A DNA stretch of 64,000 nucleotides from Phycisphaeraceae bacterium. Its GTDB lineage: Bacteria; Planctomycetota; Phycisphaerae; Phycisphaerales; Phycisphaeraceae. The DNA lies in the NCBI GenBank assembly GCA_020851465.1, contig JADZCR010000008.1, positions 62,001 through 126,000 on the forward strand, given 5' to 3'. Below are positions 1-64,000 of this stretch, piece by piece. The translations under genes were made by a program, and so were the position numbers. Within the stretch, counting starts at the first letter, position 1. The number at the start of each line of letters is the position of its first letter. The notes beneath the pieces were generated by a model that was not told the DNA's origin, made no database searches, and was given only the letters and a program-made list of their open reading frames with translations.

Positions 1-3000
1 CGAGTACGGAATCGTTGTGACATCGAAGAAGCTCGCAGGCTCAGCTGCGTTGTTGGCTTCCGAGCCGTTTTCAAACACGACGTCGTTCACATCCGTGCGG
101 ACGAACAGGTGGTAACGACCCTGGAACGCGGGCGGCAGGCTGATCAACTCGCTCCGCGTGTAGCTCTCCCCCACCGCCATGGCACCGGAATGGGCGAAGG
201 TCGCCAGCGTGATGTCATCGCCGTCACCGACGATGGCGTTCCCGGAGGCGACGATGCGGTCGTTCCAGCTTGAAGTCTGACCGGCCCCCGTGCCGACGTT
301 GGAAACCGTCCAGCCAACGGTCACCTTGAGCGGGTCGCCGATGGACATCGCCGGTGCGGTCACGTTCGACACCGCCAGGTCCGCGTATGGCGCGAGCGTG
401 ACATTGAGCGCTGATGATGCGACGTTGTTGGTTTCCGCACCGTATTCGTTGACCGTGTTGGTCGCGTCGCTGACAACCAGCAGGTACCAGTTACCCGAAA
501 CCTCAAGCGGAATCTGGACATTGGTCGAACGCAGCAGGTTGGAGCCGCTGGCGATCGGGCCGTTGGCGGCAACCTCGGCCAGGAGTTTGTCGCTGCCGTC
601 GAGCGTGGTGTTCTGCGAAAGATAAACGCGATCCACCCATGCGCCCACGGCATTGGCGGTGCCGACGTTGGCGTCACGCCAGGAGACGTTGATGCTCGAG
701 CCGGACTGCGCCGCCGTCCCCGATGCCGGGCTTTCGATCTGCGGCTGGAGATCGGAGTGGCCGATGGCGACGACACCCGCGCTGGCGCGGAGGTTGTTCC
801 CTTCCTTTGAGCCTTCGTAAACAGCATTGTCCGAATCAGTGACGACGATGATGCGATAGTTGCCGTCGCCGAGATTGGGAATCGTGACATTCGCAGCCGC
901 GGAGTAGCTGGCGCCGGACGCCAGATCAGCGGCGCGCTGGACGGTCGCCAGCAACGTCGCACCCGAAAGCGTGCCGGTGGTGGAAATGTAAACACGATCC
1001 ACCCACGGACCGGGCGCGACGCCCGTACCGCTGTTGGTCACGGTCCAGTCCACCGCCACGGTCTGACCGGGCTGCGCGCTGATCGGAGCGTTGAGACCGG
1101 AAACCTGGAGGTCGGGTTCGGGCGTGGCCGCGATGGTGATCGGATCAACTGTTCGCGCGCTGTTGTTGTTGTCGAACTGATACTCGTAAACGTTGTTGTT
1201 GAAATCGGTGATGACGAAGACGTGGAAATTACCCGACACGCCGTTGGGTAACTTCACCATCGCTGTCGTCGAGTAGGTCTCGTCGGCGGCCAGATTGCCG
1301 CTGTGATTGATCAGACCGACCTGCACGTCGTTGGCGTCGAGCGTGTCGTTGGCGGAGATCATGATGCGGTCGTTCCAGCTCGTCACGTTCGTTGTGCCGA
1401 CACCCTGGTTCCGCACACGCCAGCCGATTTCGACATTCTGACCGCTCTGAGCGTTCACCGGAGCGGACACCGTCTCGATGATCAGGTCCGCGTAAGGAAC
1501 CGTCACTTGAATCGGTGCCAGCGCGGATCGGTTGTTCAGCGGAGAGCCGCTCTCGGAAACATCGTCGGCGGCGTCAGTGACCACGTACAGCTTGAAAGTG
1601 CCGGTCCGATTCGGCGGCAGCGTCACGGTCTGGTCCTGCGTGTATGCACCGCCCGGAGCCAGCGCGCCGTCGTGGGTGAACTCGCCGAGCAGCACATCGT
1701 CACCGTCGCCCACCGTGTCGTTGGTCGTGATGTAAACGCGGTCCACCCACTGACTCTCAGTGGTGGTGGTCGCGCCCTGGTTTGTCACGGTCCAGCTCAC
1801 AGCCGCCTGCGCCGGATTGCCTACCAGAGGCTGCGCCGGTGCCATGAACGCGGTGACCGCCAGATCCGGCGCGACGCCGATGGCGAAGGTTCCGTTGAAC
1901 GTCGCCGCCATCGAGTTACCAGCCGTGTCGAGCACGTTGGGGCCGATGGTCAGGTTGTAGGTTCCCGATTCGGTCTGGGAAGCGAATGCGAGGCGATAGG
2001 TATTTCCGCTGATGCGCGTCACGCCGGTGACAGCGATCGCGCCGGCCGGCCCGGTGAGCGTCACGTCATCGACGCCGAACGTCGCCTGTTGAATCGCTTC
2101 GTTAAAAGTCACATCCAACTGCGACACCGGCGGCTCAACCACACCCGATGGCGTCACCGACGAAACCGACGGCCCCGTCTTGTCAATCGTGAAGGTGCCG
2201 GGGTAAACACCCGGCGTCGCCGAGTCGAGGAAGACACGAACATTATCGATCGCCCAGCTTTCGTCGTTGATGTCCTGGAGACCGGACCCGATGAAGTTGA
2301 TCGTCAGATCATCGCCGGTGTGCGAAACGGTCTGCTCGATGTCACGGTAGATAGCCTCCGGCCAGCCGCCGTAGAGGAAGTTCGCCGGGCCGACGTCGGG
2401 CTGGCGCGGGAATGTCTGCGCGCCGTTGAAGTTGCTGAAAGTCCACGAGCTTTGGTTCTGCCCGTCGAAGTCGAACCCGAACGTATCGCCGCCGACACCG
2501 CCGCCGTCCCAACTGTCGATGGGAATAAAGTCGAACACCAGCCGCACCTGCGTGTGTTCGGGGAGTGACGCCAGATGCAGATTGACGGTCTGGTTGGTAA
2601 ACCTGCCGAGAATCCGTGATGTCCCGTCGCTGACGGCTGTGTCCGTCGCGCTCCATTGCGCTTTGGCACCGGTTTCAAAATCATCGCTGAAGTTCAGGAT
2701 GTTGGCACCGCCCTGCATCGAGTTGCCCGAAATATCGTTGATGTTCGGACCGACGTTGATGTTGTAGATTCCTTCCGCGCTCTGAGTCGGGAAGGTCACG
2801 TCGAACGTGTCGGTGTAACCGGAGTCCGTCGGCCTCTGGCCGCGGAGCTGGATCGCGTCAATCTCCTCCCACGTGCTGAGATTGTGGTTGGTGTCAATGG
2901 TGATCTTCACGCCGCGGACGAGGTAATCGGTCTGAGTAAAGTTATAGACGAAGTCCGCAGCCGTTCCGGGCTGGGTGGGATCTTCACCAGCGAAGACTTC

Positions 3001-6000
3001 GTGCAGATTGCCATCGACATCAATAAGCTCGATGCGCGTGACCATGCCGTTGCCCCACGTCTCACGAATGGAGACGCCGGTGGCGTAAACGGGGATGTCG
3101 TAACCAAGTGATAGCGTCTCGGTCGTGCCGTTACTTACTGATGGAGCCCACGAGGTGGCGTAATCGCCGTACCCGGGTGTATTGGGTGCGCCGAGTGTCT
3201 GGGCAGCGGAATAATTTCCCGTACTGTATTGCGAGCTGAAGCCCAGCAGAGTGCTGGCGTATTGCGAGAGCGGGTAGCTGCTGATCGGCGTGACGCCGAC
3301 ACCGCCGATCGCGCCGCCGGGACCGCTGAGGGAAACGTCCTGCGCGGTAAACGTCGAGGCATCGACCCACTCATTGAAACGCAGACGGACGCTCGACACG
3401 TTGCTGCTGGTCGTACCCACCGGAATCTGGCTGATGATGAACGGCCCGACCGCATCATTACTGGCCACGAACATATCCGTGACCACGGACCGGTTGTCGG
3501 TTTCGTTCGTACCCTCACCGACCGCATTGGTCGCGTCGGTAAGCATGAACACGTAGTAAAGCCCGCCCAGCGTGTTGGGCAGCGCGACATCCTGAGTCTG
3601 CGTGTAGCTGCCGCCGGCCGCCAATGCGCCGTCGTGAACGAAATCACCCAGCGTAATGTCGTCGGCATTACCGTAGATGGCGTCCGCACTGACAACGAGC
3701 CGATCCGTCCACGAAGTCTGATTCGTCGCCGACGAGCCGGCATTCGTCACCGTCCAGGAGAAGCTCTGCGTCGTACCGCCTTGGATCACACCGGTCGGTG
3801 CGGACAAAGCTGTCGGCCGTAGATTCACCGAGCCGACCGACAAGGCCATCGCATAGGTGTTATTGGTTTCGTTAGTCTCGCCCTGTTGATTGTTGCGGTC
3901 GGCATAGACGAGCACGTAATAGTTACCCGATGCGGTGCCCGCGGGAATCGTGAAGTCGCGGCTGATCGAATAGCTCGCCCCGCCAGCCAGCGGCGTCTGC
4001 GTGCCGATCGACTCGCTGCCGAGCAGCACGTCGCTGGCGTCATACGTCTGGTCGAGCGACAGGTAAAGGTTGTCCGACCAGTCTGCCGGCGCTTCGGCAA
4101 CACCCTGATTGGTCACGGTCCAGTTGGCGGTGAGCGTCTCACCCGCCGCTGCGCTGCTGAAGGAAAGCGAACCGTCGGTCACCGCCAGATCAGTTGCGAC
4201 GATGTTGATCGGGATCGCGCGGTAGTTGTTGTTGTTATTGCTTTCCGGCTGGTAGTTGTCGCGGTCGGCAACCACCAGGATGTAGCGCTGCCCCGTACCC
4301 GTGCCCGGCAGCGTGACATTGGCGGTGAAGTCATAGCTGGCGCCTGCCGCCAGCGGAGTCGGATCGTTGATGTAGTTGTACTGGAGGAACGTATCGTCGC
4401 CGTTCCCATAGATCGCGTCATTGGAGATAAAAATGTAGTCGTACCAGTTCTGCGTCGCAGAGGACGGGCCGGTGTTAGTCACCGTGTAGGTGACGGCGAT
4501 CGTCTGGTTCAACGTCGCGTTTTCCGGAGCAGTACCCGCAGTGGTCTGAAGGTCCGGCTCGGTGACGTTGATCGGAATCGCGCGGAAGTTGTTCCCGTCG
4601 TTCGTCTCGCCCTGATTGTTATTCTGGTCGGCAACAACGATGAGATATTTGGAGCCCGTGCCGACATACGGCATGGTCACTCCCTGATCGATGGTGTAGC
4701 TGGCACCTGCTGCCAGCGGCGACTCATTCCCCGCCCAACGGTACGTGATGTAGGTGTCGGATGCGTCATACACCGCGTCGTTTGAGATAAAGAAATAGTC
4801 GTACCAATCCGACACCGCGGAAGTCGAACCCTGATTGGTCACCGTGTAGTGGATGTTGAAACCTTCACCCACACCCACCGTGGCCGGTGCGCTGCTGTCG
4901 GCGACGATCAGATCGGGAGCAGTAATGTTGATCGGAACTGCGCGATAGTTGTTGGTCTCGTCCGTCTCACCCTGGGCATTGTCACGATCAGCCACAACGA
5001 TCAGATATTTCGCACCCGATCCGACGTTCGGCAACGCGATATCCAGCCCCACCGTGTAGCTCTGCCCGGCGGCCAGCGGCGTCTCATTGCCCGCCCAGCG
5101 ATAGGTCACCTGGGTGTCGCTGGCGTCATATACGTTGTCGTTCGACAGGAAGATGTAGTCGTACCAGTCCGCGATCGCCGACGTCTGGGAGTCGCTGTTC
5201 TGAACAGTCCATGTGACGTGGATCGTCTCGTTGGAAACTACATCGGTCGGCGCGGCGACATCCGTCGTGATCAGGTCCGGCGTGCTGATGGTGATCGGCC
5301 GGGCGAGGACGTTGTTGTTCTCATTCAGCTCCGGCTCCCAGCGCGTTCCGTCGGCGACGAACAGCAGGTATTTATTCCCCGGCCCGACCGCTGGAATCTT
5401 GACATCCATTGAAAGGTCGTAGCTCTCACCCGCATCGATCGGAATGAGTGAATACGTATGCGTGTTGTTCAAAAAGATATCGCTGCCGTCGAAGACATCG
5501 TCGTTCGACAGATAAACGTAGTCGTACCAGTAGGAGAAGTTTGACCCTGTGCCCTGGTTCATCCCCGTCCAGGACACGTTGAACGTCTCACCCGCGATGG
5601 CGTTCGCCGGCGAAACCGCCTGTGTGATCACGTAATCCGGGCCGGTGATATCGACCGCCACTGCGGTGGTGTTATTGAGGTCGTTGCTCTCTGGCTGATT
5701 GTTGAACCGATCCGTGACAAAGAGCACATACTTGGAGCCGCTGATATCGCTGGGGAAAAACACCGTGCGATCCACCGTGTACGTGCCGCCCGAATCAATC
5801 GCGCCGGAGTGGGCGATACCCGTAAGCTGTCGGTCACTGGCGTCGTACACCTGATCGCTGGACAAATAGATGTAGTCGCTCCAACTGCTCGCCGTCGTGA
5901 CGGTCGAGCCGGCATTGGTTACGGTAAAGCTCAACGCGACGTTCGAGTTCATCCGCGGCTGAGCAGGCACCGTCGAGGCGGTCACCTGAAGGTCGATATC

Positions 6001-9000
6001 CGGCCCGTTGATCTGGATCGCACGGGAGCTGACGTTGTTGTCCTCATCGGTTTCGGGTTGCTGCCCGTAATAGTCGGTCTTGACCAGCAGATACCGCGAG
6101 CCGGTAATGGCATTGCTGGGAATCGTGACGTTGACCGTCTGGGTATAGACACCGTTGCTCGCCAACGGTGCGTTATTGCCCGCGTAAATTTCGCTCAGGT
6201 AGGTGTCGTCCGCGTCACCGAAAATATCGTTGGTGGATAGAACAATCCGGTCGTACCAGCCAGAGACGTTGTTTTCGATCGAGCCGGTATTCTCAACCTC
6301 AAAGCTCACGCTGATCGACTGGCCAAGCACTGCCGACGCCGGCGCGGTGAAGTCGTTGATGACGAAATCGACATCAGGATCTTCGATCGTCGTCTCCATG
6401 ACCGCGACATTGTTTGTATTGTCGGATTCACTCAGATCGCCGTAGGCATTGAGCACGACGAAGATGAATCGGGCACCGGCGGGAATATCAACAGGAACAC
6501 GGCCGCTGTAGTCGCTGTCGAAGCTGTCGCCCGCCGCCAGTCCGTCGTGGTCCCCCTGCCAGACCTCATCGACATAAACGTCATCACCGTTGCCGTAGAT
6601 ATTGTCTTCGGAGAAGTAGATGGCGTCGTACCAGCCGCCGTTGGCAGCTCCGTCGCCGGCGTTGATCGTCGTCCAACTGATGTCGAATTCGCCACCGCGT
6701 GTCAGCGGCGAGCCGTTCGACGTGCTGGTGACACTCAGGTCCGGCGCATGCAGCGTGAAAGTTACGTTGAACGCGTCCTCTCCCTCGCCGGCGACGCCGT
6801 TGCCGTTCTGATCCATGGCATTGCCATAGACGTCCTCAATGTCCGGCCCGATGGTCATCGAGTATTGACCGGGTTGCGAGGTCTGCTGGAAATACACGGT
6901 CAGCACCGCGCCGCTGACATCAACCGAATAAATGGTGTTGCGCAGATCCTGGCCGTCAGGCCCGGTGAATTCCGTGATGTCATCAATGGTGATATCCGAT
7001 GCACCAAAGCCTGCACTGCCTGCCCCGACGCCGCCGATCGGCATGAGCGATTCATCAAAGGTGAACTCGATCTGTGACAACGGAGCGTCCGCATCGCCGT
7101 CCGGGGTCACGGAGATAACGCTTGGTCCCTGCCGATCGAGGAAAAACGTGCTGCTGTATTCGTCGTTCCCATTGCCCTGAAGATCAAGTACCGCGTCGGC
7201 CTCCAGCGAATAGCTGTACGTCCCGCCGACATCGGGTGTATCCAGATAAAAACGGACCACGTTCGAGGCAATCAACTCGACGCCGGTTACGTCCACGTTG
7301 CCGTCGATCTGGAGATCGCTGGTGTCCAGCGAGTCGGCGCGCACCGCTTTGGAGAAAACAAAATCAATCTGCGCCGGCGGAGTGCCAAGCCCCTGACCAG
7401 CGGTCGGCGTCGAGCCGGTAACCGTCATCGTCGCATCAAGAGTGCCCGTCGCACCGGTCACGCGGAAGACATAATCGCCCTCACCGCTCACTGAGCGCAC
7501 CACCGCGCGATAGCTACCGCCCTGACCGGACGGCACGACGTAGTTGATGACGACGTTTCGACCGTCCGCAGCACCGTTGTCATTGGTCGCCACAATCGCC
7601 CCGCTCGGATCGTAAAGATCAACGATCGGATCCAGTGAGTTGGCGGGTTCGTTGGGTGCGTCGCCGGGCGTGGCGGTCGTGATGGAAAGTTGATCTCCCG
7701 CCTGAGCCGCAAAGCGGTAGGCGTCCTGCGAATCAACGATGCCGAAGTTAACAACCTGCTCGCGCTCCTGAGACGTCATCCCCTCCAGCGCGCCCAGATC
7801 GAGCTGTACCAGTTGAGGCCCCTTCGCCAGCGCGGCGGCGCGATTGGGGTTCTGCGAGGCGAAGTGCATGATGATGGCGGTCTGGCCGGCGGCGAGCGCC
7901 AAGTTGTAGTTGTAGGTCAGATTATCGCCGCTGCGCGACACGGAACTGGGGCGCATACCGCCGGCATTGGCGATCACATGCAGCATCGAGGGATCGCCGC
8001 CGCCGTCGCTCGAGTCATCCGTGACGATCCAGTTATCGTCGGTCGTAAAGTTCGTGTCGCCGCTTGATGTGCCGATCGTCTGCGTGCTGCCGTCGGAGCC
8101 GAGGTTGGAGGTGAGGCCGACAGTGAAGTTGGCGGAGGAGGCGGTCGGGTTGGTGACCACTTCGAGAAAACGGGCGAAGCCTCCGTTCGCTGGAACGTAA
8201 ATCTTCCGCGTCACGTTCATGCCGTTGATCGTGGCCGTGCCGATGACGATTTCGCGTCCGCCGTCTTCTGTGTTGGCGGTACTGAAGCTCGAAAAGCCGG
8301 TCAGTCGCAAGCCGCCGTCGTAAGCATCGACGCTGCCGTTGCTGATGCTGCCGTCGCGCTGGATGTCCCAGAGAAAACCGTCACCGTCGTTGAGGTTGAT
8401 GCCCAGATTGACCGAGCCGCTGCTGGTGCTGGTGCTGTCACCGCTGGCGCCGAGGTTGCCGATCGCCTGGCCGGTCTCGGTGATGTCCTGTCCGAAAGGA
8501 GAGGGTTGATTGGCCGTGGCGGCAAGATTCGGTTCGATGCCGAACGCCGCGCGGCGGGTGACGACGAGGTTGTAAAGCGTGCCGTCGGTACCGACGACCC
8601 GCGCTTTATACGTGCCGGTCGAAGCAGGCACGAAGTCTTCGATGCGGGAAGCGACATTCGCGCCGCTGGCTGCGCCGATGGCGACGAGATTATCGCTGGA
8701 GTCAAAGAGTGCCAGCGTCAGCGGCGTGCCGCCGGCCTCGACCGCAGCAACCGCGAGTGAAATCGGCTGGTTGGCGGTCGCGGTGAATGAGTAGTAGTCG
8801 TCGTCACCGTCAGCCTGTCCGAACACCGCCAGGCGATCCGCGCCGCCCTGCAGAGCGATCGCTGAGCCGTTGATGTTCTGCGCTGTCGCCGGCGTGTCGT
8901 TCGTCGGCCGGGTCACCGATTCGTTGTCATATTCCGCATTGAGCAGCACATCGACGAGATAGCCCCCCGTACCTGAAACACTCGATACGTCGATCGTGTA

Positions 9001-10248
9001 CGTGCCTGCGGAGCTGACATCGAGATTGAAGACCGCGACGTTCGAGCCTGCCGCCGCCGCATCCGCTGTGCCGATCGTGGTGCCGAACGGATTCTTGATG
9101 ACGAGGTGGCCGTCGATCGACTGATCCAGCGGCGTAAACCGGACGGACAGTTTGGCGGGCGAATCAAGCGTCAAATCGTAAGTCGTCGGCGTGTTGATCG
9201 CGGTGATGTCTGCGTTGACCGATCCCTGATAAACCATCGAACCCGCCGGCGCGACCCGCGTCAGCGGTGTGGGGACCGGCGTCCCGGCGACACCGAATGC
9301 TGCCGCAATGACGCCGGAGCTTGGCGTCGCCGAAGGCAGCGAGGTCGGCCCTTCTGCCGGTGCAGGCGTACGAGCGATGACCACTTCAATCGGTGCTGCT
9401 TTGACGTTGTTGGTTTCCGTCAACTCGCGCAGCAAGTCCGCGTCGTCGCTGACGTAAAGCAGGAACCAGTGCCCTGCGTCCACATCGGGTAACACCAGCG
9501 ATTGCGCCTGCTCGTAGCTGCTCCCGGCGGCCAGATCGCGGCCGGATGATTGACGGGCAAGCTGCGTGTCACCTGCGTCGAGCTGTTCGTCGCTCGAAAG
9601 GTACACCGCGTCATACCAGTCGCCGCTGGCTGCCAACGGGCCGTTATTTTCCACGGTCCACGAAAGCTGGAGCGTCTCTCCTGAGACGGCATCAGCCGGC
9701 GACGAGGCACTGACGATCGACAGGTCAGGCGAGCCGATCTGGATCGGCGTGGAGCGCAGGTTGTCGTGCTCGTTGCTTTCCCGAACGGTGTTGGTGCGGT
9801 CGGTCTTGATGAGGACATTCCACGTACCCGCGGAAATCCCGCTGGGCAGCGTCAGTCCCTGAGTCACGGTGTAGCTTTCGCCCGGCGCCAACGGACCGCG
9901 CGCGGAAGCATCCAGGTTCAGGATCGGCAGGTCGGATGCGTCGATGACGTTGTCTTGTGAAAGAACACCGTAATCAAACCACGAGGTGTCCGTGGTCTCG
10001 TTGCCCTGATTCGTCACGGTGTAAGAGAGATCAAGAGTCGAGCCGAGCTTCACGGTTGAAGGCAGCGTGATCTCGCTGACGGTCAGGTTGCTGTCGCTGA
10101 GCATGACACGTTGCTCAAGCCCTTCGAGCTGATGCCCGTGAAGGACCTGTGTATCCAGCGCAGATACACGGGTTTCCGACTGGTAACGACGGAGCTTGCG
10201 ACGTTTGCGACGCTCAAGTGCTCGAACCCTGTTCCAAAATCGGCCCAC
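1..10248 (-). CDS. Giant LEPR-XLL surface protein with 16 CARDB repeats (3' end beyond window)
   Basis: This reading frame stays open from a GTG at 10248 to the left edge, giving at least 3,416 codons; I saw no in-frame stop. The GTG has an AAGGAGG box (10255-10261) six bases upstream. The basic N-terminus leads to QLEGLEQRVMLS, a match to the planctomycete LEPR-XLL motif. In order come two CARDB repeats, two pre-peptidase C-terminal (PPC)-like domains (about 9300-8500), an unassigned beta-rich stretch, a third PPC-like domain (about 7740-7450), two SbsA-type Ig domains (about 7430-6800), nine CARDB repeats (about 6745-3450), an Ig/discoidin-like/lectin-like block (3430-1900) and five more CARDB repeats (1880-60). 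CARDB units show forms of VTNQG, WYDYIFLSND, LAAG and ETNN. It is probably a secreted adhesive or surface protein. The PEP-CTERM gene lies just upstream on the same strand. Function is inferred from architecture only. Confidence 0.9.
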   Translation of the reverse strand, partial: MGRFWNRVRALERRKRRKLRRYQSETRVSALDTQVLHGHQLEGLEQRVMLSDSNLTVSEITLPSTVKLGSTLDLSYTVTNQGNETTDTSWFDYGVLSQDNVIDASDLPILNLDASARGPLAPGESYTVTQGLTLPSGISAGTWNVLIKTDRTNTVRESNEHDNLRSTPIQIGSPDLSIVSASSPADAVSGETLQLSWTVENNGPLAASGDWYDAVYLSSDEQLDAGDTQLARQSSGRDLAAGSSYEQAQSLVLPDVDAGHWFLLYVSDDADLLRELTETNNVKAAPIEVVIARTPAPAEGPTSLPSATPSSGVIAAAFGVAGTPVPTPLTRVAPAGSMVYQGSVNADITAINTPTTYDLTLDSPAKLSVRFTPLDQSIDGHLVIKNPFGTTIGTADAAAAGSNVAVFNLDVSSAGTYTIDVSSVSGTGGYLVDVLLNAEYDNESVTRPTNDTPATAQNINGSAIALQGGADRLAVFGQADGDDDYYSFTATANQPISLAVAAVEAGGTPLTLALFDSSDNLVAIGAASGANVASRIEDFVPASTGTYKARVVGTDGTLYNLVVTRRAAFGIEPNLAATANQPSPFGQDITETGQAIGNLGASGDSTSTSSGSVNLGINLNDGDGFLWDIQRDGSISNGSVDAYDGGLRLTGFSSFSTANTEDGGREIVIGTATINGMNVTRKIYVPANGGFARFLEVVTNPTASSANFTVGLTSNLGSDGSTQTIGTSSGDTNFTTDDNWIVTDDSSDGGGDPSMLHVIANAGGMRPSSVSRSGDNLTYNYNLALAAGQTAIIMHFASQNPNRAAALAKGPQLVQLDLGALEGMTSQEREQVVNFGIVDSQDAYRFAAQAGDQLSITTATPGDAPNEPANSLDPIVDLYDPSGAIVATNDNGAADGRNVVINYVVPSGQGGSYRAVVRSVSGEGDYVFRVTGATGTLDATMTVTGSTPTAGQGLGTPPAQIDFVFSKAVRADSLDTSDLQIDGNVDVTGVELIASNVVRFYLDTPDVGGTYSYSLEADAVLDLQGNGNDEYSSTFFLDRQGPSVISVTPDGDADAPLSQIEFTFDESLMPIGGVGAGSAGFGASDITIDDITEFTGPDGQDLRNTIYSVDVSGAVLTVYFQQTSQPGQYSMTIGPDIEDVYGNAMDQNGNGVAGEGEDAFNVTFTLHAPDLSVTSTSNGSPLTRGGEFDISWTTINAGDGAANGGWYDAIYFSEDNIYGNGDDVYVDEVWQGDHDGLAAGDSFDSDYSGRVPVDIPAGARFIFVVLNAYGDLSESDNTNNVAVMETTIEDPDVDFVINDFTAPASAVLGQSISVSFEVENTGSIENNVSGWYDRIVLSTNDIFGDADDTYLSEIYAGNNAPLASNGVYTQTVNVTIPSNAITGSRYLLVKTDYYGQQPETDEDNNVSSRAIQINGPDIDLQVTASTVPAQPRMNSNVALSFTVTNAGSTVTTASSWSDYIYLSSDQVYDASDRQLTGIAHSGAIDSGGTYTVDRTVFFPSDISGSKYVLFVTDRFNNQPESNDLNNTTAVAVDITGPDYVITQAVSPANAIAGETFNVSWTGMNQGTGSNFSYWYDYVYLSNDDVFDGSDIFLNNTHTYSLIPIDAGESYDLSMDVKIPAVGPGNKYLLFVADGTRWEPELNENNNVLARPITISTPDLITTDVAAPTDVVSNETIHVTWTVQNSDSQTSAIADWYDYIFLSNDNVYDASDTQVTYRWAGNETPLAAGQSYTVGLDIALPNVGSGAKYLIVVADRDNAQGETDETNNYRAVPINITAPDLIVADSSAPATVGVGEGFNIHYTVTNQGSTSAVSDWYDYFFISNDAVYDASDTYITYRWAGNESPLAAGASYTIDQGVTMPYVGTGSKYLIVVADQNNNQGETNDGNNFRAIPINVTEPDLQTTAGTAPENATLNQTIAVTYTVTNTGPSSATQNWYDYIFISNDAIYGNGDDTFLQYNYINDPTPLAAGASYDFTANVTLPGTGTGQRYILVVADRDNYQPESNNNNNYRAIPINIVATDLAVTDGSLSFSSAAAGETLTANWTVTNQGVAEAPADWSDNLYLSLDQTYDASDVLLGSESIGTQTPLAGGASYSISRDFTIPAGTASGNYYVLVYADRNNQQGETNETNNTYAMALSVGSVNLRPTALSAPTGVIQGGTTQSFSWTVTNAGSSATNQTSWTDRLVVSADAIYGNADDITLGDFVHDGALAAGGSYTQTQDVALPNTLGGLYYVFMLTDATNAVGEGTNETDNRSVVTDMFVASNDAVGPFIISQIPVGTTSSNVSSVRLRFNEWVDASTFTAQDVSLSGPGGAIGGVGVTPISSYPLSQYASTLLGFSSQYSTGNYSAAQTLGAPNTPGYGDYATSWAPSVSNGTTETLSLGYDIPVYATGVSIRETWGNGMVTRIELIDVDGNLHEVFAGEDPTQPGTAADFVYNFTQTDYLVRGVKITIDTNHNLSTWEEIDAIQLRGQRPTDSGYTDTFDVTFPTQSAEGIYNINVGPNINDISGNSMQGGANILNFSDDFETGAKAQWSATDTAVSDGTSRILGRFTNQTVNLHLASLPEHTQVRLVFDFIPIDSWDGGGVGGDTFGFDFDGQNQSSWTFSNFNGAQTFPRQPDVGPANFLYGGWPEAIYRDIEQTVSHTGDDLTINFIGSGLQDINDESWAIDNVRVFLDSATPGVYPGTFTIDKTGPSVSSVTPSGVVEPPVSQLDVTFNEAIQQATFGVDDVTLTGPAGAIAVTGVTRISGNTYRLAFASQTESGTYNLTIGPNVLDTAGNSMAATFNGTFAIGVAPDLAVTAFMAPAQPLVGNPAQAAVSWTVTNQGATTTTESQWVDRVYITTNDTVGDGDDVLLGEFTHDGALAPGGAYTQDQTVTLPPNRTGTFKLYVVTDAADDVSESGSPLNNRSALAPIQVTVPYADLIIETVSAPVNAQSGQNVEIGWRVRNQGVGTTNVTSWNDRIMISANDTLDANDVQVGLINHSGNLAADETYSTTAMVKLPNGVSGNFHVFVITDFNNNVYEYQFDNNNSARTVDPITIAATPEPDLQVSGLNAPISAQPGQTVAVDWTVTNSGTGVAPGPWVDRVYISTTGTLSGATLLATVQRAADLASGASYSAAANVTIPNLGDGNYRIIVVTDSDNAVYEGSKEGNNLRASAGVVAIGHSDLQPQIESPASGTAAQSGSSINVSWRDANVGTANAVGAWVDRVYLSQNTTLDGSDKLLAEVAANGPIASGSNLLRSTNVQIPLEVSGNWYLLVVSDATNTVNEYGAETNNVASSALNVTLAPYADLAVSNVTAPAMSIGDPLKVTVGWTVSNVGTGAGQTSSWNDRIVASGNAIVGDGDDITLATFAHSGAMAVGESYTRSELISLPPAFQGRYHLFVRTDVNDVVFENGSEANNAAEPASFFDVTTIPYS

Positions 10249-10315
10249 GATTGGCCTCCTTACCGGAAAAAACACAGAGGTAAAAACCCCGACCTGTTCG
10301 CTCAGTTAACGACAA

Positions 10316-10341
10316 AAGCCCGTGGTGTAAACCACAGGCTT
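10316..10341 (-). terminator. Possible terminator or leader hairpin between the PEP-CTERM gene and the giant gene
   Basis: An inverted repeat pairs AAGCC/GGCTT and GTGGT/ACCAC around a four-base loop with one internal mismatch. Read on the minus strand it is followed by only four Ts. It could end the upstream PEP-CTERM transcript or act as a leader structure for the giant gene. The short T-run keeps confidence low. Confidence 0.4.
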
Positions 10342-10457
10342 CTGACGAACTGATCATGCTCGGACGTAACAGATCACACTTCCCCTCTCCACATCCAAAA
10401 ACCCGAATTATCACGTCTAGACAATCAGTACCAACGAGACACTCGACTCCTGCGATC

Positions 10458-11150
10458 TCAAGCGCGGGAGAAAGCCCGCGCGGGACGACGTACCGCGTAG
10501 AGCCCCGCCGCAGCAAGCCCCAACAGGCTCAACATCGCAACCTGAGGTTCAGGAACGGGATTTCCGCCGCCACCCTGATTGACGCGGATGGTCTGGCCAT
10601 TGGGATAGCTCACAGGAACAGGAGGAAATGCTGCTTCACCAATCCCGCCGGTATCCGTCGAATAAAGCAGGAAGTCAAAGCCGAAGAAATCAATGGATGG
10701 TCCGACGTTGATCGTCGTGGAGCCTGCGTTCATCGCCATGAGTTGCAGGGTAAAGAGAATCTGAGGCGAGCCGATACCGCGACCGATATCGTCGTACGCA
10801 CCAGCAACACCTTCGAGTGTCTGACCCGCACCGGGGCCATTCACCAGCGAGCCGTCGCTGCCGAACGATGCGTCAGGCCTGACCACCGAACCGGGTACGA
10901 CTTGCAGAATCGACCGATCGCTGACCAGAAAGTCGGTGTCGAACGAGAAGATGCCATCCTCAACGTCCGGATTATTGACCAGAGCCTTAACCGTGGCGGT
11001 GGTCGTCTGACCGACGTTCAGGACATTGTTTTCGACTTCAATGGTGACAGTGACGCTTGGATCGCCCTGGGTCTGAGCCATCAAAGATGACCCGAGCGCC
11101 AATGACGCCACAAACGCAGCCAATAACGCTGTAACTCGCTTTGTAAACAC
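10458..11150 (-). CDS. PEP-CTERM sorting-domain protein
   Basis: This 230-residue protein starts at a GTG with an AAGGAG box upstream. It has a classic signal peptide (basic start, hydrophobic ALLAAFVASLALGSSL, then a small-residue cleavage site near AQTQ). A beta-rich domain follows, containing VTIEVENNVLNVGQTTTA and a G-rich turn region; it vaguely resembles cohesin-like folds, which is not proven. The C-terminus carries the sorting signal: VPEP, a hydrophobic helix (MLSLLGLAAAGLYAV) and a basic tail with RRPAR. PEP-CTERM proteins are exported and processed by an exosortase; no exosortase gene lies in this window. The gene is 209 bases upstream of the giant LEPR-XLL gene on the same strand and may be cotranscribed with it. 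Confidence 0.85.
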   Translation of the reverse strand: MFTKRVTALLAAFVASLALGSSLMAQTQGDPSVTVTIEVENNVLNVGQTTTATVKALVNNPDVEDGIFSFDTDFLVSDRSILQVVPGSVVRPDASFGSDGSLVNGPGAGQTLEGVAGAYDDIGRGIGSPQILFTLQLMAMNAGSTTINVGPSIDFFGFDFLLYSTDTGGIGEAAFPPVPVSYPNGQTIRVNQGGGGNPVPEPQVAMLSLLGLAAAGLYAVRRPARAFSRA

Positions 11151-11224
11151 TATTTCTCCTTCCTCAAAGATTGTGTTTAGAACGGTGGTTTTACACGAAA
11201 ATACCCTGACGATGAAGTGGTACG

Positions 11225-11253
11225 ATTATAACCCAAAATACCTAAAAAAGCAA
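11225..11253 (-). promoter_or_regulatory. Sigma-70-type promoter for the PEP-CTERM gene
   Basis: On the minus strand a TTGCTT -35 box (11253-11248) is separated by 17 bases from a perfect TATAAT -10 box (11230-11225). The predicted start of transcription lies about 70 bases before the GTG at 11150. An 11-base palindrome, GCAACAGTTGC (11250-11260), overlaps the -35 box and could be an operator. The wider 11151-11470 region is AT-rich and holds no gene I can support. Confidence 0.6.
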
Positions 11254-11470
11254 CAGTTGCGCTATAATTTTGCAGTTTTGCAGTTGAGGCCGATAACTTC
11301 GCAACAACCGATTTTAGGGGGCTAGCTCCCATTGCCGCATCAAGTCAGTGCGTCGATGGCACGATGAGGAATGCTCGTGATTGTCGATTGTGTTCGAGGG
11401 GCGAATCGTCCGATATAAACCCTCGCCACGACCTACCCTGATCTCCACCTAACCGACAGGAATCGCTCCC

Positions 11471-11845
11471 ATGTCAGAAACTCCCGCCAGCAACGATCCG
11501 CAAATCGAAAACCACGCCCGCGAACAGGTCGGCAGCCGACAGGTCCGCATGCGCATCGATGAGCGCGGCCTGACGACAACCTACGCCAACGCCTTCCGTA
11601 CCAACAGCTCTCCCGAAGAAGTCATCATTGACTTCGGGCTTAATCTCGTCACCCAGCCCGCCCAGCGCGACGGCGGCAAGGACGGGACACCCGGCGAAAT
11701 CCTCTTCCAGGTCACCAACCGCACGATCATGAACTACTACTCCGCCAAACGGCTCGCGATCACGCTGACCCAGATGATCAAGAGACACGAAGATCAGTTT
11801 GGTAACCTCGAACTCAACGCTGAGACTCGACGCAAAAAGAAGTAA
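11471..11845 (+). CDS. DUF3467 family protein
   Basis: A 124-residue cytoplasmic protein with no signal peptide or membrane segment. The core matches the DUF3467 family as I know it: TTYANAFRTNSSPEEVIIDFG near residues 37-57, a later strand giving ILFQVTNRTIMNYYSAKRL, and a final helix with LTQMIKRHEDQFG. The tail is basic (RRKKK). A weak GACAGG box precedes the ATG. The family has no established function; members occur widely in planctomycetes and other phyla. It is followed after 174 bases by a transglutaminase-like gene on the same strand, and the two may be cotranscribed. Confidence 0.8.
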   Translation: MSETPASNDPQIENHAREQVGSRQVRMRIDERGLTTTYANAFRTNSSPEEVIIDFGLNLVTQPAQRDGGKDGTPGEILFQVTNRTIMNYYSAKRLAITLTQMIKRHEDQFGNLELNAETRRKKK

Positions 11846-12019
11846 GCGCGTCGAATTACATCCCCAATCATCCGCAGCAAGGCCGACGGAACACGTCGGT
11901 CTTGTTATATGCGCAATTCGCGCGGGATTTCGGAATGAGGTCAATCTCTCATTGACGCTGCGCACCATCCGGGCGTGGTTTCTGATTACAATCTCCGTCC
12001 CCACAGACAGGAGTTTCCC

Positions 12020-12769
12020 GTGTCCACCACGACCACCGCCCGCCCCGCCGCCGCACGCCACATTGATCAGCGTTACATGCCCCGCGTGGGTGGGATCGAC
12101 CTTGAGCAGTCGCTCAACTACATCGCCGTCGCCGACGCCGGCGTGGATTTCTGCTACCGCTGCTACACCGGCAGCCGCCTGCCTTATCAAAAGGGTGCCC
12201 GGCCTGTGCTGGAAAAAATCGCAGCCGAGGTGACCGCGGGATCATCCGACCAGCGCGAAGCGGCGCTCCGGTTGAATGACTGGGTTTCCCGGAAGGTCGC
12301 CTGGGCCGGCTACCACTGGAAACACAAGGGCAAACGCCTCGCCACCGATCTGGCGTTGTCCGAGGAGAACCTCATCGAGCAGGGCTACGGCTGGTGCAAT
12401 GAGCAAGTCCGCGTGCTCTGCTGCCTCACTCAGGTGATTGATATTCCCTCACGCATCGTCTTCGCCTGCAATCGGGCAGGCAACTACGGCCACTGCGTCA
12501 CGGAAGTGCTGCTGGCGGGACAATGGTTGATGCTCGACGAGTCGTTCGGCTATGCCTTCGAGTTCAACGGCAAGCCGGTACGTGCGGTGGATGTGTTCGG
12601 CGATATCAGAATGCGCGAACACTTCCAGCCCATCTACAAAAAAATGTGCGACGACCTGATCAAGGAACTCGGCCACAGCATCCTCGACGGAGACTTCGCC
12701 ATGTCCGTCTCGCCCAATCCGCTCGATGGCTTTGAAGTGATCGGGTTCCACAATCACTTCGTTCACTGA
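12020..12769 (+). CDS. Transglutaminase-like cysteine protease-fold protein
   Basis: A 249-residue protein. I chose the GTG at 12020 because ACAGGAG lies just upstream; an in-frame ATG at 11975 has no such box. The transglutaminase-like core carries the usual Cys-His-Asp triad: C126 in GYGWCNEQ, H158 in GNYGHCV and D173 in WLMLDES. This fold includes proteases, amidases and peptide-modifying enzymes, so the substrate cannot be named. There is no signal peptide, so it probably acts in the cytoplasm. The N-terminal 90 residues, including a cysteine pair in FCYRCYTG, are not assigned. Confidence 0.75.
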   Translation: MSTTTTARPAAARHIDQRYMPRVGGIDLEQSLNYIAVADAGVDFCYRCYTGSRLPYQKGARPVLEKIAAEVTAGSSDQREAALRLNDWVSRKVAWAGYHWKHKGKRLATDLALSEENLIEQGYGWCNEQVRVLCCLTQVIDIPSRIVFACNRAGNYGHCVTEVLLAGQWLMLDESFGYAFEFNGKPVRAVDVFGDIRMREHFQPIYKKMCDDLIKELGHSILDGDFAMSVSPNPLDGFEVIGFHNHFVH

Positions 12770-12797
12770 ACGACGACTCGCTGCAGTTCCGACGAGT

Positions 12798-14027
12798 TCA
12801 CTCGACCGACACAGCCCAGACTTCGCTGTCAACTTTCTCCTCGCTGAACGGGCCGTGCGTAAAAAGAATCGTCGGTGAATGGACAGGATGAAACGGCCCT
12901 GGTCGTGAAATTGCCGGCAACCAACTTGGTGCCGCCGAATCTGTCGTGCTGATTTGCTGACACGCAAATTGACGCCCTTCGTCGGTCGATGCCAGATAAA
13001 AAACTTCCGTGGACGGATCACGCCAGGTATGCGATGACGCAGCGGTCGATGCGGCGATCACCACATGGATGCGGTCAGCGGTATCAATCGTCATGCTGCC
13101 ATCGGTCGGTACGCGATCGGCAGGAAGAAACCGGCTGAGATCAACCGTTTCCCACGCCTTTCCCGTCCAATGTGACAGCGGCAGATAGCGGTCGTTGCCC
13201 TTCTGCTTGCCTGTAAGAATCCAGGGCCGACCACGGGAGTCACAGACCAACCCCCAGTTGCGCGGATCGTCCTCCGCAGGCGGGTGAGGCACCGCAAAGC
13301 GAGATTCGTACAGGATGGGAGTATCGACTGTCGCACCCGACAGATCGGCCCAGGTCTTGCCGTCATCAACCGACTTGAGCAGCGCAACACCCAGCGAGTA
13401 CCCGCGTTGCTCGGAATAAAAATGTCCCGACACATACAACGTGCCCTGATGATCGGAAGTGATGATCGGGCCGAGGTGGGTATATCCAGGATCAATGTCC
13501 TGCGCCATCAGCGGCCGTGCGGACTCCCAAGCTTTGCCGGGGCGTTGTCTCTGGAACATCAGCGGATGCGGCTTCTCCCCGCCGCGATACACCAGACAAT
13601 CCATGCCCGAATACGTATGAAGCAGGTAGCCATACGTCGCGTTGTAACCGACGACCACTGCATTCCTGCCGATGGCGTCGAGCGAGTTGGGTTCTGTTGC
13701 CGTGCAGTGTTTGAACGTACCGCAGGGCCAGCGATCGGGGTAAATACCCCACGGACCATGCGGGCCGAACGTCAGGTGCAGTCGCTGCGCCGCATCCACG
13801 GTCAGCGACGGGTGGTTGTGATTATCCGCGCCGTCTCCGATGGAAATCGTTGGCCCCCACTGGCGCGTCGCGTGATCAAACGTCCTGCCGCGCGTTTGAG
13901 CCGGCGCATCCGTCCAGACCACATGCGTTTTGCCGGCTATCGTCACGCACTTATTTGAAAATCCATACGCGGTCGCACGGTCGGAGCCTTGCGACGAAAG
14001 CAGAAATGGTTTGCCGAGCTGCCCCAT
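12798..14027 (-). CDS. BNR-repeat (sialidase-like) propeller protein
   Basis: A 409-residue protein resembling the BNR_4 family. Diagnostic stretches are HVVWTDAP, DNHNHPSLTVD and LHLTFGPHG in the N-terminal third, an Asp-box-like SVDDGKTW, and later LASTDEGRQF. Proteins of this type are six-bladed propellers, often linked to polysaccharide breakdown; the exact activity of this one is unknown. I see no clear signal peptide from the chosen ATG, which is unexpected for a polysaccharide-acting protein. It lies 57 bases downstream of the ceramidase-like gene on the same strand and is probably in the same operon. Confidence 0.75.
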   Translation of the reverse strand: MGQLGKPFLLSSQGSDRATAYGFSNKCVTIAGKTHVVWTDAPAQTRGRTFDHATRQWGPTISIGDGADNHNHPSLTVDAAQRLHLTFGPHGPWGIYPDRWPCGTFKHCTATEPNSLDAIGRNAVVVGYNATYGYLLHTYSGMDCLVYRGGEKPHPLMFQRQRPGKAWESARPLMAQDIDPGYTHLGPIITSDHQGTLYVSGHFYSEQRGYSLGVALLKSVDDGKTWADLSGATVDTPILYESRFAVPHPPAEDDPRNWGLVCDSRGRPWILTGKQKGNDRYLPLSHWTGKAWETVDLSRFLPADRVPTDGSMTIDTADRIHVVIAASTAASSHTWRDPSTEVFYLASTDEGRQFACQQISTTDSAAPSWLPAISRPGPFHPVHSPTILFTHGPFSEEKVDSEVWAVSVE

Positions 14028-14084
14028 CGAATTAACTTTTCCTGCTGACTATTCAGGTTGGCGGGATTGGTCTGTCTTAATGCG

Positions 14085-15464
14085 TCAGGTGAACAACTCG
14101 GCGATTCCCTTGACCGTGATCTCCACGAGTTCCTGGCCGCCTTCGGGTCCGACCTTGCTGACGACGGGCAGTGCGCCATAGCTGCCGCCATCGACACCGC
14201 GTTGCGTCGGCAGATACCAGCCCAAGCCGGCGGTGATCTGCGCCAGAAACGTCTGGGCTGCGACACTGCGGGCTTTGATCTGCTGCCCATAATCCACGTA
14301 AATCTCAAACGGATTAGTCGCCAGCACCATCTCGCCGAGTCGCAGGAAATGCAGTTCAGCCTTCACCGGCTGGCTCTTGAGCTTGCCGTCGAATATGTCC
14401 ACCACGCGCTGTAGCCGCGACGGCCACCACGAGGCGGGATCCATATTCCTTTTCAACGCGGCGGCGTGCTCTCTCTCGGACCAGTCGCGTTCCTTCCGTG
14501 AAATCTGACGCGGCGTAAGCGTCACGCGCTTGATGCTGTGAATCACCGGCGTCGGGCCATCATCAGGTTTTGTACACGCCAGGGCACGCTCAACCTCTCC
14601 CGCCACGCGCTGCGCGATCTCCTGCCGTTCCGTGATGCCGCGACGTTGGCGCATCAATTCTTCCTGCTTGCTGTTGAGGATGAAATGGGGCGACTGATCG
14701 CCCGCGATGCCGCAAAGCGGCAACACCCAGAGCCGCTCACCCAGACGGCGGCGAAGCTCGACGCGGATGTCATGCCAGAAGTCGGCGGAGAATTTCTCGA
14801 TATGCTCATCCACCTGCGCGGGACAAGGCACATCGAGCATGATGCCACTCAGACGGCCGGAGGTGTCCCAGATAAAAAGCATGTCGAGCGAGTGATCCTC
14901 CTGCCCCTCGATGCCACGGAATTCCGGCAGCGCAGCATTGCCGTACATCCGCGTTGAGCCGTCGGCGTAATACGGGCGGCGATTGTGCGCCACGACCGCA
15001 TGACCGAATGCCCGACCGATCCGCGCCGGTGCCAGCGACCGCCATGCTTCGACTACCGCTTCGGCTGCGCGATCTGCCAGCAGCGTCATACATTCTCGCG
15101 CGGTCATAACGTCTCCGCCGGGGTCCACATAAAAACCTTCGATGAACGCCAGAGACGCATGGGTGTGCGTCCCGGTCATGATGAGGTTGTCGGCAGGCAG
15201 TTCCGGCAGCGTCCGCGCCAGACGCTGACGCACAGCCGCCATCAACTCCTCGGAGACGGTCACCAGATCAAAGGAGACAAGTACCGTGCGATGAGGATAG
15301 GCTCCGCCCGCTGCGCCTGCCGGCGCAGAGTCGCCCTCGATAGCCATGGCGGTGAGTGTTAACGGGTCCATTGCTTCGCGGGCGATGCGATTGTGCATTT
15401 GCCCCATCAGCAAGGCCGGTCGATTCGGCACAATACTTCGTGACGCCCATCCGATTTTGAGCAT
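14085..15464 (-). CDS. Neutral/alkaline ceramidase-like hydrolase
   Basis: A 459-residue protein with the hallmarks of the neutral/alkaline non-lysosomal ceramidase N-terminal domain: an opening of the type IGWASRSIVPNRPALLMG, VLVSFDLVTVSEEL, and the metal-site motif TGTHTHASLAF near residues 97-107. CGIAGDQSP resembles the conserved glycine-rich active-site stretch. True ceramidases are longer and exported; this protein lacks a signal peptide and the usual C-terminal domain, so it belongs to the broad hypothetical branch of the superfamily. The substrate could be an amide or ester other than ceramide. It heads a two-gene minus-strand unit with the BNR propeller gene. Confidence 0.7.
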   Translation of the reverse strand: MLKIGWASRSIVPNRPALLMGQMHNRIAREAMDPLTLTAMAIEGDSAPAGAAGGAYPHRTVLVSFDLVTVSEELMAAVRQRLARTLPELPADNLIMTGTHTHASLAFIEGFYVDPGGDVMTARECMTLLADRAAEAVVEAWRSLAPARIGRAFGHAVVAHNRRPYYADGSTRMYGNAALPEFRGIEGQEDHSLDMLFIWDTSGRLSGIMLDVPCPAQVDEHIEKFSADFWHDIRVELRRRLGERLWVLPLCGIAGDQSPHFILNSKQEELMRQRRGITERQEIAQRVAGEVERALACTKPDDGPTPVIHSIKRVTLTPRQISRKERDWSEREHAAALKRNMDPASWWPSRLQRVVDIFDGKLKSQPVKAELHFLRLGEMVLATNPFEIYVDYGQQIKARSVAAQTFLAQITAGLGWYLPTQRGVDGGSYGALPVVSKVGPEGGQELVEITVKGIAELFT

Positions 15465-15575
15465 GATCCTGTCCCTTGAAAGTCAAGACGGACATCATAA
15501 TCAGTGCGCAAAATCAAATTGAGCCGCAGGGGGACTGCGACGAAATTAATGCGAAATGAACGACGAACATCTGGA

Positions 15576-16316
15576 TCAGCCGCGCTGACGCCGTGAAAGA
15601 ATCAACGCGCTACCCAGCCCCAGCAGGCAAAGCGATGCAGGCTCAGGTGTGCTGAAGACAAAGTTGCTGATGCCTCGTGAGCCGTTTGAGTCGTCCCCGA
15701 AAACCAAGCTGAGCGTGTGACCGGCGGTCGCACTGACGTTGGGTGAGAAAGTGTTATGCGTCGTGCCGGAAATCGTGGTGTTGGTCAGTGGTCCCCACAT
15801 GCTGACGGGCGTGCCACCGACATCTTTGATGACCTCGATGTGAGGCATGACGCGGTCGGTTTTGTAACCCGCCAGATCGAAGCTCTCCAGCGTGACCGTT
15901 TTTCCGTTGAGAGGAATCAGACGGATTTCAACGTAGTAAGGTGGAATCTGGCCGTTGTAGATCACCTGAGCCAGGTCACCAAAGTTATCCCCCGGTTGGC
16001 TGTAGTAGGCGACCGCACCGGTATAAAAATTGTCGAGAGGATTAGTCGGGTGGTAGTAACGGTACTCAACATTGACGTCAGGAGTGTAGCCACCGGCTGA
16101 TCCGTATCGCCAATTGGCGCCGGCTGGATCGAAATCCGTCACTGCATCGCCATAGTTTTGGAAACTGTACCCGCCGTTGGCTATGCGCGTGGTCTTGGTC
16201 GAGTCGGTGTAGAACTCAAAGGTCAGCGATGTCGCCTCCGCGATGCCGCTTATTGCGAACAGCAACATCAGCACGGAAGCACTCAACAGCAATCGGGGCG
16301 AGGTCATCGAAGACAT
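15576..16316 (-). CDS. PEP-CTERM sorting-domain protein
   Basis: A 246-residue exported protein. I chose the ATG at 16316 because AGGAGG (16325-16330) sits eight bases upstream; an in-frame start at 16346 is poorer. The signal peptide is LLLSASVLMLLFAISGIAEA. The body is beta-rich and aromatic (many Tyr and Asn), with no family I recognise. The C-terminus is a PEP-CTERM signal: TPEP, a hydrophobic helix (LCLLGLGSALIL) and SRRQRG. It stands alone between the ceramidase-like gene and the divergent RND permease gene. On the minus strand TTGAAT, 16 bases and TAGATT near 16400 may be its promoter. Confidence 0.8.
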   Translation of the reverse strand: MSSMTSPRLLLSASVLMLLFAISGIAEATSLTFEFYTDSTKTTRIANGGYSFQNYGDAVTDFDPAGANWRYGSAGGYTPDVNVEYRYYHPTNPLDNFYTGAVAYYSQPGDNFGDLAQVIYNGQIPPYYVEIRLIPLNGKTVTLESFDLAGYKTDRVMPHIEVIKDVGGTPVSMWGPLTNTTISGTTHNTFSPNVSATAGHTLSLVFGDDSNGSRGISNFVFSTPEPASLCLLGLGSALILSRRQRG

Positions 16317-16346
16317 GCTTTCTTCCTCCTGTTGGCTTTTCGACAA

Positions 16347-16692
16347 TCCGCGGACTGGTCAACCTGAAATCGACCTTGAACGCGGTCTCCTCAAATCTAT
16401 CGCAAAAATCTAGGAATTCAAGACTATTTCAACCTTCTGCCTGAGTAAATTTTACCTTTTTGCCACCTAATAAGGAAGCGGTCAATGCTCCCGTCGAGGG
16501 AAATCGAATCCCGACGGATATAGCTTATCCGTCAGGCTTCCATACTATTTGCAAGCTAAAGTGTTGCTCCGCGTTTCACCTGAAATCCACCGCCCCCCGG
16601 AAACCAACCCCGGAAGCTAACCCTCGGAAGCTAATCCCCCGCAAACACGGACCATTACTGCAGGGGATGGCCTGATCGTAGAAGCAGCCCTC
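16347..16692. other. Divergent intergenic region with a short tandem repeat
   Basis: No gene is supported here. The left part is AT-rich and probably holds the minus-strand promoter of the PEP-CTERM gene. At 16598-16638 there are three imperfect head-to-tail copies of a 14-base unit close to CGGAAGCTAACCCC, about 55 bases before the RND permease start. The last copy runs into AAGCTAATCCCCCGC, which recurs with one change at 19960-19974 before the acs gene. Confidence 0.5.
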
Positions 16693-19600
16693 ATGCAACG
16701 ACTAGCCGAAATCTGTATTCGTCGGCCGATCTTCGCCTCGATGATTATCCTCGCGCTGGTGGTCGTGGGTGTCACCAGCTATATGCGGCTAGGTGTGGAT
16801 CGACTTCCCTCGGTGGACCTGCCCACCGTCAGCATCCGCACGACGCTTGCCGGTGCCTCTCCGGAGGAAATGGAAAGCGAAGTCACGAAGGTCATTGAGG
16901 AAGTCGTCAACACGGTCGAGGGCATTGATGAGCTGCGCTCGATCTCCGGAGCAGGCGCCTCGGTGGTGATCGCCACCTTCAAGCTCAATCGGAACATCGA
17001 CTCCGCGGCGCAGGATGTGCGTGATCGCGTGCAGACTGCCTTGCGTCGCCTGCCGGATGACGCGGACCCGCCGGTGGTGAGCAAGGTTGACAATGACTCG
17101 ACGCCGGTGCTTTCGATCGCGGTCTCAGGTGAGCGGACAATCCGGGAGCTAACCGAGATCGCTGACAAGATCGTGAAGGTTCGACTGGAGCGATCCACGG
17201 GTGTGGGTCAGATCAACCTTTCCGGCGGACTGGAACGAACAATCAACATCTGGGTCAACGCTGACAGACTGGCGGCCCACCGCCTGCCCATCACTGCGGT
17301 GCGTGATGCCATCGCCCGTGAAAATGCGGATGTTCCCGGCGGAAACGTCACCGGCAGCGACCGGGAGCAGATCCTCCGCACCACAGCCAAGCTCAAGGAT
17401 GCGGCAGCTTTTGAGCGGGTCGTGATCGCCAACATCAACGGCGCACCGCTGCGGGTCAGCGACATCGGCCGGGCGGAGGACGGCAATCGCGAACCGCGCT
17501 CCTTCGCCCGGCTCAACGGCAAGCCGGCGGTGGTGCTCGATGTCGTCCGACAGTCCGGCGCCAACACCGTCGAAGTCATCGAGGGGATCAAGGAAAAACT
17601 TCCCCAGGTACTCGACGAGGTACCACCGGGCGTCCGGGTTGAAGTCATCCGCGATCAGTCACGCTACATCTACGCAGCCCTGCATGAGATCGACACGCAC
17701 CTGATTCTCGGCAGCGTCCTGGCGTGTCTGGTCGTCCTCGCCTTCATGCGGAGCTGGCGTTCCACGATCATCGCATCCGTGGCGATCCCGGCCTCGGTCA
17801 TCTCAACCTTCGGCATGATGTGGGCGCTGGGCTTCACGCTCAATGCGGTCACCATGCTCGCGCTGGTTTTGATGGTCGGCATCGTGATCGACGATGCGAT
17901 CGTCGTGCTGGAAAATATCTATCGCTTTGTCGAGGAAAAGAAAATGAACCCGATGGACGCCGCCCGCGAGGCGACCGCTGAAATCGGGCTGGCAGTGCTC
18001 GCGACGACGCTGAGTCTGGTCGTCATCTTCGTCCCCGTTTCGTTCATGTCGAGTATTTCCGGGCGGTTTCTCTACCAATTCGGCATCACGGCGGCGGTCG
18101 CGGTCCTGGTCAGCCTGCTCGTGTCGTTCACACTCACGCCGATGATGAGCGCGCGGCTGCTGCGAACGAATGATTCCAGCCACGGCGGTCACGCAGCCGC
18201 GGAAGCGAAGTCACGCGGCGGGTTTTACGGCGTCATCGACCGCGGCTACACCGCGTTGCTCAAACTCGCCATGCGCTTTCGCATTCCCGTCGCCTTTGTC
18301 GGCCTGCTCGTGATCCTTTCGGCAATCCCCCTCTACCGCGCGGTCCGACAGGAGTACACGCCTAGCGACGTGGATGAGGCGGAGTTCAGCCTCAACGTCA
18401 CCGCCCGTGAGGGTACGAGTCTTTCAGCCATGGACGGCGCGATGAAAGCCATTGAGGACGACGTGCGTCAGATCGTCGTCAACGGCCAAAAGCCCGTGCA
18501 GGTCATGCTCACGACCATCGGCGGCGGATTTCTCGGACAGGTCAATCAGGGCAGCGCGTATATCCGCATCGCTCCGCATGAACAACGGATTTTCTCGCTC
18601 GGTCGGTTGTGGCGGGAACTGATCCACGGCAGACCACGCCAGGCCTTTGCTGGGAATTACTCGCAACGCGATGTGATGCTGGCGATCCGTAAAAAGCTGG
18701 CACAATACTCCGACCTGCGCACCTCGGTGCGGAACTATCCCTCTTTCAACATCGGCGGCGGAAACTTCGACATCGACTTCGCCATCCGCGGACCCGAATT
18801 GTCCGTGCTGGCGGCCAAGGCGGAAGAGCTGCGCATCAAATCCAAAGACCTCGGCGGAATCGTCGATGCCGACACCACGCTCAAACTCGACAAGCCCGAA
18901 CTCCACGTGGAACTCGACCGCGAACGGGCCGCTGACCTGCACATCAACGCCCGCGACCTGGGAGCCACGCTGCGATTGATGGTCGGCGGTGCGGAGGAGA
19001 TTTCACGCTTCCGTGATGAATCACTCAACGAAGATTACGACGTGCAACTGCGCCTCAGCGAGGACTTCCGCAACAAGGCGTCGTCCCTGTCGCAGTTGTA
19101 CGTGCCGCGAAACGACGGCGGCGTGATCGAACTTGCCAATGTCGCCTCCATCCGTGACACCGGAAGCGCTTCGCGCATCGACCGCCTCGACCGTCAGCGC
19201 GTCGTCAATCTCCGTGCCTCGATCGGGCCGGGCTACGCACTGGCGGATCGTCTCGAGGCGTTGCGCCACGCTTCGACCGAACTGGGCCTGCCGCAGGGTT
19301 ACACCACGGTGGTCGTCGGTCGCGGCCGCGAACTGGAACGGACCTTCACCGAATTTCTCTGGGCGTTTCTCCTTTCGATCATCTTCATGTACATGATCCT
19401 GGCGGCACAATATGAGAGCCTCATCCATCCGCTGACGATCCTGCTCTCGCTGCCGCTGTCGGTGCCTTTCGCTCTGCTGTCGCTCTACCTGACCGGCGGC
19501 ACGCTCAATCTCTACTCGGCCCTGGGCATCCTGGTGCTTTTCGGCGTCGTGAAAAAGAACTCGATCCTTCAGATCGATCACATGAACAAACTCCGCGCTG

Positions 19601-19893
19601 ACGGCATGCCTCGCTACGAAGCGATCATCCGGGGTAACCGCGATCGTCTGCGACCCATTCTGATGACCACGCTCGCACTGGTCGCGGGAATGCTGCCTCT
19701 GTGGATCGGCACCGGACCCGGCGCGGAGGAGCGCCGCGCCGTAGCGGTCGTGGTCATCGGTGGTCAGACACTCTCACTGCTGCTGACGCTGATCGTCACG
19801 CCGGTGGCTTATTCGCTGTTCGACGACCTGCGCTTCGCCTCCCGCCGGGAAAAGCCGGCGCCACTCCCCGCAGAAATCGCCGCGGGAAAGTGA
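16693..19893 (+). CDS. RND efflux transporter permease (AcrB/HAE1-like)
   Basis: A 1,066-residue inner-membrane permease of the hydrophobe/amphiphile efflux branch. It starts with the typical ICIRRPIFASMI first membrane helix, has two large periplasmic loops and repeats the topology in the second half. The proton-relay aspartates are D400 and D401 in GIVIDDAIVVLENI, and the matching lysine is K955 in GVVKKNS. Family members exchange protons for drugs, dyes or lipids as trimers and need a membrane-fusion protein and an outer-membrane channel. Neither partner is in this window, which is unusual. The ribosome-binding site is weak. Substrate is unknown. Confidence 0.93.
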   Translation: MQRLAEICIRRPIFASMIILALVVVGVTSYMRLGVDRLPSVDLPTVSIRTTLAGASPEEMESEVTKVIEEVVNTVEGIDELRSISGAGASVVIATFKLNRNIDSAAQDVRDRVQTALRRLPDDADPPVVSKVDNDSTPVLSIAVSGERTIRELTEIADKIVKVRLERSTGVGQINLSGGLERTINIWVNADRLAAHRLPITAVRDAIARENADVPGGNVTGSDREQILRTTAKLKDAAAFERVVIANINGAPLRVSDIGRAEDGNREPRSFARLNGKPAVVLDVVRQSGANTVEVIEGIKEKLPQVLDEVPPGVRVEVIRDQSRYIYAALHEIDTHLILGSVLACLVVLAFMRSWRSTIIASVAIPASVISTFGMMWALGFTLNAVTMLALVLMVGIVIDDAIVVLENIYRFVEEKKMNPMDAAREATAEIGLAVLATTLSLVVIFVPVSFMSSISGRFLYQFGITAAVAVLVSLLVSFTLTPMMSARLLRTNDSSHGGHAAAEAKSRGGFYGVIDRGYTALLKLAMRFRIPVAFVGLLVILSAIPLYRAVRQEYTPSDVDEAEFSLNVTAREGTSLSAMDGAMKAIEDDVRQIVVNGQKPVQVMLTTIGGGFLGQVNQGSAYIRIAPHEQRIFSLGRLWRELIHGRPRQAFAGNYSQRDVMLAIRKKLAQYSDLRTSVRNYPSFNIGGGNFDIDFAIRGPELSVLAAKAEELRIKSKDLGGIVDADTTLKLDKPELHVELDRERAADLHINARDLGATLRLMVGGAEEISRFRDESLNEDYDVQLRLSEDFRNKASSLSQLYVPRNDGGVIELANVASIRDTGSASRIDRLDRQRVVNLRASIGPGYALADRLEALRHASTELGLPQGYTTVVVGRGRELERTFTEFLWAFLLSIIFMYMILAAQYESLIHPLTILLSLPLSVPFALLSLYLTGGTLNLYSALGILVLFGVVKKNSILQIDHMNKLRADGMPRYEAIIRGNRDRLRPILMTTLALVAGMLPLWIGTGPGAEERRAVAVVVIGGQTLSLLLTLIVTPVAYSLFDDLRFASRREKPAPLPAEIAAGK

Positions 19894-20015
19894 GGCGATA
19901 AGGGCGCAGGGTTTCGATGCCTGCCACCCCTAACCTTGCCCCTGCGCGATCATCCCCTTAAGCTAATTCCCCGCTCATTTTTCGGCGGGATGTATCACGA
20001 ACGCAGGAGACCAAC

Positions 20016-22019
20016 ATGACCCAATCGGTAAGTCTCAACAACATCGTCGGCGGTAACGTCAACTCGCTGCTCAACGAGCACCGAAAGTTTCCTCCGCCAG
20101 CCAACATCTCCAAAGTCGCCTGGTTCAAGTCGATGGCTGACTACGAAAAGGTCTATAAGGAATCCATCGACAACCCGGAAAAGTTCTGGGGTGAAAAGGC
20201 AAGCGAACTCGAATGGTTCACCCGGTGGAACAAGGTTCTCGACTGGAAGCTGCCGGACGCGAAATGGTTCGTCGGCGGCAAGACCAACGTCGCCTACAAC
20301 TGCCTCGACCGGCAGGTCAAGGCGGGGCTGGGTGACAAGCTCGCGCTGGTGTGGGAAGGCGAGCCGATGGAAAACGGCCGCCCGGAGATCAAACGCTACA
20401 CCTACAACGAGCTGCTGAGCGAAGTGAGCCGCTTCGCCAACGTGCTCAAGAATCTGGGGGTCCGCAAGGGTGACATCGTCACGATCTACATGCCGATGAT
20501 CCCTGAGCTGGCGATCGCGATGCTCGCCTGCTCGCGTATCGGCGCGCCGCACTCGATCATCTTCGGTGGTTTTGCCGCCAGCGCAATCAAGGATCGCGTC
20601 GATGACGCCAAGAGCCGGATCATCATCACCGCCGACGGCGGCTATCGCCGCGGGAAAGTGGTACCGCTCAAGGACACGGTGGATGAAGCACTCAAGACCA
20701 CGGACATCGTCAAGACGGTGGTCGTGTTCGACCGGGTGAAGGCGAACTCGTGCAAGATGACTGCCGGCCGCGATTTCAAGTGGTCGGAGCTGATGGCCAA
20801 AGCCAGCGCCGAATGCCCCGCTGAACCGATGGATTCCGAAGACCTGCTGTTCATCCTCTACACGTCGGGGTCAACCGGCAAACCCAAGGGCATCATGCAC
20901 ACAACCGGCGGGTACATGGTTTTTACCTACCTGACCAACAAATACGTCTTCGACCTGCACGGCGACGATCCGAACGAAATGCACTGGTGTACGGCGGACA
21001 TCGGCTGGGTCACCGGCCACAGCTACATCATCTACGGCGTGATGCCCAACCGCGTGCCGACGCTGATGTTCGAGGGCGCGCCGAACTTTCCGGGCAACGA
21101 CCGCTTCTGGGACATCATCGCGCGGCATAAGGTGACGAAGTTCTACACCGCGCCGACGGCGATCCGTGCCTTCATGAAATGGGGCGATCAGGAACCGGCC
21201 AAGCACGATCTGTCGAGCCTCAAAATCCTCGGTAGCGTCGGTGAGCCGATCAACCCCGAAGCGTGGATGTGGTATCACGAGCACATCGGCGGCAAACGCT
21301 GCCCGATCGTGGACACCTGGTGGCAGACAGAGACCGGCGGGCACATGCTCACTCCTCTGCCGGGCGCGATGACCACGACACCCGGCTCGTGCTCGCGGCC
21401 GTTCTTCGGCATTGATATCGCCGTCGTGGATAAGAACGGCAAGGAACTGCCCGCCGACACGGGCGGCTTCCTCGTGGTTCGCAAGCCCTGGCCGAGCATG
21501 TTGCGCGGCATCTGGGGCGACCGTGAGCGATTCGTCAAGACCTACTTCGGCGAGATTCAGGGCGTGTACTTCGCCGGTGACGGCGCGCGTAAAGACCCGG
21601 AGGGCAACTTCTGGGTCATGGGTCGCGTGGACGACGTGATCAACGTCTCCGGCCACCGCCTGGGAACAATGGAAGTCGAGAGCGCGCTGGTGAGCCACCC
21701 GTTCGTCGCCGAGGCTGCCGTTGTCGGCGTGCCTCATGAGATCAAAGGCACCGGCATTGCCGCGTTCGTCACGCTCAAGATGGGCCGCACGCCGGATGAA
21801 AAACTCAAAGAGGAACTGGGCAAGCACGTGACCAAGGAGATCGGTGCGATCGCCCGACCGGACCAGATTCGCTTTACCGAGTCATTACCCAAGACGCGCA
21901 GCGGCAAGATTATGCGGCGGCTGCTGCGTGAAGTCGCCGCCGGCGGCGAGGTCAAGGGTGATACGACCACGCTTGAAGATTTTTCCGTGCTGGCGAAATT
22001 GAAGGACACCGAAGAATAA
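20016..22019 (+). CDS. acs: Acetyl-CoA synthetase
   Basis: A 667-residue AMP-forming ligase that activates acetate to acetyl-CoA through acetyl-AMP in the cytoplasm. It carries the N-terminal ACS domain ([16 protein letters not shown]), the ATP loop [10 protein letters not shown] near residue 283, WWQTETGG, and the C-terminal VSGHRLGT hinge. The lysine that is catalytic and reversibly acetylated in this family is K631 in [17 protein letters not shown] box precedes the ATG. Length matches the roughly 650-residue norm. It stands as a single gene, with miaA about 100 bases downstream on the same strand. Confidence 0.96.
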
Positions 22020-22121
22020 GCGATTCCCGATGCGGTGATCCTCGTTGATGTCCGTGGTACAGCGACGGCGCGGATGTCGCGCGGGATGTCGGATCGCGTC
22101 GAAACCCGTGGCAGGATTTTC

Positions 22122-23087
22122 GTGTCGTCCCATATTCGCCCCATCGTCCTCGTCGGCCCGACCGCCGGCGGTAAAAGTGAGCTGGCTGTGGCGCTGGCGG
22201 AGCGACTCTCTCCGCGCGGGCAGATCATCAACGCCGACTCCATGCAGGTTTACCGCCACATGGAGGCCGGCACCGCCAAACCTTCTCGCCTGCTGCGCGA
22301 TCGTGTGCCTCATCATCTCATCGACATCGTTGAGCCGACGGAACGGTTCACCGTCGCTGACTGGATCAGTCGCGCCGAACCCCTGATCGCACAGCTTCAG
22401 ACGCAGCAGCAGCGACCGATCATCGTCGGCGGGACCAACCTGTACCTGCGCGGTCTCCTTGAAGGGATGTTTGAAGGCCCGGATCAGGACGCGGAATACC
22501 GCGCCACGCTGTCAATCCTGACGCCTCACGAGTTGCATGCGCGTTTACAGAAAGTCGATCCTCGCTCCGCGGAACGCATCCATCCCAACGATCAGAAAAA
22601 ACTCGTCCGTGCGCTGGAAGTTCATCACCTGACCGGCCAGCCATTAAGCTCGATGCAAACTCAGTGGGAATCTTTCCAGTCGCGGCGCGATCAAACGCCG
22701 CAATATCGACACGATCCGATTCTGCTGGGGTTGGACTGGCCGGTGGAAGCCATCAACCGCAGAATCAATGCGCGGGTGAAGGAGATGTTTTTCCCGACTG
22801 ATCCAGCCGTCGAGAGTCTGCCCGCCGAGACGCGGCGGCTCAAGGAAGCCGGACTGCTTGGGCCGCAGGCAAGCGAAGCGCTGGGATATAAGCAGGTGCT
22901 TGACCATCTCTCCTCGCCGTCCGACATCAGCCTTGATGACGCATTCGAGAAGACAAAGATTCTGACCCGCCGTTTTGCCAAGTCGCAACGAACCTGGCTC
23001 AAGCGATATCAGGGGGTAACGTGGCTGCCAGCCGATGAGCTGCCTGCGGAGGAATTGACGGCAAAGGCTCTGGCGGCGGTCCAATAA
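22122..23087 (+). CDS. miaA: tRNA dimethylallyltransferase
   Basis: This enzyme transfers a dimethylallyl group to the N6 of A37 in tRNAs that read UNN codons. The GTG at 22122 gives 321 residues, in the family range, and has GCAGGA just upstream; an in-frame ATG at 22035 would add 29 residues that match nothing conserved. Visible motifs are the P-loop GPTAGGKS, the substrate-site INADSMQVYR, TAKPS, VPHHLID and GGTNLYLRGLL, then ALGYKQ and a C-terminal RFAKSQRTWLKR. It lies between acs and topA on the same strand; linkage to topA is likely only by proximity. Confidence 0.93.
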   Translation: MSSHIRPIVLVGPTAGGKSELAVALAERLSPRGQIINADSMQVYRHMEAGTAKPSRLLRDRVPHHLIDIVEPTERFTVADWISRAEPLIAQLQTQQQRPIIVGGTNLYLRGLLEGMFEGPDQDAEYRATLSILTPHELHARLQKVDPRSAERIHPNDQKKLVRALEVHHLTGQPLSSMQTQWESFQSRRDQTPQYRHDPILLGLDWPVEAINRRINARVKEMFFPTDPAVESLPAETRRLKEAGLLGPQASEALGYKQVLDHLSSPSDISLDDAFEKTKILTRRFAKSQRTWLKRYQGVTWLPADELPAEELTAKALAAVQ

Positions 23088-23316
23088 CCGTATTGATGAG
23101 GGTATAACCGAGAGTCGAAAAAAAAGTTCGTATTAGGCTCAGAATTGGCCGCCCTCTTAAGTTCTTTAATTCCATGGTCTTGAGAAGTATTACTTGACAA
23201 CTGCCACTTAGCTTGCTCAAGTTAGCCTCCGATTTTCGTCGGAAGCCGGACGCTGAATCGTCGATAGACGCACAGTCCCGGCATGCCCGGTCGGATGCCG
23301 GGCATTGAAGGATAAC

Positions 23317-26043
23317 ATGGCCAAGACGAAGCGTTCCCAACCCGACTCCGCCTCAGCAGACGCTCAAGCGTCCGCTACCGCTGCGAAGAAATCTCCTCGT
23401 TCCCGACAAGCCGGCCGCGCCGCGGGAGGACGCCCCCGAAATGCCGACGGCAAGCATCTGGTCATCGTCGAAAGTCCGACCAAAGCCAAGACCATCAATA
23501 AGTACCTGGGATCCGAGTATGTCGTGATGGCCAGCGTCGGGCATGTGCGCGACCTGCCCAGCAGCTCGGCCGGTCTGAAGGGCAAAAAGCGTCCGCCGGT
23601 CCCCGGGGTCGATCTCGAACACGATTTCAAACCCACCTACGAGATCATGCCCGCCAAGCGGCAGACCGTGACCGACCTGAAAAAGGTCGCCAAGAGCGCA
23701 GCGGATGTGTGGTTTGCGACCGACCTCGACCGTGAGGGCGAAGCGATCGCCTGGCATCTGGCGCAGGCTCTGGATGTGCCATTAAAGACTGCCAAGCGTG
23801 TGGTCTTCAACGCGATCACCAAGGGTGAAATTCAGAACGCCTTCAACCATCCGCGCTCGATTGATGAAAACAAGGTTAACGCGCAGCAGGCCCGCCGCAT
23901 CCTTGACCGGATCGTCGGTTATCAGGTTTCGCCGCTGCTCTGGAAAAAAGTCGCGGGCGGTTTGAGTGCCGGTCGTGTGCAGTCGGTCGCGGTGCGTCTG
24001 GTCGTCGAGCGGGAGCGGCTGATCGAAGCGTTCGTGCCTGAGGAATTTTGGAAGATCACCGGTTACTTCACCCCCGACCTGAAAAACGCCGCTGCGCTTT
24101 CGCGTGAGCTGCGTGAATGGCTGGCGGCGGCGGACAAGGCTGAGCCGCGCACGATCCGCGAGCGGATCGGATGGGTCGGACAGCGCGGCGCGCTGCGTGC
24201 AGAGCTTGTCGAGGTCGGCGGCAAGGAATTCAAGGCGGTTGACCGCGAAGAAACACTGGCGACGGCACGGAAACTGGGCTTCTCCCTCGACTCGGCGGAT
24301 GATCGGCAGGATGAAAAAGGCCGCGGCCCGGCGAAATTCCTCACCACGCTCCACGGCCACGTCGAGAATCCCCCTCGCTACAACGTCCACTCGATCCAGA
24401 CCAAACGGGTCAGCTCACGACCGCCCGGCCCGTTCATCACCAGCACACTCCAGCAGAACGCATCCACGCGGCTGGGATTCCCGCTCCAGCGCACCATGCG
24501 CGTCGCGCAGCAACTCTACGAGGGCATCGATCTCAAGGGCATGGGTGGCCCTACCGGCCTGATCACCTACATGCGTACCGACTCGACGCATCTGTCGGGC
24601 GAGGCGCTGAACATGGCGCGGAGCTTCATCGATCGGAGTTATGGCGCCAAATATCTGCCGGAGAAGCCGAACTTTTTCGCTTCAAGCAACAAGGCTGCGC
24701 AGGAGGCTCACGAGGCCATCCGCCCTACGGATGCCGCGTTAACGCCCGACAAAATCCGCTCGTACCTCAACGAGGAGCAGTTCAAGCTTTACCGCATGAT
24801 CTGGGAGCGTTTCGTTGCCTGCCAGATGGTCAATGCGGAGTGGGACTCGACGACGGTGATGATCGCAGCGGAGAACGGAGAATCGGGACGAAATGACGCA
24901 GGCGCTGCGCCGATGGCACTTTTCAAGTCCACCGGCCGCTCGCTGGTGTTTGACGGCTACCTGAAAGTGTCGGGGATTCCCAACGCTGGCGACGAGGCGT
25001 TGCTCCCGCCGCTGAAGGAAGCGCAACCGCTCGCGCCGCTGCACATCGACCCGACGCAGCACTTCACCAGCCCGCCGCCGCGGTTCAACGAGGCATCGCT
25101 TCAGAAAAAGCTCGAAGAAGAAGGCATCGGTCGCCCCAGTACCTACGCGGCAATCATCTCCACCATTCAGGATCGCGGCTACGTTTCACAGCTCTCCCAG
25201 CGTGACCGACGGCTCTATGCGACCGATCTGGGTAAGGTTGTCACCGATAAGCTCGTCGAGGCGTTTCCCACGATCATGGACGTGGCCTACACCCGCGAGA
25301 TGGAAGGGGAACTCGACAAGATCGAGGAGGAGCATCACGACTGGGTGCAGATGCTCCACAATTTCTACGGACCATTCAAGAAATATCTGGAGACGGCGCA
25401 CGGCACGATGGTCCACGCCAAGGCGGAGACCGAAGAATCGGAGTACACCTGCCCGGAATGCAACGCGCCGATGGTGTACCGCTTCGGTAAAAGCGGGCGT
25501 TTTCTCTCCTGCGGTCGCTATCCCGATTGCAAGTACGCGGTGCAGATCGACCGTGAGGGAAAGCCGCAGCCGCCGGAGCTTTCCGACATCGCCTGTCCGA
25601 TCTGCAAGGGTCCGATGACGCGGCGGGTCGGCAAGTTTGGTCCGTTCCTGGGCTGCCAAAACTATCCGACGTGCAAAGGCATCGTGCGGCTCGACCCGAA
25701 AAAGGGAGGGGTCATCGCACCCAAGACTCCGCCGCTGCTGACCGATCTGCCGTGCAACAAGTGCGGCAATCCGCTGAACCTGCGCCGCTCGGCGCGCGGA
25801 CCGTGGCTGTCGTGCTCGACCTTCCCGAAATGTCGCGGACGATTGGCGTGGACGGCGGTCGATCCCGATAAGCAGGCGAAACTCGAAGCGGCGTTGAGCG
25901 ATCACGAGCGGGCGAATCCGCAGCCGAAGATCACGACTCTCGACGGCCGCGAGGTGGCGGACGGTTACGTGCCTCAGGTACAGGGCGCGGAAGCCCATGA
26001 TGAGCCGCCACCGGACGCCTCATCCATTGAAGATGCCGCCTGA
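23317..26043 (+). CDS. topA: DNA topoisomerase I
   Basis: A type IA topoisomerase of 908 residues that relaxes negative supercoils. The ATG at 23317 follows AAGGA closely; a TTG four codons earlier is possible. A Lys/Ser/Ala-rich N-terminal tail of about 45 residues precedes the Toprim domain (LVIVESPTKAKTINKYLG, then DLDREGEAIAWHL). The catalytic tyrosine is Y418 in GLITYMRTDS. GRVQSVAVRLVVERE marks the core. Three four-cysteine zinc ribbons close the protein (CPEC...C...C, CPIC..., CNKC...). The upstream 230 bases contain a consensus TTGACA at 23194-23199 but no convincing -10 box at the right distance. Confidence 0.96.
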   Translation: MAKTKRSQPDSASADAQASATAAKKSPRSRQAGRAAGGRPRNADGKHLVIVESPTKAKTINKYLGSEYVVMASVGHVRDLPSSSAGLKGKKRPPVPGVDLEHDFKPTYEIMPAKRQTVTDLKKVAKSAADVWFATDLDREGEAIAWHLAQALDVPLKTAKRVVFNAITKGEIQNAFNHPRSIDENKVNAQQARRILDRIVGYQVSPLLWKKVAGGLSAGRVQSVAVRLVVERERLIEAFVPEEFWKITGYFTPDLKNAAALSRELREWLAAADKAEPRTIRERIGWVGQRGALRAELVEVGGKEFKAVDREETLATARKLGFSLDSADDRQDEKGRGPAKFLTTLHGHVENPPRYNVHSIQTKRVSSRPPGPFITSTLQQNASTRLGFPLQRTMRVAQQLYEGIDLKGMGGPTGLITYMRTDSTHLSGEALNMARSFIDRSYGAKYLPEKPNFFASSNKAAQEAHEAIRPTDAALTPDKIRSYLNEEQFKLYRMIWERFVACQMVNAEWDSTTVMIAAENGESGRNDAGAAPMALFKSTGRSLVFDGYLKVSGIPNAGDEALLPPLKEAQPLAPLHIDPTQHFTSPPPRFNEASLQKKLEEEGIGRPSTYAAIISTIQDRGYVSQLSQRDRRLYATDLGKVVTDKLVEAFPTIMDVAYTREMEGELDKIEEEHHDWVQMLHNFYGPFKKYLETAHGTMVHAKAETEESEYTCPECNAPMVYRFGKSGRFLSCGRYPDCKYAVQIDREGKPQPPELSDIACPICKGPMTRRVGKFGPFLGCQNYPTCKGIVRLDPKKGGVIAPKTPPLLTDLPCNKCGNPLNLRRSARGPWLSCSTFPKCRGRLAWTAVDPDKQAKLEAALSDHERANPQPKITTLDGREVADGYVPQVQGAEAHDEPPPDASSIEDAA

Positions 26044-26089
26044 CGGCGACCATCGCGTCAGTGACAATCCTCTCCGGTAGAATCGACCT

Positions 26090-26506
26090 ATGCCGCTGTG
26101 GCGTCGCCTGCTCGTATTCGCGTGTTTTGCTGTGATCTTCATCAGCGCGGTCTGGGTATCGCTGACTCGCTGGCCAACCCGTGAAGCGCGTGCGGCACAG
26201 TTACAGGAATTCGAAATCCTCGAAGACCGCATGCTCCCGCTGCGGATGCAGCTCCCGCCGGGCACCTTCGTCGGCTACGTGTCTGAGTTTGCGCCGTGGT
26301 CCTACGAGTGGATGCTCGGATATTTCAAGACGCAATTTACGCTGGCACCGCGAGTGGTTGATTATGAAAACCATCCATCGCTCTGGATCGCCAACTTTCA
26401 CGACCAGCGCAGCCTGGAAACCTGGATCTTTCAGAACCAGAACGACATCGCCCGCACCGTGGATCTAGGCAACGGGCTGGCACTCGTGGAGTTCCGGTTC
26501 GAATGA
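26090..26506 (+). CDS. Hypothetical membrane-anchored protein
   Basis: A 138-residue protein of unknown family. Residues 5-25 (RRLLVFACFAVIFISAVWVSL) form a single N-terminal membrane anchor; the remainder is soluble, aromatic-rich and probably periplasmic. Its stop codon overlaps the start of the next gene in the sequence ATGA, so translation of the two is likely coupled and the protein may work with the polytopic membrane protein that follows. No conserved motif that I recognise. Confidence 0.65.
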   Translation: MPLWRRLLVFACFAVIFISAVWVSLTRWPTREARAAQLQEFEILEDRMLPLRMQLPPGTFVGYVSEFAPWSYEWMLGYFKTQFTLAPRVVDYENHPSLWIANFHDQRSLETWIFQNQNDIARTVDLGNGLALVEFRFE

Positions 26507-28005
26507 GTGCCATTTTCCTATTGATCGCCGTCACGCTCTCGTGGATGCTCGGTCTGCTGCTGGCCACGAGCCTCGCGGGACGAGGCAGCGGAACGCGACT
26601 GGTGCGCTGCGCCGTTGCGCTGCCGCTGGGGCTGGCGGTCACATCCGCGGCGCGATTCGCAGTGTTCATGCTGCTGCCCGTGTCGTTTCAGGAATACGGC
26701 ACCGCCCTGACCGTCGATCTGCTGCTGGTGGCTCTGGCGGGCGTTCTGCTCAAACTCGTGCGGCCGCCTCGATATGACTTCGCACCTCGGCGGGGAAGCG
26801 GATTATGGGCCTTCATCACGACCATCGCGCTGGCCGCGGTGCTGCTGCTGTTCTTTTGCAGATCAGCTCAGCAGTTGTGGAGTCAACCCTTTGGCGATTT
26901 CGATGCTGTTTCCATCTGGAACGTGCGGGCCCGATTTCTGTACCGCGCGGGGATGAACTGGCGCGATAGCTTTGTCGCCTCGGTTCACAGCGATTACCCG
27001 CTGAATCTGCCGCTCTCCATTGAACGGCTATGGCGTTACGCTGGCCATGAAACTCTGCTCGCGCCGACGGGAATCGCGCTGCTGTCGATGGCTGCGGTCA
27101 TCGCCATCCTTTTTGCCGCGGTGCGCCAGACAGTCGGCACAACACGAGCCTGCGCTGCGGTTATGGCTCTGCTGGCGCTGCCTTTGTTCCTCGGTGTCGG
27201 GACCATTCAATATGCCGATGTCCCCATCGCGGCTCTCATGCTGGGGTCTGTAACCGCCCTCTGGATGGCGACCGCTTCACCTGCGGCTGGACGATGGATC
27301 GCCTTGTCAGGCGTCATGGCAGGCGCTGCGGCGTGGACAAAAAACGAAGGGCTGCTTTGGACTCTGGCTCTGGGAGTCGGCGTCGTCATTGCGGAATTGT
27401 TTCGGAGCAACGGCACCGCATCCGATCATGCTGCATCCTCACCCCCGGTCACTCGCATCAATCGGGGTGTGAAAGTTTTACGGCACGTGCTGGCATTCGG
27501 CCTCGGTGCCCTGCCGTTCCTCGCAGTCGTATTCTGGATGAAGCTCTCGCTCTCAGCGACCAACGACGTGCTCAAAGAACAGAATCGGACAAACACGCTG
27601 GAGAGGATTTTCGACCTCGATCGACACGCGGAGATATTCAGAGGCGTCTGGCAACATCTGCTCTGGCCGGCGGACCACTACGGCGGAACCGCTTCCGTGC
27701 GCTGGCCGGGACATTTCGTGCTCTGGGTGCTGGCGGTGTACGTCTTGGCGGCAGGTGTCAGCCTGCGCGGACGGTGGCCGGCCATGACCGCTACGCTGGC
27801 GGCGCTGAGCATCACACTTGCCGGCTTTTACGGGATCTACCTCATCACGCCGCACGATTTGTACTACCACATCGCCAATTCGATCACCCGGCTTTTTTTA
27901 CAGCTTTACCCGATCATACTTCTGGTGATCTTTTCCATCACGAGGCCGATGAGTCGCGACAACCTCAATGCCCGCCCGTGTCACGATGCCCAAGCATCGG
28001 GGTGA
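26503..28005 (+). CDS. Polytopic membrane protein, GT-C glycosyltransferase-like
   Basis: A 500-residue integral membrane protein with about ten or more hydrophobic helices. After the third helix comes GDFDAVSIWNVRARFLYR, which resembles the acidic first-loop motif of GT-C fold transferases such as the ArnT/PMT families; later TKNEGLLW and a lumenal loop with LYYHIANS are of the same general style. These enzymes transfer a sugar from a polyprenyl phosphate donor at the outer face of the membrane. The assignment rests on topology and the acidic motif, not on a clear family match. Its end overlaps the convergent phosphohexomutase gene by 41 bases. Confidence 0.6.
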   Translation: MSAIFLLIAVTLSWMLGLLLATSLAGRGSGTRLVRCAVALPLGLAVTSAARFAVFMLLPVSFQEYGTALTVDLLLVALAGVLLKLVRPPRYDFAPRRGSGLWAFITTIALAAVLLLFFCRSAQQLWSQPFGDFDAVSIWNVRARFLYRAGMNWRDSFVASVHSDYPLNLPLSIERLWRYAGHETLLAPTGIALLSMAAVIAILFAAVRQTVGTTRACAAVMALLALPLFLGVGTIQYADVPIAALMLGSVTALWMATASPAAGRWIALSGVMAGAAAWTKNEGLLWTLALGVGVVIAELFRSNGTASDHAASSPPVTRINRGVKVLRHVLAFGLGALPFLAVVFWMKLSLSATNDVLKEQNRTNTLERIFDLDRHAEIFRGVWQHLLWPADHYGGTASVRWPGHFVLWVLAVYVLAAGVSLRGRWPAMTATLAALSITLAGFYGIYLITPHDLYYHIANSITRLFLQLYPIILLVIFSITRPMSRDNLNARPCHDAQASG

Positions 28006-29380
28006 TCTCCGCCAGTATTGCTTCGAGTTTCGCGGCTGTCTTTGCTTCGGCGTTGAGGCGCAGCAGCGGTTCGGTGTTGCTCGCCCGCACGTTGAACCAC
28101 CACCCACCTCGTGCTGCGTCACGCGACCAGGCGTCAACCGTCACGCCGTCGAGATGGTCAATGTCAGCGAACTTTTCGTATTTGGCTTGCAGCGCAGCCA
28201 TCACGCCTGCTTTATCCTCCGCGCGGAAGTTGATCTCGCCGCTCTGCGGATATTTTCGGTAGGGTGCGATCAACTCGCTGATCGGCTTGTTCGACTGTCC
28301 GAGCACCGACAGCACCGCAGCGAAGGTGATGGCTCCTGAGTCGGCGAAGAAATTATCCCGGTAATAAAAGTGCCCGGACAGTTCCCCGCCGAAGGCTCCC
28401 TTGCTCTTGCGCAATTCCGCTTTCATGAACACGTGACCGACGCGGCTCTTGTGAGGCACGCCTCCCAGTGTCCGGACGGTCTCCTCCACGACCTTGCTCG
28501 AACGCAGGTCGTACACAATCGTCGTGCCCGGCGATTTTCTGAGGAAATAATCCGCCAGCAGGGCTGTCAGGTGATCGCAGCCGATGATCTGTCCCTTTTC
28601 ATCCGTGAGGATGCAGCGATCCGCATCACCATCAAAGCAGACTCCGAAATCAGCCTTGCTGTTCCGTACTCCTTCCTGCGTAGGGATCATGTTTTCCGCC
28701 ACCAGCGGGTTCGGTTCGTGGACAAACTTTCCGGTGATCTCGAAATTCAGCGGGATGATCTGAAGGTTGTTCTGTCCGCTGAAAATTCTGGGAACGAACT
28801 TGCCGCCCATGCCGTTCGAGCTGTCCACGAACACCTTGATCGCACGGCTGGGTGTGGTGAGAAACTTCAGCACATGCTCACGGTACTCGCCCCAGAGATC
28901 ACGCTCGTGCAGACTGCCCTTGAGGGGAAGCGTGCCGCGCTCTCCGACTTTTTCGGCTTCAGCCTGGATTTCCTTGAGACCCGTTTCCGCACCGACCGGC
29001 CGCGCCAGCGTCTTGGAAATCTTGAAGCCGTTGTATTGGACGGGATTGTGGCTCGCCGTGACCTGAACCCCGCCGGCGGCACCGAGATAGTTGACCGCGA
29101 AATAGATGAACGGCGTATCACACATGCCCAGATCGACGACGTTCATGCCTGAGGCACGGATGCCCTCGATCAACGCAGCAGCCAGTGACGGCGAGCTTGG
29201 CCGCATGTCCCGGCTCACCAGAACGGTGTCCGCCATCGCCCCCGCCGGCGCGCCGACATCCTCCGCATGAGCACCGAGGTAGCGCCCCGTCGCCACGCCG
29301 ATCTTCCACGCAGCGGATTCGTTGAGCTTGTCGGGATAGGTTGCGCGAACGTCATAGGCCTTGAAAATCTGACTGAGCAT
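27965..29380 (-). CDS. Phosphomannomutase/phosphoglucomutase
   Basis: A 471-residue alpha-D-phosphohexomutase interconverting hexose 1- and 6-phosphates in the cytoplasm for glycan precursor synthesis. I chose the ATG at 29380 because AAGGAC lies upstream and MLSQIFKAYDVRATYP is the expected opening. The four functional loops are present: phosphoserine S110 in TASHNP, the magnesium loop D250/D252/D254 in DGDADR, the sugar-specificity loop GGELSGHFYY, and the phosphate-binding RASNTEPLLRL. It is divergent from the LptC/LptA-like gene, with 133 bases between, and overlaps the convergent membrane gene at its 3' end. Confidence 0.92.
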   Translation of the reverse strand: MLSQIFKAYDVRATYPDKLNESAAWKIGVATGRYLGAHAEDVGAPAGAMADTVLVSRDMRPSSPSLAAALIEGIRASGMNVVDLGMCDTPFIYFAVNYLGAAGGVQVTASHNPVQYNGFKISKTLARPVGAETGLKEIQAEAEKVGERGTLPLKGSLHERDLWGEYREHVLKFLTTPSRAIKVFVDSSNGMGGKFVPRIFSGQNNLQIIPLNFEITGKFVHEPNPLVAENMIPTQEGVRNSKADFGVCFDGDADRCILTDEKGQIIGCDHLTALLADYFLRKSPGTTIVYDLRSSKVVEETVRTLGGVPHKSRVGHVFMKAELRKSKGAFGGELSGHFYYRDNFFADSGAITFAAVLSVLGQSNKPISELIAPYRKYPQSGEINFRAEDKAGVMAALQAKYEKFADIDHLDGVTVDAWSRDAARGGWWFNVRASNTEPLLRLNAEAKTAAKLEAILAEITPMLGHRDTGGH

Positions 29381-29513
29381 GCTGATGTCCTTGGGTAGTG
29401 GGGAAAACATAATACGCGGAGCGAGCCGTCCGGGATCTGCCCGCGACCCGGCAAAATGACGTCTCTTTTCGTTCCCCACCATCCATCGGGCGTTCTGCCG
29501 TTAAACTGAATCC

Positions 29514-32500
29514 ATGTTCAAGCGTGTCTTTATGATTGCGGCGGCCTTCGCACTGGCGGGCGTGGTGCTCCTGTTGACCATGCTCGCCGAACCTTCCAAG
29601 CAAAAGACCGAGCACAAACCGCTCACGCAGCAGAGCGGCGGTCTGCACCCGGTCGATCCGCAGAAAATGGCACAGGACCTCACCGAGCAACCGCTGCTGG
29701 GTGTAGGCATCACGCGCATCACTCGTGTCAACGATCACGGCCAGGTCATTCAGATTTTCGTCCGCGAGCTGGAACCCAAACCGCAAGGCGTGCTCGACGC
29801 CAAGAATCCCATCTGTCGGATGCACCTGACGCCTTCGCGCGTGCTGGAAATCCGCGCGGTCGAGGGCACGTTCGTCGCACCCGACCGTCAACCGAGGAAC
29901 GGCGAGTTTCGCGGCCGCGTGGTGCTGACTCTTTTCGACGGGCCGCAGGAGCGCCCGGTAAGACTCGATCGGGAAACAGGTGACATCGCCATGCGCGTCT
30001 TTCTGGAGGATGCGAAGTTCGACATCGAGCTGGGTCAGATCGAGAGCGAGGGAAACGTCCACCTGACCACGCCTCGGATCGACTTTATCGGCAAGGGACT
30101 CCAGATGACCTTCAACCCGCGCAAGAAGCGGCTTGAACATCTCGAAGTCCCCTACGGCAAGAGCATTCGCATCAAGACACAGGGCGGCAACGACCGCATC
30201 AGCGAACGCAACGGCGGAGCCACGACCAAAAAAGCCGGAGTCGATGACAAGGTTGATGTGAACAAGGCCGACGAGGCTCCGCAGTTTTACCGGGCTACGC
30301 TCGAACGGCGCGTCCGTATCCAGAGCGACACGATGGATGTGGATGCTGACCAGTTGCTGGCGATCTTCGCTCTGGGACGTAACGCGGGACGCGAAGGCGA
30401 ACTGCTCGGCGGATCAAAGAAAAAAGCAGCTTTATCCGAGCCGCCCTTGCCATCTCATCGCGCCGCCGCCCTTCCGCTGCACTCGCCGCTTTCGGAGTCG
30501 TCGTCCGGGATGCGTCCCCTGCTGCCGGGTGATCCCCGTACAGCGTCGGCATTGCTTGTCGCCCAGAATGTTCTGGCTCAGACGCAGCCGGTCGATCCGT
30601 GGAAGCTACCGGAGGAAAAAGTGCTCGCCGATGTCAGCCCGACTGATTTGATTGTGCAATGGTCCGGTGCGCTGACCGTCGATCCGGAGGACCATCCGCC
30701 GGCGGAAATCGACGGACCTGATGACACGATGTTTTCACTGGTCGGTAAACCGCTGCGCGTCACCACCTATCCGCGCAACGTTAAGCCCGACAAGAACGGC
30801 AATCGCCCGGTCCAGGAGCGCATCTCGGCGGCGGGATTCGACTACTTCACGAAGTCCGGTCGGGTGCGACTCACGGGGAACGACAAGATTCCCATGACGC
30901 TCGACTCGCTCGCAATGGGCGGCCGGCTGCGCGGTACGAAACTCGACATCGACCAGGGCACGGGTTTTGGCCGTATTGATGGCGGCGGTGTGCTGGAGGG
31001 CAGCGACCCTGATGTGATCGCAGCCCTGAACCCCGATGCTGCACGACCCGACAATCGCCTGCCGCCGGGTCTGAAAATCAGCTGGAAAGACCGGCTCGAC
31101 ATGACTTTCTTCCTCAGAACAGCCGAGGAAAAAGCCGCAGCAGGCAAGCGAGAGGACAGCGAACAACTCATCCGGCTGACGGCTCTCAAACAGGCGGCCT
31201 TTCACGGCGATGTGACGGCGGATCACCCGGAATTCGGCATGCGTGCCGATACCATCTCGCTGGCACTGGATGACCCCATCAAAGGGAAGCAGACGCTCGA
31301 CACCATCCACGCGGCAGGCAGCGTCCATGTCGAGAGCAAGAGTCAGAAGGATGAAGAAAAGTTAGCCATCACCTCGGACGAACTGGACATCGAGCTGGCG
31401 ACCGACGCGAAAGGCAAGATGCAACCCTCACGTCTGCTCGCCCGCAACAAGGTCAAAGCTGCGCTTCCCGGTCGGACGCTGGAGACTCAACTGCTCGATG
31501 TCGGGTTGGCCCTCGTCGATCCGACGACCATGCCTGCTGATGCGCAGAGCAAACCGGCAGCAATGACTCTTGATCCGGGAACGCGAGGTGCTCGGCTGGT
31601 CATGAAAACGATGGTTGCACGTGACGGCGTCCACATCGTCACCGAGGATCCGCTGGATATCGCAGCGGATCGACTCGTCGCCGACACTACCGCTGATCAG
31701 ATCGAGTTATTCGGTGTCAAAGGCAAGCCCGCCAGTGTCCGTCGAAATGAGATTCTCCTGACCGGCAATCACCTCGTGATGCACCAGGGCAGCCAGACGG
31801 TGCGGGTGCAGGGGCCGGGCGTGTTCGACTTCCCCATTAAATCCGCCATCGCGCCGGGGAAAGAGAAGGAACTGGTCACGCGGCCTGCCGCGGCACAAAA
31901 GGCCGGCGAAACCAAAGGCCCGCCGGACAACCTCGCCCACGTCACCTGGAACGAGGCGATGCTCTACGACAACACGACAGGCAAGGCACAATTCCAGGGC
32001 AAAGTGGAGATCGTGTCACGCTCAAATCTCGACACCACCAAACTCCGCTGCGGGGATCTGCAGCTTGAGTTCGTCACCGTCCCGCAAGCTGCCGACAAGC
32101 AAGCTCCATCGAAGCGCGGCATGTCGCTCGATCAGATGGCCGGCGGCACCAAGGCGATCAAGTCGCTTGTCGCCAGTGACAATGCGCGATTTGAAGCGGA
32201 GTCGTGGGCCGATTATCCCGGCGGCAACATTCTCCGACGACTCACGCTCGAAGGGCCGACTCTGACCTTCCTGGAACTGACCGAGGAACTGACCGTGGAC
32301 GGCAAAGGCTGGATGCAGATGCAGGATTACCGGCCTGACACGAGAAAAGCGGATGCGACTACACAGCCCGAAGGCGGCCTGGTTACGCGATTCAGCGGAC
32401 GCGGCGACACGCTCATGAAGTGGACGGGCAAAATGATTCTCAACGCCAATCACAACGACATGACCGTGATGGAAGGCGTGCAGATGATCCACCGCGAGCC

Positions 32501-32849
32501 TGACTCCAAAGAGTTCATGCAGATGGATTGCCAGCGTTTCGTCGCGGACCTGGCCTCGACCGGCGGACTGGGAGTCTGGGTGTCGCAGAAGACGCAGCCG
32601 ACTCTCAAAGCCATCAGTGCTGACAAGGATGTCGTCGTTCACGCCAACGGCCGAGTGATCCGTACCGACCACCTGCTCTACACGGAGGATACGCAGATCG
32701 TGTCGCTCAAGGGTGAGGGCGGCCGCATGGTGGAAGTCATCGAACCGGGCGAGCCGACGCCATACACCGCTGAGGAGTTCCAGTGGGATCTCAAGAATAG
32801 CCGTCTGACCGTCATCAGGCCGGGCACGGGGCGCGTTCCGCTGAAGTGA
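29514..32849 (+). CDS. Very long LptC/LptA (OstA)-like envelope protein
   Basis: A 1,111-residue protein anchored by an N-terminal helix (VFMIAAAFALAGVVLLLTML). Residues about 60-240 resemble LptC: DGPQERPVRLDRETGD followed by a beta-rich run with IESEGNVHLTTP and IDFIGKGLQMTFN. After a Pro/Ala-rich linker (residues about 295-365) come several OstA/LptA-like segments, for example KQAAFHGDVTADHP, LVMKTMVARDGVHIV and GKAQFQGKVEIVS. LptC and LptA normally number about 190 and 180 residues and carry lipopolysaccharide across the periplasm on a beta-jellyroll bridge. This protein may join both jobs in one chain. No lptB, lptF, lptG or lptD is in the window. The functional link is inferred. Confidence 0.7.
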   Translation: MFKRVFMIAAAFALAGVVLLLTMLAEPSKQKTEHKPLTQQSGGLHPVDPQKMAQDLTEQPLLGVGITRITRVNDHGQVIQIFVRELEPKPQGVLDAKNPICRMHLTPSRVLEIRAVEGTFVAPDRQPRNGEFRGRVVLTLFDGPQERPVRLDRETGDIAMRVFLEDAKFDIELGQIESEGNVHLTTPRIDFIGKGLQMTFNPRKKRLEHLEVPYGKSIRIKTQGGNDRISERNGGATTKKAGVDDKVDVNKADEAPQFYRATLERRVRIQSDTMDVDADQLLAIFALGRNAGREGELLGGSKKKAALSEPPLPSHRAAALPLHSPLSESSSGMRPLLPGDPRTASALLVAQNVLAQTQPVDPWKLPEEKVLADVSPTDLIVQWSGALTVDPEDHPPAEIDGPDDTMFSLVGKPLRVTTYPRNVKPDKNGNRPVQERISAAGFDYFTKSGRVRLTGNDKIPMTLDSLAMGGRLRGTKLDIDQGTGFGRIDGGGVLEGSDPDVIAALNPDAARPDNRLPPGLKISWKDRLDMTFFLRTAEEKAAAGKREDSEQLIRLTALKQAAFHGDVTADHPEFGMRADTISLALDDPIKGKQTLDTIHAAGSVHVESKSQKDEEKLAITSDELDIELATDAKGKMQPSRLLARNKVKAALPGRTLETQLLDVGLALVDPTTMPADAQSKPAAMTLDPGTRGARLVMKTMVARDGVHIVTEDPLDIAADRLVADTTADQIELFGVKGKPASVRRNEILLTGNHLVMHQGSQTVRVQGPGVFDFPIKSAIAPGKEKELVTRPAAAQKAGETKGPPDNLAHVTWNEAMLYDNTTGKAQFQGKVEIVSRSNLDTTKLRCGDLQLEFVTVPQAADKQAPSKRGMSLDQMAGGTKAIKSLVASDNARFEAESWADYPGGNILRRLTLEGPTLTFLELTEELTVDGKGWMQMQDYRPDTRKADATTQPEGGLVTRFSGRGDTLMKWTGKMILNANHNDMTVMEGVQMIHREPDSKEFMQMDCQRFVADLASTGGLGVWVSQKTQPTLKAISADKDVVVHANGRVIRTDHLLYTEDTQIVSLKGEGGRMVEVIEPGEPTPYTAEEFQWDLKNSRLTVIRPGTGRVPLK

Positions 32850-32857
32850 TCCATGGG

Positions 32858-32880
32858 GGCGATGTAGATCGCCGCGTTTT
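32858..32880 (+). terminator. Possible terminator after the LptC/LptA-like gene
   Basis: GGCGAT and ATCGCC form a perfect six-base-pair stem with a GTAG loop, followed by GCG and four Ts, nine bases past the stop codon at 32849. The stem is short and the T-run weak, so this is tentative. Confidence 0.4.
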
Positions 32881-32913
32881 GTGGCTCGTTGTCAGATCGT
32901 TTATGTTTCTGGC

Positions 32914-33924
32914 ATGCACCTGACCCAACTTAAACATCTTCGCCTCGGTCGTCGCATCGCAGTCGTCGAAGGCGAATCACTCGTGCTCCTCGACGGCTAC
33001 AGCTCCGCCTATGACCTGGCACAGGCTGCTCTGGCAGCAGGAACATCGCTGGCGAGCTTCGCTTCGTCGCAGAAGCGAGGTGAATCCCTGCCTTACCGTG
33101 AAATCCATGAAGGCCGTAGCGATTGGAAACTGCTCGTGCCTTTCGACCACCCGACCGACCCGGCGCGGTGCCATGTCACCGGCACGGGTTTGACGCACAT
33201 CAACAGTGCCAAGCAACGCGATGCGATGCACGCGAAGGAACAGGCGGCAAAGGCTCCCCTGACCGACTCGATGAAGATTTTCCAATGGGGAATCGAAGGC
33301 GGAAAGCCCGCAGACTTCAGCCGTCCCGGTGTGCAGCCGGAATGGTTTTACAAGGGTAACGGCCACATCCTGCGCGCTCACGGCCAGCCGCTGGAGGTGC
33401 CCGCCTTCGCCGACGACGGCGGCGATGAAGCTGAACTGGCGGGAATCTACCTCATCGACGCAAAGGGCCAGCCGCGGCGCGTCGGCATGTGCGCAGGCAA
33501 TGAGTTTTCCGACCATCAGATGGAACGCAAAAACTATCTCTACCTCGCGCCGAGTAAATTGCGAACCGCCTCGCTGGGGCCTGAGCTATGGGTCGATTTC
33601 GATTTCCATGACATCAAGGGACAGGCTCGCGTCGAACGAGGCAAGGACGTGCTCTGGCAGCGTGATCTGGCCAGCGGCGAAGCCAACATGTCGCACAGTC
33701 TGGCGAATCTGGAACATCACCATTTCAAATACGCCCAGCACCGTGTGGCCGGCGATGTGCATGTCCATTTCTGGGGAGCTGATGCTTTCAGCTTCGGCGG
33801 CGGCATCACGCTCCAGCAAGGCGACGTGATGAGCGTGGAGTGGAAAGGCTACGGCAAGCCGCTGCGCAATCCTTTGCACCTGATCCGCGGTGAAGTGCCG
33901 CTGTTGCGCGTCACTCCGTTGTAA
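32914..33924 (+). CDS. AraD1/GguC family protein (FAH superfamily)
   Basis: A 336-residue cytoplasmic protein of the GguC/AraD1 family, a branch of the fumarylacetoacetate hydrolase superfamily found with sugar-acid catabolism. I chose the ATG at 32914, giving the family-like opening MHLTQLKHLRLGRRIAVVEG; a GTG at 32881 is also in frame. Signature stretches are HVTGTGLTHINSAKQRDAMH, TDSMKIFQWGIEGGKP, GVQPEWFYKGNG, GNEFSDHQMERKNYLYLA and GEANMSHSLANLEHHHFKYA. The acidic residues in EWFYKGNG and the DHQME segment are likely metal ligands by analogy with FAH enzymes. It precedes a 2,5-dioxovalerate dehydrogenase gene by 86 bases, consistent with dehydration of 2-keto-3-deoxy sugar acids; the precise reaction is inferred. 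Confidence 0.85.
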   Translation: MHLTQLKHLRLGRRIAVVEGESLVLLDGYSSAYDLAQAALAAGTSLASFASSQKRGESLPYREIHEGRSDWKLLVPFDHPTDPARCHVTGTGLTHINSAKQRDAMHAKEQAAKAPLTDSMKIFQWGIEGGKPADFSRPGVQPEWFYKGNGHILRAHGQPLEVPAFADDGGDEAELAGIYLIDAKGQPRRVGMCAGNEFSDHQMERKNYLYLAPSKLRTASLGPELWVDFDFHDIKGQARVERGKDVLWQRDLASGEANMSHSLANLEHHHFKYAQHRVAGDVHVHFWGADAFSFGGGITLQQGDVMSVEWKGYGKPLRNPLHLIRGEVPLLRVTPL

Positions 33925-34010
33925 GGAAACGCATCGCCGCCTGCTCGTAAGCGGGTTCCGGAAACTCCGCACGTACTTTTTTCGTTTCACCGCGCGTATG
34001 ATTCCTTTCC

Positions 34011-35606
34011 ATGACTACTCACACACTGACAGGACGAAATCTCATCGACGGCCAGTGGGTCGGCAGCGATCCTAAGACGACACGGGCTGTTAATCCCGCC
34101 ACCGGAGCTGTGCTGGAGCCTGGTTTTCACGCGGCGACGGCGGACGAAATCGAACAGGCCTTCGCCGCAGCGATGTCGGCATACGCGGCCACACGTGACC
34201 TGCCCGCGACACGCTGGGCGGATCTGCTCGACGCCATCGCCGATCAGATCATGGCCTTGGGCGATCAACTCCTGACAACTGGCCAGAATGAAACCGCGCT
34301 GCCTCCTGCACGCCTGACGGGTGAGCGCGCCCGAACGACAGGCCAGCTCAAACTTTTTGCCGCACTGATCCGAGATGGCTCGTGGGTGGACGCGGTGATC
34401 GACCGCGCTGACCCGAATCGTCAGCCGCTGCCCAAGCCGGACGTGCGGCGGATGAATCAATCGCTTGGTCCTGTGGTTGTCTTCGGAGCCAGCAATTTCC
34501 CCTTCGCTTTCGGAGCATGCGGCGGTGACACCGCGTCAGCTCTGGCGGCGGGAAATCCCGTCCTCGTCAAGGCACACACCGGACACCCGGCAACCAACGA
34601 ATTGTTCGCCGCGGCTGTTCTCGCAGCTCTGCGGCAGACAAACCTGCCGACCGGGTTGTTCTCTCTGCTGCAAGGCTCAGGAACTAAAGTCGGTGCCGCG
34701 ATGGTGAAACATCCGGCGGCGATGGCGGTGGGATTCACGGGATCTAAATCCGGCGGCTGTGCTCTTTTCGACCTGGCGGCCGCACGCCCCAGACCTATTC
34801 CCGTTTACGCTGAAATGGGCAGCTTAAATCCGTTCGTGATCCTTCCCGGCGCGCTGCGTGAGAGGCGCGACACCATTGCGGAGGGATTGGCCGGATCGAT
34901 CACGCTCGGCGGCGGACAATTCTGCACCAAGCCGGGCCTGGTCTTCGTCCTTGATGGTCCGGATGCGGATGCCTTCGTTGCGAAGCTCACCGAAAAAATT
35001 TCCGCTGCCCCTGCATTCACCCTGCTCAACGCGGGCATCCAGAAATCATTTCACGAGATGACCGGAAAGTTTCAGCAGGTCGATCAAGTGAAGGTTCGCG
35101 TAGCCGGGGCGTGTACCGCGACAGCAGGCGCGACAGCATCGCTTTATGAGGTTACCGCTTCACGATGGATCAGTGAAGCGACTCTCCGCGACGAAGCATT
35201 CGGACCCGCATCGCTTGTGGTGCGATGTGAAAATGAACGGCAGCTTCTCGATGCCATCGAACTGGCCGGCGGCAACCTGACCGGCTCCATCCACACCGGC
35301 TCCGCGGACGATACCGAACTGGTGCGGCGAATCGTGCGGGTGTTTGAGCAAACAGTCGGACGGATCGTATTCAACGGCTATCCCACCGGCGTCGAAGTCT
35401 GCCACGCGATGGTTCACGGCGGACCTTATCCTGCGACCACCACGCCGGGCTTTACCTCAGTCGGCACCAGCGCGATACGCCGATTTGTCCGGCCTGTCGC
35501 TTACCAGAACACACCCGATGCCCTCCTGCCCGCGGAACTGCGCAACGCCAACCCGCGCGGTATCCTCCGCTTGATCGACGGGAAAGCGACCCGCGACAGT
35601 ATTTGA
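34011..35606 (+). CDS. 2,5-dioxovalerate (alpha-ketoglutarate semialdehyde) dehydrogenase
   Basis: A 531-residue NAD(P)-dependent aldehyde dehydrogenase of the KGSADH type, which oxidises 2,5-dioxovalerate to 2-oxoglutarate. This is the last step of the oxidative pentose and hexuronate routes. The catalytic cysteine is C305 in GGGQFCTKPG, the general base E268 in YAEMGSLNPF, and the oxyanion asparagine N162 in GASNFPFAFG. The FGA-SNFP and GACGGDTASALAAG stretches are characteristic of this subfamily. The gene follows the AraD1/GguC-family gene and precedes a putative glycosidase by 27 bases, so the three probably form one operon. Confidence 0.9.
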   Translation: MTTHTLTGRNLIDGQWVGSDPKTTRAVNPATGAVLEPGFHAATADEIEQAFAAAMSAYAATRDLPATRWADLLDAIADQIMALGDQLLTTGQNETALPPARLTGERARTTGQLKLFAALIRDGSWVDAVIDRADPNRQPLPKPDVRRMNQSLGPVVVFGASNFPFAFGACGGDTASALAAGNPVLVKAHTGHPATNELFAAAVLAALRQTNLPTGLFSLLQGSGTKVGAAMVKHPAAMAVGFTGSKSGGCALFDLAAARPRPIPVYAEMGSLNPFVILPGALRERRDTIAEGLAGSITLGGGQFCTKPGLVFVLDGPDADAFVAKLTEKISAAPAFTLLNAGIQKSFHEMTGKFQQVDQVKVRVAGACTATAGATASLYEVTASRWISEATLRDEAFGPASLVVRCENERQLLDAIELAGGNLTGSIHTGSADDTELVRRIVRVFEQTVGRIVFNGYPTGVEVCHAMVHGGPYPATTTPGFTSVGTSAIRRFVRPVAYQNTPDALLPAELRNANPRGILRLIDGKATRDSI

Positions 35607-35633
35607 ACCCTCCTTCTTTTTTGTATCCCACTC

Positions 35634-37670
35634 ATGACACGAAAAACTCATCGAACCAACAAGCATGATCCGCGCTTCTGGCTGCGCTATGGTGTCGCCC
35701 CGCAAGGCACGGATCGCGCCATCGCGGAAATTACCTCGCTGCGAGATCAAGGCCGCATCCACGGCGTGCTCGTCTTTGTCGGCGGGGTCGAGGAACGCGG
35801 CCCCGGACTCATCACACTCGATGAGCAGCGCCGCTGGCTGGATGAGGTACGCCCTCTCTTTGAGTTTTTTCGCAAACAGCGCATCCCCTGGGGACTCAAC
35901 GTCTGGCAAACCATCGGCTTTACGCGCACGCAGCCGGGGTTACGGCGACCGGTGCCCTATCAACACATGATCGGGCACGACGGCACGCCTGCCGAAGAAT
36001 GGGGATGTCCGCTCGATCCGCGCTTTCTTGAACATCTCGTCGAGATGTACGGCATGCTCGCGGCGGAGAAGCCGGACTCGCTGTGGATCGATGATGACTT
36101 CCGGTACTTCGGCCGTAATCCCGCACCGCTGGTCTGTTTCTGTCCGCTTCATCTGGAGGAAATGCGCCGCCGCACCGGCAGGCAATTCACGCGCGAGTCG
36201 CTGGTCAAAGCGATCGGCGATCCTTACGCGGAAGAAGGCAAAATTCGTTCGGCGTGGCTAAACATGCAGTACGAGTCGCTCGCTGACATCGCCAGCGGGA
36301 TTCAGAAACGTGTCTCCCTGGAAAGTCCGCGCACGCATCTGTCGCTGATGACCGGCGCCATCGAGCATCGCTTTTTCGACGGTTGGGATTGGCCGGACCT
36401 CATCAAGCGACTCTGGCCCAAGGGTCGCGTCCGCATTCGACCGGGTTTTGGTTTCTATGCAGGCGGCGATCCAAGGCCGTATCTCTTCGGCACGACTCAT
36501 CCGCGTCAGCAGCAGGCGCTCGTACCGAAAAACGCAGAGCTTTGGCCGGAGATCGAAAATTATCCGGGCGGAATCTTCTCCCGCTCGGCGCGCAGCATCC
36601 AGATGCAATTGATGGTCGCGTCGTTTTTCGGCATGGGTCGGGATGTGACGCTTTCCATTACCGGGATGATGGTCCCGCCGATCCGGGAGATTGATCCAAT
36701 CTTCGAAGCGATCGAAGCCATCGAGCCGGTGATGAGTGCGCTGAATGCCGCCGTCGCCGCCCATCCACAGGAGGACGGCCTGCGGCTGCTCATGAGCGGC
36801 AGGATCGCGTATCACCAGGACTGGACGGGCGACTTGATCTGGCAATGGCCTCATCATCGTCCGTGGGACTACGTGTTACCCAACCTTGGATTCCCCGTCT
36901 CCTTCGCCCCGCGCGGGAAAGCAGTCTCCGTCGCCACCGGCGCAGGGCTGGCGCGTGCTCTAGGAGCCAAACGCATCACGGAATTGCTGCGAGAGGGACT
37001 CTATTGCGACGGATCATTTGCGTCGGCGATGAGTCAGATGGAGGGCCTGCCGATCCAACCGCGAGTCACCGGTATGACAGTGGCAGCAATGGAGGAAGTG
37101 ACGGACGACTCCTTCGGCCGTGCGGGGGACGCCATCTCGCTGCGGCAGACGCCCAAACTTTTCACCATCGAGACTGGCGGTACTCCGGCGACAGGGCTGC
37201 CGGTGTCATGGTTCCTCGATCACTACGGCAAGCGCGTCACGCCGGGCACCGTGGTGTACGACGGCGGAGCAGCGGGTCGGCTCGCTGTCGTGGCGCTGGA
37301 AGGGCAACTGCTAACCGATCTGTGGACCTACTTCCGCGCCCTTGGCCGCAAACGGCAGCTTGAGGCGGTGCTGACCTGGCTGGGGAATGTCCCTGCGATC
37401 GCGTGTGACCATCCCGACGTTTATCCGATTGTCAGACGCAACGGATCAAGCTGGTTGATCGGAATGACCAACCTGCGGGACGATCCGTGGAAGCGTGTCT
37501 CCTTTGATTTGAGCGCAGCCAAGCCCCCCAGACGCGCTGCCATTCTGAACGCCAAGGGTGTGTGGAAGCCGGTGAAAATGAAAGCGGAGCAAACCAGCCG
37601 CGGACGAGTGAAAGTGACGCTGCCCGGTGTGCCGGTGACATGGCCCATGGCGGTATGGCGTCTGGAATAG
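35634..37670 (+). CDS. Putative TIM-barrel glycosidase-like protein, family not recognised
   Basis: A 678-residue soluble protein without a signal peptide. The N-terminal half reads like a (beta/alpha)8 barrel: VLVFVGGVEERGPG, PWGLNVWQTIGFT, then SLWIDDDFRYFG, whose acidic cluster resembles a barrel active site, and the C-rich CFCPLHLEEMRRRTG. The central LMVASFFGMGRDVTLSITGM and the later LFTIETGGTP and C-terminal beta domain recall GH42-like beta-galactosidase architecture, but I cannot place it in a family. It lies 27 bases after the KGSADH gene on the same strand, suggesting that it supplies or trims a sugar for that pathway. Confidence 0.5.
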   Translation: MTRKTHRTNKHDPRFWLRYGVAPQGTDRAIAEITSLRDQGRIHGVLVFVGGVEERGPGLITLDEQRRWLDEVRPLFEFFRKQRIPWGLNVWQTIGFTRTQPGLRRPVPYQHMIGHDGTPAEEWGCPLDPRFLEHLVEMYGMLAAEKPDSLWIDDDFRYFGRNPAPLVCFCPLHLEEMRRRTGRQFTRESLVKAIGDPYAEEGKIRSAWLNMQYESLADIASGIQKRVSLESPRTHLSLMTGAIEHRFFDGWDWPDLIKRLWPKGRVRIRPGFGFYAGGDPRPYLFGTTHPRQQQALVPKNAELWPEIENYPGGIFSRSARSIQMQLMVASFFGMGRDVTLSITGMMVPPIREIDPIFEAIEAIEPVMSALNAAVAAHPQEDGLRLLMSGRIAYHQDWTGDLIWQWPHHRPWDYVLPNLGFPVSFAPRGKAVSVATGAGLARALGAKRITELLREGLYCDGSFASAMSQMEGLPIQPRVTGMTVAAMEEVTDDSFGRAGDAISLRQTPKLFTIETGGTPATGLPVSWFLDHYGKRVTPGTVVYDGGAAGRLAVVALEGQLLTDLWTYFRALGRKRQLEAVLTWLGNVPAIACDHPDVYPIVRRNGSSWLIGMTNLRDDPWKRVSFDLSAAKPPRRAAILNAKGVWKPVKMKAEQTSRGRVKVTLPGVPVTWPMAVWRLE

Positions 37671-37726
37671 CCGCGATCGCTCACGCAATGTCGTGCATCA
37701 GCGCGGATATCCGAAAACTCATGATC

Positions 37727-38797
37727 TCACGCCTGAGCGAGATATCCACGCAGCAGATCTTTCATCCCATTGAGGTCGTCGAGGTGCACCATCTCGGTGA
37801 CGGTATGGATGTAGCGCGTCGGGCAAACCAGTGCCATCACCCGGCGACCTGCATTTTTCATCTGGATCGCATATCCGTCATTCCCGCCACGCGGCAAAAT
37901 CGTGCGCTGCGTCTTGATCTTGTGGCGTTTGCCGATCCGTTCAAGCTCTTCGAGCAGTTCAAGATCGCTGATCATCGACGAGTCCATGACCAGTAAGCCC
38001 ACCCCGTCGCCCTGCTTGCTGACGCGCTGATCTTCCGAGACACCCGGCGTATCTACACACAATGTCGTATCCAGCGAGATGGTAACGTCCGGCTCGATGG
38101 TATAGCTCGAAGTCCCCGCGCCGCGGCAGCCCACTTCCTCCTGCACGGTAAAGACGCAGTGAATTTCGCAATGATGCCCGGAGCCAGATTTTTCCAGCTC
38201 ATGGAGCGCACGGATCGCAACCCAACTGGCGATACGATTATCCATCGCCTGACCGACCGCGGTTTTACCCACCACGTCAAACGTCGGGCGGATGACCACC
38301 ATGTCGCCGACGTTCACACGCTTTTTCACGGTGTCACCCGGCAAGCCCAGGTCCACGACAAACTCACTGATCTGAGGCACCTTGTTCTTGTCCGCTTCGT
38401 CGGCAATGTGGATCGGCTTGCCTCCCGGATTCATGACGCCCGGCAGGTCGCGCGACGGATCGCGGGGATCGGGACAGACGGTGACGAGACGCGCGAATAA
38501 ATTTCGTGTGTCAAATCCGCCGACGGGATTGAGACGCAGGAAGCCAGCTCCATCGATGTGCTTCACCAGAAAGCCGATCTGGTCCATATGCGCTGCGAGC
38601 ATCACGCGGAGCGGGTTGTCCGCCTTCTTCCGGGTATTTTTCGCAGGTCGCGGCCGACGAACACAGATCAGTGAACCCAGCGGATCGGTGCGCACTTCAT
38701 CGAAGAGGCCTTTGGTTTCCTGAATGATGAGTTCGCGAATGCGATGCTCACGGCCGGATACCGCGGCGGTCTTAATCAGTTTTTCGAGAAGTTCCAT
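37727..38797 (-). CDS. M42 family metallo-aminopeptidase/glucanase-like protein
   Basis: A 356-residue cytoplasmic protein of peptidase family M42, which forms dodecameric tetrahedral aminopeptidases with two metal ions per site. The ligands are visible: H in AAHMDQIG, bridging D in AMDNRIA, catalytic E pair in QEEVGCRG, D in SLDTT and H in RYIHTVTEM. Some family members were historically annotated as endoglucanase M. Length is normal. It is transcribed toward the putative glycosidase gene, from which it is separated by 56 bases, and is probably a monocistronic housekeeping gene. Confidence 0.92.
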   Translation of the reverse strand: MELLEKLIKTAAVSGREHRIRELIIQETKGLFDEVRTDPLGSLICVRRPRPAKNTRKKADNPLRVMLAAHMDQIGFLVKHIDGAGFLRLNPVGGFDTRNLFARLVTVCPDPRDPSRDLPGVMNPGGKPIHIADEADKNKVPQISEFVVDLGLPGDTVKKRVNVGDMVVIRPTFDVVGKTAVGQAMDNRIASWVAIRALHELEKSGSGHHCEIHCVFTVQEEVGCRGAGTSSYTIEPDVTISLDTTLCVDTPGVSEDQRVSKQGDGVGLLVMDSSMISDLELLEELERIGKRHKIKTQRTILPRGGNDGYAIQMKNAGRRVMALVCPTRYIHTVTEMVHLDDLNGMKDLLRGYLAQA

Positions 38798-39234
38798 GGG
38801 GCGAAATGATAGAGGATGACAGGCGGAAGTTGTGAACCAACTCCGTGATGTGGAAATACCAGGGACGCATTGGAGGCATGGAAGGAAAGATTCACCTGGG
38901 TAATCTGGTGAGTTTGGAGGTTCCTCTCACGGTTTTTCATGGGATTTGGCAGTACCTACCGATGGGCATGCAAAGATACGGAAGCAATTTGGCGGTAATC
39001 GATCTTGACACCCGCCCGGTTGGCTTCTAGCTTTGATTAACCAGAGATGGCCCAAGCCGGGCTGTTTTCGGAGTCACGAGGTCGAACACCAAAGACCTCA
39101 GCCTCACGCCTACCCGAGTCGTCTCCCCCGACCATGATTAAAACGCCAAACCTCACGGGCGCGTTACCGCGCGCCCCGCGTTACCACTCATCCGTTGCGC
39201 GACGGATGGAGATGAGGTTGAGCCAATCACCATC
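38798..39234. other. Intergenic region upstream of the oligogalacturonate-lyase-like pair
   Basis: I find no supported gene in these 437 bases; short open frames lack a ribosome-binding site or any recognisable motif. Close to the next gene, CATCCGT (39189-39195) and ACGGATG (39202-39208) form a perfect seven-base-pair hairpin ending 26 bases before the start codon, which could be a leader structure. A smaller AGTTG/CAACT hairpin lies near 38830. Confidence 0.45.
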
Positions 39235-40401
39235 ATGACCACCACCACCCCCATTTCGACGACCGCACACCACCGCCACGCGGTCCGTACCTGGACCGAC
39301 GAGAAAACCGGCCGCAGCGTGCGCCAGCTCACCGCAGGGGCAGACCACGCGGGACTGGGATATTTCCGTCTTCCGCGTCACCTGCCCGGCGGATGGATGA
39401 TTGCTTACATTCCGAGTGCTGCGTTGATTCACCCCGACACCAACGAGCAGCACCCGCTGAACCAGCTCCACGGCAATTACCTTAAACTCCGCGTCTCGGA
39501 TGGCGTCCTTTTCACGCTGGACCCTCGGACACGGGAACTTTTTTCCACGAAGCTACCCGACGGTGCGTGTGAGTGTATCGGGCAAGTTCCACCAGAGGTA
39601 CCCGGAGCTGTCCACGACATCACTTGCGATGGCCGCAATGTCATTCTGCTCGATCTGCATCAATATCAGAATGCGTCTTATCCGTTGCCGAACACCAAAG
39701 ATCCCGCCGTGTTCTGGAATTACTTCAAGCGTCCGCGCCACGGTCGGATGCTCGCCTACTCGCTGGACAACGGCAAAACGACCGAGCTTTACAAAGCGGA
39801 CGATCATTGTCCGTTCCACGTTGATACCAGCCCGATCGATCCGACGCTCGTGCGATTCGCCATTGATCGCTTCGAGGCTTATGACCAGCGAATCTGGTCC
39901 GTGCGGACTGATGGCAGCGAGCTGCGAAAAATCCGTCCGCAAAGCTCCGGTGAACTGGTGACTCACGAGTTCTGGTGGTCCGGCGGAAAACATATTGGCT
40001 TTACCTACCAGGACCGGCGTAACGATCCGACCGCGCGCGACCTGCCCTGGGCGGAATACTCAAACTCACAAACACGGCTGGGTATTGCAGACTTAACCGG
40101 CAGGCAGGTTTATCTCTCCGACCCCGTCAACCACTACCACACGCACCTGTATTGCTCATTCAACGGTCAACTCGTGAGCGGATCAGGGACAGAGCACGGC
40201 AGCTTCGTTTACGCGGCGAGATTTGATTGGAAAAATCCCCAAATCAACTACGTACCGCTGGCGACGATCCACACACCTTACACACCCTTCGCCGGCCAGC
40301 ATGTGAACTGCGACTTCTCGGCTGACGGCAGGTGGCTGCTCTACTCCGACACGGTACAGGACGGCACGATTCAGCTTTGTGCTGTAGGTGTGGATCTATG
40401 A
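39235..40401 (+). CDS. Oligogalacturonate-lyase-like propeller protein (copy 1)
   Basis: A 388-residue protein resembling the PL22 oligogalacturonate lyases, which cleave short unsaturated pectin oligomers by beta-elimination in the cytoplasm. Repeating propeller strands are visible, for example RTWTDEKTGRSVRQLT, DDHCPFHVDTSPIDPT, THEFWWSGGKHIGFTYQDRR and CDFSADGRWLLYSDT. There is no signal peptide. At the place where I would expect the metal-binding Gln-x-x-His-x-His, this protein has GQHVNCD, so only the glutamine is kept in the expected order. The next gene is a clear paralogue. Catalytic competence is therefore uncertain; it may be an unusual lyase or another sugar-acting propeller. Confidence 0.72.
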   Translation: MTTTTPISTTAHHRHAVRTWTDEKTGRSVRQLTAGADHAGLGYFRLPRHLPGGWMIAYIPSAALIHPDTNEQHPLNQLHGNYLKLRVSDGVLFTLDPRTRELFSTKLPDGACECIGQVPPEVPGAVHDITCDGRNVILLDLHQYQNASYPLPNTKDPAVFWNYFKRPRHGRMLAYSLDNGKTTELYKADDHCPFHVDTSPIDPTLVRFAIDRFEAYDQRIWSVRTDGSELRKIRPQSSGELVTHEFWWSGGKHIGFTYQDRRNDPTARDLPWAEYSNSQTRLGIADLTGRQVYLSDPVNHYHTHLYCSFNGQLVSGSGTEHGSFVYAARFDWKNPQINYVPLATIHTPYTPFAGQHVNCDFSADGRWLLYSDTVQDGTIQLCAVGVDL

Positions 40402-40505
40402 CAACCCTTTTCACCCCCCCCAGGCGAATACTTAAAAACAAGACGAAATCGCTGAGATTACGGACTTTCTTGACTGTTTTGCCGATTAACTAAAGGAAAC
40501 ATGCT

Positions 40506-41729
40506 GTGACCGCTCTGACATTGGAACCTCCGACCAACATGCTTGTCACCAACACCATTCGAACTTTCACTGACGAAAACACCGGCCGTGAGATTCGTCA
40601 GCTCACCGACATGGAGCACGGTGCGCACCTGAGCTACTTCCGGTACTTCAAGCAGCTTCCGGGCGGGAAGATGCTCGCCTACGCCAAGCACGCTCAGGGC
40701 AATGTGATCATTCTCGATCCTGAGAGCGGTGAGGTTGTCCGAATTCCTCATACCTTTCATGCACTGAAAGTGCGGGAGATCGACGGGCACATCTGGTTTA
40801 TCCGCACGGCAGCGGACACGAGCAAGAACCGATCGGACCGCCGATACAGCCGTGAACTCTGGTCGATCAATCTCACGAGTGCCGCCGTGACGGAGCCGCG
40901 GCTTGTCGCCGCCATTCCTGATGATGTTCCCGGCGAAGTCGAAGACATCACGATCGACGGCAAGCACGTGATACTCCGCGAGTCGCATCAGGACTTGAAG
41001 GCATACCCGATCCCGACCACCAAGGACGTCCAGTCGATCAACCATTATTTCAGCCGTCCCCGGAAAGGCGCGATCTGGTCCTTCCATGTCGAAACCGGAC
41101 AGGCGAACAAGATTTTCGAGAGCGAAGGACATTGCCCCCTGCACATCGACACGTCACCGGCTGATCCGGGACTGATCCGCTTTTGCCGCGACATGATCGA
41201 AACACAAGGACAGCGAATCTGGACCGTGCGCATCGACGGCAGCGATCTGCACGCCATTCGACCACAGGAACGCGGCGAGATGGTCACCCATGAGTTCTGG
41301 TGGGCTGATCCTAACTACATCGGTTACACGTATCAGGATCGACGTCAGGACCCAACGGTGCTCACGCACCACTGGGCGGAGTATGCGATGGCACAGACGC
41401 GACTTGGAATTTCCGATCTGAGCGGACGCGAGGTTTTTCTGTCCGATCCGATCAACTGCTACCACTCGCACCTGTACATGTCACCCGACGGGCGCTTCGT
41501 CAGTGGTGAAGGCACTCATGACCACAGCTACGTCTATGCGGCTGCCTTTGACTGGCGCAATACAAAGCTCGACCTGATCCCGCTCGCCACGATCCACACG
41601 GATTACGTGCCGTTCCGAGGCCAGGGCGTCGATTGCAATTTCTCGGCGGACGGCCGGTGGCTCATCTATGCCGACAAGATCGGCGGCTCGAAAGTCCATC
41701 AGCTTTACGCGGTGGAAACAGAGCTTTGA
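40506..41729 (+). CDS. Oligogalacturonate-lyase-like propeller protein (copy 2)
   Basis: A 407-residue paralogue of the preceding gene, 104 bases downstream. The two share long stretches such as FTDENTGREIRQLT, GHCPLHIDTSPADP, THEFWWADPNYIGYTYQDRR and SADGRWLIYAD. I chose the GTG at 40506, preceded by AAAGGA; an ATG at 40501 hits a stop after two codons. The presumed metal-site stretch reads GQGVDCNFS, again with the glutamine but without the two histidines seen in characterised PL22 enzymes. It probably acts on a related substrate. The pair probably arose by tandem duplication. Confidence 0.72.
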   Translation: MTALTLEPPTNMLVTNTIRTFTDENTGREIRQLTDMEHGAHLSYFRYFKQLPGGKMLAYAKHAQGNVIILDPESGEVVRIPHTFHALKVREIDGHIWFIRTAADTSKNRSDRRYSRELWSINLTSAAVTEPRLVAAIPDDVPGEVEDITIDGKHVILRESHQDLKAYPIPTTKDVQSINHYFSRPRKGAIWSFHVETGQANKIFESEGHCPLHIDTSPADPGLIRFCRDMIETQGQRIWTVRIDGSDLHAIRPQERGEMVTHEFWWADPNYIGYTYQDRRQDPTVLTHHWAEYAMAQTRLGISDLSGREVFLSDPINCYHSHLYMSPDGRFVSGEGTHDHSYVYAAAFDWRNTKLDLIPLATIHTDYVPFRGQGVDCNFSADGRWLIYADKIGGSKVHQLYAVETEL

Positions 41730-41833
41730 TCGGCCTCCACAGCAGCGACAGGCACACAGCAGCGAGCGACTAAGGTTGCCCGCTGCAGAGATCGTTGTTT
41801 TAATGCGCTGCTCAAAACCTCAGGAGCATTCCC

Positions 41834-42160
41834 TTGGCTGATGCCATCCCTCAAAAGCTCGATAACGTGTCCGTGACATGCAAGGCCAATATTTATTTCG
41901 ACGGCAAGGTTGTCAGCCACTCCGTCCACATCGGTGGAAAAAAGAAGACGCTGGGGCTGATCTATCCGGGTACGTTCAAGTTCAACACAGACGCGCCGGA
42001 GAAGATGGAGATGACAGCCGGTTCGGCGCGGGTGAAACTCGCAGGGCAGAAAGACTGGACGACCTATCCGGCGGGCACATCCTTCCATGTTCCGGGGAAG
42101 TCGTACTTCGAGATTGCCGTCGAGAGCGGCATCGCCGAGTACATCTGCTCCTTTGAGTGA
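41834..42160 (+). CDS. ppnP: Pyrimidine/purine nucleoside phosphorylase
   Basis: A 108-residue cupin-fold protein of the PpnP (YaiE, DUF1255) family, which phosphorolyses diverse nucleosides to free base and ribose 1-phosphate. Family stretches are KANIYFDGKVVSHSV, LGLIYPGTFKFNTDAPEKME, KDWTTYPAGTSFHVPG and the closing SYFEIAVESGIAEYICSF. It starts at a TTG with CAGGAG seven bases upstream, which decides the start. It is slightly longer than the usual 94 residues because of an N-terminal extension. It is separated by 104 bases from the lyase-like pair and meets the convergent PilZ gene. Confidence 0.88.
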   Translation: MADAIPQKLDNVSVTCKANIYFDGKVVSHSVHIGGKKKTLGLIYPGTFKFNTDAPEKMEMTAGSARVKLAGQKDWTTYPAGTSFHVPGKSYFEIAVESGIAEYICSFE

Positions 42161-42186
42161 AACGGCTTTGAGCGCGAAATCGGAGA

Positions 42187-42705
42187 TCAGGTATTGAGAT
42201 CGCCGACGCGATGATCGCCATAGATGAAACGGGCGTCCACGGAAATCCGAGCAATTGCGGTGATGCCTTTTTCGATCTCCGGGGTCAGCCCCTCAAACTT
42301 CAATCCGAGATCGTGTTTGAAGAAGCCGACTCGTTTGATCCACATCACACGCGCCTGCACAGTCTGTTTGCCGACCAGTGAGGTGAGCGTGACCTCGTGA
42401 ACTTCACCCTTCTTAACCATGAGTCGGCCGCGGCGGCGCACGCGCATGCCGGTGCTGGAAAGGTCCTGTACATCACCGAGCTTGCACTTGAGTAGTTCGA
42501 CCCGCAGCCGGCCACGGATACGGTTGTCCTGCTTCTTAGGTGCGTCGGCAATAAACGTCACTGGATTCGTTGGCGGTCGCACAGTGCGAGTATCGGGTAA
42601 ATCATTGAGCGACTTGATGAATGAAACGCGAAAATAATGCCTGAAATCGAGAATTATTGACCACTGCTTGACGAAGCTGGAAAAACTCTGATCCGACCAT
42701 TTCAA
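42187..42705 (-). CDS. PilZ domain protein
   Basis: A 172-residue protein with a C-terminal PilZ domain, the common receptor for cyclic di-GMP. The binding motifs are seen as an arginine-rich stretch (RIRGRLRVELLK) followed by DLSSTGMRVRRRG. The N-terminal 60 residues are not assigned and the true start could be internal. It is divergent from motA, with 143 bases between the two starts, a setting like that of YcgR-type flagellar brake proteins. That role is an inference from position. Confidence 0.75.
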   Translation of the reverse strand: MKWSDQSFSSFVKQWSIILDFRHYFRVSFIKSLNDLPDTRTVRPPTNPVTFIADAPKKQDNRIRGRLRVELLKCKLGDVQDLSSTGMRVRRRGRLMVKKGEVHEVTLTSLVGKQTVQARVMWIKRVGFFKHDLGLKFEGLTPEIEKGITAIARISVDARFIYGDHRVGDLNT

Positions 42706-42848
42706 CGATAACCGTTTCGCGGCGGTTTCCCGCTTGTCCGCCCCACCTATGCCATTAAGTGTCCCGCCTAACGCTCCGATGAAAACGGAGTGAAAGTGTC
42801 CTCGCGCAGGCTCCGCGCCGAGCGACGGGCGGATCCAGGAGACGGGAA

Positions 42849-43637
42849 ATGGACAAGGCCAGTGCCATCGGGCTCTTTATTGGATTGACGTGTCTTGGGA
42901 TCGTCTTTTACGAGTCGTCCCACGGCAACTTCATGATGTTCTATTCGCTCGAAGGACTTCTCATGGTCGGCGGAGGTTCAGTCTCCGTCTGCTTCATGGC
43001 CATGCCGATGAGCAAGCTCAAGTCCGTCGGCGGCTGGTTCAAGTCGTTCCTGTTTCAGAAAGGTCGCAGTGCGGTCGAGGTCGTGCAGATCATGACCGAC
43101 CTGGCGGAAAAGGCACGCCGTGACGGCATCCTCGCCCTCGAATCCGACGTTGCCAGAATCAAAGACACCGACCCGTTCCTCGTCAAAGGTCTGCGCATGG
43201 CGATCGACGGCATGGACCCCGCCGCAATCGAGTCCACCCTCCGTATTGAAATCCTCGCCATGCAGGAGCGACACAAGGCAGGCAAAAAATTCTTCGACCT
43301 CATCAAGCTCTACGGCCCCGGCTACGGGCTGGTAGGAACGCTCGTCGGTCAGATCGGTATGTTCGGCAACCTCGAAGGCGGCTCGATCGGCTCGATGGGT
43401 AAGTCGCTGGCGATCGCCGTTTGCGCGACGATGTACGGCACAGTCGTCGCTAACGCCATCTGCGGTCCCATTGGGGACAAACTCGGAATGCGCTCCGCCG
43501 AGGAAATCCTCAATCGTGAGATGGTGCTCCAGGGCGTGATGTCGCTCCAGGCGGGTGACAATCCCCGGCTGACCCTCGAAAAGATGACCGCGTTTATCCC
43601 GATGTCCGGCCGCTCACAGCTCAAGGCTGCGGCGTAA
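42849..43637 (+). CDS. motA: Flagellar motor stator protein MotA
   Basis: A 262-residue membrane protein with four predicted helices, two near the N-terminus and two in the second half, forming the proton or sodium channel with MotB. The conserved prolines lie in YGPGYGLVGTLVG and in NAICGPIGDKLG, and the charged cytoplasmic loop includes EKARRDGILALE, typical of the torque-generating face. A GGAG box precedes the ATG. It is followed after 77 bases by motB in the same direction; the two form the stator operon. No other flagellar genes are in the window. Confidence 0.92.
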   Translation: MDKASAIGLFIGLTCLGIVFYESSHGNFMMFYSLEGLLMVGGGSVSVCFMAMPMSKLKSVGGWFKSFLFQKGRSAVEVVQIMTDLAEKARRDGILALESDVARIKDTDPFLVKGLRMAIDGMDPAAIESTLRIEILAMQERHKAGKKFFDLIKLYGPGYGLVGTLVGQIGMFGNLEGGSIGSMGKSLAIAVCATMYGTVVANAICGPIGDKLGMRSAEEILNREMVLQGVMSLQAGDNPRLTLEKMTAFIPMSGRSQLKAAA

Positions 43638-43714
43638 GGAGCGAAGATCGAGCCATCCTGTTTTCACGCAGGATGACGCAGTTCCGGTGAAATCCAAACC
43701 TTGAACGTCGAATC

Positions 43715-44599
43715 ATGGCTGAAAAGCACGACGAACATCACGACAAGAAAAAAGGCGGCCACGCTCACAGCGGCGGCCACGGGGGCGGGCATGGCGGCGG
43801 CGGTCACGAGGAGCACGAAGGCGCTCCCGAATGGCTGATCTCGTTTGCTGACAACGTGACGCTGATGATGGGCTTCTTTGTCATCATGCTGGCGATGAAC
43901 ATGAAACCCGCTGAGACCGGCGGCGGAGGCGGTGCGGCAGGCGGCGGAGCCGGCCAACCCGATGCTATCGACCTCTCCATCGCGGTGCGCGAGGCTTTTA
44001 ATAATCCCGTCAATCTCAACTCCATGAACCCTTCCGATCTCCCGCTCATCCAGCGGTTGCTCGAACGCAAGGGTGCAACGGAAATTCAGGAGCCCGGCCC
44101 GCGCGGTGATGATGCGGACCTCTCATCCATCCGTCCGGGTGATTACCACCAGCTCTCCGGCGCGGTGCCGTTTGAGGATGGATCAACCACGCTGACAAGC
44201 TCCGCCGAGGCAACACTGGCAGACATCGCCAGTCACATGAGGGGATTGCGGCTGGTGATCGAAATTCGCGGCCATGTCAGTGCAGCAGAGGCGTTTCAGG
44301 CACCGGATCGCGCGATGTCTCTGTCGTTTGAACGAACGATGACCGTCGCCAAAGCATTAGCGGAGGCGGGGCTGGATTGGAAGCAGATGCGTCTCATCGC
44401 TGCGGGTGACAACGAGCGACTCAAGCCGCTCGTCTATGATCGCAGCGGTCAGAGGCGTAATCAGCGGGTCGAGGTCATCGTAACCAACGAGACGATGAAC
44501 GACTCCTCATCCAACGAAGGGCTTAATCCACTCAAAGTTCCGGAAACCGGAAGTGCGCCAGCACCTGCTACTGAATCGAGAGCCTCATCGAATGAGTAG
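43715..44599 (+). CDS. motB: Flagellar motor stator protein MotB
   Basis: A 294-residue stator partner of MotA. It has one membrane helix (EWLISFADNVTLMMGFFVIMLAM) whose D46 corresponds to the essential ion-binding aspartate. The C-terminal OmpA-like peptidoglycan-binding domain is recognisable (PFEDGSTTLTSSAEATL, SFERTMTVAKALAEAGL, RRNQRVEVIV), but the usual GHTD is replaced by GHVSAAEA. The cytoplasmic N-terminus is odd: nine histidines in the first 34 residues among glycine runs. A glycine-rich linker (GGGGGAAGGG) follows the helix. Confidence 0.9.
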   Translation: MAEKHDEHHDKKKGGHAHSGGHGGGHGGGGHEEHEGAPEWLISFADNVTLMMGFFVIMLAMNMKPAETGGGGGAAGGGAGQPDAIDLSIAVREAFNNPVNLNSMNPSDLPLIQRLLERKGATEIQEPGPRGDDADLSSIRPGDYHQLSGAVPFEDGSTTLTSSAEATLADIASHMRGLRLVIEIRGHVSAAEAFQAPDRAMSLSFERTMTVAKALAEAGLDWKQMRLIAAGDNERLKPLVYDRSGQRRNQRVEVIVTNETMNDSSSNEGLNPLKVPETGSAPAPATESRASSNE

Positions 44600-44643
44600 C
44601 CGGCTCCGCGTCTTACCCGCATCAGCCTGCAATGCCCCTGGCA

Positions 44644-45597
44644 TCATGCGTTCTGTTTAGGCTCAAACCGAACGGTTCGCGGTTTGCGGCGCCCAATGAA
44701 GTAAATCACGTCCTCGCTGCCGACTTGCTGATATTTTCCATTCTCATCGCGCTGGAGAATCGCTTCGGTGCGTTCGCGTTCAAACTGCGGTTCGAAGTTT
44801 GCGGCCAGGAAATATCGCAGTAAATCACCATCGATCCGCAGCGGATGGGCTGCGTCGTAGTGGTGATCCACCTTGCTGGCGACCTCGTCATGCGTGTACA
44901 AGCGATCCTGAAAGACCAGGTATCCGCCAACCTGGGTCGTGGTGAGAATCCTTTCAAAAACCGCTTCAATGTCGTAACAATGCTCGATGACGTTGATAAT
45001 CACCACCAGGTCGTAGCGATCGTCCGTCGGCATCGCTTCGATGGCGGAGTCGATCATCCGCTTAATAGGCAAAGTATGCCCGCTGGTCAGCCGGCGGTGC
45101 CAATTCGGATAGCGACGCCACCAGCGAAAAGAATCGATCGGCTTGCGCAGAAACTGCGGCACATGCAGCCACGCGGAATATTGCAGACGCAGGGCGTTCT
45201 GGTCATAACCGCAGTGCGGATGGCTCAGGTAGCGGGCTATCAGCGGATCGAGCAGCGTTGTCTGCTTGACACGGCAAACGTCGGCAATCAGTCGCATGTT
45301 GGTAAATGGTCCGCAGCCCAGCTCGATGGCGTTCTCAAACTGCCGGCCACGCAGCGCACGATAGCCGTTAAATCCCTCGAAATGTCCTTCGTTGCGATCG
45401 CTGTCGGCGGTGATGCTGTGGTGAAACCAGTGTGTGTGCTCTGCCTGCTGCGCCTTTTTCCAGCGAGTATGGTCCACGCGCGTGACGCCGCGGCCATTGG
45501 TGAGATAAGCCCGGTCATTTTCCTGGGCAAGCCGCTGACGGGCTTCCTCGCCGTGGAGAATATTGACGTTCGAGTCGATGTGTACGTATTGAGACAT
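44644..45597 (-). CDS. Class I SAM-dependent methyltransferase
   Basis: A protein of about 317 residues when started at the ATG at 45597 (MSQYVHIDSN); in-frame starts at 45615 and 45714 exist and none has a clear ribosome-binding site. The methyltransferase core shows motif I NAIELGCGPFTN for S-adenosylmethionine and the acidic/aromatic YDLVVIINVIEHCYDIE, as in family 11/23-type enzymes. A carbohydrate or small-molecule substrate is likely but not shown. It is convergent with motB, 44 bases away, and divergent from the antiporter gene. Confidence 0.75.
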   Translation of the reverse strand: MSQYVHIDSNVNILHGEEARQRLAQENDRAYLTNGRGVTRVDHTRWKKAQQAEHTHWFHHSITADSDRNEGHFEGFNGYRALRGRQFENAIELGCGPFTNMRLIADVCRVKQTTLLDPLIARYLSHPHCGYDQNALRLQYSAWLHVPQFLRKPIDSFRWWRRYPNWHRRLTSGHTLPIKRMIDSAIEAMPTDDRYDLVVIINVIEHCYDIEAVFERILTTTQVGGYLVFQDRLYTHDEVASKVDHHYDAAHPLRIDGDLLRYFLAANFEPQFERERTEAILQRDENGKYQQVGSEDVIYFIGRRKPRTVRFEPKQNA

Positions 45598-45722
45598 GCG
45601 ATTAAGAATCGGCATTATCGATTTGGATTCATTCCCGATAAGCCGATAACACGTTGCATTCTGGTTATCGGTATCTCGGCACATCCCCACAGGAATGATC
45701 CGAAGCCTTATCATTCGGCCGC

Positions 45723-46970
45723 ATGAAAAAAGTCTTGCTCTATTCCGCGCTGCTCGTGCTGGGTCTCATCGCCTCGCAGCTACTGCCCGGAATTTTCGGT
45801 GATGCCTACAGTGCCGCGAATCTGCCGATCAAGCTCGCCACGATGTTCTGCCTCGCATTCATCATGATTCATGTCGGCTATGAGTTTGAAATCGACAAGC
45901 GAAACCTCCGCCCCTACGCATGGGACTACTTTGTAGCGGCAACTGCGGCGGCGTTTCCGTGGATCTTCTGCACGCTCTATTTCATTTACGTCCTGGCGCC
46001 CGCGGAGCTATGGAACAGCGGCGAGTTGTGGAAGGAATCGCTTCTGGAGGCACGGTTCGCCTCCCCCACTTCGGCGGGTGTGCTCTTTTCCATGCTCGCG
46101 GCGGCAGGACTGGCGGCCACATGGGTTTTCCAAAAGGCGCGCGTGCTGGCGATCTTCGACGATCTGGACACTGTGCTCTTCATGATCCCCCTTCAGATGC
46201 TCATGGTCGGCATCCGCTGGCAGCTTGGGATCGTCGTACTGATTATCGTGGTTCTGCTCTGGCTGGCCTGGCGCTACCTGCACGCATGGATGATCCCTAT
46301 CTCCTGGCCGTGGGTCTTTGGCTACGCTGCAGCGATCACACTCGCCTGCGAAAGCGTCCTGCTGCTCAGTGAGCGAATCGACAAACAGGTAACGATCCAC
46401 ATGGAAGTATTGCTGCCCGCTTTTGCGCTCGGCTGCATGATGGCCCGACCGCGCGGAGCTGACCCGCATCAGGATGATGCGCTCGAAGGACATGAAGAAG
46501 GCCCGGAAACCGCACGCGAACAGCAAGTTTCAACGATTATCTCTGCGCTTTTCATGGTGTTCGTCGGCCTCTCCATGCCCGCTATCACCACGGCAACCAC
46601 AGACAGTCATGCTGCAGCGGCAGTGCCGGACACCGTTACCGCGCATGAACCCTTTCCCGGCTGGAGCATGGTTGCGATTCACGTGCTGGCCGTCACACTG
46701 ATTTCAAACATCGGCAAGATGTTTCCCGCGTTGTGTTATCGCAGGCAAGCATCGCTGCGCGAACGGTTGGCTCTATCCGTGGCGATGTTCCCCCGCGGCG
46801 AAGTGGGCGCGGGCGTACTCGCCATTTCAATCGGCTACGGCATCGGCGGAGTGTCGCTGACCGTCGCGGTACTGAGCCTGGCGTTGAACCTCGTCTGTAC
46901 CGGCATCTTCATCGTGATCGTAAAAAAACTAATCCCGCCCAACCGTACCCTGACTAACCCCGCTGCGTGA
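45723..46970 (+). CDS. Cation/proton antiporter-like membrane protein
   Basis: A 415-residue polytopic membrane protein similar to the CPA-type sodium(potassium)/proton exchangers. About 11-12 hydrophobic segments are present. The region ASPTSAGVLFSMLAAAGL followed by VLAIFDDLDTVLFMIPLQ matches the helix pair that carries the ion-binding aspartates in NhaP/KefB relatives, and FPRGEVGAGVLAISIG resembles the conserved late RGE-containing helix. A cytoplasmic His/Glu-rich loop near residues 240-260 (DPHQDDALEGHEEG) may be regulatory. Ion specificity is unknown. Confidence 0.8.
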   Translation: MKKVLLYSALLVLGLIASQLLPGIFGDAYSAANLPIKLATMFCLAFIMIHVGYEFEIDKRNLRPYAWDYFVAATAAAFPWIFCTLYFIYVLAPAELWNSGELWKESLLEARFASPTSAGVLFSMLAAAGLAATWVFQKARVLAIFDDLDTVLFMIPLQMLMVGIRWQLGIVVLIIVVLLWLAWRYLHAWMIPISWPWVFGYAAAITLACESVLLLSERIDKQVTIHMEVLLPAFALGCMMARPRGADPHQDDALEGHEEGPETAREQQVSTIISALFMVFVGLSMPAITTATTDSHAAAAVPDTVTAHEPFPGWSMVAIHVLAVTLISNIGKMFPALCYRRQASLRERLALSVAMFPRGEVGAGVLAISIGYGIGGVSLTVAVLSLALNLVCTGIFIVIVKKLIPPNRTLTNPAA

Positions 46971-46995
46971 TCTCGCAGAGATAGTCGGTTATGGC

Positions 46996-47023
46996 TTGAC
47001 CTCTGTTGTTTGTAAGTTAGTTT
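46996..47023 (+). promoter_or_regulatory. Possible promoter for the ankyrin-repeat gene
   Basis: TTGACC at 46996-47001, a 16-base spacer and TAGTTT at 47018-47023 form a plausible sigma-70 promoter, about 130 bases before the ATG at 47154. The -10 box is imperfect, so this is tentative. Confidence 0.35.
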
Positions 47024-47153
47024 GATTGGATCGTGCTCAGGGCGCGACCCGTCCGCGGGAAGGGTTTAACCCACCGTATGCATTGCGATTGAACATCCGA
47101 ACCATTTTCCAACCCGAATCTGCGGACACCGGGAACCAGGGAAAGGGTTCACT

Positions 47154-49352
47154 ATGGCCGACTCCAATTCGCCGCATTCCTCCCGCCATCTGCACGGGAG
47201 GAAACGCCTTCCGGTCAATCCTTCCGCTGAACATCTTCGCAAACAAGCCAAACGTCGCAGTAAGTCGGAAGGCTTACAACTCAGCGAAGCTCAACAGAAG
47301 CTGGCCACCGAGTACGGATGCCGAAATTGGGCCGAGCTGATGCACATGGTTGAGAATATGGGTCGTAACGCAACCACACTGATCGGCGATGGGAACTCAC
47401 GATTTGAGCCATTGCCGACCGTGGTACGCCAACGCGATCTCGATGCGGTGCGTCGTATTCTGAAGTCAGGTGAATTTACACCGCATGATCTTGATGCAGG
47501 CCTCGCACATGCAGCCTGGTATGGCGGCGACGCTCCAAGCGTGCTGGAGGTCCGTAAACAAATTTTCGATCTGCTCCTGGAATACGGTGCCGACCCGGAC
47601 GGTCAGTACGGCAGTAACTACGGCCCCATCGTTTTCGGCTGCGGTGAGTGCCTCTCACTTGAAGGCTTGACCTGGCTGATCGAAGCGGGTTGCGATGTGT
47701 CATTTCCGCCTGTCAACACCAAGTACGGCAAGCAGTGTGCCTTGTCATACGTATTGGGTACCTATGCTCGCGGCAACAACACCACCAAACACCGGATGAT
47801 CGACCTGCTGCTGCAGTCTGGAGCTTTCATACCTTCCGAGATTACACCGGCATTACTGGCGATCCATCGTGGAGACGCGAATGAGTTAAGAAGACTCATC
47901 GACGCGGCCCCTTCTCTGACGCAACAGACCTTCCACGACATGCCCTATGGGAACATGCTGCTGGCTGGCGGCACCCTGCTGCACTGTGCCATTGAGTTCA
48001 ATGAAATCGAATGCCTCGACCTGCTGCTGGACTGCGGCGCGGACATTAATGCGCGGGCTGAAGTGATCGATGGCATAGGCGGACAAACACCCATATTTCA
48101 TCTCATTGCGACCAATCAGGATGATGATTCAACGCTGCAACATCTGATCAAACGACTCGGACGGAAGATTGATACAAAAATTGCTGCGACCTTCCGTCTG
48201 TCAAATGGAGAACGACTCGTCCAACCGGTTACTCCATTGGAGTATGGGGTCATCTCCGCTGATCCGAAGCGTGAATCATGGCAACGAGCACGTCCGCAAG
48301 TCGTGTCCTTGCTCCTCGAAGCTGGTGCCGATCCCAATCAACGTGGAGCCGATGGAGATGCGCTTCTCTGCCGAGCTGCGGAAACTGGACCGGTAGCAGT
48401 CGTGGAATTATTGCTCTGTCATGGTGCTCGTAATTGGATCGCCGATGGACACGGCAAACTCGCGATAGACCGAGCACGTGAAGGGGCAGCCAAGGACAAA
48501 GACACGATAATCACGCTGCTCAGTGACGTGAGGATTCTGGATCCCGATTTTCGAGCCGCAGTAAACGCTATCGATTCGGGCGATGAAACCGGACTGAAGG
48601 TACTTCTTCGCCAGCGGCCGGAATTGGTGCGTATGCGTGCCGAAGAGGAGGGCTGGTATGCTGGCCCCTACTTTCGCCATCCCACTCTCCTGCACTTCAT
48701 TGCACAAAACCCACATCGAGGTTCCAGAAAGGTACCGTCGAATATCTGTGATATTGCTCAAGCGATAATCAACGCAGGAGCTGATGTCTCAGCGACCACC
48801 GAGGACAATCAAGGCAGTTCAACACTGGCGTTGATGGCGTCCTGTTCGATCCTCAGAGAACAGGGGCTTCAAATTCCACTCATTGAATTGCTTGTCAAAA
48901 ACGGTGCTATTCCTGATGAGGGTATGGACGCTGCCATCAGTCAGCACGAGACAATCGCAGCAAACGTGCTACTACGGCTTGGAGCAAGGCTCACCCTGTT
49001 ATCCGCCGCCGCTTTGGGTCAGATTGTCGAGCTTAAACACCTGTTGTCACAACAACCCACAGAGGCCGCTCGCCTCACGGCAGCCCAGGCAGCAGCCACT
49101 TACGGACAGGTTGTAGCCATCCATCTGCTTCTGGACAGCGGGCTAGATGTGAACGCCAGGCTGCCACATCCTTATGCTCCGACATTACTGCACCAGGCTG
49201 CCTGGTACGGCCACCGCTCGTTGGTAAACGAACTACTCTCACGCGGAGCGGACCCATCGCTGCGTGATTCCCAGTTTCAAGGAACACCAGGGGATTGGGC
49301 TAAGCACAATGGCCATTCAGAAATTGCGGAAATACTTAAATCCCGACAATAA
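47154..49352 (+). CDS. Ankyrin-repeat protein
   Basis: A 732-residue soluble protein built mainly of ankyrin repeats. Clear units include LLLEYGADPDGQYG, LDLLLDCGADINARAE, VSLLLEAGADPNQRG, AVVELLLCHGARNW, LLLDSGLDVNARL and LVNELLSRGADPSLRD. The N-terminus (LPVNPSAEHLRKQAKRR, then LSEAQQKLATEYGCRNWAEL) is a conserved lead-in seen in other bacterial ankyrin proteins. No signal peptide or enzymatic domain is visible, so it is likely an intracellular scaffold. AAAGG stands before the ATG. Codon use is somewhat less GC-rich than in neighbouring genes. Confidence 0.85.
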   Translation: MADSNSPHSSRHLHGRKRLPVNPSAEHLRKQAKRRSKSEGLQLSEAQQKLATEYGCRNWAELMHMVENMGRNATTLIGDGNSRFEPLPTVVRQRDLDAVRRILKSGEFTPHDLDAGLAHAAWYGGDAPSVLEVRKQIFDLLLEYGADPDGQYGSNYGPIVFGCGECLSLEGLTWLIEAGCDVSFPPVNTKYGKQCALSYVLGTYARGNNTTKHRMIDLLLQSGAFIPSEITPALLAIHRGDANELRRLIDAAPSLTQQTFHDMPYGNMLLAGGTLLHCAIEFNEIECLDLLLDCGADINARAEVIDGIGGQTPIFHLIATNQDDDSTLQHLIKRLGRKIDTKIAATFRLSNGERLVQPVTPLEYGVISADPKRESWQRARPQVVSLLLEAGADPNQRGADGDALLCRAAETGPVAVVELLLCHGARNWIADGHGKLAIDRAREGAAKDKDTIITLLSDVRILDPDFRAAVNAIDSGDETGLKVLLRQRPELVRMRAEEEGWYAGPYFRHPTLLHFIAQNPHRGSRKVPSNICDIAQAIINAGADVSATTEDNQGSSTLALMASCSILREQGLQIPLIELLVKNGAIPDEGMDAAISQHETIAANVLLRLGARLTLLSAAALGQIVELKHLLSQQPTEAARLTAAQAAATYGQVVAIHLLLDSGLDVNARLPHPYAPTLLHQAAWYGHRSLVNELLSRGADPSLRDSQFQGTPGDWAKHNGHSEIAEILKSRQ

Positions 49353-49373
49353 ACGGATTGCTGCGGTGAGATG

Positions 49374-49401
49374 ACGCATCTTCTATCTTTGAAGAATGCG
49401 T
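49374..49401. terminator. Hairpin between convergent genes
   Basis: ACGCAT-CTTC and GAAG-A-ATGCGT form a ten-base-pair stem with one bulged base around a seven-base loop. It lies between the convergent ankyrin and SprT-like genes and overlaps the last codons of the latter. No T-run follows on either strand, so function as a terminator is uncertain. Confidence 0.3.
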
Positions 49402-49832
49402 GCTTGAACCTTTACCGGGTTTCTGCACTTTCGACAAATCAGTTTCCGCGCTGAAGCCCGGTGACGGGACACCGACCAGCCGCACGTCGTGCAACTGACG
49501 ACGTAAGCCCCTAAACGTCGCGGGGGCGAAACCACTTCCGTATCGTCGTAGCACCGCTTGGGATTGGCACCGATCTCACGACACTTGGCTTTCCATCGGC
49601 TGCCGTGACCATCGCCTGGCGTCAAGGCGTGGGCGATCTCATGAAGGAGCGTATCGCGGACCTGCTCCGGAGAGTTAAGGAAAGTCAGATGCCGTGAAAG
49701 CGTGATCTGTTTTCGTCCCGGCTTGCAGGAACCAAAGCGACGTCTGGCGTGATCGAAGCAAAACATCCATCCACTCAGACCATGCTGCCGCATCAGTTCG
49801 ACCGCGAGCTGTCGGGCGTCAGTGAGGTCCAT
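49383..49832 (-). CDS. SprT-like zinc metalloprotease
   Basis: A 149-residue protein from the ATG at 49832 (an in-frame ATG at 49937 would add 35 residues of low interest). It has the SprT-like zinc site HEIAHALTPGDGHG: H64, E65, H68 and H76. A C-terminal zinc ribbon follows, with C114 and C117 in CTTC and C133 and C136 in CRKC. SprT-like proteins are related to the Spartan proteases that clear DNA-protein crosslinks; bacterial members are poorly studied, so the substrate is open. It is divergent from the AT-rich region and the receiver/PEP-CTERM gene. Confidence 0.8.
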   Translation of the reverse strand: MDLTDARQLAVELMRQHGLSGWMFCFDHARRRFGSCKPGRKQITLSRHLTFLNSPEQVRDTLLHEIAHALTPGDGHGSRWKAKCREIGANPKRCYDDTEVVSPPRRLGAYVVSCTTCGWSVSRHRASARKLICRKCRNPVKVQARILQR

Positions 49833-49937
49833 GGTTTCTTGATGGTAGCTGCAAAGCTCGCGTCTGCTGCGGACAGATAGGCATCCAGACTGCGCTGCAA
49901 TGCGAATCATTTGAGACATCGCGAATGAGTACGGCAT

Positions 49938-50348
49938 TCCGACGAGTTATCGGAAATGGCTGACCCGTGTTATTGAGGCCAAAAGCGATGAATGACGCAT
50001 AAGTGGTGCATTATACGACTAGAATTTGGTCGCATTTTGATACGAAAGTTTTATCGTAACACATTGTGTAAATAGGGTTTACGACAACACTCACCCGCAG
50101 AATAAGCCATATTTTTGCAAATATTTGTAATTTCAATTCTTATATCGATGAAAATCGCAGTTGGTTATGAAATAAGCCTGTCTTTTGTCGCGTCGTAAGA
50201 CATTTTTTATTTCTCGAAATATTTTTGAACTCTAGTTGTGGCCATGACTTACCGATCTCTTTTCGGACGCGCCTTCGGCCTGGCACGGGCCATGCTTTTA
50301 CACATGCGTCCTCACGGAGAGGTGAGAGACAAACTTAGGAGAGTTGTC
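49938..50348. promoter_or_regulatory. AT-rich control region upstream of the receiver/PEP-CTERM gene
   Basis: This stretch is visibly much richer in A and T than its surroundings and holds no supported gene. It carries several short inverted repeats: TACGA/TCGTA at 50041-50058, GTAAA/TTTAC at 50068-50082, and TGTCTT/AAGACA at 50179-50202 followed by a six-T run, which could be an attenuator or terminator. I could not identify a promoter with both boxes at the right spacing. It separates the SprT-like gene from the fusion gene. Confidence 0.45.
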
Positions 50349-51857
50349 ATGGCTATCGCGACCCAAACAGATGTGATGATGGTGGCTCCTGGCGAAATGA
50401 TCAGCGAAGGGCTGACTGACGCGGCCGAGCGTAATAGCTGGCCTCTGGTCAGCGGCGCGGCGATCAAGACGCTGCTGCGCGAGGTCGTGACCCGCGGCCC
50501 GAAGGTCGTCGTTGTTCAACTCAGCAATGCGCTGATTGAGCAGACGATGTCTCTCATCGAATCTCTCCGCGTGCTCCGCCCGGGCATCCGTATCGTGGCG
50601 GCAGCGACTCACCACCACGAAATCATCGAGCAGGTCAGCCGATGTGCCGGCGTCACGATGTACTTGCCGCACGCGGCTGACGTCAGCCGTCTTGAGGAGG
50701 CGATCTACTCCCTCGCCACCACGCCCGCCATCGAACCTGGCATTACCGATTCCGAACGCTCGACCGCAACCAGCCGTCGCAGCTCCCGTCTGCAAACGGG
50801 AATTTCCCGCCTGGGTATGGCTGGCATGATCTTCATGGCTTTCATGCTCTCGCTGATGGTCGGCACCAATAACAAAGCCAACGCCGCGGCCATCGTGCTC
50901 AGCGATAAGGCGTCCAAGGCCTACTTCAATCTCGACGGCACCGCGATGACGCCGAGTGACTACCAGCCCAGCGTTGCCGCACCCATCGGGCTCTACGACC
51001 TCCAGCGCTCGCAGTACATTCTCGGCCAGCCGGTTTCGCCTCCGCTCCATGACGTGAATCAACAGTGGTTCTGGTATCGCGTCGGCAACGGCCCGGAACG
51101 TCAGGTCAATGACGCCAATCTGACCCGCGTCTCCACCTTCGCCTACGACACCAACCCCAGCGTTGATACCGCCAACGATCGGCTCGAAATTACCTACCAG
51201 GAAAACGGGGCTAACCCGCGATTCCAGATCATGATTCAGTACGATCTCATCGGCGGCCCGCAGTACTCACACACCGTCGGCGTCAGCAGAACGATCTCCG
51301 TCATCAGCTTGACGGGATCAAACCTGAACTTCCACATTTTCGACTACTCGGACCTGACCCTCGGTTATGCCTACAACAATGCTGAGGAAAACAACATCCA
51401 CCCCGACCTGGGGCAATTCCTCAACTCCGACGGCTCAACGGTCAGGCAGTGGGATAACGACGGTGACTTCAACCCTGCTCTGGATCCCCCTAACGGAAAC
51501 TACGAGTCGTATGCACGACGTGACTCGGATTCACAGACCACGACTCTGACCGACCCGGACCACTTCTCCATCTCGAAGAACGCCGGTGCGGGCAACATTC
51601 TGTCGAGCTTGAACAACGGCTCCGCTACGACTCTCTCTGACAACATGACGACCAATGGCGGGCTGCCTGCGAACCTGGCCTTCGCTTTCCAGTACGACTT
51701 CATCCTCGGTCCCGGCCAAGGCTGGATCGGCGGAGCCAACCTGCTGATCGTCCCTGAACCCTCCAGCTTCGCGGTCATGGCAGGAACAACCATCGCCCTG
51801 GCACTCATACGACCTAACCGAAAGCGATACAAGCAACAGCACTTTGCTGCAGCCTGA
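50349..51857 (+). CDS. Receiver-like/PEP-CTERM transmembrane fusion protein
   Basis: A 502-residue protein. The ATG at 50349 is favoured by AGGAG seven bases upstream; in-frame starts from 50238 exist. Residues 7-122 read as a CheY-like receiver fold (TDVMMVAPGEMI, PKVVVVQLSNALIE, RIVAAATHHHEIIEQVSRCAG, MYLPHAADVSRLEEAI), but the phosphoacceptor position is Q57 instead of Asp and the usual lysine is missing. A basic Ser/Arg linker leads to one hydrophobic helix (about 156-172, MAGMIFMAFMLSLMVG) with a cleavage-like NKANAAA. The rest is a beta-rich exported domain ending in VPEPSS, a helix and a basic tail, a PEP-CTERM signal. The chain would thus span the membrane with a pseudo-receiver inside. 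If the helix is cut as a signal peptide, the two halves would separate. Confidence 0.75.
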   Translation: MAIATQTDVMMVAPGEMISEGLTDAAERNSWPLVSGAAIKTLLREVVTRGPKVVVVQLSNALIEQTMSLIESLRVLRPGIRIVAAATHHHEIIEQVSRCAGVTMYLPHAADVSRLEEAIYSLATTPAIEPGITDSERSTATSRRSSRLQTGISRLGMAGMIFMAFMLSLMVGTNNKANAAAIVLSDKASKAYFNLDGTAMTPSDYQPSVAAPIGLYDLQRSQYILGQPVSPPLHDVNQQWFWYRVGNGPERQVNDANLTRVSTFAYDTNPSVDTANDRLEITYQENGANPRFQIMIQYDLIGGPQYSHTVGVSRTISVISLTGSNLNFHIFDYSDLTLGYAYNNAEENNIHPDLGQFLNSDGSTVRQWDNDGDFNPALDPPNGNYESYARRDSDSQTTTLTDPDHFSISKNAGAGNILSSLNNGSATTLSDNMTTNGGLPANLAFAFQYDFILGPGQGWIGGANLLIVPEPSSFAVMAGTTIALALIRPNRKRYKQQHFAAA

Positions 51858-52153
51858 TTCGCTCCAAGCGACCTCGATAAGACTGACGAATCACGACCCG
51901 AAACCTGACATCTGAATAACGACTTTGCAGTGCTAACTCTCTCCTTTTGCTCTCTCTCCTTTGTCCTTGTTGGACAAACCTGCCGTTCCTGGTCGCCACC
52001 GCGAGCGGCACTTAAAGTGAACCGGTTCTCTCCACCGGTGTCTGAGAAACGAGTTCGGTAACCGGCGGGGTCAGACCTCTCCCCTGACCTCGCCCGTCTG
52101 GGAATCAGAAAGAAAGATCGATTCACCTTAACGACACATCAGGACTCACACCC
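51858..52153. other. Intergenic region after the receiver/PEP-CTERM gene
   Basis: No gene is supported here. There is a pyrimidine-rich stretch (about 51935-51965) and a hairpin GGTCAG (52069-52074) with CTGACC (52084-52089), not followed by Ts. The end of the stretch probably serves as leader for the small ORF at 52154. Confidence 0.4.
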
Positions 52154-52360
52154 ATGACCACCCTCTCAAACACAACTCACCTGACCTCCTACCGCAGCAT
52201 TGATGTGATCACCGCGGATCGCTCGCAGACCCGCCGCCATAAGCAGACCCTTGCCATCCTCGCATCCTCCACCGAGCCTACCTGGGTGAAGCTGCTCGCC
52301 GTGCTGGGATTCAATCCGGTTCGTCAGCGTGCTTTGCGCCGTCTGTCTGCTCGTGGATGA
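52154..52360 (+). CDS. Small basic hypothetical protein
   Basis: A 68-residue frame with codon use like its neighbours (mostly G or C in third positions). The leader CAGGACTCACACCC resembles those of other genes here, although the spacing is long. The product is basic, with a hydrophobic patch TWVKLLAVLGFNPVRQRALRRL that may be an amphipathic helix. It matches no family that I know. The 138 bases that follow, up to the PilZ gene, show nothing of note. Confidence 0.4.
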   Translation: MTTLSNTTHLTSYRSIDVITADRSQTRRHKQTLAILASSTEPTWVKLLAVLGFNPVRQRALRRLSARG

Positions 52361-52497
52361 GAGCACTCCGACCGACCGCGTAACACACTCCAGTAACTAC
52401 AAAAGATTCCGCGGATCTGGAGCAGTAAATACGTGCAGCTCGCCAGTGTGAGCACGATTACTGCTTGAGAGGTTGCCCAACGCCGCCACATCACCGC

Positions 52498-53136
52498 TTA
52501 TGCGCCGGCCAGCCGACGGAGTTGATCTTTCTGAATCGCGGCGGCGATCAATCCCAGCCCCGCCTGTAAGCCATTCTGCCCATGTCCGCGAGGAGCTTCG
52601 ACAGCATGAAAGCCATAGCGTTTCATGCGGCTGCCGGTTTCCATCATGTTCTGAACCCGTGCCTTGCCGGCGCAGGCGATCTCTCGATATTCAAGCTCGA
52701 CCTCAAGCGTATCGCCGACATGAAAATCGCTCGCGGATAAAACCCCAAAGCCTGTTGCGCTGACATCGACTAATTGGCACATGCCGTCGCCTGCGACGCG
52801 GGCTGGAATCTTTGTTGTCCCAACAGACACGCGCAACGACTCGCGGTTCTCTGCGGAGATCGGCTCACCCGTGCAGGTGAACGCAACCAGCGGTTTTTGA
52901 CCTTCCTGACAGGGCAGAATCGCCTGCACTACGACTGCCTGCTGAAGGAACTGCCGATTCGTCTGGGCGTGGGCAAAAGCATTCGCACCGACTTCGACTG
53001 CGAGCGGCTCGTCAAACTGCGCAACAAATGACTCGCTGTCGCACTCGACGATCAGTCCTTGAATCAGGACGCGATCCCTTGACTCTGCCTGCGGGTCGGG
53101 AATCCAGATAAATACGTCTCGGTGTTGCATGAGCAT
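52498..53136 (-). CDS. PilZ domain protein
   Basis: A 212-residue protein. The ATG at 53136 has GGAGG seven bases upstream (53144-53148) and is preferred to one at 53166. The N-terminal half is beta-rich (RDVFIWIPDP, GLIVECDSESFVAQF) and resembles the YcgR-N-like module that precedes PilZ. The PilZ domain follows with RESLRVSVG and VDVSATGFGVLS; the arginine cluster is weaker than usual, with only one clear Arg pair, so cyclic di-GMP binding is uncertain. It lies 164 bases downstream of the GT39-like gene on the same strand and may be transcribed from it or alone. Confidence 0.72.
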   Translation of the reverse strand: MLMQHRDVFIWIPDPQAESRDRVLIQGLIVECDSESFVAQFDEPLAVEVGANAFAHAQTNRQFLQQAVVVQAILPCQEGQKPLVAFTCTGEPISAENRESLRVSVGTTKIPARVAGDGMCQLVDVSATGFGVLSASDFHVGDTLEVELEYREIACAGKARVQNMMETGSRMKRYGFHAVEAPRGHGQNGLQAGLGLIAAAIQKDQLRRLAGA

Positions 53137-53300
53137 GATGGTGCCTCCGAACCGCGCCTCCAACATTATCGGCGGGATTCGCAGGGCTATTCATGCGACG
53201 ACAAACAGGGGCAAGGATTGGAAAAGAGCACCGCTTAAACGTGATATCTGATCCGCGAAATATCTGGATTTCACGGTTACTGGAGGTCTAGCTGCAGGTT

Positions 53301-55013
53301 TTATTTGCCGGACAGCACGACCCAGTCCTCGAGCAGCGGCTGGCGTTTCCAGAGTAACAGCGGTTCCACCTTTTGAGCGGCTTGGGGCCATTTCTGCATC
53401 TGAGTTTCCCAACCCGAAGCGGTCGTAATAACAACCCCGTGCGGGTGTGCTGCGAGCCATGCGGGAAACTCATCAGTTGTCAACCTCGGAACCGATGCGC
53501 GGTTGTAAAACTCCAGCGAAGCGTCACGGGTCTGTACAAAAGCTAACTCCAGTGGACGCGATTGTCCCAGATGATTTTCCAGGCTGGTGACCAGTCGATC
53601 GTATTCGTGCGATGCGGTGATGGAGTCTTCGATTTCAAAGCCCCACATCCAGCAGCAGGCAAGCACGATGAATATGGCGATCATCGCGGGGGCACGTGTC
53701 TGCGGACGACGGCGGGCGTTCCGCCAAGCCCAGATACCAACCGCAACCACGCAACCCAGCGGCCACAACAGCAAGGCGAACAGAGGACCAAAACGCCAAC
53801 TCATGATGATGATCCCGACGAGGAATCCGATCGCTGCGATGACGGTGAACGGCTCGACGACCCAGGGCAGACGGATGTTTGGATGAGGTGTTTCGTCTTC
53901 GCGTTCCAGCCAGCGTTGAAGCGTGCCCGCTGCCAAGAGTGCCATAGGCGGGCAAAGCGGCAGCAGATAACTCGGCAGCTTTCCGCGGATCAGCGAGAAC
54001 ATCACAAAAGGAACGATCACCGACAGTACCCAGAGCACGGATGGCTCCGCACGGCGCGCCATCTCCCGCGCCCGCGACCAGGGAAAATTGATTCCCGGAA
54101 GATTCATCAACATGGTGGCGGGGAAGAGTCCTCCCGCGAGGATCGGGATGAAGTAGTAGATCGGTTCGTTGTGATCACCTCGACCGCGCGCCCGATCGAC
54201 CATTTCGTGCTGCCAGATCTGAATGGCAGCAGGATCGAGATGCCACACAAGCCCCGCCCACAGTACGAGTGGAATGAGAGAAAGCGTAAACCCCAGCGGG
54301 ATCCGCAAAGCTCGCATATCGCGCCACCGTCCCGCCAAGCCGAGCCAGATCAGCAGCAGAGCCAGCGGCACCCATGCAACCGGCCCCTTGGTAAGCAGCC
54401 CCAAGGCCACACCCAGCCACGCAAAGACCGGCCAGCGTTTGTCGGCAGGTTCCCGCACGGCAAGAAAACCGAACATGAGCGTCATCCACCAGAACAAGCC
54501 GAGCAGTGCATCGGTGAGCGTCAGCCTTGCAAGAGCCAGATGCATCGGCATCAACGCCATCACGCCGGTGGCCAGACAAGCAAAGCGGTTTCCTCGTAAT
54601 CTTCGCGCGAATCCAAACACCAACAGCAACGTGAGGGAACCCGCCAGGGCTGAGGGCAGACGCACCGCAAGTTCATTGACCCCAAAGGCGCGGATACATG
54701 CTGCTTCAAGCCAGTAGGTGAGCGGCGGCTTGGTCAGATGCGGATGGTTTTCATAAACCGGAACCAGCCAGCCGGAGCCGGACGCCATGTTCATACTGAC
54801 GACGGCATACCGCGCCTCGGAAGGACTCTTCAACGGATGATCCCCTAGACTGAACCAGATCATCCCTATACACAGCGTCAGAAACAGAGGTATGGACAAA
54901 CTGCGCACCGCGTCGGGGACGATCGACTTGGCGCGAGACAAGACTGGCGCTTCTGGATCGCTGTACGCTGGCGCATCAACCTCAACTACATCATTCGGAT
55001 GATGCCATTTCAT
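53301..55013 (-). CDS. ArnT-like glycosyltransferase, family 39
   Basis: A 570-residue polytopic membrane protein of the ArnT/PMT_2 type, which moves sugars from polyprenyl-phosphate donors at the outer face of the inner membrane. After a cytoplasmic N-terminus of about 40 residues comes the first helix, then the diagnostic loop LKSPSEARYAVVSMNMASGSGWLVP (KSPSEARY holds the catalytic acidic residue) and HLTKPPLTYWLEA. Some ten more helices follow, with RGKLPSYLLPLCPPMALL. The start codon overlaps the stop of the upstream dioxygenase gene by four bases, so the two are co-translated. The acceptor may be a lipid or a surface glycan. Confidence 0.85.
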   Translation of the reverse strand: MKWHHPNDVVEVDAPAYSDPEAPVLSRAKSIVPDAVRSLSIPLFLTLCIGMIWFSLGDHPLKSPSEARYAVVSMNMASGSGWLVPVYENHPHLTKPPLTYWLEAACIRAFGVNELAVRLPSALAGSLTLLLVFGFARRLRGNRFACLATGVMALMPMHLALARLTLTDALLGLFWWMTLMFGFLAVREPADKRWPVFAWLGVALGLLTKGPVAWVPLALLLIWLGLAGRWRDMRALRIPLGFTLSLIPLVLWAGLVWHLDPAAIQIWQHEMVDRARGRGDHNEPIYYFIPILAGGLFPATMLMNLPGINFPWSRAREMARRAEPSVLWVLSVIVPFVMFSLIRGKLPSYLLPLCPPMALLAAGTLQRWLEREDETPHPNIRLPWVVEPFTVIAAIGFLVGIIIMSWRFGPLFALLLWPLGCVVAVGIWAWRNARRRPQTRAPAMIAIFIVLACCWMWGFEIEDSITASHEYDRLVTSLENHLGQSRPLELAFVQTRDASLEFYNRASVPRLTTDEFPAWLAAHPHGVVITTASGWETQMQKWPQAAQKVEPLLLWKRQPLLEDWVVLSGK

Positions 55014-55816
55014 AGATCGTGGTGTGTCCGGGTGGCGGCTGATCCAAATTCGTCGCCCTGCTTCTGATATCGGTTATCCATGCTCAAACGCAACGTATCG
55101 GCGGTGATATTAGGCAGCGCAGCGTGAACGGTGTGGCTATGGAAGATCAGGCAATCTCCCAGACGGTAGGCCGAGGCATGCCACTCATCTCCCCCGGTGT
55201 TATCGAGGTCGGACGGGAGCAGCCCCATGCCCGCGAACTTGTGTTCCTTGTTGAGCGAGTGTTCAAGGAATCCGCGTTTGTGCGATCCACGTAAAACCTT
55301 GACGCCTCCAACTTCGATGGGAACATCACCGATGGGCGACCAGATGGTGTAAGTGTCGGGAGTTCCGCGAATGTACTGCCAATCCTGATGTGCGGGTGTG
55401 GTCTGGGCCGCGTTCTGCGGGAAACTGACTCGTCCGATGTGCATGCGGTGCATCATCACCGGGCCATCGACGATTTTTCCAATGATGTCAAAGTAGAAAC
55501 GGTCTTCAGGCAGCGCGTTGAATGCGGGATGATTCACAATCCGCTTGTAGATCGTCATGTACTCCTGATCGCCTTCCCCAAACGGGCCGGCTCCGGACCA
55601 TTTACCTTCCATCAAATCGTGCTTGCGCGTTTCCACCCAGCCAGCCTCGGCGCAAATCGTCAGCATGGCGCGACGAACGGCAAGAATCTTTTCCTTCGGT
55701 CCCATACCCTGAAAAAACAGGTAGCCATCCTCCTGCATTCGCTTGCGGAGTTTCGCAGGATTTTCAAAGTCGGCGTTGGATGTTTGCAGAGGGCGAAGGT
55801 CTTGAGCAATCGGCAT
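55010..55816 (-). CDS. Phytanoyl-CoA dioxygenase (PhyH) family protein
   Basis: A 268-residue Fe(II)/2-oxoglutarate-dependent oxygenase. I chose the ATG at 55816, with GGAG eight bases before it. The iron ligands are H143 and D145 in PAHQDWQY and most likely H231 in HSHTVHAALPN; R243 in LRLSMDNRY would bind 2-oxoglutarate. Bacterial PhyH members hydroxylate diverse small molecules and lipid-linked groups. Its overlap with the GT39-like gene suggests that it modifies the same lipid or sugar acceptor or donor; this is inferred from context. Confidence 0.82.
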   Translation of the reverse strand: MPIAQDLRPLQTSNADFENPAKLRKRMQEDGYLFFQGMGPKEKILAVRRAMLTICAEAGWVETRKHDLMEGKWSGAGPFGEGDQEYMTIYKRIVNHPAFNALPEDRFYFDIIGKIVDGPVMMHRMHIGRVSFPQNAAQTTPAHQDWQYIRGTPDTYTIWSPIGDVPIEVGGVKVLRGSHKRGFLEHSLNKEHKFAGMGLLPSDLDNTGGDEWHASAYRLGDCLIFHSHTVHAALPNITADTLRLSMDNRYQKQGDEFGSAATRTHHDL

Positions 55817-56083
55817 GTCGGCGACTCCAAGCGTTATCGTATAGTTCAAGTTCAGGCGATTATCATACGCTTCAATGCCAGACAAAAGCAGACGTAGGAT
55901 GAATTACGACGGCACCATGCAACCCGTTCACGGATGGCGTCGGGATAACGTCAGCCCTGAAAAACTAATTTCACAGCAACGGCTGAAGAAGTTGCCGATA
56001 ATTACTTGATTGCTATAGTTCATCCACCCCACTAAACCAGAACTGCCTCTGATTCGTTGATACAGCCAGCCAGCCTCAAAAAA

Positions 56084-57127
56084 ATGGAACCCCCACTGCC
56101 CCAGGACGGGGCCCACGGAGTGCTTAAGTTGCAACTATTCAAATCGGGTGTATTCCACCCGTCGATCGATCCCACCCACCGCCGTCCGGATTGGGCGGTC
56201 ATTATTGCGTTCATCGCGCTGCATGTCGGCTGCCTCGCTGCGCCGTTCACCTTTACATGGAGTTCCCTTTTCCTTGCGCTGGGGCTGATCTGGTTATGCG
56301 CGGGAATCGGGATCACGCTCTGCTACCACCGGCTGCTGACTCATCGTTCGTTCCATACACCCAAATGGTTTGAGTATGTGCTGACTGTCATCGGTACGCT
56401 CAACTGGCAAGGCGGCCCGATCAAGTGGGTCGGCGTTCACCGCCTGCATCACCGTGATTCTGATCTGCCCGGCGACCCGCACTCACCCAACAATGGCTTC
56501 AACTGGGCTCACATCGGTTGGATGCTTTACAAAGACCATAACGACTTCAAGCCCCGCGAAGCTGCCAAAGACCTGATGCGCGATAAAGTCACCAAGTGGC
56601 TCGACGATTACTTTTTCCTGCCGCAGTTTGCCTTGGTAGCGATACTCTACGGCATCGGATACTCGATTGACCGAGCACCGTTCGGGTTGGGTTTTTCGTT
56701 TGTGATCTGGGGCGTCTGCGTGCGCACCGTGGTGGTCTATCACGGCACATGGCTGGTGAACTCCGCCAGCCACATCTGGGGCTACCGCAACTTTGAGACG
56801 ACCGATCAATCTCGGAACAACTGGTGGGTTGCGGCACTCTCCTTCGGAGAAGGCTGGCATAACAACCATCACGCATACCAGCGCTCCGCAGCGCACGGCC
56901 TGCGCTGGTGGGAGCTGGACATGACCTACCTCACGATCCGCTTCCTCGCATTGTTCGGCCTGGCGACGAAAGTTGTCGTGCCCGAGGCTGAGGTGCCGCG
57001 CAGCCGCCTGCTCCGCATCCGTGATCGTGTCGCCGCCCGCGCGACCGAGCGCCGCGTCCGCCATCTTGACACCACGCCGTTGTCTTGGACGCAACGGATT
57101 CTGCAATTACTGGCGGTACGGTCGTAA
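56084..57127 (+). CDS. Fatty acid desaturase (delta-9 type)
   Basis: A 347-residue membrane desaturase that inserts a double bond in fatty acyl chains using a di-iron centre. The three histidine boxes are clear: HRLLTH (H82-H87), HRLHH (H119-H123) and HNNHH (H259-H263) in GEGWHNNHHAY. Two pairs of hydrophobic helices flank them. I prefer the ATG at 56084 to the TTG at 56057; neither has a good ribosome-binding site. The gene is divergent from the PhyH-type gene, 267 bases apart, and could share control with it. Confidence 0.92.
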   Translation: MEPPLPQDGAHGVLKLQLFKSGVFHPSIDPTHRRPDWAVIIAFIALHVGCLAAPFTFTWSSLFLALGLIWLCAGIGITLCYHRLLTHRSFHTPKWFEYVLTVIGTLNWQGGPIKWVGVHRLHHRDSDLPGDPHSPNNGFNWAHIGWMLYKDHNDFKPREAAKDLMRDKVTKWLDDYFFLPQFALVAILYGIGYSIDRAPFGLGFSFVIWGVCVRTVVVYHGTWLVNSASHIWGYRNFETTDQSRNNWWVAALSFGEGWHNNHHAYQRSAAHGLRWWELDMTYLTIRFLALFGLATKVVVPEAEVPRSRLLRIRDRVAARATERRVRHLDTTPLSWTQRILQLLAVRS

Positions 57128-57310
57128 CCTTCGACTAGCCCGCTCCCGGAACCCATCGGCCCCGCAGCACGCCGATTTCCCCTGTGTCCACAGATCTACA
57201 CGCTCTCCATCGTCATCGACAATGGGGATTCGATTTTGAATTACTTGCACTTTGCCTTTCTCTCATTACCATCGGCGAACTCATTTTCCTATCCAATACC
57301 GAGGTAACCC

Positions 57311-59221
57311 GTGAATATCACCGCAGGACTGCTCGATCGCATCGTGCTTCAGCGCAACAATCGAAACGTCTCCGATGCCGAATTTTCCGGTGACACTCAG
57401 GCTGCTGGCGATGTCATCGTGCGCGTCACCAAAGGCGGGAAAAAGGTCAAGGGCTTTGACGGCAAAGTAGTGGGCAAAGCATCGAATGGAAAAATCACAG
57501 GAAGACTTACCGGGCTGCCGGCGGGCGGGCCTTATGACGTGGTTGTTGCCGTCGTAGGTCATGGTGCTAAGGCGCAGACCTCGGTCGCTGACAAACAGAG
57601 GATCAAAAGTGTTCTCGTTGGCGATGTGTGGATCGCGGCAGGACAGTCAAACATGCAGGGGTGCGGCAATGCTCAATATCGTGCCAAACCCGACCCGATG
57701 GTTCGCGCGTTCTACATGGATGATCACTGGGCGACTGCGGTCGATCCGATCCACCAACTCAACACTGCTGTTGACTCTGTCCATAACGGCGGGATACGCA
57801 CCGTGGCGACTGCTCCCAATCCCAAAGGAGTTGGCCCTGCGATCCACTTCGCTCAGGACATGTACCGACGCACCCGCGTGCCGCAGGGCATCATCGCCTG
57901 CGCTCACGGCGGCACCTCGATGTCGCAGTGGGATCCCAAGCTCAAGTCAAAAGGCGGTGCATCGCTTTACGGCGCGTCCATGCGCAGGCTGGAAAAGAAC
58001 GGCGGGAAAATTGCCGGCGTCATCTGGTATCAAGGTGAAAGCGATTGCAATTCCGACGCCTCACGGCAATTCACCCCGCGAATGAAGGAGCTTATCGCCG
58101 CTTTCCGCAAGGATGCGCGAAATCCAAAGCTGCCATTCGTCCAGGTGCAATTAGGTCGGCTGCTCTCCATAGGATTTGATGTCCCTTCGTGGAACAGCGT
58201 GCAGGATCAACAGCGCCGGCTGGCACAAGATGCTCCTTTTGTCTCGCAAGTCGCGGCATATGACCTCCAACTCGACGATACGATTCACGTCGGAGGACGC
58301 GGCATGGCCATCCTCGGCGCGAGACTCGCTTACGCGATGGATGTGCTCCGTCGCGGCAGCAAGGCGGGCAAGCCTCCGATCACACTGAAAAAGGTCAACA
58401 TTAAACCTAATCCTGTCTCGGGACAGGTCGATGTCCTGATCGACTTTGATAATGTCGTCGGATCGCTACACGTACCCGGCGGGATACGACCCACAGGCTT
58501 CAGTCTCGTGGACAACCGGCCCGTGCCTATCATTTACGACATAGAACTCAGGGGTCATACAGTCGTTCTTCACACCAATTTTGCGATGAGCGGTCTAGGT
58601 GATAAGACCGTGTATCACGGCTGGGGTATCGACACGTATTGCAATGTTCAAGATGAGGCTGGACGATTGATTCCGGTGTTTGGACCGGTCGCCACCGGCG
58701 AACCTCGCGCGGTGACGCCGATGGTCGAACGAATCAATATCGCATTTCCGATCGCCATTCCCACGGACTCCGGCGTAGATACAAAACTCAACGGTCTCAA
58801 GTACCCCGCGGATCAGGCCAACTTCCCCTGGAAGTTGAATGTTTTTGAAAACCGCTTCTGCGACATCCACCTCCAGACGGCTGTGCTGGAGAAACAGGAC
58901 TTCATTGCCTACTTCAAGTGTACGCTCGAAGTACCCGAACCGATGAAGCTCGATATCTGCCTGGGTTACGACGGCCCGGTCAAGGCCTGGATCGACGGAG
59001 AGGAAGTCTTTCACGATCCACAGGGTAATAACCCGGCATGGGAAGATCGCGGCACAGCGCCGATCAAAGCAAAACCCGGCTCACACGAAGTAATCGTCGC
59101 CTTGGCATCGAACAAGAACAATGCGTGGGGAATATTCCTGCGCTTTGAACGAAAAGATGTGAGCAAGGAACAACTCAAGCTTGGGGTTGTGTCCTGCGTG
59201 CTGCCGTCGGTCAGAGCGTAA
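57311..59221 (+). CDS. Sialate O-acetylesterase-like (SASA) SGNH esterase
   Basis: A 636-residue protein with a SASA (carbohydrate esterase family 6-like) SGNH hydrolase domain. The nucleophile is S113 in GDVWIAAGQSNMQG; the oxyanion blocks are IIACAHGGTSMSQW and GVIWYQGESD; the catalytic histidine is in DTIHVGGRGMAILGARL. The C-terminal 250 residues are beta-rich and probably a binding or jellyroll module. Such enzymes remove acetyl groups from sialic acids, xylan or other glycans. A GTG start with GAGG nearby is used, and no signal peptide is visible, so cytoplasmic action is likely, though a mis-set start is possible. Confidence 0.85.
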   Translation: MNITAGLLDRIVLQRNNRNVSDAEFSGDTQAAGDVIVRVTKGGKKVKGFDGKVVGKASNGKITGRLTGLPAGGPYDVVVAVVGHGAKAQTSVADKQRIKSVLVGDVWIAAGQSNMQGCGNAQYRAKPDPMVRAFYMDDHWATAVDPIHQLNTAVDSVHNGGIRTVATAPNPKGVGPAIHFAQDMYRRTRVPQGIIACAHGGTSMSQWDPKLKSKGGASLYGASMRRLEKNGGKIAGVIWYQGESDCNSDASRQFTPRMKELIAAFRKDARNPKLPFVQVQLGRLLSIGFDVPSWNSVQDQQRRLAQDAPFVSQVAAYDLQLDDTIHVGGRGMAILGARLAYAMDVLRRGSKAGKPPITLKKVNIKPNPVSGQVDVLIDFDNVVGSLHVPGGIRPTGFSLVDNRPVPIIYDIELRGHTVVLHTNFAMSGLGDKTVYHGWGIDTYCNVQDEAGRLIPVFGPVATGEPRAVTPMVERINIAFPIAIPTDSGVDTKLNGLKYPADQANFPWKLNVFENRFCDIHLQTAVLEKQDFIAYFKCTLEVPEPMKLDICLGYDGPVKAWIDGEEVFHDPQGNNPAWEDRGTAPIKAKPGSHEVIVALASNKNNAWGIFLRFERKDVSKEQLKLGVVSCVLPSVRA

Positions 59222-59313
59222 CCCGACGAAACATTCGCACTTTGCGGCGTGAGCACCGACCTATGCTCCGGTCGCGGTGATTGTGCGCCCGCAAGGACGT
59301 TGCTGCCCGTTAA

Positions 59314-59934
59314 TCAGTCGTGCAACGTGCCTTTGAACACCATTTCCTGAATGGGTGCGACAACGTTCAGCACGCCCGCCAGAACTTTGGCCGGCGATCC
59401 GATGGAATTAACTTCGACAATCAGCTCCGACGGATAATGTCCCAGCAGCGGATAGGTTTCTTCTTCATAAACCGCCCATCGCTTACGGATCACTTTTTCG
59501 TCGGCATCATCGAAGCGGTTTTCTTTCAGAGCGCGACGGCGAAGACGTTCGAACATCGCATTCTGGTCCGTACAAACCAGATGGATAATTTTCTGGACAT
59601 CAATGTGCTGATCCATCAATTTGGCTTGCGCAGTGGTACGCGGGATGCCGTCGAGAATCAACAGATCCTTCGCGGGCTTGTAATCTCCGATCACACTGCG
59701 AGCGTGAATATTCGCCGCCCACATGCGGACGGTAACCTCATCAGGCACCAGCTCGCCGCGAGAGGAATACTCGTAAAAGATTTTTCCCAGTTCGCTGGTG
59801 ATGTCGATGGAGCGAAAGACATCGCCGCAGGAGCAGTGATGGAACCCCGGGACCATACCCAGAATTTTGCCCTGCGTGCCCTTACCTGAGCCTGGTGCGC
59901 CGAAGAGTAGTACGGTTTTGAAGCGACTGGCCAT
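59314..59934 (-). CDS. Adenylate kinase family protein
   Basis: A 206-residue nucleoside monophosphate kinase. The P-loop GAPGSGKGTQ lies at residues 12-21, followed by HHCSCGDVFRS, then LILDGIPRTTAQA, which is the DGFPR block with Ile replacing Phe, and a lid region with RRRALKENRFDDADE and RKRWAVYEEET. It converts ATP and AMP to two ADP if it is a true adenylate kinase; the Ile change and the absence of a zinc-binding lid suggest a divergent member. It lies 95 bases downstream of nuoA on the same strand. Confidence 0.85.
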   Translation of the reverse strand: MASRFKTVLLFGAPGSGKGTQGKILGMVPGFHHCSCGDVFRSIDITSELGKIFYEYSSRGELVPDEVTVRMWAANIHARSVIGDYKPAKDLLILDGIPRTTAQAKLMDQHIDVQKIIHLVCTDQNAMFERLRRRALKENRFDDADEKVIRKRWAVYEEETYPLLGHYPSELIVEVNSIGSPAKVLAGVLNVVAPIQEMVFKGTLHD

Positions 59935-60029
59935 GAATTGATCGCCGTTGAAGATTGTCCGGTGGCGGATGAACGTATCACCGCTCGATCTTAATAATCG
60001 GTAATCGGCAATCTCGCGTCGGTAATTTC

Positions 60030-60500
60030 TTATCGAACCGCTGCGGCACTGCGGGCATCTTCCAGCGCCTCAGGATCACGACGCGCCAATGCCGCCATAT
60101 CGAGCGACCCTCGACCCGCGGACTGGATCGACGTGTTTACCGCGCTGCGGACCCAATCGAGGCTGCCGCTGTACCACTCATAGGCGTATCCGATAACGAT
60201 GACCGCAAGGAACGGCGCGCCGAGCACCACAGCTTCCGTGGGAAAATCACGGAAGACAACTGCCCAGGGATAAATCAACGCCACTTCAACATCGAATACC
60301 AGATAAAAAAGCGCAACGATGTAGAAACGCAGATCGAACTGCACCCAACTCGACCCGACGGTCGGCTCGCCGCATTCGTAGATGGCTTTTTTCTCATCGT
60401 TGGGTAGCGAGGGCCGAACCAGACTCCCCACGAGGAGATTCAGCAGAACAAACCCAAGACCGAAGCCGAGAAAGATGGCGATATTGAGCAACGATTCCAA
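60030..60500 (-). CDS. nuoA: NADH-quinone oxidoreductase subunit A
   Basis: A 156-residue membrane subunit of complex I. The diagnostic segment is YECGEPTVGSSWVQFDLRFYI followed by FYLVFDVEVALIYPWAV, with three membrane helices and the conserved loop cysteine and acidic residues near quinone. A C-terminal tail of about 40 residues, rich in Ala and Arg, is an extension beyond the usual length of about 120. Normally nuoA starts a nuoA-N operon, but downstream on this strand is adenylate kinase, so the rest of the complex must be encoded elsewhere. Confidence 0.9.
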   Translation of the reverse strand: MESLLNIAIFLGFGLGFVLLNLLVGSLVRPSLPNDEKKAIYECGEPTVGSSWVQFDLRFYIVALFYLVFDVEVALIYPWAVVFRDFPTEAVVLGAPFLAVIVIGYAYEWYSGSLDWVRSAVNTSIQSAGRGSLDMAALARRDPEALEDARSAAAVR

Positions 60501-60755
60501 TGACGAACTCCCTCAGATTGAGAACATGGAGAATCCTACCGCCCCGGACGCAATGGCTCAAACAGCCAATCGTGCTGCGCATAACCTCAACCGCTACGCT
60601 GGTCCTAAAATATCGTTGATAACTAGAATAATCACTGAGAATTTTGTACCCGTACCCGACTACAGTTTGGCTGCGACAATGCGCCAGCACTAGCGATTTC
60701 ACCTACTCATTTACGTCATTTTGTGGTGATTTTGGACTTTTTATAGAAGCGTAAC

Positions 60756-60784
60756 TTGAATTAGGACCGATTTGATCCTAGAAT
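60756..60784 (+). promoter_or_regulatory. Promoter of the rrf2-isc operon with embedded inverted repeat
   Basis: TTGAAT (60756-60761), a 17-base spacer and TAGAAT (60779-60784) make a good sigma-70 promoter, 45 bases before the Rrf2 ATG. Within the spacer TAGGA (60762-60766) and TCCTA (60776-60780) form an inverted repeat with nine bases between, at the place where an Rrf2 regulator would block RNA polymerase. Self-repression through this site is inferred. Confidence 0.6.
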
Positions 60785-60828
60785 GACGATGGTGAGATAG
60801 ATTCTCAATTAAAAGGTTCCTTCCGAAC

Positions 60829-61320
60829 ATGCTGAGCCTGACCCGCAAATCTGATTACGCACTGGTGGCGCTGGCCTATCTTGGCCAGCGTCGTGTGGCG
60901 TGCGAACCGGCGGTCAGTGCCCGCAAAATAGCGGATCAGTTCAATCTTCCGCTGCCTCTGCTGATGAACATTCTCAAAGACCTCGCCCACGCCAAGCTCG
61001 TTTCATCGACTCGTGGTCAGTCGGGTGGATATACCCTCGCCCACGACCCGGAGAATGTCACCATCCTGGAGGTCATCACTGCTCTGGAGGGACCGAGCCG
61101 TCTGACGCCATGTGCGGATGATCTGACCGTGCTGGGGCAGGAATGTCAGGTATGCGGCTGCGGGATCAGAGGGCCGATTCGGCGGCTGAATCATCGCATC
61201 CAGTCCTTCCTCGAAAACATGACTCTGCTTGACCTGATGGAGACTGACCCGGATGCGGAACATCTGTCGAGCGGTGTGAAGGTGAATCTATTGACGCGGT
61301 ACGCGGCTGCGAGCTTGTGA
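60829..61320 (+). CDS. Rrf2 family transcriptional regulator (IscR-like)
   Basis: A 163-residue winged-helix regulator. The DNA-binding N-terminus is typical (MLSLTRKSDYALVALAYL, then ARKIADQFNLPLPLLMNILKDL, then the wing SSTRGQSGGYTL). Four cysteines at C95, C106, C109 and C111 can ligate an Fe-S cluster; the spacing differs from the three-cysteine IscR pattern. Its place directly before iscS, iscU and iscA, with 51 bases to iscS, indicates that it senses Fe-S status and controls this operon. Confidence 0.9.
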   Translation: MLSLTRKSDYALVALAYLGQRRVACEPAVSARKIADQFNLPLPLLMNILKDLAHAKLVSSTRGQSGGYTLAHDPENVTILEVITALEGPSRLTPCADDLTVLGQECQVCGCGIRGPIRRLNHRIQSFLENMTLLDLMETDPDAEHLSSGVKVNLLTRYAAASL

Positions 61321-61371
61321 TGTTGTGAGTTGTTTGTCGTGATGCGGGAGAGAAAGAGAAGGAGTTTTGCG

Positions 61372-62592
61372 ATGTCTGTGAAGTTGCCCATCTATCTTGA
61401 CTACAACGCGACCACGCCGGTCGATCCGCGTGTGCTTGAGGCGATGCTGCCCTACTTCACCGTCCATTTCGGTAACGCAGCCAGCCGCAACCATCAGTTC
61501 GGCTGGACCGCCGAGGCTGCGGTGGACAAAGCCCGTGAACAGGTTGCAGCACTGATTGGTGCCAGTTCCAAGGAAATCGTCTGGACCTCCGGCTCAACCG
61601 AGTCAAATAACCTCGCCATCAAAGGCGTGGCTGATATGTACAAGGAGAAGGGCAAGCACATCATCACCGCTGTCCACGAACACAAGGCGGTGCTGGATCC
61701 GTGTAAGCGTCTCCAGAAAGAAGGCTACGACGTCACTTGGCTCGAACCGGGGCGAGACGGCGTGATCTACGCGGAACAGGTTGCGGCACACATTCGACCC
61801 GACACGATCTTGGTGTCGCTCATGTGGGCCAATAATGAGATCGGAACGATCAACGAAATTCCCGAGATCGGCCGGATCTGCAAAGAAAAAGACACGCTCT
61901 TTCACACCGACGCAACGCAATACGTCGGCAAACTGCCCTGCGATGTCGAAAAAGCAGGCATCGATCTGCTCAGCGCCAGCGCCCACAAAATGTACGGGCC
62001 AAAAGGTGTCGGCCTGCTTTACGTGCGCCGTCGCAAACCGCGCGTCCGGCTCACTCCGATCTTTGATGGCGGCGGACATGAGCGCGGCATGCGCAGCGGG
62101 ACGCTCAACGTGCCAGGTATCGTTGGTATGGGGGCCGCTGCTGAAATCTGCATGAAGGAGATGGCTGACGAATCACAACGGCTGGCGGGTCTGCGTGACA
62201 AGCTCGAACAGGGCATCACCAGCCAGCTCGATCACGTTAATGTCAACGGCCACCCGGAGCGGCGTCTGCCGCATACGCTTAACATCAGCTTCGCCTATGT
62301 TGAGGGCGAGAGCCTGATGATGGCAATCAAGGAGATCGCTGTCAGCAGCGGCTCAGCATGCACCAGCGCAAGCTTGGAGCCGAGCTATGTGCTCAAGAGT
62401 CTGGGGATCGGCGACGACATGGCGCACAGCTCGCTGCGATTCGGCCTGGGACGCTTCACCACAGAGGATGAAATCGACTACACAATCGACGCAGTGGTCA
62501 AAGGTGTCAACAAACTTCGGGAAATGAGCCCGCTTTATGAGTTGGCGTTGGAAGGCATCGACCCGCACAGCGTCGAATGGGGTAAGCACTGA
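61372..62592 (+). CDS. iscS: Cysteine desulfurase
   Basis: A 406-residue PLP enzyme that takes sulfur from cysteine as persulfide and passes it to IscU and other acceptors. The ATG at 61372 has AAGGAG seven bases upstream; an earlier in-frame start at 61330 is poor. PLP is bound by K206 in [12 protein letters not shown]; the persulfide-forming cysteine is C330 in [16 protein letters not shown], the long-loop class I form of IscS. The opening [20 protein letters not shown] is typical. It is the second gene of the rrf2-iscS-iscU-iscA set, with iscU 96 bases on. Confidence 0.95.
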
Positions 62593-62688
62593 ATGTATTC
62601 GCGGATCACGGAAGTCGAATCAGGGCACCAGTATTTTCTCCAGTCTGTCGCGCGGCCAGCCGGCCCCGCTTTGTGAAAGGATTGACAC

Positions 62689-63126
62689 ATGGCTTACAGC
62701 AACAAAGTCCTCGACCATTACGACAACCCGCGCAACGTGGGCAGCCTCGACAAAAAATCCCGTAACGTCGGGACAGGGATCGTCGGCGCCCCTGAATGCG
62801 GCGACGTCATGAAACTCCAGATCCAGGTGGATGACGCCACAGGCAAGATCGTGGATGCAAAATTCAAGACCTTCGGCTGCGGCAGCGCGATCGCTTCAAG
62901 CTCGCTGGCAACCGAATGGATGAAGGGGAAGACGCTCGAGGAGGCCTCGCAGATCAAGAACACCGACATCGTGCAGGAATTAAGCCTCCCGCCGGTGAAG
63001 ATCCACTGTTCGGTGCTGGCAGAGGACGCGATCAAGAGTGCCATCGCGGACTACAAAAAAAAGCAGGAGGCTGCGGAAACGGCGGCGTCTGGAACAGGTA
63101 AGAGAACTGAACCGGCAACCGCGTGA
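62689..63126 (+). CDS. iscU: Fe-S cluster assembly scaffold
   Basis: A 145-residue scaffold on which IscS and iron build [2Fe-2S] clusters. The cluster ligands are C37 in APECGDVM, C64 in FGCGSAIASS, H106 and C107 in KIHCSVLAEDAI; D39 is present. The opening YSNKVLDHYDNPRNVG is typical of the IscU branch. A Lys/Ala/Thr-rich tail of about 20 residues extends past the domain. The LPPVK chaperone-recognition motif is present, so it should use HscA, although neither hscA nor hscB lies in this window. Confidence 0.95.
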   Translation: MAYSNKVLDHYDNPRNVGSLDKKSRNVGTGIVGAPECGDVMKLQIQVDDATGKIVDAKFKTFGCGSAIASSSLATEWMKGKTLEEASQIKNTDIVQELSLPPVKIHCSVLAEDAIKSAIADYKKKQEAAETAASGTGKRTEPATA

Positions 63127-63149
63127 GATTGCCGAGTTATTTCGAATAA

Positions 63150-63179
63150 ATAGGCGAGGCTGGGGAACCCGCCTATAAT
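63150..63179 (+). promoter_or_regulatory. Possible internal promoter/operator before iscA
   Basis: A perfect seven-base inverted repeat, ATAGGCG (63150-63156) and CGCCTAT (63170-63176), is spaced by 13 bases, and its right arm overlaps a perfect TATAAT (63174-63179). No convincing -35 box is at the proper distance, which fits an activated or repressor-covered promoter. It lies 45 bases before the iscA start. A hairpin role is also possible. Confidence 0.45.
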
Positions 63180-63224
63180 GCATCAACCGGTGGACCCCCA
63201 CCCACACACGGAGTGTATCGCATC

Positions 63225-63569
63225 ATGGCCATCGAACTGTCGGAATCTGCGGCAAAGGAAATTCGCAACATCATCAAGGATCAGTCAGACAAGCAGGAGC
63301 TTGATGCTGCCAAGGTTCGTCTCCGCGTCGGTGTCAAAGGCGGCGGATGCTCAGGCTTCAGCTACGTCCTTGACCTGACCGAGCAGGAACGCGAGACCGA
63401 CGAAAAATTCGAAAAGCACGGGATCACCATCGTCTGCGATCCCAAGAGCTATCTCTATCTCAACGGCGTCGAGATCGACTTCAAAGATGAGGTCATGGGA
63501 CGCGGTTTCGTCTTCAAGAACCCGAACGCCACTAGTTCGTGCGGCTGCGGCAGCAGCTTCAGCGCGTAA
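63225..63569 (+). CDS. iscA: A-type Fe-S cluster carrier
   Basis: A 114-residue HesB/IscA-type carrier that receives clusters from IscU and delivers them to target enzymes. The three conserved cysteines are C42 in GGGCSGFSY and C106 and C108 in SSCGCGSSF. The domain opens with IELSESAAKEIRNII and includes YLNGVEIDFKDEVMGRGFVFKNPNA. I chose the ATG at 63225; a GTG four codons upstream is possible. It closes the isc set, and no fdx, hscA or hscB follows before the next gene. Confidence 0.94.
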   Translation: MAIELSESAAKEIRNIIKDQSDKQELDAAKVRLRVGVKGGGCSGFSYVLDLTEQERETDEKFEKHGITIVCDPKSYLYLNGVEIDFKDEVMGRGFVFKNPNATSSCGCGSSFSA

Positions 63570-63870
63570 CAGCCGCCCGATACGGAGCCGCGGCGGTTCG
63601 AGAGCGGCCGAAATAGCAATTCTTCCCTTGTTTCATAAGGGCTGAGCCATTAGCTACTTCAGTTATTGCTCGGCTTGCTGAAACCCTTGCCTATTTTAAC
63701 GCTATACCTCGGAGATCATGTTTCTCAGAGAATATTTTCTCATTTCCGGGGTTGTCAGGCGTGGATTAGGGATGTAGGCTGACTATTGCATTTGAATTGT
63801 TTTGATGGGATCGCATCTGCGGAAGATGCGCCCGGTTTTCATCTCTAGATCAAAGGAAAGAGGAGGAGAG
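63570..63870. other. Intergenic region after iscA
   Basis: No gene is supported. It begins with a GC-rich inverted repeat (CCGCC/GGCGG near 63573-63596), then CCCTT/AAGGG near 63627-63643, either of which could end the isc transcript, though neither has a clear T-run. The right half is AT-rich and should hold the promoter of the following exported-protein gene. Confidence 0.4.
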
Positions 63871-64000
63871 ATGGCCATATCAAAAATACGCCGACTCCAC
63901 CCACTGATGTTTGCGGCTGTGTGGGCATCAATAACTACGGCAGCCGTTGCTTCGCCGCGCTATCTGGCCGGTCAGACAGGTACATTCGGCCTGCCTATGA
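63871..64000 (+). CDS. N-terminus of an exported protein (cut by right edge)
   Basis: An open frame of 43 codons begins at an ATG with AGGAGGAG immediately before it. Its first residues form a signal peptide (MAISKIRRLH, then PLMFAAVWASITTAAVAS with a likely cleavage site before PRYL). The remainder is beyond the window, so the family is unknown; a PEP-CTERM or surface protein would fit the neighbourhood. Confidence 0.6.
   Translation, partial: MAISKIRRLHPLMFAAVWASITTAAVASPRYLAGQTGTFGLPM

Follow-up and report, generated by a model that had tools for sequence, protein, structure and literature searches.

Organization of the fused gene

The window (the whole 64-kb stretch of DNA that was analyzed) carries a gene whose single uninterrupted frame encodes a degenerate receiver, then an internal helix resembling a signal peptide, and last a beta domain of the PEP-CTERM type (Table 1). 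This organization had been proposed by the sequence-only reading and stood up to analysis, since the frame is open, the folds were predicted, and homologues were found.

Table 1. Features of the fused gene and its upstream region (window coordinates), and a small protein of related loci (locus coordinates)
Feature	Position	Strand	Evidence or remarks
Five TACGA/TCGTA copies, candidate activator-binding repeats	50014..50197		5 versus 0.6 expected, p 0.0006; weak, the motif having been picked after inspection of the sequence
Sigma-54 promoter (-24/-12), TGGCACGGGCCATGCT	50281..50296	+	17.1 bits; 68 nt before the start codon
Shine-Dalgarno sequence, AGGAGAG	50337..50343	+	Sequence; precedes the ATG at 50349
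Fused gene	50349..51857	+	Open frame, 502 aa plus stop
Pseudo-receiver domain, residues 8-125	50370..50723	+	Homologues, alignment, predicted fold, Foldseek, PDB profile search
Q57, phosphoacceptor position	50517..50519	+	Q in 16/21 aligned members; E, H, G, or N in the remainder
Linker, residues 126-156	50724..50816	+	Sequence; Ser/Thr/Arg-rich, n-region of the internal signal peptide
Signal-peptide-like internal helix (residues 157-179) with ANA-A cleavage site	50817..50885	+	Hydrophobicity peak; same alignment position as the signal peptides of homologous standalone proteins
Secreted beta domain, residues 180-468	50886..51752	+	pLDDT 83.5; homologues in 51/397 class-sample genomes
PEP-CTERM sorting region, residues 469-493	51753..51827	+	VPEPSS, hydrophobic helix, basic cluster
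Small conserved protein (~65 aa), motif SGEqLLLLAIFG	L016 10071-10259; L017 10154-10348; L019 3270-3482; L170 8003-8308; L171 7538-7744; L178 7382-7573

A GTG codon at position 50238 was rejected as the start because the sigma-54 site lies downstream of it. Initiation at the internal ATG codons of residues 157 and 160 is unlikely, since neither is accompanied by a Shine-Dalgarno sequence or a charged n-region, and this lack of start signals favors the production of a single chain. The most hydrophobic segment of the predicted protein comprises residues 157 to 171, followed by the C-terminal helix located after the PEP motif. Downstream of the fused gene, an open reading frame at positions 52154 to 52360 encodes a basic polypeptide of 68 residues.

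The N-terminal half is a pseudo-receiver

For residues 1 to 134, AlphaFold2 with 21 related sequences predicted a (beta-alpha)5 fold like that of receivers (mean pLDDT of 89.1), in agreement with the fold initially assigned to residues 1 to 130. The best Foldseek matches in the PDB were the CheY-like domain of TadZ (4lda), which ranked first with a TM score of 0.69 on the query, and KdpE receivers. Comparison of the family profile with the PDB retrieved 87 sequences at an E value of ≤0.01, and nearly all of the 60 listed were response regulators. In TadZ, this domain is followed by an ATPase that serves pilus assembly, whereas the window protein has no such continuation. The window domain itself matched no Pfam family at an E value of ≤0.01; three other pseudo-receivers matched the Pfam VpsR domain.

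The absence of the phosphoacceptor, already noticed from the presence of Gln at position 57, extends to the rest of the catalytic site, the columns of the acidic pair, Thr, and Lys being likewise degenerate in the alignment. In one subgroup (L019, L174, L175, and L178), the phosphoacceptor Asp is retained and the acidic pair is missing. The most conserved positions, E94, G101, and Y105, are located on the alpha4-beta5 side, and the window domain has kept these residues together with the family-conserved R98. With a (beta-alpha)5 fold and neither the phosphoacceptor Asp nor the other catalytic residues, the domain qualifies as a pseudo-receiver. Its relatives are conserved standalone proteins of ~125 to 195 residues. 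Phylogenetic analysis separated these standalone members and the window domain from ordinary receivers with a support of 0.97, the exact place of the window domain among the standalone members being poorly supported.

The C-terminal half is a PEP-CTERM surface protein

The C-terminal half consists of a predicted beta domain preceded by a signal peptide and followed by a PEP-CTERM region, as structure prediction confirmed for the beta domain. The sorting region displays the expected anatomy, with VPEPSS, a helix, and the basic sequence RPNRKRYK, and aligned with other PEP-CTERM proteins. The assignment was made by homology and anatomy, the PF07589 scores (10.9 and 16.3 bits) being under the curated cutoff of 20.7 bits. 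The signal peptide is located internally (residues 157 to 179) and not at the N terminus as is usual for PEP-CTERM proteins. In alignments it takes the place of the signal peptides that homologous standalone proteins carry, in agreement with the proposal that the internal helix is a delayed signal peptide, and the ANA-A signal peptidase site is retained. Foldseek matched the beta domain to beta sandwiches of sugar phosphorylases and YidC with TM scores of ~0.5 or below, from which no function was concluded.

The fusion is probably derived and was found in a single genome

The sequence-only reading knew of no described family with this joining of a receiver to a surface protein and proposed looking for the same fusion in other Phycisphaerae. 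The samples examined did not support such a family. The 37 further frames related to the C-terminal half were all standalone (236 to 341 residues), none being preceded by a receiver, and all homologues of the N-terminal half were also standalone, an outcome that the sequence-only reading had itself named as refuting its proposal. Searches with profiles of the N-terminal half revealed no other fusion of the pseudo-receiver family to a secreted domain in overlapping samples of the class (397 genomes), family (51), order (400), and phylum (392), long frames among the weak matches not having been viewed singly. In one relative (G024), the two halves are encoded by separate adjacent genes ~300 nt apart. 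Since each half is standalone elsewhere and the corresponding genes are neighbors in that relative, the window gene is most likely, as judged from these comparisons, a derived in-frame fusion of neighboring genes.

The independent homologues of each half and the similar GC content at third codon positions (0.77 and 0.76) speak against a chance overlap of frames as the origin of the join. A chance or artifactual frame is thus ruled out for the halves and not fully for the junction, as the fusion was seen in a single genome without a congener. We considered in particular that the genome contains two genes and that the assembly dropped a stretch holding the stop codon of the first and the start of the second. 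The existence of one assembly only, in 20 contigs, and the separate genes of G024 are compatible with such a loss, but the frame is unchanged at the junction, the other frames offer no start or stop that would rebuild two genes, and codon composition is similar on either side, making this explanation highly improbable.

A second explanation is that the fusion is real and neutral, a deletion having removed the stop and start signals between cotranscribed genes, with the internal helix still functioning as a signal peptide, the C-terminal half exported as before, and the pseudo-receiver carried as a passenger that gained no role. The restriction of the fusion to one genome among the samples and the adjacency of the genes in G024 are in favor of this possibility. 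However, the confidence of the predicted receiver fold is high, E94, R98, G101, and Y105 are kept, and nothing disrupts the frame, the ribosome-binding site, or the promoter. We regard a neutral fusion as somewhat unlikely.

A sigma-54 promoter precedes the fused gene

The predicted sigma-54 promoter TGGCACGGGCCATGCT is the only site scoring at least 13.5 bits on either strand of the window, with a matrix whose weights approximated the published consensus. The pattern was not enriched genome wide (11 sites versus 10 for the reversed control), so the argument for sigma-54 relies on the position of the site and on the homologues. Sites of at least 12.5 bits preceded 20 of the 34 pseudo-receiver starts versus 0.93% of 964 control starts. 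Upstream of the promoter, a palindrome, GTACC-N5-GGTAC, was detected with up to two mismatches in 15 of 32 pseudo-receiver upstream sequences versus 4.7% of 361 controls, and its exact form was present in 6 of the 32 sequences and in none of the 361 controls. This palindrome is absent before the window gene. Elsewhere, a strong sigma-54 site (TGGCACACGTTTTGCA; 19.2 bits) is located at positions 17182 to 17197 of L112, ~100 nt upstream of another PEP-CTERM gene of the host.

The unfused module in relatives

Standalone pseudo-receivers were collected with their flanks from 34 loci. A receiver-less sigma-54 activator, composed of an AAA+ domain and a Fis-type helix-turn-helix, was encoded on the same strand within 2.5 kb upstream in 23 of these loci (22 identified by script and L179 by eye), versus none of nine receivers, ordinary or distant, that lay in the same stretches; these counts are not independent, since several of the positive loci come from one genus. 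The upstream activator was not found in the remaining 11 loci. PEP-CTERM genes lie downstream of the pseudo-receiver in many loci and large secreted proteins are encoded there in others, including L063 and L066, which have the activator and whose secreted proteins gave no PEP-CTERM match in the scan. In several genomes, the pseudo-receiver gene lies between the promoter and the PEP-CTERM genes. Together, these comparisons of predicted genes and sites show a module comprising an activator, a sigma-54 promoter, a pseudo-receiver, and PEP-CTERM genes. A pseudo-receiver switch for surface proteins is apparently undescribed, a literature search, largely among papers outside subscription, having returned no description of such a module.

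Several genomes encode a conserved protein of ~65 residues after the pseudo-receiver (Table 1); the one examined had no NCBIfam match, and the 68-residue open reading frame of the window had no match to this protein in an HMM search at an E value of ≤10. In L015 (positions 10318 to 13417; genome G004), three related genes downstream of the pseudo-receiver resemble, by eye only, N-acyl amino acid synthase/exosortase-associated acyltransferases.

The module resembles PrsK/PrsR, which regulate PEP-CTERM genes in Proteobacteria with a sigma-54 motif ahead of these genes (Haft et al. 2006, PMC1569441; TIGR02915). Both combine a sigma-54 promoter with a Fis-type AAA+ activator for PEP-CTERM genes, and a sigma-54 site precedes the PEP-CTERM gene at position 50281 and in the homologous loci. 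The mean distance between the motif and the start codon was 71 nt in the PrsK/PrsR study (PMC1569441) versus 52 nt here. The activators described here resemble PrsR from residue ~142 onward. Unlike PrsR, they have no receiver, and a degenerate receiver is encoded separately or, in the window, within the surface protein. Transcription of a PEP-CTERM gene by RpoN has been demonstrated experimentally for pepA of Aquincola, in a report whose abstract mentions no pseudo-receiver (PMC9850573).

Candidate partner activator in the host

The genome of the planctomycete host encodes RpoN, two exosortases (PF09721, over the cutoff), and about 38 PEP-CTERM matches over the cutoff. No activator gene was found near the fused gene; the three receiver-less activators of the host are all encoded on contigs other than that of the window. 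One of these contigs (C1) carries an unfused module, with an activator, a degenerate receiver of 153 residues, and a PEP-CTERM gene in that order. Among NCBIfam models, TIGR02915 (PrsR) best matched the activator of a second contig (C2), but the alignment began only at position 142 and scored 326.7 bits, below the cutoff of 502.6 bits for an activator with receiver, AAA+, and helix-turn-helix domains. The C2 activator gene comes after carA and a PEP-CTERM gene. The same carA and PEP-CTERM gene pair is followed in genome G021 by a C-type gene and speA, and in genome G026 an activator, a pseudo-receiver, and a PEP-CTERM gene adjoin speA. These neighborhoods in the three genomes suggest that the fused gene may have the C2 activator as its partner.

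Genes for pseudo-receivers, receiver-less activators, and PEP-CTERM proteins recurred beside carA and speA in L109 (3121 to 6736), L020 (1400 to 7337), and L018 (5959 to 11352), which belong to different genomes. This recurrence would fit the breakup of a single ancestral locus.

Proposed mechanism

In the unfused module, the receiver-less PrsR-like activator would act on the sigma-54 promoter of the pseudo-receiver gene and of the PEP-CTERM genes downstream. On the most economical view, the activators would have lost their own receiver, and the first gene of the operon under their control would provide a degenerate receiver in trans. The pseudo-receiver would most likely be the detached regulatory domain of the activator, exerting a phosphorylation-independent feedback much as PspA does on PspF. 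The activator PspF has no regulatory domain itself, and PspA, a product of its sigma-54 operon, acts on it in trans (PMC3128695, PMC6003685). The likeness lies in the activator architecture and in the feedback by an operon product, which would apply here by analogy, whereas PspA is a coiled coil and not a receiver fold. Pseudo-receivers of the PsR/ALR type, including the VpsR domain, have the same (beta-alpha)5 fold without phosphotransfer residues (PMC12632262, PMC4395418), the difference being that the domain is detached from the activator in the present case.

In the fused form, one chain would be made, with the pseudo-receiver as the cytoplasmic N terminus of an export substrate. The internal signal peptide would take the C-terminal half across the membrane for processing by signal peptidase and exosortase. 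The pseudo-receiver would stay in the cytoplasm or be tethered at the membrane, at a 1:1 ratio to the exported protein. We infer the contact with the activator and its sign, along with the processing and the link to export. The connection between a cytoplasmic signal and a surface protein that the sequence-only reading suggested would thereby gain a concrete setting, in the sigma-54 promoter and in the receiver-less activator beside standalone pseudo-receivers. We give an even chance to the proposal that the fused gene joins two genes of a PEP-CTERM regulatory module and that its pseudo-receiver feeds back on a receiver-less activator in trans. A more specific proposal is an export-coupled feedback device, in which each surface protein carries its own regulatory domain for the activator and export, by bringing one such domain to the membrane, would be reported directly by transcription; we view this as unlikely.

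The pseudo-receiver might alternatively make no contact with the activator and be a product of the regulon that aids the export or placing of PEP-CTERM proteins, as a cytoplasmic escort or a polar landmark, the fusion tying the escort to its cargo. The closest solved structure, the CheY-like domain of TadZ, provides a precedent for a receiver-like domain acting as a landmark for pili, and both the gene order between promoter and PEP-CTERM genes and the fusion to a cargo would fit. In contrast, a receiver-less activator adjoins in most loci, including L063 and L066, in which the scan gave no PEP-CTERM match for the large secreted proteins, and three members resemble the regulatory domain of VpsR. 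On balance, an escort function appears decidedly improbable. VpsR is an activator-type protein carrying a domain of the pseudo-receiver type, so the VpsR matches point the same way as the proposed feedback in trans.

A 2025 review described the switching of bacterial pseudo-receivers as a mystery (PMC12632262). A pseudo-receiver that consistently neighbors a receiver-less sigma-54 activator, together with a defined promoter and palindrome, would offer a clear test system for a detached receiver that cannot be phosphorylated. The regulation of PEP-CTERM genes, known as PrsK/PrsR in Proteobacteria, would extend to planctomycetes in a different form, and the fusion provides a testable link between export and transcription.
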